From assembly GCA_029247025.1 (NCBI GenBank), contig JAQWLZ010000033.1, positions 1-36,306 of the forward strand: a stretch of 36,306 bases of DNA, given 5' to 3'. This document shows positions 1-36,306 of this stretch, piece after piece. The notes under the pieces are model-generated. The model saw only the letters and a list, made by a program, of their open reading frames with translations. It was not told the origin of the DNA and made no database searches. Each line of letters starts with the position of its first letter. Within the stretch, counting starts at the first letter, position 1. The position numbers and the translations under genes are program-made. The stretch comes from Alphaproteobacteria bacterium. Its GTDB lineage: Bacteria > Pseudomonadota > Alphaproteobacteria > TMED109.

Positions 1-216
1 AGTTGTTATTCTAGAACCTTCAGCGTCACCTAATTCTACTTGACAAGAACGCACTGCTTCACCATCTAGGTGCACAGTACATGCTCCACATAGTCCCATG
101 CCGCAGCCAAATTTAGTACCAGTTAAACGCAAATGTTCGCGAACAACCCATAGTAATCTTGTATCTGCTGGCGCATCAACTACATGTTTAAGTCCGTTGA
201 TATTCAATACAGCCAT
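1..216 (-). CDS. [2Fe-2S]-binding small subunit of a molybdenum hydroxylase (partial, C-terminus missing)
   Basis: The first 72 residues of a ferredoxin-like subunit of the xanthine dehydrogenase/CO dehydrogenase/isoquinoline oxidoreductase family; the gene runs off the left edge. The start is the ATG complementary to 214-216, preceded by a strong GGAGG. It shows the family's plant-type [2Fe-2S] loop C38-x4-C43-x2-C46 (CGMGLCGAC), followed by a fourth Cys at residue 58. The 'TGTKFGC' context before the first Cys is also typical. Such subunits pass electrons from a molybdopterin-containing large subunit, which should lie beyond the left edge. Aldehyde, isoquinoline or another N-heterocycle are possible substrates; the fragment cannot tell them apart. 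The SDR gene 188 bases upstream on the same strand could be cotranscribed, but the gap is large. Confidence 0.88.
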
Positions 217-404
217 ATTACCTCCACTGTGTGAACGTTAAATTATAGGTATTAGAAAGAAACTGGCTACTAACCTAGACTATATATTAGTCATCCCTCC
301 CTAAATCCCCTCGTAAAGCTAAATTTAGCGCATAGTATAAGCCAGGGCAAGTACTTTTTTTATTTTATTTGACCGATATATATACAATAATATTACGAAA
401 TTTA
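217..404. other. Intergenic stretch between SDR gene and Fe-S subunit
   Basis: About 190 bases with no credible reading frame. It contains a 12-base perfect palindrome GCTAAATTTAGC (318-329) without a loop or adjacent T-run, so I do not call a terminator. A promoter for the Fe-S subunit gene may lie here, but I could not pick out convincing -35/-10 boxes. Confidence 0.4.
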
Positions 405-1166
405 TTAGACACACCTTCCACCATCTACCTCTAACATAACTCCTGTTATGAAGTCCGCTTCATCTGAGGCAAGATATAGGGCTGCATTCGCCATATCTCT
501 TGGTTTACATAAACGTCCTAATGGAACCGTAGATACAAACCTAGTATAAGATTCGTCTTTAAGACCATCACCCAAAAACCCATCTAGCATAGCAGTATCT
601 CCAGCAACTGGGCAAAGACCATTTACCCTTATATTATCTGGAGCTAACTCAAGTGATAAACCTTTAGTCATAGTAACTAATGATCCTTTTGTAGCATTGT
701 AAGCAGTCAAACCAGGTCTAGGCCTTATTGCTGCAGTTGATACAGTATTAATAATTACACCTGGTGACTTTTGTTTTCTAAAAATAGGCACTGAATGAAC
801 TGCTCCCAAATAAACTGATTTAACATTTATATTAAAAAGAGTATCAAATTCTTCTTCTGAAGTTTCTATTAATGGGGTTGGTCGCATGCCAATTGCAGCA
901 TTTTGAATTAAAATATCTAATTTTCCAAAAGCTTCACAGCTACGATCAATCATTTCTTTTGTTTGCTGACTATCTGAAACATCAACTCTGCAGGCAATAG
1001 CATTGCCACCATCTTTATTTATCTCAGAAGCTACTTTTTCAGCACCTTCAATATTGATATCTGCAACTAGAACATGAGCGCCCTCTTTTGCAAACCTTTT
1101 TACTATGCCTTTTCCAAAACCTGAAGCTCCTCCCGTAACTATTGCTACTTTATTTTTTAATCTCAT
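405..1166 (-). CDS. SDR-family NAD(P)-dependent oxidoreductase
   Basis: Classical short-chain dehydrogenase, 253 residues, the usual length. The Rossmann motif TGGASGFG is at 11-18. An Asp at 36 (VADI) at the end of beta-2 suggests NAD(H) over NADP(H). The NNAG motif appears as QNAA at 88-91, a mild deviation. The catalytic tetrad is visible as N114, S143, Y156 and K160 (YNATK). The C-terminus has the typical 'GVMLEVDGG'. The start has an AAGGGG ribosome site about nine bases upstream. Homologues are annotated as glucose 1-dehydrogenase or 3-oxoacyl reductase, but the SDR fold does not give the substrate. It is divergent from the exported protein at 1273, with about 106 bases of AT-rich spacer that must hold both promoters. 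Confidence 0.9.
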   Translation of the reverse strand: MRLKNKVAIVTGGASGFGKGIVKRFAKEGAHVLVADINIEGAEKVASEINKDGGNAIACRVDVSDSQQTKEMIDRSCEAFGKLDILIQNAAIGMRPTPLIETSEEEFDTLFNINVKSVYLGAVHSVPIFRKQKSPGVIINTVSTAAIRPRPGLTAYNATKGSLVTMTKGLSLELAPDNIRVNGLCPVAGDTAMLDGFLGDGLKDESYTRFVSTVPLGRLCKPRDMANAALYLASDEADFITGVMLEVDGGRCV

Positions 1167-1272
1167 TTCTAATTCCCCTTGCGCTAAAATTAATTATTTT
1201 TATTTATTGTTTTTATATAGTAAAAGTATTATTCCGATACAAATTATTTAAAAATAAAAGCAAAGATTAAAA

Positions 1273-1728
1273 ATGTTTACAATTATTAAATCGTCGATCG
1301 TCTCATCTATAATTTTACTTAGCTTCAATATTTCATATGCTAATAACTTGGACTGTAAAAATGAAGGAAATGATGTAGTATGCAACTATATTATCAGTAT
1401 TGAAAAAAATAATGCTTCTGACTTAGGAACATATAATATCAATATCAATATAATTAAAATAAAAGAGATACCGGGAATCTTTAATTCTGATATGTCAATT
1501 AATGCAGGGTTATGTAGTGAATCACTTGAAACAAGAGTTAAAGAAAAAATCCAAATTGCTCAATCTTTAAAAAACCAATCATATAATTTCCCACTTTATC
1601 TTCACAAAAAAAGGATAGTAGCTGACTTTTGTGTAGAGCTATTAATAGATAATTGTATTGACACTTGTGGTGACGTTATTAGTTTGGAAGCAATTCTTTC
1701 ACCTATTATGCAAATGCAACAAAGATAA
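1273..1728 (+). CDS. Small exported protein with six cysteines, function unknown
   Basis: 151 residues that I do not recognise. The N-terminus is a clear Sec signal: K6, a hydrophobic core to about residue 20, and likely cleavage after SYA (23). The mature part is about 128 residues with six Cys (28, 37, 81, 120, 128, 132), an even number that suits three disulfides in the periplasm. The middle is rich in Ile/Asn and looks beta-stranded. The gene lies 25 bases before the binding-protein gene of the Liv importer on the same strand, so it may be the first gene of that operon. That makes an accessory periplasmic role possible, but only by position. No lipobox is seen. Confidence 0.7.
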   Translation: MFTIIKSSIVSSIILLSFNISYANNLDCKNEGNDVVCNYIISIEKNNASDLGTYNININIIKIKEIPGIFNSDMSINAGLCSESLETRVKEKIQIAQSLKNQSYNFPLYLHKKRIVADFCVELLIDNCIDTCGDVISLEAILSPIMQMQQR

Positions 1729-1753
1729 AGATTTTTAAATATGGAGAATATAA

Positions 1754-3022
1754 ATGAAAAAAATAAATAAATACTCTAGAAGAAAATTTTTGAAAACCAC
1801 CTCAGCTGTTGCTGCGGCAATAACTATTAATTCTGGCTTTCCAGCTATATTACGAGCTGATAATAATATAAAAATTGGTGTACCAACAATATTATCTGGC
1901 AGGGTCGCTCAATTAGGAATATCAGTTAGTAATGCATTAAAGATGGCTGTAAATAATTTTAATAATGCAGGTGGACTGGATGGAAGAAATATAGAACTTA
2001 TAATTAGAGATAGTAGAGCAAAACCTGATGAGGCTGCTAGAGTATGTAGAAATTTTATTAATTCCGATAAAGTAGACGCTATTATTAATGCTGAAGCATC
2101 TGGCGCATCTTTTGCCGTGCAAGAAGTGGTAAGAGAAAGTGGAACTCTATGTCTTCACACAGTTTCCGAAACTTCTAGGTTAACTGCTGATCCTTCCATT
2201 AGAACATGGAATGCATTTAGATTTTCTAGACAAGGCATTCATGACGCTGTTGGGAGCGCAAGTTATGCAGCAACTGTTATCAAAGAAAAAGGATTAAAAA
2301 CATGGATGTCAGTAAACCCTGATTATGCATACGGAAGGGATAGTGATGATACTTTTTTTTGGGCTTTAGAAAAATTTGCTCCAGGTTTTAAAATACTTGG
2401 AAAGGGTTGGCCTAAAATATTCCAACCTGATTACACTGAAGTTATCACTCAAATTGCGAGAGAAAAGCCAGATGCAATTTATACAAGTTTATGGGGAGGA
2501 GATTTAGTTTCATTCATAGATCAAGCTGCGTTGTATGGAATATTTAAAAATACTCAGCTTTTTGCAATAAATCTCGCTGACTATACAACTATGAGCGCTG
2601 TTAAAAACCTGCCCGAAGGTTTACATTCAGCTACTAGATATGTAGCGGCTTGGCCTAATACGGAGAGCAATAGAAATTATGACAAATCTTATACAGATTT
2701 ATATGGTGATCACCCTACTAATTGGTCTTGGGAAGCATCAGTCGGAATCGACTATTTGATAAGTGCTATAAAAGAAATAGGTAGTACAGATAACAAAAAA
2801 ATTGCAGAATACATGAAAGGGAAGCAAAAAGAATCTTTTATGGGGGTTGGAGAAGGTAATACCGTAAAAATAAGAGAAAGTGATCAAACTATAGTAGACT
2901 ATTCAATAGGATGGGGCACTACTGTACAGCAAGACCCTTATATGAATAATATTCAAGCCGCTAACTGGAGTACAATAGAAGCACTTGAAAATGAATGGTT
3001 AACTGACAAAGGTTGGTTGTAA
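1754..3022 (+). CDS. ABC transporter substrate-binding protein, branched-chain amino acid/amide type (LivK-like), Tat-exported
   Basis: Periplasmic ligand-binding protein of the type-I periplasmic-binding fold (Peripla_BP_6 family), 422 residues, a usual length. The N-terminus carries a twin-arginine signal: S-R9-R10-K-F-L-K followed by an Ala-rich hydrophobic stretch, with probable cleavage near residue 35. The mature start 'IKIGVPTILSGRVAQLG' is the typical first strand and ligand loop. A GGAG site sits just before the ATG. The gene is directly followed by two permeases and two ATPases, forming a complete importer. Substrates of this family include leucine/isoleucine/valine, amides, urea and aromatic acids, so leucine is plausible but not proven. 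Tat rather than Sec export implies folding before export, common for this family in alphaproteobacteria. Confidence 0.93.
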   Translation: MKKINKYSRRKFLKTTSAVAAAITINSGFPAILRADNNIKIGVPTILSGRVAQLGISVSNALKMAVNNFNNAGGLDGRNIELIIRDSRAKPDEAARVCRNFINSDKVDAIINAEASGASFAVQEVVRESGTLCLHTVSETSRLTADPSIRTWNAFRFSRQGIHDAVGSASYAATVIKEKGLKTWMSVNPDYAYGRDSDDTFFWALEKFAPGFKILGKGWPKIFQPDYTEVITQIAREKPDAIYTSLWGGDLVSFIDQAALYGIFKNTQLFAINLADYTTMSAVKNLPEGLHSATRYVAAWPNTESNRNYDKSYTDLYGDHPTNWSWEASVGIDYLISAIKEIGSTDNKKIAEYMKGKQKESFMGVGEGNTVKIRESDQTIVDYSIGWGTTVQQDPYMNNIQAANWSTIEALENEWLTDKGWL

Positions 3023-3051
3023 AAAAATAATATTAATAAAAAGGCTATATC

Positions 3052-3954
3052 ATGGAAATTTTTGCTCTCTTTGATTGCATAATTACTCCAGCTTGTTTGA
3101 TTTCACAAACGGCTGGAGGACTTAAAATAGGAATGTTATTATTTTTAGTTGCATCCGGTTTAACTTTAGTATTTGGAGTGCTTGGTGTAATTAATTTTGC
3201 GCATGGCGCACTATATATGTTAGGAGCGTATTTTTCATGGCAAGTAATGTCTATAACAGGTCATTTTGGATTAGCTGTAATAAGCGGAGCAATTGGCGTT
3301 GGAATTTTTGGGCTAATATTTGAGAGACTGCTTATTAACAAAGTATATAATTCTGATCTACTTGTTCAAATACTGCTATGTTATTCTGTTATATTGATAC
3401 TAGATGACTTAGTTATGATCATCTGGGGCGATGAATTTTTATCAGGAATAGGAGTTCCTGAAGTTTTTCAAGTTCCTCCTCTATTTATTTTTGACGCAAT
3501 AATCCCACCTTTTCATATTGCAATTATTGTAATTAGTATGATTGTAGCTTTATTGCTTTGGATAATCATGACTAAAACTAAATTTGGAAAATTAGTAAGA
3601 GCAACTGCAGTTAACCCCAGAATGCTTGAAGCACTTGGTATAAATACAAACGTTATTAAAGCTGGAGTTTTTATGCTAGGAAGTTTTTTAGCAGGTTTAG
3701 GAGGAGCTCTTGCAGCTAGTCTTGGCAGTGTAGTTTCTGGTATGGGCAATTCTATAATAATTGAATCATTTATAGTTACGGTTATAGGCGGAATGGGATC
3801 AATAAGCGGCGCTTTTTTAGCCTCTATTATCATAGGAATGGCTCGATCTTTCGGTGCAGTAGCTATGCCATTATTCACAGATGGCATAATGTTTTTGATT
3901 ATGGTTCTTGTACTTGTAATGAAGCCTGAAGGCCTTATGGGAAAGAAAAAATAA
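3052..3954 (+). CDS. livH: Branched-chain amino acid ABC transporter permease (LivH-like)
   Basis: Integral membrane permease of 300 residues with about eight hydrophobic segments. It carries the LivH hallmarks: 'GVINFAHGALYMLGAY' near the N-terminus, the cytoplasmic coupling loop around 'GKLVRATAVNPRMLEALGIN', and 'GGMGSISGAFLAS' near the C-terminus. It pairs with the LivM-like permease that follows. The stop codon overlaps the next start by one base, so translation is probably coupled. The gene symbol is by family only; the substrate may be another amide or amino acid. Confidence 0.92.
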   Translation: MEIFALFDCIITPACLISQTAGGLKIGMLLFLVASGLTLVFGVLGVINFAHGALYMLGAYFSWQVMSITGHFGLAVISGAIGVGIFGLIFERLLINKVYNSDLLVQILLCYSVILILDDLVMIIWGDEFLSGIGVPEVFQVPPLFIFDAIIPPFHIAIIVISMIVALLLWIIMTKTKFGKLVRATAVNPRMLEALGINTNVIKAGVFMLGSFLAGLGGALAASLGSVVSGMGNSIIIESFIVTVIGGMGSISGAFLASIIIGMARSFGAVAMPLFTDGIMFLIMVLVLVMKPEGLMGKKK

Positions 3955-4928
3955 TGGGTTTTTTAAAAAAAGATAACTTTGAAAGAGACGCTTTTATTGG
4001 TCTAATTGTATGGATATTTTTACTTATATTTTACTTTGTTATTCCATCTCCAGGTATACATGATATTATTCAAAAAGTTTTTATACTAGGCCTTTTTGCA
4101 ATGTCTTTAAATATTTTGATAGGATATTTAGGTCTTGTAGCATTTGGTCATGCAACATTTTTTGCTGCTGGAGCATATACATTAGGATTATTCTTACAAT
4201 CAAGTATTGTAAATAACTTAGGAAGTCTATCTATTCCAGCTGCTATAATTTCTGCAATATTTATATCAACTGTATTAGCTGCATTTATTGGTGCTATTTG
4301 CATAAGACTTAAAGATATATACTTTTCATTTCTCACGCTAGCATTTCAAATGTTAATTTATAGTATTATTCTAGCTTTAGTTTCTATTACTGGAGGCGAT
4401 CAAGGTCTAATGGGAGGATTTCCCAAACCTCCATTCTTAGGAATAGATCTGGGTAAACCTTTTGATTTTTATGCATTTACTATTTTTATATCAATAATAA
4501 CTATAGTTTTGCTGAGGCAATTAATAGAATCTCCATTTGGTTATGGTTTAAGAATGATAAGAGATAATCCAGACAGGCCTGCAGCACTTGGTTTTAATAA
4601 CCAAAGACATAAACTAATTGCATTTATTATTGCAGGCTCAATAGCAGGACTTGCTGGCTCCCTCCAAGCGTTGCTCGATGTAGGTGCATATCCGGAATGG
4701 GCTTTTTGGGCTAAGTCTGCGGAACCTTTATTTATGATTCTACTTGGTGGAATGCATTCCTTTTTAGGTCCTCTTATGGGGGCATTTATATTTGAAATTT
4801 TAAATGATTTTGTAACAGCTAATACAAGATACTATGGATTAGTACTTGGATTAGTTATTTTAAGTTTTGTATTAGGTTTAAGAAGAGGGCTGTTAGATTG
4901 GCTTCTCATTAAATTTTATAGAAAGTAA
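3954..4928 (+). CDS. livM: Branched-chain amino acid ABC transporter permease (LivM-like)
   Basis: 324-residue membrane protein, the second half of the translocation pore. Family features are visible: 'YLGLVAFGHATFFAAGAYT' in the N-terminal third, the conserved coupling loop 'GYGLRMIRDNPDRPAALGFN', and 'ILLGGMHSFLGPLMGA' in the C-terminal third. The length is at the short end, without the N-terminal extension found in enterobacterial LivM. It overlaps livH by one base and is followed after six bases by the first ATPase gene, so the five importer genes read as one operon. Confidence 0.92.
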   Translation: MGFLKKDNFERDAFIGLIVWIFLLIFYFVIPSPGIHDIIQKVFILGLFAMSLNILIGYLGLVAFGHATFFAAGAYTLGLFLQSSIVNNLGSLSIPAAIISAIFISTVLAAFIGAICIRLKDIYFSFLTLAFQMLIYSIILALVSITGGDQGLMGGFPKPPFLGIDLGKPFDFYAFTIFISIITIVLLRQLIESPFGYGLRMIRDNPDRPAALGFNNQRHKLIAFIIAGSIAGLAGSLQALLDVGAYPEWAFWAKSAEPLFMILLGGMHSFLGPLMGAFIFEILNDFVTANTRYYGLVLGLVILSFVLGLRRGLLDWLLIKFYRK

Positions 4929-4934
4929 TATATT

Positions 4935-5678
4935 ATGTTAAAAATTAGTGGAATTAGTAAAAGCTTTGGAGGTATAAAAGCAACAGATAATGTTTCTATT
5001 GAGCTTAAACCTAATTCTATAAATGCTCTAATTGGCCCAAATGGTGCAGGTAAAACAACTATATTTAATTTAATTACAGGTAAAATTAGTGTTGACGACG
5101 GCGAAATATTTATAGGCAATAATAATATTACAAATTTAAAAGAAACAGAAATTACACATATCGGGATCGCTAGGGCATTCCAAATAACAAATATATTTTC
5201 TACTTTAAGCGTAAAAGAATCAATTAAAATGGCATTATTAGCAAAAATACATGGATTAAATAACATGTGGGATAGATTTTCTTCACATTCAGTTAATGAA
5301 GAAGCCAATAATATTGCTGAGCTTACTGGCTTAAAGAAAGTTTATAATACAATAAGTTCAGAATTAAGTCATGGAGATCAAAAACTATTAGATATAGCAT
5401 TAGCATTGGCACTTAAACCAAAAGTTTTATTATTAGATGAACCCACCGCTGGAATGGGTCCAGAGGAAAGATGGGAAATGATCAAGAGAATTAAAGAACT
5501 TTGGCAAAAAACTAAAATGACCGTTCTTTTTATAGAACATGATATGGATATCGTTTTTGATATAGCGCAAACTATTTTTGTATTACAACAAGGGTCTGTA
5601 ATTGCTAAAGGAACACCTAAAGAAATTAAAAAGAATCAAGATGTTATTAAGGCTTATCTTGGCGGAGGAAAAAAATAA
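4935..5678 (+). CDS. livG: Branched-chain amino acid ABC transporter ATP-binding protein (LivG-like)
   Basis: ABC ATPase of 247 residues. Walker A GPNGAGKTT is at 34-42. The signature motif is at 144-149 as LSHGDQ, where LSYGxQ is more usual in LivG. Walker B VLLLDEP is at 164-170, followed by the D-loop, and the switch His is H202 in 'FIEHDMDIVFDIA'. The 'PTAGMGPEE' context is characteristic of the LivG branch. It energises the two permeases together with LivF. The stop overlaps the livF start by one base. Confidence 0.93.
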   Translation: MLKISGISKSFGGIKATDNVSIELKPNSINALIGPNGAGKTTIFNLITGKISVDDGEIFIGNNNITNLKETEITHIGIARAFQITNIFSTLSVKESIKMALLAKIHGLNNMWDRFSSHSVNEEANNIAELTGLKKVYNTISSELSHGDQKLLDIALALALKPKVLLLDEPTAGMGPEERWEMIKRIKELWQKTKMTVLFIEHDMDIVFDIAQTIFVLQQGSVIAKGTPKEIKKNQDVIKAYLGGGKK

Positions 5679-6385
5679 TGGATTTATTAGAAACCAAAAG
5701 TATTAATGCTTTCTATGGGAATAGCCAAGTTCTTTTTGAAATGAATTTAAATATTAAAAAAAATAATATTATAGCTTTACTTGGAAGAAATGGTGCAGGG
5801 AAAAGCTCTACTTTCAAAGCCATTACAGGATTAATAAATGTTAAATCAGGCTCTATAAAACTTAAGGGCGAAGAGTTAATAAAACAATCTACAAGTAAAA
5901 GAGCTTTAGCTGGCATTGGTTATGTGCCAGAAGATAGACAAGTTTTTCCGGAACACACTGTTGAGGAAAATATTGAACTTGGAAAAAAAAAGAATTTAAA
6001 CGGCATAGATAATTGGCCAATTGATAAAATTTGGGAAACTTTTCCTATATTAGTAAAATTAAAGAATAGATTAGCTGGTCAACTTTCGGGAGGAGAACAA
6101 CAGATGCTATCCATAGCTAGAACTTTAGTTGGTAATCCAGAAATTCTTTTATTAGATGAACCATCTGAAGGCCTTGCTCCAATTATAGTTGAAGACATAG
6201 CTAAAATACTAGAAAATTTAAAGAAGCTTGGCGTAACTATTCTTTTAGCTGAGCAAAACATGCACTTTTGTATGGAAGTGGCCAAAGAAGCAATTATCAT
6301 AGATAAAGGTAAGGCTGTTTGGACTGGGTCTTTAAATGATTTACAAAAAGATACTAAAACAAGAGATAAATATTTAGCTATTTAA
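5678..6385 (+). CDS. livF: Branched-chain amino acid ABC transporter ATP-binding protein (LivF-like)
   Basis: ABC ATPase of 235 residues, the usual LivF length. Walker A GRNGAGKSS is at 36-44, the signature LSGGEQ at 136-141, and Walker B ILLLDEP at 156-162. 'DEPSEGLAP' and 'LLAEQNMHFCMEVA' are LivF-type motifs. Last gene of the importer operon. It converges with the VWA gene, with only six bases between the two stop codons, so the transcripts must terminate within or beyond the opposing gene. Confidence 0.93.
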   Translation: MDLLETKSINAFYGNSQVLFEMNLNIKKNNIIALLGRNGAGKSSTFKAITGLINVKSGSIKLKGEELIKQSTSKRALAGIGYVPEDRQVFPEHTVEENIELGKKKNLNGIDNWPIDKIWETFPILVKLKNRLAGQLSGGEQQMLSIARTLVGNPEILLLDEPSEGLAPIIVEDIAKILENLKKLGVTILLAEQNMHFCMEVAKEAIIIDKGKAVWTGSLNDLQKDTKTRDKYLAI

Positions 6386-6386
6386 T

Positions 6387-6408
6387 AAAAACTACCGAGA
6401 AAGTTTTT
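6387..6408. terminator. Weak candidate terminator at the livF/VWA convergence
   Basis: An AT-only 7-base inverted repeat (AAAAACT at 6387-6393, AGTTTTT at 6402-6408) with an 8-base loop spans the convergent stop codons and is followed by T residues on the plus strand. The stem has a single G-C pair, so it would be weak. Confidence 0.2.
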
Positions 6409-7570
6409 TCATAGCAGCTTCGATACCACTTAAATTTAATTCATACATTCTTTCATCAAATATTTCTCTTATCATTTTATTTGATGCAGAAGAATTCCAT
6501 ATTTTCTTATTTTCCGGGTTTAGCCAGGCTACTGAGTCAAAATGAGAAGTTATTCTATCTAACCATGTAGCCCCTGATTCTTCATTCCAATGTTCAATTG
6601 ACCCACCTGCATAAGCTACTTCATATGGGCTCATTGATGCATCACCTACAAATAACACTCTATAATCACTTCCATACTTTCTTATAATATCCCAAGTAGA
6701 AACTATATCCTCAGAAGAACGAGGATTATTTTTCCATAGAATTTCGTATGGGCAATTATGAAAATAAAAGTGCTCCAAATCTTTAAATTCACTTTTTGAT
6801 GCAGAAAATAATTCTTCGCAAGCTTCTATATAAGGGTCCATAGAACCTCCTACATCTAAAAATAATAATAACTTTACCCTATTTTTTCTTTCAGGCACCA
6901 TTTTGACGTCTAAATATCCGCCATTATTAGCTGTAGCAGATATTGTCCCATTTAGGTCAAATTCGTCGGGAGTGCCAGTTCGTGCAAAGTGTCTTAATCT
7001 TCTTACTGCTACTCTAATATCTCTAATACCTAATGTTTTTTTATCATCAAAATTTGTCCATAACCTTTTTTCCCAGACTTTTACAGCCTTGCCTTGTCTT
7101 TTACCTTCATTTCCAATTCTTATTCCTTCAGGATTATATCCTCCAGAACCAAATGGAGAAGTGCCACCTGTGCCTACCCATTTGTTTCCACCTTGATGTC
7201 TTTTCTTTTGCTCTTTAAGGCGTTCTTTTAAAGTTTCTAATAGCTTATCCCATCCACCTAAAGATTCTATTTTTTCTTTATCTTCTTTAGTAAGGTTTTT
7301 TTGTAGAGCATTTTTAACCCATTCTTCAGGAATATTATTTAGTATCTCTCCACCCTTTTTAAGTGCCCCCTCAAAAAACTCAGAAAAAGTTCTATCAAAT
7401 CTATCATAGTGTCTTTCATCTTTTACTAGTGATGCTCTTGCAAAATGATAAAATGAATTAGTATTAAGATTGGCAATACCCTTATCTAAGCCAGCTAAAA
7501 AATCTAAATACTCTCTGATTGATACTGGAACGCCTGCTTCTTTAAGCTGATGCAAAAAACTTATAAACAA
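6392..7570 (-). CDS. VWA domain protein of the CoxE-like family
   Basis: 392 residues. The N-terminal two-thirds is a helical CoxE-type region with a Gly-rich stretch around 126-150 ('GTGGTSPFG' then 'NPEGIRIG'), followed by a von Willebrand A domain from about residue 230. The metal-binding MIDAS loop reads DVGGSM at 239-244, that is D-x-G-x-S instead of the classical D-x-S-x-S. A later conserved Asp sits in 'FVGDASMSP' (about 310). There is no signal peptide, so it acts in the cytoplasm. Such proteins work with MoxR-type AAA+ ATPases in cofactor insertion or complex maturation. The MoxR partner is at 7983-8834 on the same strand, with a small exported protein between them. The client is unknown. 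Confidence 0.9.
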   Translation of the reverse strand: MFISFLHQLKEAGVPVSIREYLDFLAGLDKGIANLNTNSFYHFARASLVKDERHYDRFDRTFSEFFEGALKKGGEILNNIPEEWVKNALQKNLTKEDKEKIESLGGWDKLLETLKERLKEQKKRHQGGNKWVGTGGTSPFGSGGYNPEGIRIGNEGKRQGKAVKVWEKRLWTNFDDKKTLGIRDIRVAVRRLRHFARTGTPDEFDLNGTISATANNGGYLDVKMVPERKNRVKLLLFLDVGGSMDPYIEACEELFSASKSEFKDLEHFYFHNCPYEILWKNNPRSSEDIVSTWDIIRKYGSDYRVLFVGDASMSPYEVAYAGGSIEHWNEESGATWLDRITSHFDSVAWLNPENKKIWNSSASNKMIREIFDERMYELNLSGIEAAMKKLSR

Positions 7571-7584
7571 TAATTTTCCTATAT

Positions 7585-7965
7585 TTAGTCAGATCTTTTT
7601 ACTCTTTTTTCACAATCTTCAGGAAATTCCCAGCTTTCTATTTCAGGAGAACATTCTCCTGAAGTACCTTTAACCCTAAAGCAAGCATAAGTTACTAAAT
7701 CTACAGTAGCTGTTTTTTCATCAAACGAACATACATCTTTAACTTCGATATTCTGAATTAATGCTTCAACTTCATTAGTTTTAATACATCTTCCCCTTCT
7801 TGGGTCTACCCATTGCATTGAATGACCAACAATCATTGCTACAGGGTCTTTTCCAACATTTGTAACACATATTTCTTTTCCAAAAGCATTTGAAAAATAC
7901 CCAAAAAATACAATAGTAAATACAATCAATTTACTAAAAAAATTATAGTTAAAGTTATTACTCAT
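7585..7965 (-). CDS. Small exported six-Cys protein between MoxR and VWA genes, function unknown
   Basis: 126 residues, not recognised. The N-terminus has a Lys at 12 followed by a hydrophobic core (13-24) and probable cleavage near residue 28-29 (AFG). The mature part starts with 'EICVTNVGKDPVAMIVGHSMQW' and contains six Cys (33, 60, 79, 95, 105, 118), consistent with disulfides in the periplasm. The C-terminus is strongly charged (EKRVKRSD). The gene lies 17 bases after moxR and 14 bases before the VWA gene on the same strand, so the three are very probably cotranscribed. An exported protein inside a cytoplasmic chaperone-type pair is unexpected; it might be linked to the client complex. 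Reading frame confidence is high; function is unknown. Confidence 0.75.
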   Translation of the reverse strand: MSNNFNYNFFSKLIVFTIVFFGYFSNAFGKEICVTNVGKDPVAMIVGHSMQWVDPRRGRCIKTNEVEALIQNIEVKDVCSFDEKTATVDLVTYACFRVKGTSGECSPEIESWEFPEDCEKRVKRSD

Positions 7966-7982
7966 TATATTTACTCCTATTT

Positions 7983-8834
7983 TTAGTTATTATCTCGTCT
8001 CGCCATAAAGGCAAGTCTCTCAAACATATGAACATCTGCTTCATTTTTCAAAAGTGCTCCATACAAAGGAGGTAATGCGTTCTTAGAGTCTTTTTCTCTT
8101 AATAACTCAGGAGGCACATCTTCAGCCAGTAATAATTTTATCCAATCTAATAATTCTGATGTAGATGGTTTCTTCTTAATTCCTGGTACCTCTCTGACTT
8201 CAAAAAATGATTTTAAAGCAGAATCTATCAAATTCTTTTTAATTTTAGGAAAGTGTACTTCAATAATAGATTTCATAGTTTCTTCATCTGGAAACCTAAT
8301 GTAATGAAAAAAACATCTTCTTAAAAAAGCATCTGGTAAATCTTTCTCATTATTTGAAGTTATAATGACTATTGGTCTTTTTTTTGCAACTACATTTTGC
8401 TTGGTCTCGTATACATAAAATTCCATTTTATCTAATTCCAAAAGTAAGTCATTAGGAAATTCTATATCTGCCTTATCAACTTCATCAATTAGTAATACAG
8501 GTTTTTCTACAGCCTCAAAAGCATCCCATAAAACTCCTCTTTTAATATAATTATTAATATCTTCTACCCTAGCGTCTCCTAACTGTGAATCTCTTAATCT
8601 AGAGACAGCATCATATTCATATAAGCCTTGTTGTGCTTTGGTAGTAGATTTTACATGCCACCTTATCAATGACTTGCCTAATGAATTAGCAACTTCTTCA
8701 GCAAGCATTGTCTTACCTGTGCCAGGTTCACCCTTTATTAATAGTGGTCTTTCTAGAGTAATCGCTGCATTTACAGCTAGCGCTAATTCATCTGTAGCAA
8801 CATACTTATCAGTTCCAGAAAAAAAGTCTTTCAA
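7983..8834 (-). CDS. MoxR-family AAA+ ATPase
   Basis: 283-residue AAA+ ATPase of the MoxR/CoxD group. Walker A GEPGTGKT is at 35-42 and Walker B VLLIDEVD at 113-120. The sensor-1 Asn is near 161 (ITSNNEKDLPDAFL), and the arginine finger pair is R172/R173 (FLRRCFFHY). 'LLLELDKMEFYV' matches the family's insert after Walker B. These ATPases act as chaperones for metalloenzyme maturation, usually with a VWA partner, and the VWA protein is two genes downstream here. The start has a GGAGG-like site in 'AAGGAGGCTGCG'. About 90 bases of AT-rich spacer separate it from bfr upstream on the same strand. Confidence 0.93.
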   Translation of the reverse strand: MKDFFSGTDKYVATDELALAVNAAITLERPLLIKGEPGTGKTMLAEEVANSLGKSLIRWHVKSTTKAQQGLYEYDAVSRLRDSQLGDARVEDINNYIKRGVLWDAFEAVEKPVLLIDEVDKADIEFPNDLLLELDKMEFYVYETKQNVVAKKRPIVIITSNNEKDLPDAFLRRCFFHYIRFPDEETMKSIIEVHFPKIKKNLIDSALKSFFEVREVPGIKKKPSTSELLDWIKLLLAEDVPPELLREKDSKNALPPLYGALLKNEADVHMFERLAFMARRDNN

Positions 8835-8926
8835 CGCAGCCTCCTTAAATAATAAAAATATATTTACAATATATATAATTGCACAAATAATATATAGTTA
8901 ATTCAAGAAGAATTAAAAGTTATTAA

Positions 8927-9391
8927 TTACATTTGCGATTGCAACCAGTTTTCTCTTCCAATTTTATTAGCTAATTCTAACTGAGTTTCTAGCCAATCAT
9001 AATGCTCTTCTTCGGAATCAAGTATTTGTCTTAATATATCTCTGCTAACAAAATCAGAGACCTTTTCACAATATTTAATGGCTTCTTTTAGATCAGGTAT
9101 TGCTTTTACTTCTATTTGAAAATCACATTTTAAACATTCTATCGGATCTTCACCAATCATAATCTTATGCATTTCCTGTACATTGGGTATGCCATCTAAA
9201 AATAAAATTCGTTCAATAAGTTGATCAGCATGTTTCATCTCATCTATTGATTCTTCATATTCTTTTGAACCAAGTTTTTCATAACCCCAGTCTTTAAACA
9301 TTCTTGAATGAAGAAAATATTGGTTTATGGCTGTTAACTCATTTGTTAAAATTGTATTAAAGTGTTTAATGACTTCTTTATCGCCCTTCAT
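8927..9391 (-). CDS. bfr: Bacterioferritin
   Basis: Iron-storage subunit of 154 residues; the family forms a 24-subunit shell. The complete dinuclear ferroxidase site is present: E18, E51, H54, E94, E127 and H130, exactly at the canonical numbering. M52 is the residue that ligates the inter-subunit heme in true bacterioferritins, so a heme-containing Bfr is expected rather than a plain ferritin. The start is preceded by an ideal AGGAGG. Its redox partner gene bfd lies upstream on the same strand with 175 bases between them. That gap contains a Fur-box-like palindrome at 9476-9490, suggesting bfr has its own iron-responsive promoter. Confidence 0.97.
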   Translation of the reverse strand: MKGDKEVIKHFNTILTNELTAINQYFLHSRMFKDWGYEKLGSKEYEESIDEMKHADQLIERILFLDGIPNVQEMHKIMIGEDPIECLKCDFQIEVKAIPDLKEAIKYCEKVSDFVSRDILRQILDSEEEHYDWLETQLELANKIGRENWLQSQM

Positions 9392-9475
9392 TAGATCCTC
9401 CTAAGTAAAATTTATAATTTATAATATGGATAAATATTAATAATAATCAAGAAAAATTGTTTAAAATCAAGTACT

Positions 9476-9490
9476 TGAGAGGCATTCTCA
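9476..9490. promoter_or_regulatory. Fur-box-like operator upstream of bfr
   Basis: The inverted repeat TGAGA-GGCAT-TCTCA lies 85 bases upstream of the bfr start, in the bfd-bfr gap. On the coding strand it reads TGAGAAT-G-CCTCTCA, close to the 7-1-7 Fur consensus TGATAAT-n-ATTATCA, and is flanked by GCGAA. It stands out from the AT-only surroundings. Binding by Fur, Mur or another iron regulator is inference. Confidence 0.5.
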
Positions 9491-9566
9491 TTCGCAAAAT
9501 AGTATTTAATTTAACTCTAAATAAAACATTATTTTTAAAAGAAAAAATACTGGAAGTGGTTAAATT

Positions 9567-9788
9567 TTATGCGTTTACAGGAAAAAAATTATAATCTTTA
9601 ATATTTTGATTATTGATAGAATCTGATTCATTCTGTTCTTTTAGAAGATTATCGATAGTTTTTAAACACTTGCCACACTGCATACTACAGCCAAGCTTTT
9701 TATATACTTGACCAGATTTAGATACACCTTGATCTCTTACTTTTTTTACATCTTTACATGTGAATGCGTTGCATATACAAACGTACAT
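9567..9788 (-). CDS. bfd: Bacterioferritin-associated ferredoxin Bfd
   Basis: 73-residue [2Fe-2S] protein that docks on bacterioferritin and delivers electrons to release stored iron. The cluster ligands are C4-x-C6 and C38-x2-C41, the Bfd spacing; extra Cys at 11 and 34 are not needed for the cluster. The helical BFD_FER2 domain ends near residue 50. A polar 20-residue tail follows, making this slightly longer than the common 64-residue form. The ATG has an AGGAGA site. It sits upstream of bfr on the same strand and is divergent from panB. Confidence 0.95.
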   Translation of the reverse strand: MYVCICNAFTCKDVKKVRDQGVSKSGQVYKKLGCSMQCGKCLKTIDNLLKEQNESDSINNQNIKDYNFFPVNA

Positions 9789-9825
9789 ATGTTCTCCTAT
9801 CCCAATAAGTATATTAAATTATAAA

Positions 9826-9840
9826 TGATAATGAAAGTCA
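9826..9840. promoter_or_regulatory. Fur-box-like sequence upstream of bfd
   Basis: TGATAAT-G-AAAGTCA lies 38-52 bases upstream of the bfd start in the bfd/panB divergent region. The left half matches the 7-1-7 Fur consensus fully and the right half matches at four of seven positions. In this AT-rich background a chance match is possible, but a second iron-box-like element before bfr supports it. Confidence 0.45.
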
Positions 9841-9891
9841 ATCGCAAATTAAAAAATTAAAAATATATTACTTAAAAATATATTATTTTTT

Positions 9892-9900
9892 TGCTAGAAT
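9892..9900 (+). promoter_or_regulatory. Extended -10 promoter element for panB
   Basis: TG-C-TAGAAT (extended -10) ends 31 bases before the panB ATG. No good -35 is seen, as expected for an extended -10 promoter. A short AAAGAG ribosome site follows before the start codon. Confidence 0.35.
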
Positions 9901-9931
9901 TAATAAAAATTAATTTCTTAAAGAGAATAAA

Positions 9932-10750
9932 ATGAAAAAAAGACTATCAGTAAGAGATATTAGAAAAAAAAAAATAATTGAACATAGTCAAGAACCTATT
10001 GTATCTCTTGTCTGTTATACAGCACAAATGGCAAGATTAATTAATAACCAAGTAGATATCATTCTTGTAGGCGACAGTTTAGGGATGACTATTTATGGGC
10101 ATGAAAACACACTATCCGTAACATTAGATATGATGATAAATCATGGTGCAGCTGTAGTGAGGTCAACGGATAAACCTCATATAGTTGTAGATATGCCATT
10201 TGGAAGTTATGAAGAATCACCTGAAGTTGCATTTAGATCTGCTAGTAAAATAATGAGAGAAACAGGAGCTCAATCAGTAAAATTAGAGGGTGGTGAAGAA
10301 TTTGCTGAAACAATATATTTTCTCAATCAGAGAGGCATACCGGTAATGGGTCATATAGGCCTAATGCCTCAGAGAATTCAAACATTAGGAGGTTTTTTTA
10401 CTCAAGGTAAGACAGAAAAGGAATCAATTAAACTAATGAATGATGCAAAATCTATATCTCAAGCTGGAGCATTCTCAATGGTAATTGAGGCCATTCCTGA
10501 AGAAGTTGCTACAGATATTACCAAAAAGATAGATGTTCCTACTATTGGAATAGGTGCAGGAAGAAATTGTGATGGGCAAATTCTAGTTTCTCATGATATT
10601 TTAAATTTATTTGGAGCTTTTACTCCAAAATTTGTAAAAAAATATGGTAACGTTGATGAAAATATAGTTAAAGCTGTCAAAGACTATTCTCAAGAAGTAA
10701 AAAATAAGAAATTTCCCACTCCTGATAATATTTTTACTATTAAAAAGTAA
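9932..10750 (+). CDS. panB: 3-methyl-2-oxobutanoate hydroxymethyltransferase
   Basis: Cytoplasmic enzyme of pantothenate synthesis that transfers a hydroxymethyl group from 5,10-methylene-THF to 2-oxoisovalerate, giving ketopantoate. The 272 residues form a full TIM barrel. Metal ligands are visible as D48 (LVGDSLGM), D87 (VVDMPFGSY) and E119 (VKLEGG). The catalytic base is E186 (VIEAIPEE), and the substrate loop is GIGAG at 206-210. The substrate 2-oxoisovalerate is the valine keto acid, but no other pan gene is nearby. The gene is a single transcription unit between divergent bfd and a convergent DUF1330 gene. Confidence 0.96.
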   Translation: MKKRLSVRDIRKKKIIEHSQEPIVSLVCYTAQMARLINNQVDIILVGDSLGMTIYGHENTLSVTLDMMINHGAAVVRSTDKPHIVVDMPFGSYEESPEVAFRSASKIMRETGAQSVKLEGGEEFAETIYFLNQRGIPVMGHIGLMPQRIQTLGGFFTQGKTEKESIKLMNDAKSISQAGAFSMVIEAIPEEVATDITKKIDVPTIGIGAGRNCDGQILVSHDILNLFGAFTPKFVKKYGNVDENIVKAVKDYSQEVKNKKFPTPDNIFTIKK

Positions 10751-10759
10751 TAAATTACT

Positions 10760-11047
10760 CTAAATTCCTTCAACTAAAACTGAAGAGTTATTGCCAGCTT
10801 GCAGTCTTAATTCTTTTATTGGGGCATAATCCTCGGATGTATAAAAGTCATCAGCAGATTTTCTATCTGGAAATTCTAATATAACTATTCTATGTTTAAA
10901 ATAATCACCTTCAATTATTTTTGTCTCTCCACCTCTTACTAAATATTTACCGTTATATTTTTCTACTATTGCAGGAACTTGTTCTCTATATTTTGCCATT
11001 AGATCAGGATTAGTAACTTCTATATGTGCAATTAAATAGGTTTTCAT
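10760..11047 (-). CDS. DUF1330 family protein
   Basis: 95-residue cytoplasmic protein of the DUF1330 family, a ferredoxin-like dimeric alpha/beta-barrel fold related to ABM/EthD domains. Typical features are the opening 'YLIAHIEVTNPDLMAKY', 'YNGKYLVRGGETKIIEG', and 'VILEFPDRKSADDFYTSEDYAPIKELR'. The length is standard. The function of the family is not established. It follows the heptosyltransferase-like gene on the minus strand after a 43-base gap and converges with panB. Confidence 0.9.
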   Translation of the reverse strand: MKTYLIAHIEVTNPDLMAKYREQVPAIVEKYNGKYLVRGGETKIIEGDYFKHRIVILEFPDRKSADDFYTSEDYAPIKELRLQAGNNSSVLVEGI

Positions 11048-11090
11048 TATCTCTCCTTTAAAAAGTAATTTAAAAGATAATTGTATTTGA

Positions 11091-12038
11091 TCATCTTGAA
11101 CTTAGCAAGAGGTCTTTGACTTTATGCTCAACCATTTTAACAGTTAAAGTGTCCATTAATGTTGACGAAGTCCTATGGTTAAAATCAGGAATATTCATTA
11201 ATTCTTTTGGGCTTTGAGGAGTTCTTACAAATAGAGCATTTTTTCCTGTAGGAGAATATAATTTATCGTCTGTTGGACCAAATAAACCCAAAGTTGGAAT
11301 ACCTGTTGCTGCAGATAAGTGCATTAAACCTGAGTCGTTGCCTATAAAAATTCTTGATAATGAAAATATTGCAGCAGTTGGTAAAATAGGCTGACCTACT
11401 AAATTGATAGGGTCAATATCAATTAACTTTTTATATAAGTCTTCTCCTACTTTTTCCTCACCAGGTCCCCCAACTAAAATAACTTTACCGTCTTTTAGTT
11501 CTTCAAAATTTAAAATTCTTCTTATTAATGAAACAAAATTATTACTTGGCCAAACTTTTGCTGGCCAATTTGCAGTTGCACCTATAGCAATAAATGGTCC
11601 CGTATTATTATTTAAATAATTTTTTGCTTCTAAGAGGGATGTTTTACTTATCCAAACTTTAGGAATTGGCAATCTTCCTGATGGATTTAATTTAGCCAAT
11701 CTATCTATACGATGCATTTTATCTCCACTGGAGTTTAAAACTATTCGTTTTTTAGCTCTTACTAACCATATAATTGGAGTACTTCTTAAGTCACAAATAA
11801 TATCCCAACGGTTTAAACGTATTTTTTTCCATATATCTAACCAATGCATACTATATTTTTTTTTATTTATTTTAATTATATTCTCAACAAATGGACAATC
11901 TTCAAACACAGGAGCAGCAACTTTACCGCATACTATAGTTACTTTTGCATTATAATAGCTGCTTAATTCATTTAGCAACCCTGTAGACATAACAGCATCG
12001 CCTAAACGAGTATTTCCTATAAACAATAATTTATTCAT
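11091..12038 (-). CDS. Glycosyltransferase family 9 protein (ADP-heptose:LPS heptosyltransferase-like)
   Basis: GT-B fold transferase of family GT9, 315 residues from the ATG at 12038. I chose this over an in-frame TTG at 12050 because 'MNKLLFIGNTRLGDAVMSTGLL' is the canonical family start. The N-terminal domain contains 'WDIICDLRSTPIIW'. The C-terminal nucleotide-sugar site includes 'ILVGGPGEE' and the hallmark 'FIGNDSGLMHLSAATGIPTLGLFGPT'. GT9 enzymes add heptose or related sugars to LPS core in the inner-membrane/cytoplasmic phase. The acceptor here is unknown. It follows the other glycosyltransferase after 12 bases, so both probably act in the same surface-glycan pathway. Confidence 0.9.
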   Translation of the reverse strand: MNKLLFIGNTRLGDAVMSTGLLNELSSYYNAKVTIVCGKVAAPVFEDCPFVENIIKINKKKYSMHWLDIWKKIRLNRWDIICDLRSTPIIWLVRAKKRIVLNSSGDKMHRIDRLAKLNPSGRLPIPKVWISKTSLLEAKNYLNNNTGPFIAIGATANWPAKVWPSNNFVSLIRRILNFEELKDGKVILVGGPGEEKVGEDLYKKLIDIDPINLVGQPILPTAAIFSLSRIFIGNDSGLMHLSAATGIPTLGLFGPTDDKLYSPTGKNALFVRTPQSPKELMNIPDFNHRTSSTLMDTLTVKMVEHKVKDLLLSSR

Positions 12039-12050
12039 ACTATTGCCCAA

Positions 12051-13085
12051 CTAGCTTCTAAATACTTGTATAAATTCTTCTGCTACCATTTCCCATTTTC
12101 TTCCTTGTTTTAAATTTTGAAACTCTTTATTAACATTTTTAAAGTAAGTTAAGTCACTCAAAAATTTTATTATATATTCTGAAAATAATTTATCATTGTC
12201 AGCTATAAAACCGGTTTTTCCATTATAAATTTTTTCTGGTGCTGACCCTAAAGGTCTAACTATAGCTGGCATTCCTAAAGCTTGCGTCTCCGCAAGAGAA
12301 AAAGAAGAAACTTCAAATTTATGAGATGAATATAAATGAACACGTATATCTTTTATTTCTTCAATAAATACTTTGTCTACTTTAGGAGCATTTACTTTTA
12401 TATTATAAGATAAATTTTGTTCTACTTTTTTGACAATTGAATCATAAACATCAGGAACAGCTTCACCTAACAAAGCTTTGTGAATAATATTTGAATAAAT
12501 ATGTAATTCTGCCCAAGGAAGTTTAGTGTGTATATATTTGATCCAAACATCTAATATCCAATCTAAACCCATTAATGGGTGGGTCGTTACTAATGCTTTT
12601 GGAGTAACAGAAGGAAATAAACCCACATTATCAATAAAATAAGAGCTTTGACCAGAAGGAATTATAGTAGCATCTAATGATTTTAAACCTTCAGGAATTG
12701 TATTTACATGATTTTCTCCTTGAATAATCAGTATAGGTTTATGATTCATTACTAACGAAAAATTTTCTGGTCTAGCCAATTTAAGTCCTGAACTTGTTAA
12801 CCATAATAATTTTTTATCTTTTGATGGAATAAGATTTAATAATTTGGGATCATTATGAACTATCCACACATCTGAGTGATTAGCATCAAAATTATCAATT
12901 GTTTTCCAACTGACATTATTAATTACAACAGACTTAAAGCAATTATTGTAAATTCTAACTGTATGGCCTATATTAGTTAATGCCTCTGATAGCAAAATTA
13001 TAGATTTTATTGAGCCATCAAGTGGTTTATTATGAATGGTAGAACCATCATATTTATGGTTTTTATCTAAAATAGTAATTAACAT
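12051..13085 (-). CDS. GT4-like glycosyltransferase
   Basis: 344 residues, a GT-B glycosyltransferase. The N-terminal domain has the acceptor-side motif 'PLDGSIKSIILLSEALTNIGHTVRIYN'. The C-terminal domain has the E-x7-E region as 'SSFSLAETQALGMPAIVRPLGSAPEKIYNGKTGF', characteristic of retaining GT4-type transferases. The central part is divergent and I cannot name donor or acceptor. It is the first gene of a two-gene unit with the GT9 enzyme; both may build LPS core or another cell-surface glycan. It is divergent from ygfZ, with 71 bases between the starts. Confidence 0.85.
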   Translation of the reverse strand: MLITILDKNHKYDGSTIHNKPLDGSIKSIILLSEALTNIGHTVRIYNNCFKSVVINNVSWKTIDNFDANHSDVWIVHNDPKLLNLIPSKDKKLLWLTSSGLKLARPENFSLVMNHKPILIIQGENHVNTIPEGLKSLDATIIPSGQSSYFIDNVGLFPSVTPKALVTTHPLMGLDWILDVWIKYIHTKLPWAELHIYSNIIHKALLGEAVPDVYDSIVKKVEQNLSYNIKVNAPKVDKVFIEEIKDIRVHLYSSHKFEVSSFSLAETQALGMPAIVRPLGSAPEKIYNGKTGFIADNDKLFSEYIIKFLSDLTYFKNVNKEFQNLKQGRKWEMVAEEFIQVFRS

Positions 13086-13156
13086 ATAATGGGTGTACGA
13101 AGGTAATTAAATGATTGCAAGTATTTTTATAAAACTTAAAGAGAACAAAAAAGTAA

Positions 13157-14035
13157 ATGAGTGAAAATTTAAAAATAATCAAATTAAAAAATAGAACTTT
13201 ACTAGAATTAGAGGGAGATAATAGTAGAGAATTTTTACAATCTTTAGTAACAAATGACATTAATTTAATTTCTAAAGAAAAATCTATTTATTCCGCTTTA
13301 TTATCTCCACAAGGAAAATACCTATATGATTTTTTTATTTTTAAGAATACTAATAATAATATAATGATTGATTGCGAGAAAAATGATCATGAGGAACTCA
13401 TTCAGAAATTAAATATATATAAATTGAGAAGTAAAATAGAAATCAGAGTAAATGATAAAACTGATATTTACAGCATATATGGACAAGACTTAAATACGCT
13501 AATATCAAATTTAAAAATAAAGTATAAAGAAGGTTTTACAAAAGAAGTTACTGATAATTTATTTTTTATAGATCCACGTAATAAAAATTTGGGAATAAGA
13601 AACTATACAAGTAAATTAATGAAGAAATTTAGTATAATACCTGCTGGAATTTTATCTGATTGGCACTACGTTAGAATAAAAAATAATATACCCTATCCCT
13701 ATTATGATTTGGATAAAGAAAAAAGCTTTATAATTGAAAATAATTTTGAAAAAATAAATGCCATTGATTTCAATAAAGGCTGTTATATTGGGCAGGAAAA
13801 TACAGCTAGACAAAAATATAGAGGAACTGCTAAAAGAAAATTAGTAGTAGGAAAAATTGTTGGTAAAGATATTTTAAATGGTGAAAAAGTATTATACGAT
13901 AAAAAAGTAGTAGGAACTGTTAGGTCTTCAAGTAAAGAGCTTTGCCTAGTAAATATAAGAAGCGAAATATATGACAAATGTAAAAAGAATAAAACCTCTA
14001 TCAAAATAAAAGAGAGCGAATTAATATTTATCTAA
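13157..14035 (+). CDS. ygfZ: YgfZ/GcvT-domain folate-binding protein
   Basis: 292 residues, a tetrahydrofolate-binding protein of the YgfZ (IBA57-like) family that assists assembly or repair of certain Fe-S enzymes. The family signature K-G-C-Y-x-G-Q-E is at 207-214 (KGCYIGQE), including the conserved Cys209. The N-terminal 'FLQSLVTNDINLISKEKSIYSALLSPQGKYLYDFFI' is a GcvT-like folate-domain start. It ends one base short of the convergent ppdK stop codon. Composition is very Lys/Ile/Asn-rich, as in other genes here. Confidence 0.92.
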   Translation: MSENLKIIKLKNRTLLELEGDNSREFLQSLVTNDINLISKEKSIYSALLSPQGKYLYDFFIFKNTNNNIMIDCEKNDHEELIQKLNIYKLRSKIEIRVNDKTDIYSIYGQDLNTLISNLKIKYKEGFTKEVTDNLFFIDPRNKNLGIRNYTSKLMKKFSIIPAGILSDWHYVRIKNNIPYPYYDLDKEKSFIIENNFEKINAIDFNKGCYIGQENTARQKYRGTAKRKLVVGKIVGKDILNGEKVLYDKKVVGTVRSSSKELCLVNIRSEIYDKCKKNKTSIKIKESELIFI

Positions 14036-14036
14036 A

Positions 14037-16700
14037 TTATTTATTCTTTATTCGTGCCTGCGCTGCTGCTAATCGTGCAATAGGAACTCTATAAGGCGAG
14101 CAAGACACATAATCAAGTCCTATATTATGAAAAAAATCTATAGACTTAGGATCTCCTCCATGCTCTCCGCATATACCTAACTTAACATTCTTATTTGATT
14201 TTAATCCATCTTTTACTGCATTAGATACTAACTTACCTACTCCATTTAAATCTATTGATATAAATGGGTCATTATCCAAAATATTATTGTCTATATAGTC
14301 TGGTAAAAATTTAGAACAATCATCTCTGCTTATTCCAAGTGTAGTTTGAGTTAGATCATTTGTACCAAAACTAAAAAAATCTGCGTGTGATGCAATACTA
14401 TCGGCATTAAGTGCGGCCCTAGGTAACTCTACCATAGTACCTATTAAATACTTAGGTAGTTCGCCATATTCCTGTTCTATATTTTTAGCAATATTTTCAA
14501 CCAAATTTTTAAAATATATAAATTCTTTTTCACTAATTATAAGTGGAATCATAATTTCTGGTTTAATTTCTATATTAAGACTTTTAGAAACCTCAATTGA
14601 AGATTCAAAAATAGATCTAACTTGCATTTCATATATCTCTGGAAATGTTACTCCTAGTCTGCAACCACGATGTCCTAACATTGGATTTTGTTCTTCCAAT
14701 TGCAAAGACCTAGAACGAATATGAGTAATATCACTTCCTAATAAATCTGCTAATTCTTCTAGTTCTTCTTTTTCTTTTGGTAAAAACTCATGTAGAGGTG
14801 GATCAAGAAGTCTAATTGTAACAGGCAATTGCTTCATTAATTTAAATATTTCTATAAAATCATTTTTTTGCATAGGAAATATTTTTTCTAATGCTTTTCT
14901 TCTCTCTTCCATAGTATCAGAAAATATCATTTCTCTAACTGCTAATATTCTTTCATTATCAAAAAACATATGTTCTGTTCTACAAAGCCCTATTCCTTCT
15001 GCACCAAATTCTATTGCCGTCTTTACATCTATAGGTGTTTCTGCATTTGCTCTTACATTTAATTTTCTATATTGGTCTGCCCATTGCATTAATTCAGAAA
15101 AGTTCTTAGATAGTTCAGGCATAATAGTTGGAACTTCTCCTTTTATAACTTCTCCCAAACTTCCATCTATAGTTATAATATCTCCAGAATTTACTACCAT
15201 ATCTCCAACAGAAAACTTATTATTTTCATGATCTATTAAAATATCACCTGCTCCTGCAACACATGCTCTTCCCATACCCCTTGCTACAACAGCAGCATGA
15301 CTTGTCATACCTCCTCTACTTGTCAATATTCCTCTGGCCGCATGCATACCATGAATATCCTCAGGACTAGTTTCCATCCTAACTAATATAACTTCTTCGC
15401 CATTTTTAGACATCTCAACAGCTTTTTCAGAATTAAATACAACTCTTCCTGATGCTGCACCTGGTGATGCCGGCAAACCTCGAGAAATAATTTCTTTATC
15501 AGCATGAGGATCTAAAGTTGGATGTAGTAACTGATCTAATCCTAGTGGATCAACTCTAGATATTGCAACTTGTTTACTAATTAATCCTTCTTTTTGCATT
15601 TCTACTGCAATTTTTACAGCAGCAGTAGTTGTCCTCTTACCTGACCTTGTCTGTAATATCCATAATTTATTTTTTTGAACCGTAAATTCTATATCTTGCA
15701 TATCTAAATAATGAGCTTCTAATTTTTTAAAAATATTTACTAACTCTTTATAAATTTGTGGAATGGATTCCTCCATAGATAAAGACTCTGAATTTTGCTC
15801 TTCCTTTTCTTTAATAGTTAAATTTTGAGGAGTTCTTATTCCAGCAACCACATCTTCCCCTTGAGCATTTATCAAATATTCACCATAATAACTATTTTCA
15901 CCAGTGGATGGATTTCTTGTAAATGCAACACCTGTACAGCAATCATCGCCCATATTTCCAAATACCATTGCCTGAACATTTACAGCTGTTCCCCATGATT
16001 GAGGTATGTCATTTAATTTTCTGTATGTAATTGCCCTTTGATTCATCCAAGAATTAAATACCGCGCTAATAGATCCCCATAATTGTTCAATAGGATTTTG
16101 TGGAAAAATATTTCCTGTTTTTTCTTTAACTAAGGCTTTAAACTTAGTTGTAATTAATTTCCAAGAATGGGCTGAAACTTCAGTATCTAATATTATATTA
16201 TCTATTTCTTTTTGGTTTTCTATAATTTCTTCAAATTCTAATGAATCTATTCCTAATACTACATCTCCATACATTTGAATAAATCTTCTGTAGCTATCAA
16301 AAGCAAATCGCTCATCTCCACTCTTATTAGCTAAAGCCTCTACTGTAATATCATTTAAACCTAAGTTTAAAACAGTATCCATCATCCCTGGCATAGAAGC
16401 TCTTGCACCAGATCTAACAGATAATAATAGAGGTGATTTAGAGTCACCAAACTTAACACCAGTAATTTTTTCTATATTTTGTAAAGCTAAATTTAACTGA
16501 TCATTTAATTCTTTGGGATATTCCTGATGATTATCATAATAATAATTGCACACCTCTGTGGTTATTGTTAGTCCAGGTGGAACAGGAACCCCTATATTAT
16601 TCATCTCAGCTAAATTAGCACCTTTTCCACCTAAAATATTCTTTTGACTTGCATCTCCCTCTGCAGTACCAGCTCCAAAATTATAAACCCATTTATTCAT
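14037..16700 (-). CDS. ppdK: Pyruvate, phosphate dikinase
   Basis: 887 residues, the full bacterial PPDK length. It interconverts pyruvate + ATP + Pi with PEP + AMP + PPi in the cytoplasm. Domains in order: the ATP-grasp domain (start 'GGKGANLAEM', with 'LLSVRSGARASMPGMMDT' near 92-109), the swivelling phosphohistidine domain with catalytic H468 in 'TSRGGMTSHAAVVARG', and the PEP/pyruvate TIM barrel. The barrel ends with 'KLGICGEHGGDP', where the Cys is the pyruvate-side acid/base. It is last in the run from glyQ and glyS, with 36 bases after glyS; this gene order is common in alphaproteobacteria. The PPi-linked enzyme would favour energy-saving gluconeogenesis or reversible glycolysis. Confidence 0.97.
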   Translation of the reverse strand: MNKWVYNFGAGTAEGDASQKNILGGKGANLAEMNNIGVPVPPGLTITTEVCNYYYDNHQEYPKELNDQLNLALQNIEKITGVKFGDSKSPLLLSVRSGARASMPGMMDTVLNLGLNDITVEALANKSGDERFAFDSYRRFIQMYGDVVLGIDSLEFEEIIENQKEIDNIILDTEVSAHSWKLITTKFKALVKEKTGNIFPQNPIEQLWGSISAVFNSWMNQRAITYRKLNDIPQSWGTAVNVQAMVFGNMGDDCCTGVAFTRNPSTGENSYYGEYLINAQGEDVVAGIRTPQNLTIKEKEEQNSESLSMEESIPQIYKELVNIFKKLEAHYLDMQDIEFTVQKNKLWILQTRSGKRTTTAAVKIAVEMQKEGLISKQVAISRVDPLGLDQLLHPTLDPHADKEIISRGLPASPGAASGRVVFNSEKAVEMSKNGEEVILVRMETSPEDIHGMHAARGILTSRGGMTSHAAVVARGMGRACVAGAGDILIDHENNKFSVGDMVVNSGDIITIDGSLGEVIKGEVPTIMPELSKNFSELMQWADQYRKLNVRANAETPIDVKTAIEFGAEGIGLCRTEHMFFDNERILAVREMIFSDTMEERRKALEKIFPMQKNDFIEIFKLMKQLPVTIRLLDPPLHEFLPKEKEELEELADLLGSDITHIRSRSLQLEEQNPMLGHRGCRLGVTFPEIYEMQVRSIFESSIEVSKSLNIEIKPEIMIPLIISEKEFIYFKNLVENIAKNIEQEYGELPKYLIGTMVELPRAALNADSIASHADFFSFGTNDLTQTTLGISRDDCSKFLPDYIDNNILDNDPFISIDLNGVGKLVSNAVKDGLKSNKNVKLGICGEHGGDPKSIDFFHNIGLDYVSCSPYRVPIARLAAAQARIKNK

Positions 16701-16736
16701 AAAAATAACCCTTTAAAAAAGCACTAAATTATATAT

Positions 16737-18824
16737 TTATTTACCTTCGTTTTCAGCTTCAATCAATGAAAAATCTGCAAAATCTAAAAAAGAACTTCGA
16801 ATCATTGATAAAAGTCTCAACCTGTTTTTTCTAATATCTTCATTATCAATATTAACTTTAACGTTCTCAAAAAAGTTTTCCAATTCTAATACAATTTCTG
16901 AAAATATTTCCATTGCCTTAATATACTCTTCACTTTCTAATAACAATTGTGTTTTATTTGAGTATTTAACATAAGATTTATATAAAACTATTTCTTCTTT
17001 TTGCTCCAGTAACGCTTCTACGGGCTTAGGTGTTATTAAAATATTATCTTTTTTTTCTTCAATACTTAATATTCTTCTAACTCTCTTTAAAATACTTAAA
17101 AAATCATTGCCTTTTGGATCTTCCATAAATTTACTTAATGCATTAATTTTACTAACATCATCCACAATATCTTCAAATTTTGAAACTCCAAATATAGCCT
17201 GAGCAGCTGATTGAGATAAACCTTGGTCTTTAAGAAAAACTCTTAATCTATCATATACAAATTCCACTGTATATTTTTGTGTTTCAGATTTAGAAAGTTT
17301 TAATTTTATATTCTGTTTTTCATATGAATCATAAGAATCATTAATTACATCAATAATAGAAACTCTAACATTTTTTTCTAAAAGAATTCTTATAATACCT
17401 AAACAAGATCTTCTTAACCCAAAAGGGTCTTTAGAACCTGTAGCTTTCATATCCATTGCTATAAAACCGACCAAACTATCTAATTTATCAGAAAATGATA
17501 ATACTGCTGCCTCTGCTATTGAAGGACATTTGTCAGAAGGGCCTAAAGGAGAATATTGTTCTTTAATTGCTATAGACACCTCATTAGGTAATTTAATTGC
17601 TGAGGCATATATACTTCCTATACTACCCTGTAATTCTGGCATTTCATATACTAATTCACTGCATAAATCAGCTTTACAAAATTTAGCGGCAATTAGAGAT
17701 AATTTACTTTTGGCATTAAAACTTTCTGAATATTTAGAAATAATAGATGTTATTCTTGTTACTTTTTCTTCCATAGAACCAAGAGAGCGATGAAATATTA
17801 TATTTTTAAGGTTTTCAGATAATTGATCAAGACCTTTTCTAATATCATTATCAAAAAAGAATCGAGCATCAGATAATCTTGCTTTTAGAACTCTTTCATT
17901 TCCAGAAATAATTTGTAAGTTATTTTCTACTGGAATATTTGACACGCCTAAAAATTTTTTACTTAAAGATCCATTCTTATCATACAGAGGAAAATACTTT
18001 TGCTGTTTTATCATAGTAAGCTCTAAAACTTTCTCAGGAAGAGATAAAAATTCCTCATTGAAAGAACCTATAAATAAAAAAGGATATTCTACTATATTAC
18101 AAACTTCTTCTAATAAATTATCTGAAGGATCAAAGTGTAATCCTATTTTTTTAGTAAGTTTTTTTCCCAATGCAAGAATAGTATCTTTTCGTTCTTGAGG
18201 ATTGACTAAAACTTTCGCATTCAATAATTTTTTCTTATAATCTTCTTTATTTAAAATTCTTAAGGGTTTTGGAGCAAGATACCTATGGCCATAAGTAAGA
18301 GAATCACTCTCTATATTTTCAATTTTAAATTTTAATGGTTTACCTCCAAAAATACATAAAATATTATGTAAAGGCCTTATCCACTTTAAATTATTTGAGC
18401 CCCAACGCATGGATTTATTCCAAGGAAAAGAAACAATTATATTTTTTATTGCATCTTCTATAACTAACTCAGATTTAATTCCTTTCTTTAAGTTTTTATA
18501 AAAATAAAACTTGCCTTTCTCAGTTTCTTCTACAATTAAATCTTTTGTATGAACTTTCAATCCATTAGCAAAGCCATTAATTGCTGCACTATTTGCATCA
18601 AATCTTGGACCTCTTTTATTTATTTCTATATCTTCTGACTTTAAACCCAAACCCTCGACAAATAATGTTAATCTCATAGGACTCCAATAGACTTCAGACT
18701 TAGTAAAATTAAGCCCGACTTCTTTAAAATTATTCAGAATCATAAATTCAAATCTTTTTATTGAAGGCTCTTGTAAGCCAGCGGGTACTTCTTCAGAGAA
18801 AAGTTCTACTAATAATTCTGACAT
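16737..18824 (-). CDS. glyS: Glycyl-tRNA synthetase, beta subunit
   Basis: 695 residues, the usual length for the beta subunit of the bacterial alpha2beta2 glycyl-tRNA synthetase. It binds tRNA and is required for aminoacylation. The start 'MSELLVELFSEEVPAGLQEPSIKRFE' is a textbook N-terminus. The HD-like central region ('DPFGLRRSCLGIIRILLE') and the C-terminal DALR-like anticodon-binding helices are present. Its start abuts the glyQ stop without spacing (18825/18824), consistent with translational coupling and 1:1 subunit production. Confidence 0.97.
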   Translation of the reverse strand: MSELLVELFSEEVPAGLQEPSIKRFEFMILNNFKEVGLNFTKSEVYWSPMRLTLFVEGLGLKSEDIEINKRGPRFDANSAAINGFANGLKVHTKDLIVEETEKGKFYFYKNLKKGIKSELVIEDAIKNIIVSFPWNKSMRWGSNNLKWIRPLHNILCIFGGKPLKFKIENIESDSLTYGHRYLAPKPLRILNKEDYKKKLLNAKVLVNPQERKDTILALGKKLTKKIGLHFDPSDNLLEEVCNIVEYPFLFIGSFNEEFLSLPEKVLELTMIKQQKYFPLYDKNGSLSKKFLGVSNIPVENNLQIISGNERVLKARLSDARFFFDNDIRKGLDQLSENLKNIIFHRSLGSMEEKVTRITSIISKYSESFNAKSKLSLIAAKFCKADLCSELVYEMPELQGSIGSIYASAIKLPNEVSIAIKEQYSPLGPSDKCPSIAEAAVLSFSDKLDSLVGFIAMDMKATGSKDPFGLRRSCLGIIRILLEKNVRVSIIDVINDSYDSYEKQNIKLKLSKSETQKYTVEFVYDRLRVFLKDQGLSQSAAQAIFGVSKFEDIVDDVSKINALSKFMEDPKGNDFLSILKRVRRILSIEEKKDNILITPKPVEALLEQKEEIVLYKSYVKYSNKTQLLLESEEYIKAMEIFSEIVLELENFFENVKVNIDNEDIRKNRLRLLSMIRSSFLDFADFSLIEAENEGK

Positions 18825-19697
18825 CTAAACTTTAACTTTCATATTATTTAAATGAAGCTCAGCACAAGCTTTTACCATTGCTCTGACTCTTCCAATATAG
18901 TCAGCTCTCTCATTAACACCAATTACACCACTTGCATCTATAAGATTAAATATATGACTTGCCTTAATGCATTGTTCATAAGCAGGTAAAACTAAATTAT
19001 CTTCAACTAACTTGAAATTTAATTTTTCTAATTCTTCAAAATTTTTAATCAATACTTTAGGATTAGATTTTTCAAAATTATATTCCGATTGTTCTTTTTC
19101 ATTTTGTAAAAATACATCTCCATATTTTACATTATCTGAATTCCAAACAAGGTCATATACATTATCTATTCCCTGAATATACATGGCTAATCTTTCTAAA
19201 CCATAAGTTAGTTCGCCTGTTATAGGAAAACAATCAATGCCTCCTACTTGTTGGAAGTAAGTAAATTGTGATACTTCCATACCATTACACCAAACCTCCC
19301 ATCCTAATCCCCAGGCTCCCAAAGTAGGGCTCTCCCAATCATCTTCTACAAATCGAATATCATTTTTTTTAGAATCAATACCTAGGTAATTTAAGCTCTC
19401 TAGATATAATTCTTGGATATTATCTGGAGAAGGTTTTAAAACTGTTTGAAATTGATAATAATGTTGAAGCCTATTTGGATTTAATCCATACCTGCCGTCT
19501 GTTGGTCTTCTACATGGTTGAACATATGCAGCATTCCATGGCGTTTCTCCTAGAGCTTTTAAAACAGTGGCTGGGTGGAAAGTACCAGCACCTACTTCCA
19601 TATCTAAAGGTTGAAGGATAACGCACCCTTTATCAGCCCAAAAATATTGTAATTTCATAATAATTGATTGAAATGAGTTATCTTTCATTATCTTCAT
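18825..19697 (-). CDS. glyQ: Glycyl-tRNA synthetase, alpha subunit
   Basis: 290 residues; the class-II catalytic subunit that forms glycyl-adenylate. Typical blocks are '[28 protein letters not shown]', '[14 protein letters not shown]', '[15 protein letters not shown]' and '[21 protein letters not shown]'. Two ATGs (codon 1 at 19697, codon 4 at 19688) are possible starts; both overlap the end of the upstream small gene, by 20 or 11 bases, so translational coupling is likely either way. The enzyme belongs to the two-subunit type, as in most proteobacteria. Confidence 0.97.
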
Positions 19698-19896
19698 CTA
19701 TTTCTGTATAATCAGCTTCTGTATAATTTTTTTTTGATTCTTGAACACCTTCTTTAGCATTCTTTTCTGAAGTTTTTTTACTTTTGTTATTTTCTACTTT
19801 GCCGGAAGATCTCCTTTCCAACATTTTGAATCCATACCAAACTATTAAAATGATAAAAATTAATAATAATATTTTTGGAATACTAAAACCTAACAT
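19678..19896 (-). CDS. Small single-pass membrane protein upstream of glyQ
   Basis: 72 residues. One N-terminal transmembrane helix (about 7-24, LPK to WYG region) is followed by 'FKMLERR' and a highly charged Lys/Glu/Ser-rich tail, probably cytoplasmic and disordered. Similar small proteins with a hydrophobic helix and a 'GFK..ERR' edge are found before glyQ in other alphaproteobacteria, as I recall from family knowledge. Function unknown. It lies 23 bases after the S49 peptidase gene and overlaps glyQ. Confidence 0.75.
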
Positions 19897-19919
19897 AAAA
19901 TTTTATCCTATTAAAATGG

Positions 19920-20753
19920 TTAAAGACCATACCTAGCAAAAGCAATCTTTTCTTCAATATAATCTATTACCTTATAATATTTTGAAGATGATAAACCAAG
20001 TCTTTGACCAAGTTTTTTTCGCCCAGAAATTTCCTTAAAAATTACCTTTTCATCAATACGTTCCCGCATGACCTGCTTTAATTCCCCAATAGAATCTGCT
20101 AATCCTATTTCGCATGCTTTCGCTCCTGAAAAAATCTTTGCTTCAAATATCCCTTCTTTATTTATTATTTCTTTATCAAGTTTATTCCCTCTTCTTTTAC
20201 TAACCCATTCTTTAAATTGATTATGAATTTCTTCTTGTAAATCGGTAATAACTTTTACATCATCAGAATTTTGAGGTTGAAAAGGATCCAACATACCCTT
20301 GTTCTCTCCCTTTGAAAACACTCTTCTTTCTACTCCTATTTTTTTTATAACTTCTACAAAACCAAACCCTGCTGAGATCACCCCTATGGAACCAACTATT
20401 GAAGCGGGCATTACAAATATTTCATCTGCCGAGCACGCTAACCAATATCCACCAGAAGCAGCTACGTCTTCAACAAAAGCAAAAACAGGTATATTATTTT
20501 TACTTGATAACTCAACTATTCTCTCAGATATTAAAGCAGATTGAACAGGTGATCCTCCTGGAGAATTAATTATTAATGCAACACCTGCAATTTTTTTACC
20601 TGTAAAGGCTCTTTCTATTTGTTTTTCTAAACTCTCTAATGATAAATTACTAGACCCTGGAAATTTAGAACCACTCGCTATTACTCCATTCATTCTTATA
20701 ACGTTTATAATTGGAGTATTATTTTTAAAAAATTTAGAAATAAATTTCATCAA
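19920..20753 (-). CDS. S49 family serine peptidase (SppA/SohB-like)
   Basis: 277 residues, a Clp/crotonase-fold peptidase of family S49. The catalytic Ser is S100 in 'EDVAASGGYWLA' and the general base Lys is most likely K152 in 'GENKGMLDPF', matching the 52-residue Ser-Lys spacing of small SppA. The 'NSPGGSPVQS' oxyanion segment is at 63-72. There is no obvious transmembrane anchor beyond a weakly hydrophobic N-terminus, unlike many SppA proteins. Such peptidases degrade signal peptides or membrane-protein fragments. It is flanked by a TrmN6-like methyltransferase upstream (23-base gap) and the small membrane protein downstream. Confidence 0.92.
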   Translation of the reverse strand: MMKFISKFFKNNTPIINVIRMNGVIASGSKFPGSSNLSLESLEKQIERAFTGKKIAGVALIINSPGGSPVQSALISERIVELSSKNNIPVFAFVEDVAASGGYWLACSADEIFVMPASIVGSIGVISAGFGFVEVIKKIGVERRVFSKGENKGMLDPFQPQNSDDVKVITDLQEEIHNQFKEWVSKRRGNKLDKEIINKEGIFEAKIFSGAKACEIGLADSIGELKQVMRERIDEKVIFKEISGRKKLGQRLGLSSSKYYKVIDYIEEKIAFARYGL

Positions 20754-20776
20754 TAAGGTCCTTTTCTATCTTATTA

Positions 20777-21523
20777 TTAACTAAGCTCTATAAAACTTTT
20801 AAAACTTAATATATTATTACAAGCCTTTGTATAACTTCCATCATTATTATGCAATATAAGTCCAGGTAGAATTTGCACACCTGATTTCACATTTTTTTTT
20901 GCTTGTATGATCATCAGCTTAGATTTTGTATTTTTTTTTGGCCATAAAGGAAATATTTTTATATCTCCCCACTTTGGATATAAAAGACTTAGAATTAAAT
21001 CTAAACTTTCTGTCCTAAAAATAAAATTTAAATAACCTTTATTTTTTAATTTTTTATATGCTGCTGTAAACCATCTATTAATGTCATTTTCATATCTAGC
21101 GGAAATTTTAGAAATATCTCTAGATAATATAACTTTATTAGGAGAAAAATAGGGAGGGTTCATAATTACTCTATCATATTCATTATTATTGTTTTTCAAA
21201 AATGTACTATCATTTATATCATATTGTACTACCTCAGCACTACCATTAGCTATATCATTTTCTTTTAAATTTATTTTAACTAAATTCACTAGATCTAAAT
21301 TTTTTTCTATTCCTAATATTTTTGAATTCGGAAACTTCTTAGATAAATAAATTAAAATAATTCCTGAACCAGTCCCAAACTCTATACAATTTGAATATTT
21401 ATTCACTGATGATGCCAGCAATATAGAATCAGCTCCAATTCTAAAGCCTTTTTTTGGTTGGTACAATGAAATATTACCATTCAAAATATTATTTTTAGTT
21501 AGATCTAATATATTACTGGCCAC
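20777..21523 (-). CDS. tRNA1(Val) (adenine37-N6)-methyltransferase-like protein (TrmN6/YfiC family)
   Basis: 248 residues with a GTG start. An SAM-dependent class-I methyltransferase. The TrmN6-type entry 'QPKKGFRIGADSILLA' is at 22-37, the SAM motif EFGTGSG at 48-54, and the N6-adenine catalytic motif NPPYF at 122-126. These features fit TrmN6-like enzymes that methylate A37 of tRNA1(Val), although the family also contains enzymes with other nucleic-acid targets. It is divergent from the polyprenyl synthase gene, an arrangement common in alphaproteobacteria. Confidence 0.87.
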   Translation of the reverse strand: MASNILDLTKNNILNGNISLYQPKKGFRIGADSILLASSVNKYSNCIEFGTGSGIILIYLSKKFPNSKILGIEKNLDLVNLVKINLKENDIANGSAEVVQYDINDSTFLKNNNNEYDRVIMNPPYFSPNKVILSRDISKISARYENDINRWFTAAYKKLKNKGYLNFIFRTESLDLILSLLYPKWGDIKIFPLWPKKNTKSKLMIIQAKKNVKSGVQILPGLILHNNDGSYTKACNNILSFKSFIELS

Positions 21524-21624
21524 AAACCACCTAACGAAGTTAATTAATAAATATAAATATATTTATTTTATATATAAACTACACTATAGAAGAAAAATGA
21601 TTAATTAAATTAAAAAAAACTCTA

Positions 21625-21630
21625 TATAAT
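21625..21630 (+). promoter_or_regulatory. Possible -10 box for the polyprenyl synthase gene
   Basis: A perfect TATAAT lies 29 bases before the proposed TTG start, within the 135-base divergent region. No good -35 at the right distance; in such AT-rich DNA TATAAT can occur by chance. Confidence 0.25.
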
Positions 21631-21658
21631 ATATATTAAAAGGTTCTATCTATTAATA

Positions 21659-22678
21659 TTGTTAATTTGGAATTTAAAAAAATTGAACTCAATTAATAAA
21701 ATATATCTAAATATTGCTCAAATTCAAAAAATTGTAAGTAATGATTTAGAAAATGTTAATAATATCATTATACAAAATATAGGAAATGAAGTTCCTATGA
21801 TTAGTGAATTATCTAAACATATACTTGCAGCTGGTGGAAAAAGAATACGTCCAATAATTACTTTATTAACTTCTAAATTATGTAATTATGAAGGTAAAAA
21901 CCATTTATCTTTAGCAGCTTGTATAGAATTTATTCATACTGCTACATTACTTCATGATGATGTAATAGATGAGAGTAAATTAAGAAGAGGGGTCGCAACT
22001 GCAAATGATATTTTTGGAAATAAAACTAGTGTATTAGTGGGAGATTTTCTTTTTTCTAGATCATTTGAGTTGATGGTAGAAAATGGATCCAAACAAATTC
22101 TAGAAGTATTGTCGAGTGCTTCCTCTACTATAGCAAAAGGTGAAGTACTTCAACTTACTACTGTCAATGATTGTTCTACATCTAAAGAAACTTATCTAAA
22201 TATCATAAATAGCAAAACAGCAAGTTTATTTGCAGCAGCAGCTGAAATTAGTGCAATACTTTCTAATAAGAATAAGTTAATTCAAAATGCTCTAATGACT
22301 TATGGTCAAAAATTAGGAATAGCTTTTCAACTTACAGATGATGCACTTGATTATATAGGTTCTGAAAACTTAGGTAAAGAAATAGGAGATGATTTTAAAG
22401 AAGGTAAAATTACTCTTCCAGTTATTATATGTATAAAAAAAGCAAATAAAGAAGAAATTTTATTTTGGAATAAGACTATTGAAAATTTAAATCAGACAGA
22501 TCAAGACCTAAACACTGCACTTATATTAATGAAAAAATATAAGGCGATTGAAGAAACTTTAGCATTAGCAAATAAGTATTGCTCAGAAGCAATAAATGCA
22601 CTTGAAGTTTTTCCATCATCAGAAGAAAAATTAGCTTTAGAATCTCTTGCAAAAATAGCAATAAATAGATCAAAATAG
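21659..22678 (+). CDS. ispB: Long-chain trans-polyprenyl diphosphate synthase (octa/decaprenyl type)
   Basis: 339 residues. It adds IPP units to make the ubiquinone side chain. Motifs: GGKRIRP at 59-65, first Asp-rich D100-D-V-I-D104, RRG at 109-111, second Asp-rich D227-D-A-L-D231, and GDDFKEGK at 243-250. Residues just before the first Asp motif are small (A95, T96) rather than aromatic, which indicates long-chain products. No ATG lies near the N-terminus. The furthest start is TTG at 21659, with another TTG eight codons later; the ribosome site is poor (AAAGG about 15 bases up), so the exact start is uncertain. It is divergent from the TrmN6-like gene. Confidence 0.92.
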   Translation: MLIWNLKKLNSINKIYLNIAQIQKIVSNDLENVNNIIIQNIGNEVPMISELSKHILAAGGKRIRPIITLLTSKLCNYEGKNHLSLAACIEFIHTATLLHDDVIDESKLRRGVATANDIFGNKTSVLVGDFLFSRSFELMVENGSKQILEVLSSASSTIAKGEVLQLTTVNDCSTSKETYLNIINSKTASLFAAAAEISAILSNKNKLIQNALMTYGQKLGIAFQLTDDALDYIGSENLGKEIGDDFKEGKITLPVIICIKKANKEEILFWNKTIENLNQTDQDLNTALILMKKYKAIEETLALANKYCSEAINALEVFPSSEEKLALESLAKIAINRSK

Positions 22679-22738
22679 ATATTTATTTTATTTAAAGTTA
22701 TTATAAGAATATTAACTTAAAATATACAGGAATTTGCT

Positions 22739-23218
22739 GTGAATTTATTTTTTAAACATACATTATATTTATTAGTTTATGCTGTATTAATTATTAATAA
22801 GTCATATTCTGATTGGGCTACCGTTGAATTTTTACAAAATGATGGTTCAAGTATAGGAATAGCTGAAGGGGCAGATAGCTGGTTTCTCAATGCACCCGCA
22901 TTTAAGTTTGATTTAAAGAACCTAGAGCCTGGTATATATAGAATAGCTCTTTATGATGGCAAATCATGTTTAGACTATGGAATTTCAGCAGAAATTAGCA
23001 ACCCAAAACTAAAAAGTTGGCATACTTCAAAGTTATTAATTATAGAAGCTAATCAAGAAGGAATATTTAATACTACACTAGGCATTAAACCAGAAGTCTT
23101 TAATGAAGATTCTAGAAACTTAATATCTATTAGCAGTATTAGAGGCCATCCTTTACTAATATTTAAAATTAATAATGATGAATTAATTGCTTGTGGAGTA
23201 GTTCCTCTAAGAAATTAA
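22739..23218 (+). CDS. Secreted Cu/Zn superoxide dismutase-like protein lacking the metal ligands
   Basis: 159 residues, GTG start, Sec signal to about residue 24 (SYS-D). The mature part follows the Cu/Zn-SOD layout. 'LEPGIYRIALYDGKSC' (62-77) aligns with the PG-x-H-G-F-H-I-H-x2-G-x-C strand. 'IRGHPLLIF' (134-142) aligns with the I-x-G-R/H-x-L-V-V-H strand. 'ELIACGVV' (148-155) aligns with the C-terminal R-x-A-C-G-V-I. The two Cys (77, 152) sit where the SOD intrasubunit disulfide is. However, the copper His pair is replaced (Y-R-I-A), the last copper His is Phe142, the zinc loop has no His cluster and the active-site Arg is missing, so catalysis is not expected. The similarity is from reading motifs only. 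It might be a structural or copper-independent derivative. Confidence 0.6.
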   Translation: MNLFFKHTLYLLVYAVLIINKSYSDWATVEFLQNDGSSIGIAEGADSWFLNAPAFKFDLKNLEPGIYRIALYDGKSCLDYGISAEISNPKLKSWHTSKLLIIEANQEGIFNTTLGIKPEVFNEDSRNLISISSIRGHPLLIFKINNDELIACGVVPLRN

Positions 23219-23227
23219 ATATTAAAA

Positions 23228-23767
23228 CTATAAATTTTTTGCAGGCAATCTCCACCAACCTAAAAATTCAATAGTATTCTCTCCAGCAGTAAAAATTTGC
23301 TCCATATGTAGTCTTGCAGTACCGCTAATTCCTGAATATTTGCCGGTACCAGACATAAAATCTAATCTTCCTTCGCATCTTACATCTGTCGAAACAGTTG
23401 CTCCGCTTGAACATTCTAATTTTGCTACAATTGATTCATTATTCTTATCTTTAATTACACAATAGCCAGATACATTTTCCATTTGTGCAAATCCACAACT
23501 AAAGCCTCTTCCTGGAGCAGCATACGCAGTAACTTTGCAATCTATGAAACCTCCGTCTAATTTTCCTGCACTATTAATAATAGCAGAAAAGCTAGACATA
23601 GCTACAATAGTTTCTCCTATGACAACTTCATTTACTTCCGGCTTATCAATATATTTTGCTACTAGAGAAATTTCTTCTGCATCCTCAGGAATATCTGAGT
23701 TATTTGAGAATGCTATTTGTGTATTTATCAATATAAAAACAAATATAGTATAAAATAATTTAGACAA
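23228..23767 (-). CDS. Secreted protein of unknown function with a G-T-G-K-Y-x-G-I-x-G motif
   Basis: 179 residues from a TTG at 23767 (an in-frame ATG lies upstream at 23812). I prefer the TTG because it has a GGA site seven bases upstream, gives a standard signal peptide (SKLFYTIFVFILINTQIAFS), and leaves 53 bases before the divergent hyi start instead of eight. The mature part is Gly- and beta-rich, has five Cys, and carries 'DFMSGTGKYSGISGTARL' near its end. This resembles motifs in small secreted beta-barrel proteins, but I do not recognise the family with confidence. It converges with the SOD-like gene (nine bases between stops). Function unknown. Confidence 0.65.
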   Translation of the reverse strand: MSKLFYTIFVFILINTQIAFSNNSDIPEDAEEISLVAKYIDKPEVNEVVIGETIVAMSSFSAIINSAGKLDGGFIDCKVTAYAAPGRGFSCGFAQMENVSGYCVIKDKNNESIVAKLECSSGATVSTDVRCEGRLDFMSGTGKYSGISGTARLHMEQIFTAGENTIEFLGWWRLPAKNL

Positions 23768-23820
23768 TTTTTTTCCATTAAAAATATTGCTGCTTATAAT
23801 AACATATCGCATAATGACTT

Positions 23821-24603
23821 ATGATCAAACTTTCTGCAAATTTATCATTTTTATTTACTGAGCTACCATTTGAAAAAAGATTTAATGCCGCTGCAAATAT
23901 AGGTTTTAAAGCAGTTGAATTTTTATTTCCATATAATTATCAAATAAATAACATTAAATCTTGGTTAGAAGAAGCAAACTTAAACTTAGTTTTATTTAAT
24001 TCCTATCCTGGTTATTTAGAAAAAGGAGAAAAAGGAATTGCATGCCTTATCGGAAGAGAAAATGAATTTAAAGAAAAATTTAGCATAGCATTAGAATATG
24101 CAGAACAATTAAAGTGTCCTTTTATACATATAATGCCAGGAATTGAATTAGATGAAAAATATAAGAATAAATACAGAGATATATTTAAAAAAAACCTTAG
24201 CTACGCAGCTAATTTGTCTAAAGAAAAAAACATAACTATATTAATAGAAGCTATTAATGATAAAGATATACCCGCCTATCACCTAAATTATGTGTCTGAT
24301 GCAATAGATATTATTGAAGAATTAAATCATCCATACCTAAAACTTCAGTTAGATTTATACCACGCACAAATAATGAGTGGTAATTTAACTAGTATAATTG
24401 AAAAAAGTATTAGTTATACAAAACATATGCAAATTGCATCTCCTCCATATAGGTATGAACCAAACAAAGGAGAAATTAATTTTCAATTTATTTTTAGCAT
24501 AATAGAAAAACTAAAATATGATGGATATATAGGTTGTGAATATAATCCTTCAACTAATACTAAAGATAGTTTACATTGGGCACAAAATTATAATATTAAA
24601 TAA
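23821..24603 (+). CDS. hyi: Hydroxypyruvate isomerase-like TIM-barrel protein
   Basis: 260 residues, the typical Hyi length. It isomerises hydroxypyruvate and tartronate semialdehyde in glyoxylate metabolism. The start 'MIKLSANLSFLFTELPFEKRF' is the family's N-terminus. Likely metal-binding/catalytic residues: E143 (ILIEAIND), D178 and H181 (LQLDLYHAQ), Q204 (MQIASPP) and E240 (IGCEYNP). 'NKGEINF' is the family's late loop. No clear ribosome site precedes the ATG. It is followed by a PuuD-like membrane protein after 51 bases on the same strand. Confidence 0.88.
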   Translation: MIKLSANLSFLFTELPFEKRFNAAANIGFKAVEFLFPYNYQINNIKSWLEEANLNLVLFNSYPGYLEKGEKGIACLIGRENEFKEKFSIALEYAEQLKCPFIHIMPGIELDEKYKNKYRDIFKKNLSYAANLSKEKNITILIEAINDKDIPAYHLNYVSDAIDIIEELNHPYLKLQLDLYHAQIMSGNLTSIIEKSISYTKHMQIASPPYRYEPNKGEINFQFIFSIIEKLKYDGYIGCEYNPSTNTKDSLHWAQNYNIK

Positions 24604-24654
24604 TTTATATATTTCTAATAGAAGTGTATTATTATTTATAATATGGAGGTAAAT

Positions 24655-25254
24655 ATGGCGAATATTCTTACATCACTAACAAAGACGATATGGGCAGGTA
24701 TTGCTCTAACGATTTTATTTATTATTTATTATATTTCAACTGGTGGGGCTCTAGATGCAGCATTCTGGTCTACGATACTTAGATATGCTCATGTTCTTGC
24801 TGGAATAATGTGGATAGGTCTTTTATGGTATTTCAATTTTGTACAAATACCAAATATGCCAAAAATTCCAGACGAACAAAAGCCTGCTATTGGAAAAGTA
24901 ATAGCACCAGCTGCTCTATTTTGGTTTAGATGGGGAGCAATGGCCACGATTATTACAGGATTACTAGTAGCATACCTTAATGGATATTTAATCCAAGCTA
25001 TAACTATAGGTTTAATTGATGGGGTTGCAAAACATACTGCTATTGGAATAGGAATGTGGCTAGGAACTATAATGTTTATAAATGTTTGGTTTGTTATATG
25101 GCCAAATCAAAAAAGAGCTCTTGGTATAGTTGAAGCTGATGCAGACACTAAAGCTGCATCCGCCAGAACAGCTATGCTATTTAGTAGAACTAATACATTA
25201 CTATCTATTCCTATGCTATTTGCTATGGCTTCTGCTCAAAACATATGGGGATAA
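24655..25254 (+). CDS. Membrane protein with PuuD-type urate hydroxylase N-terminal domain (PF06181-like)
   Basis: 199 residues from the ATG at 24655. This start is preceded by a perfect GGAGG five bases upstream; the ATG at 24643 overlaps that site and is rejected. About five transmembrane helices: near 10-30, 41-62, 85-108, 125-149 and 177-195. 'LRYAHVLAGIMWIGLLWYFNFVQIP' and 'WFRWGAMATIITGLLVAYLNGY' are the hallmark of the membrane domain of PuuD, which oxidises urate and passes electrons to a C-terminal cytochrome c. The cytochrome domain is absent here and no CxxCH is seen. Whether the stand-alone domain acts on urate is unknown. The neighbour hyi fits a purine/glyoxylate theme. A strong terminator follows. 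Confidence 0.8.
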   Translation: MANILTSLTKTIWAGIALTILFIIYYISTGGALDAAFWSTILRYAHVLAGIMWIGLLWYFNFVQIPNMPKIPDEQKPAIGKVIAPAALFWFRWGAMATIITGLLVAYLNGYLIQAITIGLIDGVAKHTAIGIGMWLGTIMFINVWFVIWPNQKRALGIVEADADTKAASARTAMLFSRTNTLLSIPMLFAMASAQNIWG

Positions 25255-25265
25255 TTTAAATATAA

Positions 25266-25302
25266 AATAAAGGAAGAGATCGCTTTATTCTCTTCCTTTA
25301 TT
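25266..25302. terminator. Bidirectional intrinsic terminator
   Basis: A perfect 14-base inverted repeat (25266-25279 with 25289-25302) around a 9-base loop. The stem core is AAAGGAAGAGA, with a T-rich 3' arm in both directions. It fills the 50-base gap between the stop codons of the PuuD-like gene and the convergent amidohydrolase gene and would serve both. Confidence 0.88.
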
Positions 25303-25304
25303 AC

Positions 25305-26990
25305 TTATGCATGAAATCCACGAAGTACTTTTCCTGGTAAATTTTTATTATCGATTATAGAATTTTCATTAAAAACCTTTTCTCCATTTATCCAAACACT
25401 ATGAATTCCATGTCCATCAATATTTAATCTACTAGAACCACCAGGAAGATCATTAACCCTGTATGTTTTGGATACACCTACTTTATCAAAATCTATAAGC
25501 ATCATATCTGCATATTGTCCAGGAACTAACCTACCTCTTTGATCAATTCTATAAATATCAGCCTGTTTTCCCGTTAGGTTATAAATAGCTTTTTCCTTAG
25601 ACATCAAATTATTTTCTCTAACCCATTTTTCTAGCATATACAAACCATAACCAGCATCATTAAAGAATGTTAAATGTGCTCCTGCATCAGATAATGTAAT
25701 ATTAGAGCGCGGATGTTTAAGTAACCTTCCAACTGCTTCTTCGTCACTATTTAATAACATAGCAATAAATAAAGTATCCATTCCATCTTCTGTTAATGAG
25801 TGATTTAAAAGCCAGTCTAATGGATTAATATTATTTTGTTTTGCAATATCTTTAATTGATAAGCCCTCTAAATCAATAAATTTTTTATTTGTAACTTCCC
25901 TAACAATAATTTTATCCCAATCTCCATTAAATAATCTTACCTGAGCTTCATCTTCAATTTCATTTAATAAGTTTTTACGAAAACCATTATCAGCCAACAC
26001 CTTTCTATATAGCTCATCAGTTGGACATTCCATCGCTGGTTTCCAATTTTTAATTCCTTCAAATAAATATGGTGATTTCATTGTAAACTCCATAGAAAGC
26101 GGTCTACATGAAACTTGTCCCCATATTTCATTTCCTTTATCTGCTGCTTTAGTAATGTCAGACAAAATATTAAATGTTGAATTATCAGATAAAGGGTTAT
26201 GTAAAAGTGCAGCAACTACTGCAGGTCTATTCGACCCTTTCATCCATTCCTGAATATTATCTATAGAAGTGTTTGAACCTCTCGTTAGCATAAATATGCC
26301 CCTGCCAAATGAAGACATGGCTTTTATGAGAGACTGCATTTCAGTTTTATCTGCTAGCCTAGATGGCATAGGAACACCATTTTCGCCATTATGTCCTTCA
26401 AAAGTTGAAGTAGCAAAACCTAAACCACCCTTAATCATACCTTCTTTAATAATATTTTCCATTTCTATTATTTCATCATTATTTGCTTTTCTAGTTAAGG
26501 CTTCTTCTCCCATAACGTAAACTCTAACTGACGAATGTCCGATATAAGCTGCCACATTTGGTCCAACTCCCCTATCTTCTAAAAAATTAAGGTACTCAGG
26601 AAATGTTTCAAAACTCCAATTTATTCCCTTTTTAAGTGCGTCTAATGACATTCCCTCTACATTGGTAAGATTTTTAATTGTTAATTCTCTATGTTCAGCT
26701 TTACATGGTGCAATTGTGAATCCACAATTACCAATTATAATTGTCGTGACTCCTAGTTTTGGAGATGGGTTAGCCCATGGGTCCCAAGTTAACTGAGCAT
26801 CATAATGTGTATGACTATCTATAAAACCCGGAACTAAGCTTAAGCCTTTTGCATCAACAATAGTTTTTGCATCGCCTAAATCTTTTCCTCTATTTACTAT
26901 AATGCCATCATCTACAGCTATATCTCCTGTAAATGATGGCATACCTGTCCCATCAATAATATTTGCATTTTTTATTATCAGATCAAACAT
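25305..26990 (-). CDS. Amidohydrolase family 3 protein, N-acyl-D-amino-acid deacylase type
   Basis: 561 residues. A metal-dependent hydrolase: the beta-sandwich start 'MFDLIIKNANIIDGTG' is followed by the HxH ligands H60 and H62 in 'FIDSHTHYDAQLTWDP'. 'GNCGF' at 87-91 gives the Cys (C89) that ligates zinc in D-aminoacylases. 'HPRSNITLSDAGAHL' provides the catalytic Asp near the end of the barrel. The C-terminal strands re-enter the sandwich ('VWINGEKVFNEN'). It is longer than classical D-aminoacylase (about 480), as in a broader group of uncharacterised homologues. The substrate is unknown; N-acyl-D-amino acids or other cyclic amides are possible. It starts one base after the GlcG-like gene's stop, so it is cotranscribed. 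Confidence 0.88.
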   Translation of the reverse strand: MFDLIIKNANIIDGTGMPSFTGDIAVDDGIIVNRGKDLGDAKTIVDAKGLSLVPGFIDSHTHYDAQLTWDPWANPSPKLGVTTIIIGNCGFTIAPCKAEHRELTIKNLTNVEGMSLDALKKGINWSFETFPEYLNFLEDRGVGPNVAAYIGHSSVRVYVMGEEALTRKANNDEIIEMENIIKEGMIKGGLGFATSTFEGHNGENGVPMPSRLADKTEMQSLIKAMSSFGRGIFMLTRGSNTSIDNIQEWMKGSNRPAVVAALLHNPLSDNSTFNILSDITKAADKGNEIWGQVSCRPLSMEFTMKSPYLFEGIKNWKPAMECPTDELYRKVLADNGFRKNLLNEIEDEAQVRLFNGDWDKIIVREVTNKKFIDLEGLSIKDIAKQNNINPLDWLLNHSLTEDGMDTLFIAMLLNSDEEAVGRLLKHPRSNITLSDAGAHLTFFNDAGYGLYMLEKWVRENNLMSKEKAIYNLTGKQADIYRIDQRGRLVPGQYADMMLIDFDKVGVSKTYRVNDLPGGSSRLNIDGHGIHSVWINGEKVFNENSIIDNKNLPGKVLRGFHA

Positions 26991-26991
26991 A

Positions 26992-27498
26992 TTATTTTAG
27001 TAAATCTTTCACTGCCTCAATTGCTGCTATAGCACATTCTTCATCTTGATCACCTGTAGCTCCACTTATTCCTATAGCGCCAATAAGATGTCCGCTTTCA
27101 GTTCTAATTGGCATACCACCTGGAAAAGGTACTAAAAAATCTACAGTAGAAATTCCAGGAAGTCTTCCCGGATCGCCATCTTTACCATAAGCCAATTCTC
27201 CAATTACTCTTGTGGGATATGGAATCATAATAGCAGACTTAGCTTTATTTAAAGCGATATCTATACTTCCTAAAAACGCTCCATCTTGTCTTCTAAATAA
27301 GATTAAATCAGAACCAGAATCTACTATTGCTATATTTAATGGTCTCCAATCTGTAGTAGCTTTTTTTGCTTCACAAGCATCTGCCATTTTCTTAGCTAAA
27401 TCTAAATCCATTAATGGTTTTACTTCTAGTGCAAAAGCAACTTTACTTATTAATATAATTCCTAATGCTATTGTTAATAGCTTAGTAAAAAATCTCAT
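26992..27498 (-). CDS. Exported GlcG/HbpS-family protein
   Basis: 168 residues. A Sec signal is present (K7, hydrophobic 8-21, cleavage after AFA at about 23), so the protein is periplasmic. The domain is GlcG/HbpS (formerly DUF336): 'NIAIVDSGSDLILFRRQDGA', 'ALNKAKSAI', and the hallmark 'GGMPIRTESGHLIGAIGISGATGDQDEECA' (about 127-155). HbpS in Streptomyces binds heme; GlcG appears with glycolate oxidase genes, but its role is unclear. The start has AAGGAGA. It lies 60 bases after DUF1489 and one base before the amidohydrolase gene. Confidence 0.9.
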   Translation of the reverse strand: MRFFTKLLTIALGIILISKVAFALEVKPLMDLDLAKKMADACEAKKATTDWRPLNIAIVDSGSDLILFRRQDGAFLGSIDIALNKAKSAIMIPYPTRVIGELAYGKDGDPGRLPGISTVDFLVPFPGGMPIRTESGHLIGAIGISGATGDQDEECAIAAIEAVKDLLK

Positions 27499-27558
27499 AT
27501 TATTCTCCTTTTACTTTTATATTTTATTCTAAATAGATAGTCATTATATATGTAAAAA

Positions 27559-27963
27559 TTAAATAATACATAATTCTTTTAAAATTTTTATAAGCTCCCC
27601 ATCTAACCTTTTTTCATCCAAAGACAAATCTTTAGGAGCTTTTTCCATATTAAGATATCTCCAACCTTGAAAAGGTCTATACCTAATAACTTGAGTTTCA
27701 ATTAATTTTTTATCTAAAATTATATGACAATATTGGATGCCATTATCATGTTCTACTTTTTTTATATCTCTAATTTTTTGTCTGACAGAAATAAAACCAT
27801 TTATGACCCAATACATTGAGCCATTATTTTTTACTTCTAAATATTTTTTAGGAAATAATCTTGTAATATGTGTGTTATTTCCATACTTTTGACGCTTGAT
27901 TTCTTGTCTATCTTTTAAATCTTCTACACTGTTTATGCCAACTGCTAACTTAATTATATTCAT
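27559..27963 (-). CDS. DUF1489 family protein
   Basis: 134 residues. Matches DUF1489 by its opening 'IIKLAVGINSVEDLKDRQ', the central 'SMYWVINGFISVRQKIRDI' and the late 'RPFQGWRYLN'. The family is essentially restricted to alphaproteobacteria and has no assigned function. No signal or membrane segment, so it is cytoplasmic. It starts eight bases after the HMG-CoA lyase stop, so it is probably at the end of the leucine-degradation operon. Confidence 0.88.
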   Translation of the reverse strand: MNIIKLAVGINSVEDLKDRQEIKRQKYGNNTHITRLFPKKYLEVKNNGSMYWVINGFISVRQKIRDIKKVEHDNGIQYCHIILDKKLIETQVIRYRPFQGWRYLNMEKAPKDLSLDEKRLDGELIKILKELCII

Positions 27964-27971
27964 TTAAAAAT

Positions 27972-28877
27972 TTAATTAATTCTTTTTTTCTTAGAGGCTA
28001 AAGCATTATAAACTCTCGATGAGGGGATTCTACCTAACTTTTCAAAAACAAATTTTGAGGCACTACATATTTCTTCAATGTCAACGCCAGTTTCTATACC
28101 CATTCCATTTAACATGAATAAAACATCTTCAGTGGCGACATTACCTTTTGCACCAGGTGCATATGGACATCCTCCCAAACCTCCTACTGACGTATCTATA
28201 ACTTTAACTCCTATTTCTATACTAGCCAAAATATTTGCTAAAGCTTGCCCATAGGTATCATGAAAATGAACTGCAAGCTTTTCAACACCTACAGCTTCTT
28301 TGCAGGCTTTTATCATATCTTTAGTTTTAATTGGTGTTCCACTTCCTATAGTGTCGCCCAAAGATATTTCATAGCATCCTATTTTAATTAATTCTTCTGA
28401 TAACTTTGCAACTTTTATTGACTCTATTTCATTTTCATATGGGCAGAACATAACAGTAGAGATATATCCTCTTACCTTTAAACCTTTATTTATAGCTTCT
28501 TCTGCTACTTCTTTAGCTCTTGCTAATGCCTCCTTAACAGAACAATTTGTATTTTTTTTTGAAAACGTTTCACTTGGAGTAGCAAAAACGCACGCAGTAT
28601 CACTATTATATTTTACAGCATCTTCTAAACCTTTTAAATTAGGTGTTAATACAGGATACTTAATATTATTTTTCTTATTAATTCTTGAAAGAACAGTATT
28701 AGAATCTGCCATAGCAGGAACCCATTTAGGTGAAACAAAAGCTCCGCTCTCTATAAACAATAAACCTGTCTCAGAAAGAATATTTATGAATTTAATTTTA
28801 TCATTAGTATCTAATGGTATTTTTTCGTTTTGTAGACCATCTCTTGGACCCACTTCATATATAGTTATATCTATCAT
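27972..28877 (-). CDS. liuE: Hydroxymethylglutaryl-CoA lyase
   Basis: 301 residues. The last step of leucine degradation: HMG-CoA to acetyl-CoA + acetoacetate. TIM barrel of the DRE family: 'EVGPRDGLQNE' (8-18, with R12, D13), the metal His pair in 'VHFHDTYGQAL', and the catalytic Cys in 'GLGGCPYAPGAKGNVATED'. The ATG follows the TAA of the upstream carboxylase gene with no spacing (TAAATG). Also named mvaB in other species. Confidence 0.96.
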   Translation of the reverse strand: MIDITIYEVGPRDGLQNEKIPLDTNDKIKFINILSETGLLFIESGAFVSPKWVPAMADSNTVLSRINKKNNIKYPVLTPNLKGLEDAVKYNSDTACVFATPSETFSKKNTNCSVKEALARAKEVAEEAINKGLKVRGYISTVMFCPYENEIESIKVAKLSEELIKIGCYEISLGDTIGSGTPIKTKDMIKACKEAVGVEKLAVHFHDTYGQALANILASIEIGVKVIDTSVGGLGGCPYAPGAKGNVATEDVLFMLNGMGIETGVDIEEICSASKFVFEKLGRIPSSRVYNALASKKKRIN

Positions 28878-30863
28878 TTACTTCACTTCCATCTGGGCCA
28901 CAGTAAATCCTTCATTTACTTGTTTCCCTTCAATTGCCTCTACTTTAATTACTTTACCTGAATATGGTGCTATAATAGAATGCTCCATTTTCATTGCTTC
29001 AATAATAACTAAAACATCACCTTTTTTTACAATTTGGTTTTTTTTAACAAAAACTTTAGCTATTTTTCCAGGAACTGGTGCGTCCATTGAACCAACAGAA
29101 GACTCTGAAGATAGGTCCATATAATACTTATTTATAATTTCAGAAGTAAGAGAATAACCTTTTACATTTATATATATATTTTTATTATTTAATACTAAGA
29201 AATAAAAATCAATTTTGTTATTTTTATAAATTATACTTAAATTATCACTCATTGCATCAGATAAATATGTGAAAATATTTCCCTTTTTATGATTGCCTTC
29301 AGAAATTATTACTTTGTTATAATCTATATTTTTTACCATATAATTTAATATTTTTTTGTCATACCTAATAGATATTTCTTCTGAATCATTTTCTACATGC
29401 CTCCAATTTCTATCATTACTCCAAGGATCTATATGAGAATGATTTTTATCTGATTTTCTAGTTTTTAAATACGCTGCAATAGATAATTGAATTAATAAGT
29501 CCATATTTTCTATATTCGTAACTAGTTTATGCCAGTATTTATTGATAAAACCTGTACTAATTTTTTTATCTTTAAAGGCTGCAACATTCAAAATTTTATA
29601 TAAGAAATTAAGATTGTTTTTTATTCCTACTAAATGCGTATTTGAAATAGCATCTGAAAGCTTAGTTGTGGCATCATCTCTATCTTTTCCATAAGAAATA
29701 ATTTTTGAAATCATAGGATCATAATATGGAGAGACTTCATCTCCTGAAACATAACCCGTATCCACCCTTAAATATTTGTTATTGGGAAATATTAATTTAG
29801 AAATTTTTCCAGGTGAGGGTTTAAAATCCTCCTCTGGTACTTCTGCATATACTCTGGCTTCTATTGAATGGCCTCTAATTTTTAGTTCATTATCATCTAG
29901 GATAATTTTTTCATTATTTGCTACTCTTATTTGTAATTCAACTAAATCAAGGCCTAATATCAATTCAGTCACTGGATGTTCTACTTGAAGCCGCGTATTC
30001 ATTTCCATAAAATAGAAACTATCTTTTTCAAATAGAAACTCTATAGTGCCTGCTCCAGAGTATGCAATATTTTTTGCAACACTTTTTGCCTGCAATGCCA
30101 TTTCTTTTCTAACTTCAGGCTTAATATTTGGCGCAGGAGCTTCCTCTATAACCTTTTGATGACGCCTTTGTATACTGCAATCTCTATCTGATAAAGTATA
30201 GATATTATTATGGTTATCTGCCAAAATTTGCACTTCAATATGTCTTGGATTTTCTAAATATTTTTCTATTAAAATAGAATCATTACCAAATGAACTTAAA
30301 GCCTCTCTTTTTGCACCAGCTAATTTAGATTTTATTTCTTCACGCATACCAATTACATGCATGCCTTTCCCTCCACCGCCAGCAGAGGCTTTAATAATAA
30401 GAGGAAAACCAATATTCTCGCATTTTTTTACAATCTGTTCATAAGAGAGAGAGTCAGCAGAAAATCCTGGTAAAACTGGAACGCCAGCTTTCTCCATCAT
30501 ACTACGTGCATCATTTTTAAGTGACATACTTTTCATAGAAAAAACAGAAGGCCCTATAAACTTTATTTTTTTCTTTTGTAATTCCATAGCAAAATCTGGA
30601 TTTTCAGATAAAAAACCATAACCAGGATGAACTGCATCTACCTTATTTTCTATAGCAACTTTAACTATTTTCTTAAAATTTAGATAACTTTTATCTGCAG
30701 GAGACTCTCCAATAAATACAGCTTCATCTGCTTCTCTAACATGTAAAGAATATTCATCTGCTTCTGAGTAAATAACTAATGTTTTAATACCCATTAATTT
30801 GCATGTACGAATTATTCTACACGCAATCTCTCCCCTATTTGCTATTAATATTTTTCTAATCAT
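28878..30863 (-). CDS. liuD: Methylcrotonoyl-CoA carboxylase, biotin-containing alpha subunit
   Basis: 661 residues. Carboxylates biotin with ATP and bicarbonate for 3-methylcrotonyl-CoA carboxylation. Domains: biotin carboxylase N-domain ('MIRKILIANRGEIACRIIRTC'), ATP-grasp ('IIKASAGGGGKGMHVI', 'EMNTRLQVEHPVTE'), biotin carboxylase C-domain to about 450, a divergent Lys/Asn-rich linker/BT region, and the C-terminal biotinyl domain with the target Lys K625 in 'EAMKMEHS'. Assignment to MCC rather than propionyl- or acetyl-CoA carboxylase rests on the liu neighbours. Its start overlaps the liuC stop by eight bases. Confidence 0.95.
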   Translation of the reverse strand: MIRKILIANRGEIACRIIRTCKLMGIKTLVIYSEADEYSLHVREADEAVFIGESPADKSYLNFKKIVKVAIENKVDAVHPGYGFLSENPDFAMELQKKKIKFIGPSVFSMKSMSLKNDARSMMEKAGVPVLPGFSADSLSYEQIVKKCENIGFPLIIKASAGGGGKGMHVIGMREEIKSKLAGAKREALSSFGNDSILIEKYLENPRHIEVQILADNHNNIYTLSDRDCSIQRRHQKVIEEAPAPNIKPEVRKEMALQAKSVAKNIAYSGAGTIEFLFEKDSFYFMEMNTRLQVEHPVTELILGLDLVELQIRVANNEKIILDDNELKIRGHSIEARVYAEVPEEDFKPSPGKISKLIFPNNKYLRVDTGYVSGDEVSPYYDPMISKIISYGKDRDDATTKLSDAISNTHLVGIKNNLNFLYKILNVAAFKDKKISTGFINKYWHKLVTNIENMDLLIQLSIAAYLKTRKSDKNHSHIDPWSNDRNWRHVENDSEEISIRYDKKILNYMVKNIDYNKVIISEGNHKKGNIFTYLSDAMSDNLSIIYKNNKIDFYFLVLNNKNIYINVKGYSLTSEIINKYYMDLSSESSVGSMDAPVPGKIAKVFVKKNQIVKKGDVLVIIEAMKMEHSIIAPYSGKVIKVEAIEGKQVNEGFTVAQMEVK

Positions 30864-31644
30864 TTTTTTGCCATCCTGGTTTTATTTTATTAAGGAAGGC
30901 ATTTGTACCTTCTTTACCTTCATCAGTAGCCCGAGCATCAGCAATTCTTTTTGCAGTTTCTGTCATTACTGTCTCATCAATTTTTTTATCCTCTACATAA
31001 AAGACTAAATCTTTTGATGCTTTTATAGCTTCAGGACCTCCTTTTAGGATATTTTCAATATTTTTTTCTATTAAATTATCAAAATTATTATTTAGGGTAT
31101 GGTGAGTTAATAAACCTAAATGATGAGCCTCTTCAGAAAAAATGAGATTTGAAGTCATAAATAAGTATCGTGCATTCCTTGATCCAACTGCTCTAACTAC
31201 ATAAGGACTTATAGTTGCAGGAATTAATCCTAACCTTACTTCAGAAAGAGAAAATTTTGCATATTCATTACCTATAGCAATATCACAAGCGGATACTAAT
31301 CCTACCCCTCCTCCAAAAGCTGCACCGTTAACAGCAGCTATAGTAGGAAAAGGTAATCTATCTAACTTTTTTAGCATAACCGCTAACTTCATTGCATCTT
31401 TATGGTTTTCTTCATAGCTTAAATTGGCCATTCTTTTCATCCAGTCCAAATCTCCTCCAGCTGAAAATGCTTTTCCTTCTCCAGTTAAAACAAGTACTCT
31501 TATTTTTTGATTATTGGATATATCCGACAAGACATTATCTAATTCTTCAATTAAATTTTCGTCAAAAGCATTCATAACATTAGGTCTGTTAAGAGTTAAA
31601 TAATAAACACCTCTATCATCTAATTTACTTATTAAGTTTTTCAT
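30856..31644 (-). CDS. liuC: Methylglutaconyl-CoA hydratase (enoyl-CoA hydratase family)
   Basis: 262 residues of crotonase fold. It hydrates 3-methylglutaconyl-CoA to HMG-CoA. Family motifs: 'LTLNRPNVMNAFD', the CoA-binding 'AFSAGGDLDWMKRM', and the oxyanion-hole segment 'AAVNGAAFGGGVGLVSACD'. A generic enoyl-CoA hydratase would look similar; the position between the two methylcrotonyl-CoA carboxylase subunit genes decides the call. It is three bases after liuB and overlaps liuD by eight bases, so all are tightly coupled. Confidence 0.93.
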   Translation of the reverse strand: MKNLISKLDDRGVYYLTLNRPNVMNAFDENLIEELDNVLSDISNNQKIRVLVLTGEGKAFSAGGDLDWMKRMANLSYEENHKDAMKLAVMLKKLDRLPFPTIAAVNGAAFGGGVGLVSACDIAIGNEYAKFSLSEVRLGLIPATISPYVVRAVGSRNARYLFMTSNLIFSEEAHHLGLLTHHTLNNNFDNLIEKNIENILKGGPEAIKASKDLVFYVEDKKIDETVMTETAKRIADARATDEGKEGTNAFLNKIKPGWQKND

Positions 31645-31647
31645 TTA

Positions 31648-33255
31648 TTACATCCTAAATAGACCAAATTTTGTATCTTCTATAGGTTTATTATATGCAG
31701 CCGATATTGATAAACCTAAAACAAAGCGAGTATCAGCAGGATCAATAATTCCATCATCCCATATTCTCGAAGAAGCAAAATATGGACTACCTTCAGTTTC
31801 ATATTGATCTAAAATTTTAGTTTTAAATATATTTTCTTCCTTTTTAGACCATTTTATTTTTCTTCTAGCGTTAACATCTTTTTTAACGGTTGCTAAAACA
31901 TTTGCAGCCTGTTCTCCCCCCATAACAGATATTCTAGAGTTAGGCCAAGCCCACATAAATCTAGGACTAAATGCTCTTCCACACATACCATAATTTCCAG
32001 CACCAAATGAACCTCCAATTATAACTGTAAATTTTGGAACATTAACGGTTGATACTGCTGTAACTAGCTTAGCCCCATCTTTCGCAATACCACCTTCTTC
32101 ATATTTTTTTCCTACCATAAAGCCAGAAATATTTTGCAGGAAAATAAGTGGTATTTTTCGTTGTCCGCACAATTCAATAAAATGTGCTCCTTTCTGAGAA
32201 CTCTCAGAGAATAAAATTCCATTATTTGCAACTATACCAACCTTAAAACCCATAATTTTAGCGAAACCTGTCACCAAAGTAGGTCCATATAATTTTTTAA
32301 ATTCTAAAAACTTACTTCCATCAACTATTCTTGCTATAATCTCTCTAACGTCATAAGGAATTGATAAAGATTTTGGAATTACACCATATATGCTTTTTAA
32401 ATCATATTTTGGTTCTTCTGGTTGATCTAAGCTAGTAACTTTATTATTTTTCTCTTTGAATGTAGACACGATATCTCTTGCTATTTTTAATGCATGTTTA
32501 TCATTTTCTGCTAAGTGATCAGTAACACCACTTTTTTTACTATGTAATTCTCCACCCCCTAAATCTTCCGCACTTACCACTTCCCCTGTAGCTGCTTTAA
32601 CAAGAGGAGGCCCACCTAAAAATATTGTTCCTTGATTTTTAACAATTATAGCCTCATCACTCATGGCTGGAACATATGCTCCGCCAGCTGTACATGAACC
32701 CATTACTATAGCTATTTGAGGGATACCCAGCGCAGACATATTTGACTGATTATAAAAAGTTCTACCAAACCCTTCTTTGTCCGCAAACATCTCACTTTGA
32801 TTAGGTAAATTTGCACCTCCAGAGTCCACTAAATAAATACACGGTAAATGGTTTTCTAAAGCAATATCCTGAGCTCTTAGTTGTTTCTTAACAGTGATAG
32901 GATAATAAGTACCTCCTTTAACTGTAGCATCATTAACAATTAAGACACACTCTCGACCGGATACTCTTCCTATACCGGTTATAAGGCCAGATCCCGGAGC
33001 TTCATCATTATAATGACCATATGCAGCTAAGGATGAAAACTCTAAAAATGGAGAACCTGGGTCGATTAAATAATTTATTCTTTCTCTTGGCAAAAGTTTA
33101 CCTCTTGAGATATGTCTTTCTATAGCTTCTTTTCCACCACCCATTTGCGAAAAAGCTATTTTCTTTTTAAGGTCCTCAACAAGAGATTCCATAACTTTAG
33201 AATTTTCTAAAAATTCTTTAGACCCAGTATTTATATTACTTTTAAGAGTATCCAT
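31648..33255 (-). CDS. liuB: Methylcrotonoyl-CoA carboxylase, beta (carboxyltransferase) subunit
   Basis: 535 residues, the usual MCC-beta length. Transfers the carboxyl from biotin to 3-methylcrotonyl-CoA. Two crotonase-like halves are visible. The N-half has '[16 protein letters not shown]', '[24 protein letters not shown]' and '[17 protein letters not shown]'. The C-half has '[21 protein letters not shown]', '[26 protein letters not shown]' and '[12 protein letters not shown]', typical of MCC rather than PCC beta chains. It follows the thiolase gene after 17 bases. Confidence 0.96.
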
Positions 33256-33272
33256 TTAAAAATTCCTAAAAT

Positions 33273-34457
33273 TTAGCAACGTTCTAATGCAATAGCCGTA
33301 GCTTCTCCGCCTCCAATGCATAAAGAGGCTATTCCTTTATCAACTTTATATTTATGCATTGCAGAAATTAAAGTGGCCATAATTCTTGCACCTGAAGTTC
33401 CTACAGGATGACCTAACGCGCATGCTCCACCATGAATATTTACAATATCTGGTGAAATACTTAAATCTTTCATTGCAGCCATAGGTACAACAGCAAAAGC
33501 TTCATTTATTTCAAATAAACCAACATCTTTTATATCCCACTCTGCTTTATCTAAAACTTTCTTAATTGCCCCAATTGGAGCAGTAGTAAACCAAGCTGGA
33601 TCATGACTATTTGTAGCGTGAGCAATAATTTTAGCTAAAGGTTTAGAATCCTTTTTTTCTGCTTCTTGCATAGTCATCATAACTAAAGCAGCAGCCCCAT
33701 CAGATATAGATGACGAATTTGCTGCAGTAACTGTGCCATCTTTACTGAATGCAGGTTTTAAATTAGGAATTTTATTAATGTCTGCATTAAAAGGCTGTTC
33801 ATCTGAAGTAACTTCTATCGAACCCTTTCTTGTTTTAATAGTTACAGGAACCATTTCATCTTCGAAAGATCCATCCTCGTTAGCTTTTTTCGCCCTTTTT
33901 AATGATCTAATAGCAAAATTATCTTGTTCTTCTCTAGTAAATTGATACGCCTCCGCGGTAGCTTCTGCATACGAACCCATTAATCTTCCCGGTTCATAGG
34001 CATCCTCTAATCCATCAATAAACATATGGTCTTGAACTTGTCCATGTCCCATTCTTAAACCATCTCTTACTTTAGGAAGAATATAAGGAGCGTTAGACAT
34101 ACTTTCTATTCCTCCTGCTAAAGATATTAAACTAGAGCCTGCTAATAATTGATCGTTAGCTATCATAGCTGCTCTCATTCCTGAACCACACATCTTATTA
34201 ATTGTTGTTGCTCCCGAAGTATTTGGAATACCAGCATTAATTGCAGCTTGTCTTGCAGGAGCTTGGCCCATTCCAGCTGGTAGTACGCATCCCATAACAA
34301 CATCATCAATATCTTCAGGTTTAATATTAGCTTTTTTTATTGCTCCCTTAATAGCTATACTTCCTAAATTAGGGGCCTTTTCAGTAGATAAACTTCCCTG
34401 AAAACTGCCCATAGGAGTTCTGGCCATTCCTGTTATAACTATATGCTCTTTATTCAT
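33273..34457 (-). CDS. Acetyl-CoA C-acetyltransferase (thiolase)
   Basis: 394 residues. A degradative/biosynthetic thiolase II. The catalytic residues are at the classical spots: nucleophile C90 (INKMCGSGMRA), H350 (GGACALGHPVGTSG) and C380 (ASLCIGGGEA). The start has an AAGGAGT site. In the leucine operon it would interconvert acetoacetyl-CoA and two acetyl-CoA, using the acetoacetate product once activated; no CoA-transferase or acetoacetyl-CoA synthetase is seen here. It could alternatively feed PHB synthesis (phaA role), but no pha genes are present. Confidence 0.95.
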   Translation of the reverse strand: MNKEHIVITGMARTPMGSFQGSLSTEKAPNLGSIAIKGAIKKANIKPEDIDDVVMGCVLPAGMGQAPARQAAINAGIPNTSGATTINKMCGSGMRAAMIANDQLLAGSSLISLAGGIESMSNAPYILPKVRDGLRMGHGQVQDHMFIDGLEDAYEPGRLMGSYAEATAEAYQFTREEQDNFAIRSLKRAKKANEDGSFEDEMVPVTIKTRKGSIEVTSDEQPFNADINKIPNLKPAFSKDGTVTAANSSSISDGAAALVMMTMQEAEKKDSKPLAKIIAHATNSHDPAWFTTAPIGAIKKVLDKAEWDIKDVGLFEINEAFAVVPMAAMKDLSISPDIVNIHGGACALGHPVGTSGARIMATLISAMHKYKVDKGIASLCIGGGEATAIALERC

Positions 34458-34472
34458 TATTTTACTCCTTAA

Positions 34473-34766
34473 TTATCTACATTGATTTATACAGACAATC
34501 ATCTGCGATTGACACATTTGTTCTGATTGAGGATTATCTATTTCTATTTTAAGACATGCATCTCTTCTTTTAAGACATATTTTTGCACATATCTTTTTTT
34601 GTGTTGCTTTTTCTTCTGGGTCATATGGAAAATCTGGCATATTTTCTTGAGAATAAACAACAGAGTTAGTAGCAATAAAAAATAATAAGCTAAAAAGTAA
34701 TATAATTTTTTTTAAGTATAATTTTATATATCTATAAAAAATTAATTGATGATTAAATAGATTCAT
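34473..34766 (-). CDS. Small exported protein with mirror-symmetric six-Cys pattern, function unknown
   Basis: 97 residues, not recognised. The N-terminus has a long basic region (to K20), a hydrophobic core (21-31), and probable cleavage near residue 39 (VYS). The mature part is about 58 residues, predicted helical, with six Cys at 60, 64, 71, 85, 92 and 96. The spacing is x3, x6, x13, x6, x3, a mirror image around the middle, as expected for two antiparallel helices locked by three disulfides. The start overlaps the ivd stop by 14 bases and the stop is 15 bases before the thiolase start, so it is embedded in the leucine operon. The true start might be further downstream, as the pre-core N-terminus is unusually long. 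Confidence 0.7.
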
Positions 34767-35925
34767 TAAATATTTCTCTCCCTATTAACATTCTTCTTAT
34801 TTCACTTGTACCAGCTCCTATTTCATATAATTTAGAGTCTCTTAAAAGCCTTCCTACTGGATAATCATTTGTATAGCCATTACCCCCTAATATTTGAATT
34901 GCTTGAAGCGTAATTTCAGTACTTTTCTCTGCGGAATATAAAATAGCTCCAGCAGAATCTTTTCTCGTAGTTTCATTCCTATCACAAGCTTGTGCTACAT
35001 TATAAACATAAGACTTGGAAGCATTCATAGAAGTGTATATGTCTGCCAATTTTCCCTGTATTAATTGAAAATTTCCAATTGGTTGATCAAACTGTTTTCT
35101 TTCATGAACATACGGAACAATTATATCCCAACAATTTTGCATAACCCCGAGAGGACCTCCAGCTAAAACTACTCTCTCATAATCTAATCCGCTCATTAAT
35201 ACTTTCGCTCCGGAATTAACTTTACCAAGTACATTTTCTTCAGGAACTTCACAATTATCAAAAATAAGTTCACAAGTATTAGATCCACGCATACCTAATT
35301 TATCTAACTTTTTTCCAGTAGAAAATCCTTTCATGCCTTTTTCAATCATAAAAGCAGTAATACCTTTTGAACCAGCATTACTATCAGTTTTTGCATAAAC
35401 AACTAAATAATCTGCATCAGGCCCATTTGTTATCCACATTTTTGAACCATTTAAAACGTAATGATCACTTTTTTTAATTGCTGATGTTTTCATTCCTACA
35501 ACATCTGAACCCGCAGTTGTTTCACTCATGGCCAAAGCTCCAACTTTTTTTCCAGAGATTAACCCAGGTAAATATTTTTCTCGTTGGCGATCATTTCCAT
35601 TTAATCTAATTTGGTTTATACATAAATTTGAATGTGCTCCATATGAAAGTCCTACTGAGGCTGATGCTCTGCTAATTTCTTCTACACATACAGTATGCTC
35701 TAAATAGCCTAAACCGCTTCCTCCCCATTTTTCTTCTACAGTCACTCCTAAAATACCTAAATTACCCATTTTTTCCCATAAGTCCGCGGGAAAATCATTA
35801 TTCTTATCTATTTCAGACGCTCTTGGAGCTATTTCATTTTGCGCAAAACTAGAAACAGTTTCTCTAATCATATCTGCTGTTTCGCCTAAATAAAAATTAA
35901 AATCTTCTGGCCTATTTACTATCAT
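34753..35925 (-). CDS. liuA: Isovaleryl-CoA dehydrogenase
   Basis: 390 residues, acyl-CoA dehydrogenase family. An FAD enzyme that oxidises isovaleryl-CoA to 3-methylcrotonyl-CoA with electrons to ETF. Key blocks: '[20 protein letters not shown]', '[18 protein letters not shown]', and the catalytic Glu E250 in '[16 protein letters not shown]', the position used by isovaleryl-CoA dehydrogenase rather than by the medium- or short-chain enzymes. The C-terminus has '[36 protein letters not shown]'. First recognised gene of the leucine-degradation run; it follows mgtE after 15 bases, so the promoter may be within or upstream of mgtE. The symbol ivd is also used. Confidence 0.96.
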
Positions 35926-35940
35926 TTCACCTCACATTAG

Positions 35941-36306
35941 TTAAATCAGTAACATTTGTGCTAATCCTAAGAACACAAAGAAACCTACTACATCTGTTAC
36001 AGTAGTCAACAAAATTGAGGCTCCTAATGCTGGGTCAATTTTCCATCTTTGTAATAATAGAGGAATAGCTGCACCAAAAAAACCTGCAACGAATAGATTA
36101 AATAGCATTGCTAATGCAATAACTATGCCTAAACCATGTTCTCCAAACCAAAGTGCTGCCACTAAACCTACAATTACTGCAAAAATTAAACCATTGATAA
36201 TTCCAACTAATATTTCTTTTCCAAATACGCGTAATGCATTGGATTGATTTAATTCTCTTGTAGCAAGAGCTCTAACTGCTACCGTTAAGGTTTGTGTTCC
36301 TGCATT
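35941..36306 (-). CDS. mgtE: Magnesium transporter MgtE, C-terminal part (partial, start beyond right edge)
   Basis: The last 121 residues of an MgtE-family Mg2+ channel; the N-terminal and CBS domains lie outside the window. Reading in frame from the right edge gives 'NAGTQTLTVAVRALATREL', the conserved transmembrane-domain segment, then helices 'LVGIINGLIFAVIVGLVAALWF', 'VIALAMLFNLFVAGFFGAAIPLLLQRW' and 'ASILLTTVTDVVGFFVFLGLAQMLL'. 'DPALGASILLTTVTD' carries the Asp that lines the Mg2+ pore in this family. It is on the same strand as ivd and 15 bases upstream of it. Confidence 0.95.
   Translation of the reverse strand, partial: NAGTQTLTVAVRALATRELNQSNALRVFGKEILVGIINGLIFAVIVGLVAALWFGEHGLGIVIALAMLFNLFVAGFFGAAIPLLLQRWKIDPALGASILLTTVTDVVGFFVFLGLAQMLLI

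Follow-up and report, generated by a model that had tools for sequence, protein, structure and literature searches.

In Bacillus subtilis there is a SOD-like protein, YojM (PDB 1s4i, 1xtl, 1xtm), which excerpts of two papers describe as being without two of the copper ligands of Cu/Zn-superoxide dismutase (SOD), as not binding copper and as inactive (PMC10432803, PMC6322740). Vaccinia A45R is, according to an excerpt of another paper, a non-functional SOD-like protein, and its homologue in Leporipoxvirus disrupts the SOD1 of the host (PMC9282662). Human SOD1 without its metals is stated in the abstract of a further paper to be intrinsically disordered (PMC6995586). From human SOD1 a protein without loops IV and VII has been engineered (PDB 4bcz, 4bd4).

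Pseudoenzymes reveal how folds are reused. Here we describe from the Alphaproteobacteria a small family of SOD-like proteins, for which a search of the open-access literature found no paper describing it. The original prediction for the gene from which the analysis started was an exported protein of SOD fold that had lost its metal-binding residues. Nine homologues and a transitive homology to the bacterial Cu/Zn-SOD (SodC; PF00080) now speak for this; the fold has been modelled with low confidence and is likely rather than established.

The SOD-like gene and its surroundings

The family as sampled comprises nine copies in two clades. The window clade is named after the window (the whole stretch of DNA that was analysed, 36,306 nucleotides, G+C = 31%) and consists of five genomes of the window's own family; the second clade, g201, consists of four genomes of one distant genus of the same class. 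The window is part of genome G000 (1.50 Mb, 73 contigs, 74.6% complete). On its + strand the SOD-like gene (22739..23218) encodes a protein of 159 amino acids, with GTG as start and TAA as stop; its orthologues, from four further genomes of that family, start with ATG and have a hydrophobic N-terminus. Residues 1-24 (22739..22810, + strand) read as a likely Sec-type signal peptide, after which the mature protein would start with Asp25, which is invariant in 9/9 family members in the alignment of the nine homologues. Judged by its sequence, the product is apparently exported.

The mature SOD-like domain (residues 25-159; 22811..23215, + strand) was defined from alignments, low-confidence models and profile comparison. 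It carries the signature D46-S-W-F-L50 (22874..22888, + strand), invariant in 9/9 family members. Two residues of it, W48-F49, are inserted relative to SodC, which has a gap opposite W48 in 33/33 sequences and opposite F49 in 32/33. The features that follow, all on the + strand, were placed by alignment with SodC. The stretch PGIYRIALYDGKSC (residues 64-77; 22928..22969), the counterpart of SodC PG-x-HGFHxHExxxC, contains the first disulfide-column cysteine, Cys77 (22967-22969), and is followed by a shortened zinc loop (22976..23035). RGHPLLIF (residues 135-142; 23141..23164) is the counterpart of SodC G-x-ALxIH, and behind it only a tight hairpin is left of the electrostatic loop (23165..23194), which includes the second disulfide-column cysteine, Cys152 (23192-23194), in ACGVV (residues 151-155). 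The pattern of SodC motifs that had been recognised in the original prediction is present in these three blocks.

The gene starts 60 bases 3' of an ispB-like polyprenyl synthetase gene (21659-22678; PF00348, E 2.3e-73) and 9 bases separate its end from that of a convergent gene (23228-23812); the names ispB, enoyl-CoA hydratase and ilvD used here were assigned by reading of translations. Co-transcription with ispB is possible. Promoter-like sites were no more than expected by chance (6 found versus 10.2 expected in shuffles). The surroundings in the window (16737-28877) are those of ordinary housekeeping, with glyS/glyQ, an SppA-like peptidase, a TrmN6-like methyltransferase, a hydroxypyruvate-isomerase-like TIM barrel (fold by Pfam search) and proteins resembling N-acyl-D-amino-acid hydrolase and HMG-CoA lyase (names from translations).

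The convergent gene (23228-23812, - strand) encodes a protein of 194 amino acids with a signal-like N-terminus, several Cys, a YAAPGRGFSCGFAQMENVSGYC core and no Pfam match, a relative of which lies beside ispB in all nine family genomes in which the ispB locus was read. A functional link between this gene and the SOD-like gene was considered and dropped because the neighbour remains where the SOD-like gene is absent.

Descent from SodC and fate of the metal site

The window protein gave no Pfam match and no PDB sequence match at E<=10, and PF00080 was absent from the matches of all five window-clade members; the search with this HMM, which had been proposed as a check of the original prediction, thus gave no match for the window protein itself. 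Against a SodC HMM the window protein scored 2.0 bits, which 2/2000 composition shuffles equalled; with an HMM of 33 SodC the members of its clade had -0.5 to 3.8 bits, scores reached by 2 to 34 of 2000 composition shuffles. The profile of the window clade aligned by hhalign with 32 SodC at E 0.059 over 24 columns (13/300 column shuffles as good), and with three SodC at a probability of 1.5 and E 0.033; neither match is significant.

The g201 members gave a different result. They scored 7.3-21.9 bits against the HMM of 33 SodC, with 0/2000 shuffles as good for each, and against a separate HMM of 22 SodC the four had 11.2-20.6 bits, where none of 9000 pooled shuffles exceeded 8.1; the five window-clade members, at -1.1 to 4.6, stayed below this best shuffle. 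By hhalign the g201 alignment matched 32 SodC with a probability of 96.9 and E 1.9e-10 (0/300 column shuffles as good; the reversed alignment, as control, scored 18.7 versus 63.1 for the real one). PF00080 was the only Pfam family matched by g201, in 3/4 members (E 0.0016, 0.0055 and 0.032; none in the fourth), at 15.1-19.3 bits versus a curated cut-off of 28.9 and hence below it. In the PDB one g201 member had 6 matches listed at E<=10, every one of them a SOD, with 5in2 at E 7.7e-4. With a g201 member as query, tblastn over 72,556 plasmid records found two places, both annotated as superoxide dismutases (E 0.02 and 0.03; individually weak).

The alignment of all nine members matched three SodC with a probability of 46 and E 2.1e-4, and its profile had two PDB matches at E<=10, each to a Cu/Zn-SOD (E 0.019 and 1.5). 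Over 385 genomes of the class the matches of the same profile at E<=0.001 were two members already known and a canonical SodC; for the latter, at E 7.6e-4, about 0.3 chance matches are expected, so that this match is weak alone. Since the window clade belongs to one family with g201 (E 4.5e-18) and g201 matches SodC, the window protein is a descendant of SodC; on the sequence comparisons, common descent is secure only via the g201 bridge and not by the window clade alone.

For the fold, two AlphaFold models were made, of the full-length and of the mature protein, each from five-sequence alignments; both are of low confidence (pLDDT 54.5 and 53.5; pTM 0.37 and 0.38). Among the Foldseek matches listed, SODs accounted for 50/50 (model 1) and 46/50 (model 2), counting as SOD 6adq_Y, which is a chain from a respiratory complex whose title names SOD; the best E values were 0.013 (model 1) and 0.009 (model 2), none <=0.001. 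VIA-align gave Z up to 6.7 for model 1 (rmsd 4.9, 98 aligned), with SODs in 50/50 matches listed, and Z up to 4.3 for model 2, with 48/50 matches listed of SOD fold, including domain 2 of CCS; Z values below 8 are, according to the tool, common for unrelated folds. Because of the low Z and of pLDDT ~54 the fold searches support the SOD fold, with its Greek-key beta-barrel, without establishing it. Structure prediction with Foldseek was another of the checks proposed; nearly all matches listed are Cu/Zn-SODs, at low confidence of the models.

The residues of the metal site were compared in an alignment of the nine family members with 33 SodC. Among these SodC, His46, His48, His63, His71, Arg143 and both Cys are present in 33/33, Asp83 in 32/33, His120 in 31/33 and His80 in 25/33. 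In the window protein the copper pair is replaced, His46 by Ala70 and His48 by Tyr72, the copper ligand His120 by Phe142, the bridging His63 by Ile86 and Arg143 by Leu149; of the zinc ligands His71 is deleted and Asp83 replaced by Lys98, and His95 stands at the His80 column. The window protein is thus without the copper ligands, the complete set of zinc ligands and the Arg143 with full-length electrostatic loop of a catalytic SodC. The absence of the copper His pair, of the last copper His and of the active-site Arg, all claimed from the single sequence, is borne out by the alignment; the absence of the zinc-loop His holds for His63 and His71, but His95 occupies the His80 column, although it is not conserved.

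Across the family His63 is lost, His71 deleted and Arg143 lost in 9/9 each. The His46 column has A in 5/5 of the window clade and R, R, R and L in g201; the His48 column has Y in 4/5 and H in 1/5 of the window clade, and H in 3/4 of g201; the His120 column has F in 5/5 of the window clade and H, F, F and R in g201. Asp83 is kept in 4/4 of g201 and in 0/5 of the window clade. At the His80 column H is found in 2/9, the window included, the other eight having K, K, N, H, R, R, R and R. Both loops are shorter than in SodC: the stretch that runs from the first Cys up to the position of Asp83 has 21-22 residues in the family versus 30-40 in the 33 SodC, and the one from the position of His120 up to the last Cys 9-11 versus 21-24. 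The two cysteines of the disulfide columns, Cys77 and Cys152 in the window, are present in 9/9 family members and in 33/33 SodC, as had been expected of two Cys at the places of the SOD disulfide. Collecting homologues, the remaining check proposed, confirms the conservation of both Cys and the loss of His46, His63 and His71 in all nine, but His48 and His120 persist in some. The ligand pattern across the two clades is, as far as the alignment tells, one of graded erosion of the metal site.

Besides the losses there are residues invariant in the family and lacking in SodC, namely the W48-F49 insertion within DSWFL and Lys117-Pro118. R135-G136 was also considered as a new surface and was dropped, G136 being Gly in 30/33 SodC and R135 being Arg in 5/33.

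Separately, a SodC above the Pfam cut-off in another genome (locus L030 of G031) has Thr at the copper His120 column (IIVTAKPD); partial loss of the copper site may also occur in such near-canonical SodC.

Distribution, selection and gene history

Carriers of the window clade are G000, G001, G003 and G006, which belong to one genus (4/7 genomes), and G009, in sum 5/28 genomes of the family; a search at the level of the order returned the same number of genomes, 28, as the family. The orthologues are 48-57% identical to the window protein. All ten window-family genomes that are >=90% complete and <=5% contaminated are without the protein. The window-clade profile over the 385 class genomes found one clear further relative, in G254 (E 4.5e-18, positions 6-155), and among the relatives of G254 (143 genomes) there were three more copies, all in genus g201, which brings the count to 4/4 g201 genomes; 0/5 other listed genomes of g201's family carry the protein. 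Among 398 genomes drawn from the phylum, the window's own copy was the only one found.

A scan of genome contigs with the single window sequence gave no match, and the same scan with the window-clade alignment found four loci, on the same contigs as the genome search. Against phages the window protein had one match at chance level (E 0.7), against PHROGs none, and the five-member alignment had no match among viral contigs. With the nine members NCBIfam gave two chance matches of one member, far under cut-off. Six weak, short matches of the window-clade profile (L010 and L012-L016; E 0.006-0.054; five from the 385-genome draw) were taken as chance, as was a sub-cut-off match of a window-clade member (L002) to the Pfam family Por_Secre_tail (E 0.063).

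The open reading frame is intact in 9/9 copies (that of L024 has some ambiguous bases), and in the joint alignment 21 mature residues are invariant across both clades. By Nei-Gojobori counts, in which dS near or above 1 is imprecise, the ten pairs of the window clade have dN 0.19-0.51, dS 0.77-1.50 and a ratio of 0.21-0.61; of the six pairs of g201, the three in which dS was finite have dN 0.04-0.18, dS 0.21-1.18 and a ratio of 0.15-0.19; and three pairs of IspB have dN 0.09-0.21, dS 0.60-1.54 and dN/dS 0.13-0.19. These values indicate that the SOD-like gene is under purifying selection, with a constraint looser than that on IspB.

The settings of the gene differ: it lies after ispB, elsewhere in the genome in G006, and in g201 beside an enoyl-CoA hydratase gene, with ilvD on the other side in 3/4. 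The ispB site is probably ancestral within the window's family because G000, G001, G003 and G009 share it. In G002, G004, G005, G006 and G007 there are 14-79 bases between ispB and the convergent neighbour, which leaves no room for the SOD-like gene; this reading of the empty site covered five of the ispB loci found, with an ispB match in 23 genomes. The gene was probably lost cleanly several times from the ancestral ispB site, with repeated gain at this site as a possible alternative. As the gene is found in only 5/28 genomes of the family, its function must be dispensable.

The copy that G006 has elsewhere in its genome is 61% identical to that of G009 and 51% to that of the window, and the IspB of G006 is 86% identical to that of the window genome and 58% to that of G009. 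This mismatch points to an origin of the G006 copy by transfer or by an old duplication. The gene lies there (L020) near several small proteins with a signal-like N-terminus (787-1137, 3944-4414, 4528-4884 and 5479-5814), none with a Pfam match over cut-off; the surroundings look like a variable island.

Proposed role and comparison with known systems

We consider it probable that the protein is a secreted, metal-free pseudoenzyme with the barrel of Cu/Zn-SOD, kept by selection and most likely having a binding or structural role. This explanation is built on the homology to SodC via the g201 bridge, the loss of ligands and loops, the retained cysteines and the constrained evolution of the codons. 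The detail of the fold, export, formation of the disulfide, absence of metal and the binding role are what we infer from there. The protein would be exported via Sec to the periplasm, and its beta-barrel would be held by the ancestral disulfide Cys77-Cys152, a bond suggested by the alignment columns. The former copper pocket would be repacked by the hydrophobic Ala70, Tyr72, Phe142 and Leu149, and neither binding of Cu or Zn in the manner of SOD nor dismutation of superoxide would be expected. A putative new functional surface or partner site would be made up of Lys117-Pro118 and the W48-F49 insertion in DSWFL. A binding or structural role is the most likely one by exclusion.

The barrel might, instead, still hold Cu or Zn via remaining His, Asp and Tyr and serve, without catalysis, as a periplasmic buffer or carrier. 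In g201 His48 (3/4), Asp83 (4/4) and His120 (1/4) are kept, as expected if the site has been eroded stepwise and partial sites persist in relatives; in the window clade, however, no His is invariant (His48 in 1/5, His at the His80 column in 2/5), the only invariant Cys are the two of the disulfide columns, and beside the gene no copper or zinc transport gene was recognised by reading the translations of the loci. A metal-binding protein of this kind we regard as unlikely. That the gene is a remnant of sodC, without function and decaying towards loss, is quite improbable: its patchy presence, its clean absence from the ispB site in the five genomes named above and a protein change faster than that of IspB would fit decay, but not the open frame in 9/9 copies, the 21 mature residues that do not vary between or within the two distant clades or the dN/dS ratios of both clades (0.21-0.61 and 0.15-0.19).

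The copper chaperone CCS has a SOD-like domain and is a model for helper action on SOD. For a role as chaperone, heteromeric partner or decoy towards an active SodC in the same cell there is a precedent, by the excerpted account, in the Leporipoxvirus homologue of vaccinia A45R, which disrupts host SOD1 (PMC9282662). A SodC above the PF00080 cut-off was found, however, in 0/28 genomes of the window's family, the five carriers included, and in 0/4 g201 genomes, where the only PF00080 matches, below cut-off and in 3/4 genomes, are the SOD-like protein itself. Sub-cut-off matches in 5/28 genomes of the window's family (E 0.16-0.29; that of G000, E 0.23, is to another gene) were taken as chance. 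G412, another genome of g201's family, has two SodC above the cut-off, and SodC is present in 35/190 genomes of a draw from the class, so that its absence is common in itself. As none was seen in nine carriers, which are 61-98% complete, an obligate SodC partner is unlikely and a helper within the same cell is disfavoured to the point of being very improbable; a target in other organisms is possible. Equally slim is the chance that the protein is an unrelated secreted beta-sandwich with SodC-like motifs by coincidence: the window clade indeed has no direct significant sequence match, but the g201 bridge, the two Cys and the motif blocks in register, and the SODs that head each of the fold searches argue for kinship with SodC.

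Returning to the metal-free barrel, we see evenly balanced chances for the wider proposal of a natural family of SOD barrels, free of metal and with trimmed loops, that has acquired a new binding function in the periplasm and of which intermediate stages are still alive. These stages would lead from canonical SodC via g201, with the site partly eroded, to the window clade, where a hydrophobic plug would take the place of the copper and the new surface around W48-F49 would be invariant. If true, bacteria would offer an example of an enzyme turning into a binding protein in steps that are still readable, and a natural metal-free, loop-poor barrel that keeps its disulfide Cys would show stabilisation by repacking of the metal pocket. 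Relatives of SodC exist under the Pfam cut-off and are not to be counted as antioxidant enzymes. The family being small, the wider significance is moderate.

With SodC the protein shares a likely signal peptide, the order of the motif blocks, the disulfide cysteines and likely the same barrel; it differs from SodC in being without the copper site, the bridging His and Arg143, in its short zinc and electrostatic loops and in its position below the Pfam cut-off. YojM, by its description in the excerpts, is likewise a bacterial SOD paralogue lacking copper ligands, and it is the top VIA-align match listed for model 2, tied with many (Z 4.3, rmsd 4.5, 101 aligned); here, in contrast to what is described for YojM, His46, His63, His71 and Arg143 are lost in all nine members and both loops are shortened. 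The engineered SOD1 without loops IV and VII, of which 4bd4_F is among the VIA-align matches listed for model 1 (Z 5.5, rmsd 3.4, 90 aligned), is similarly a metal-free barrel with trimmed loops, but it is a human laboratory protein, whereas the natural family keeps the two disulfide Cys and would have its metal pocket repacked. The poxvirus homologues, as far as the excerpt goes, are also non-functional SOD-like proteins; they are viral, whereas here no SodC is seen in the carrier's own genome. Inactive proteins of the SOD fold are thus already known, and the present family is, by its aligned residues, a further and more thoroughly stripped variant.
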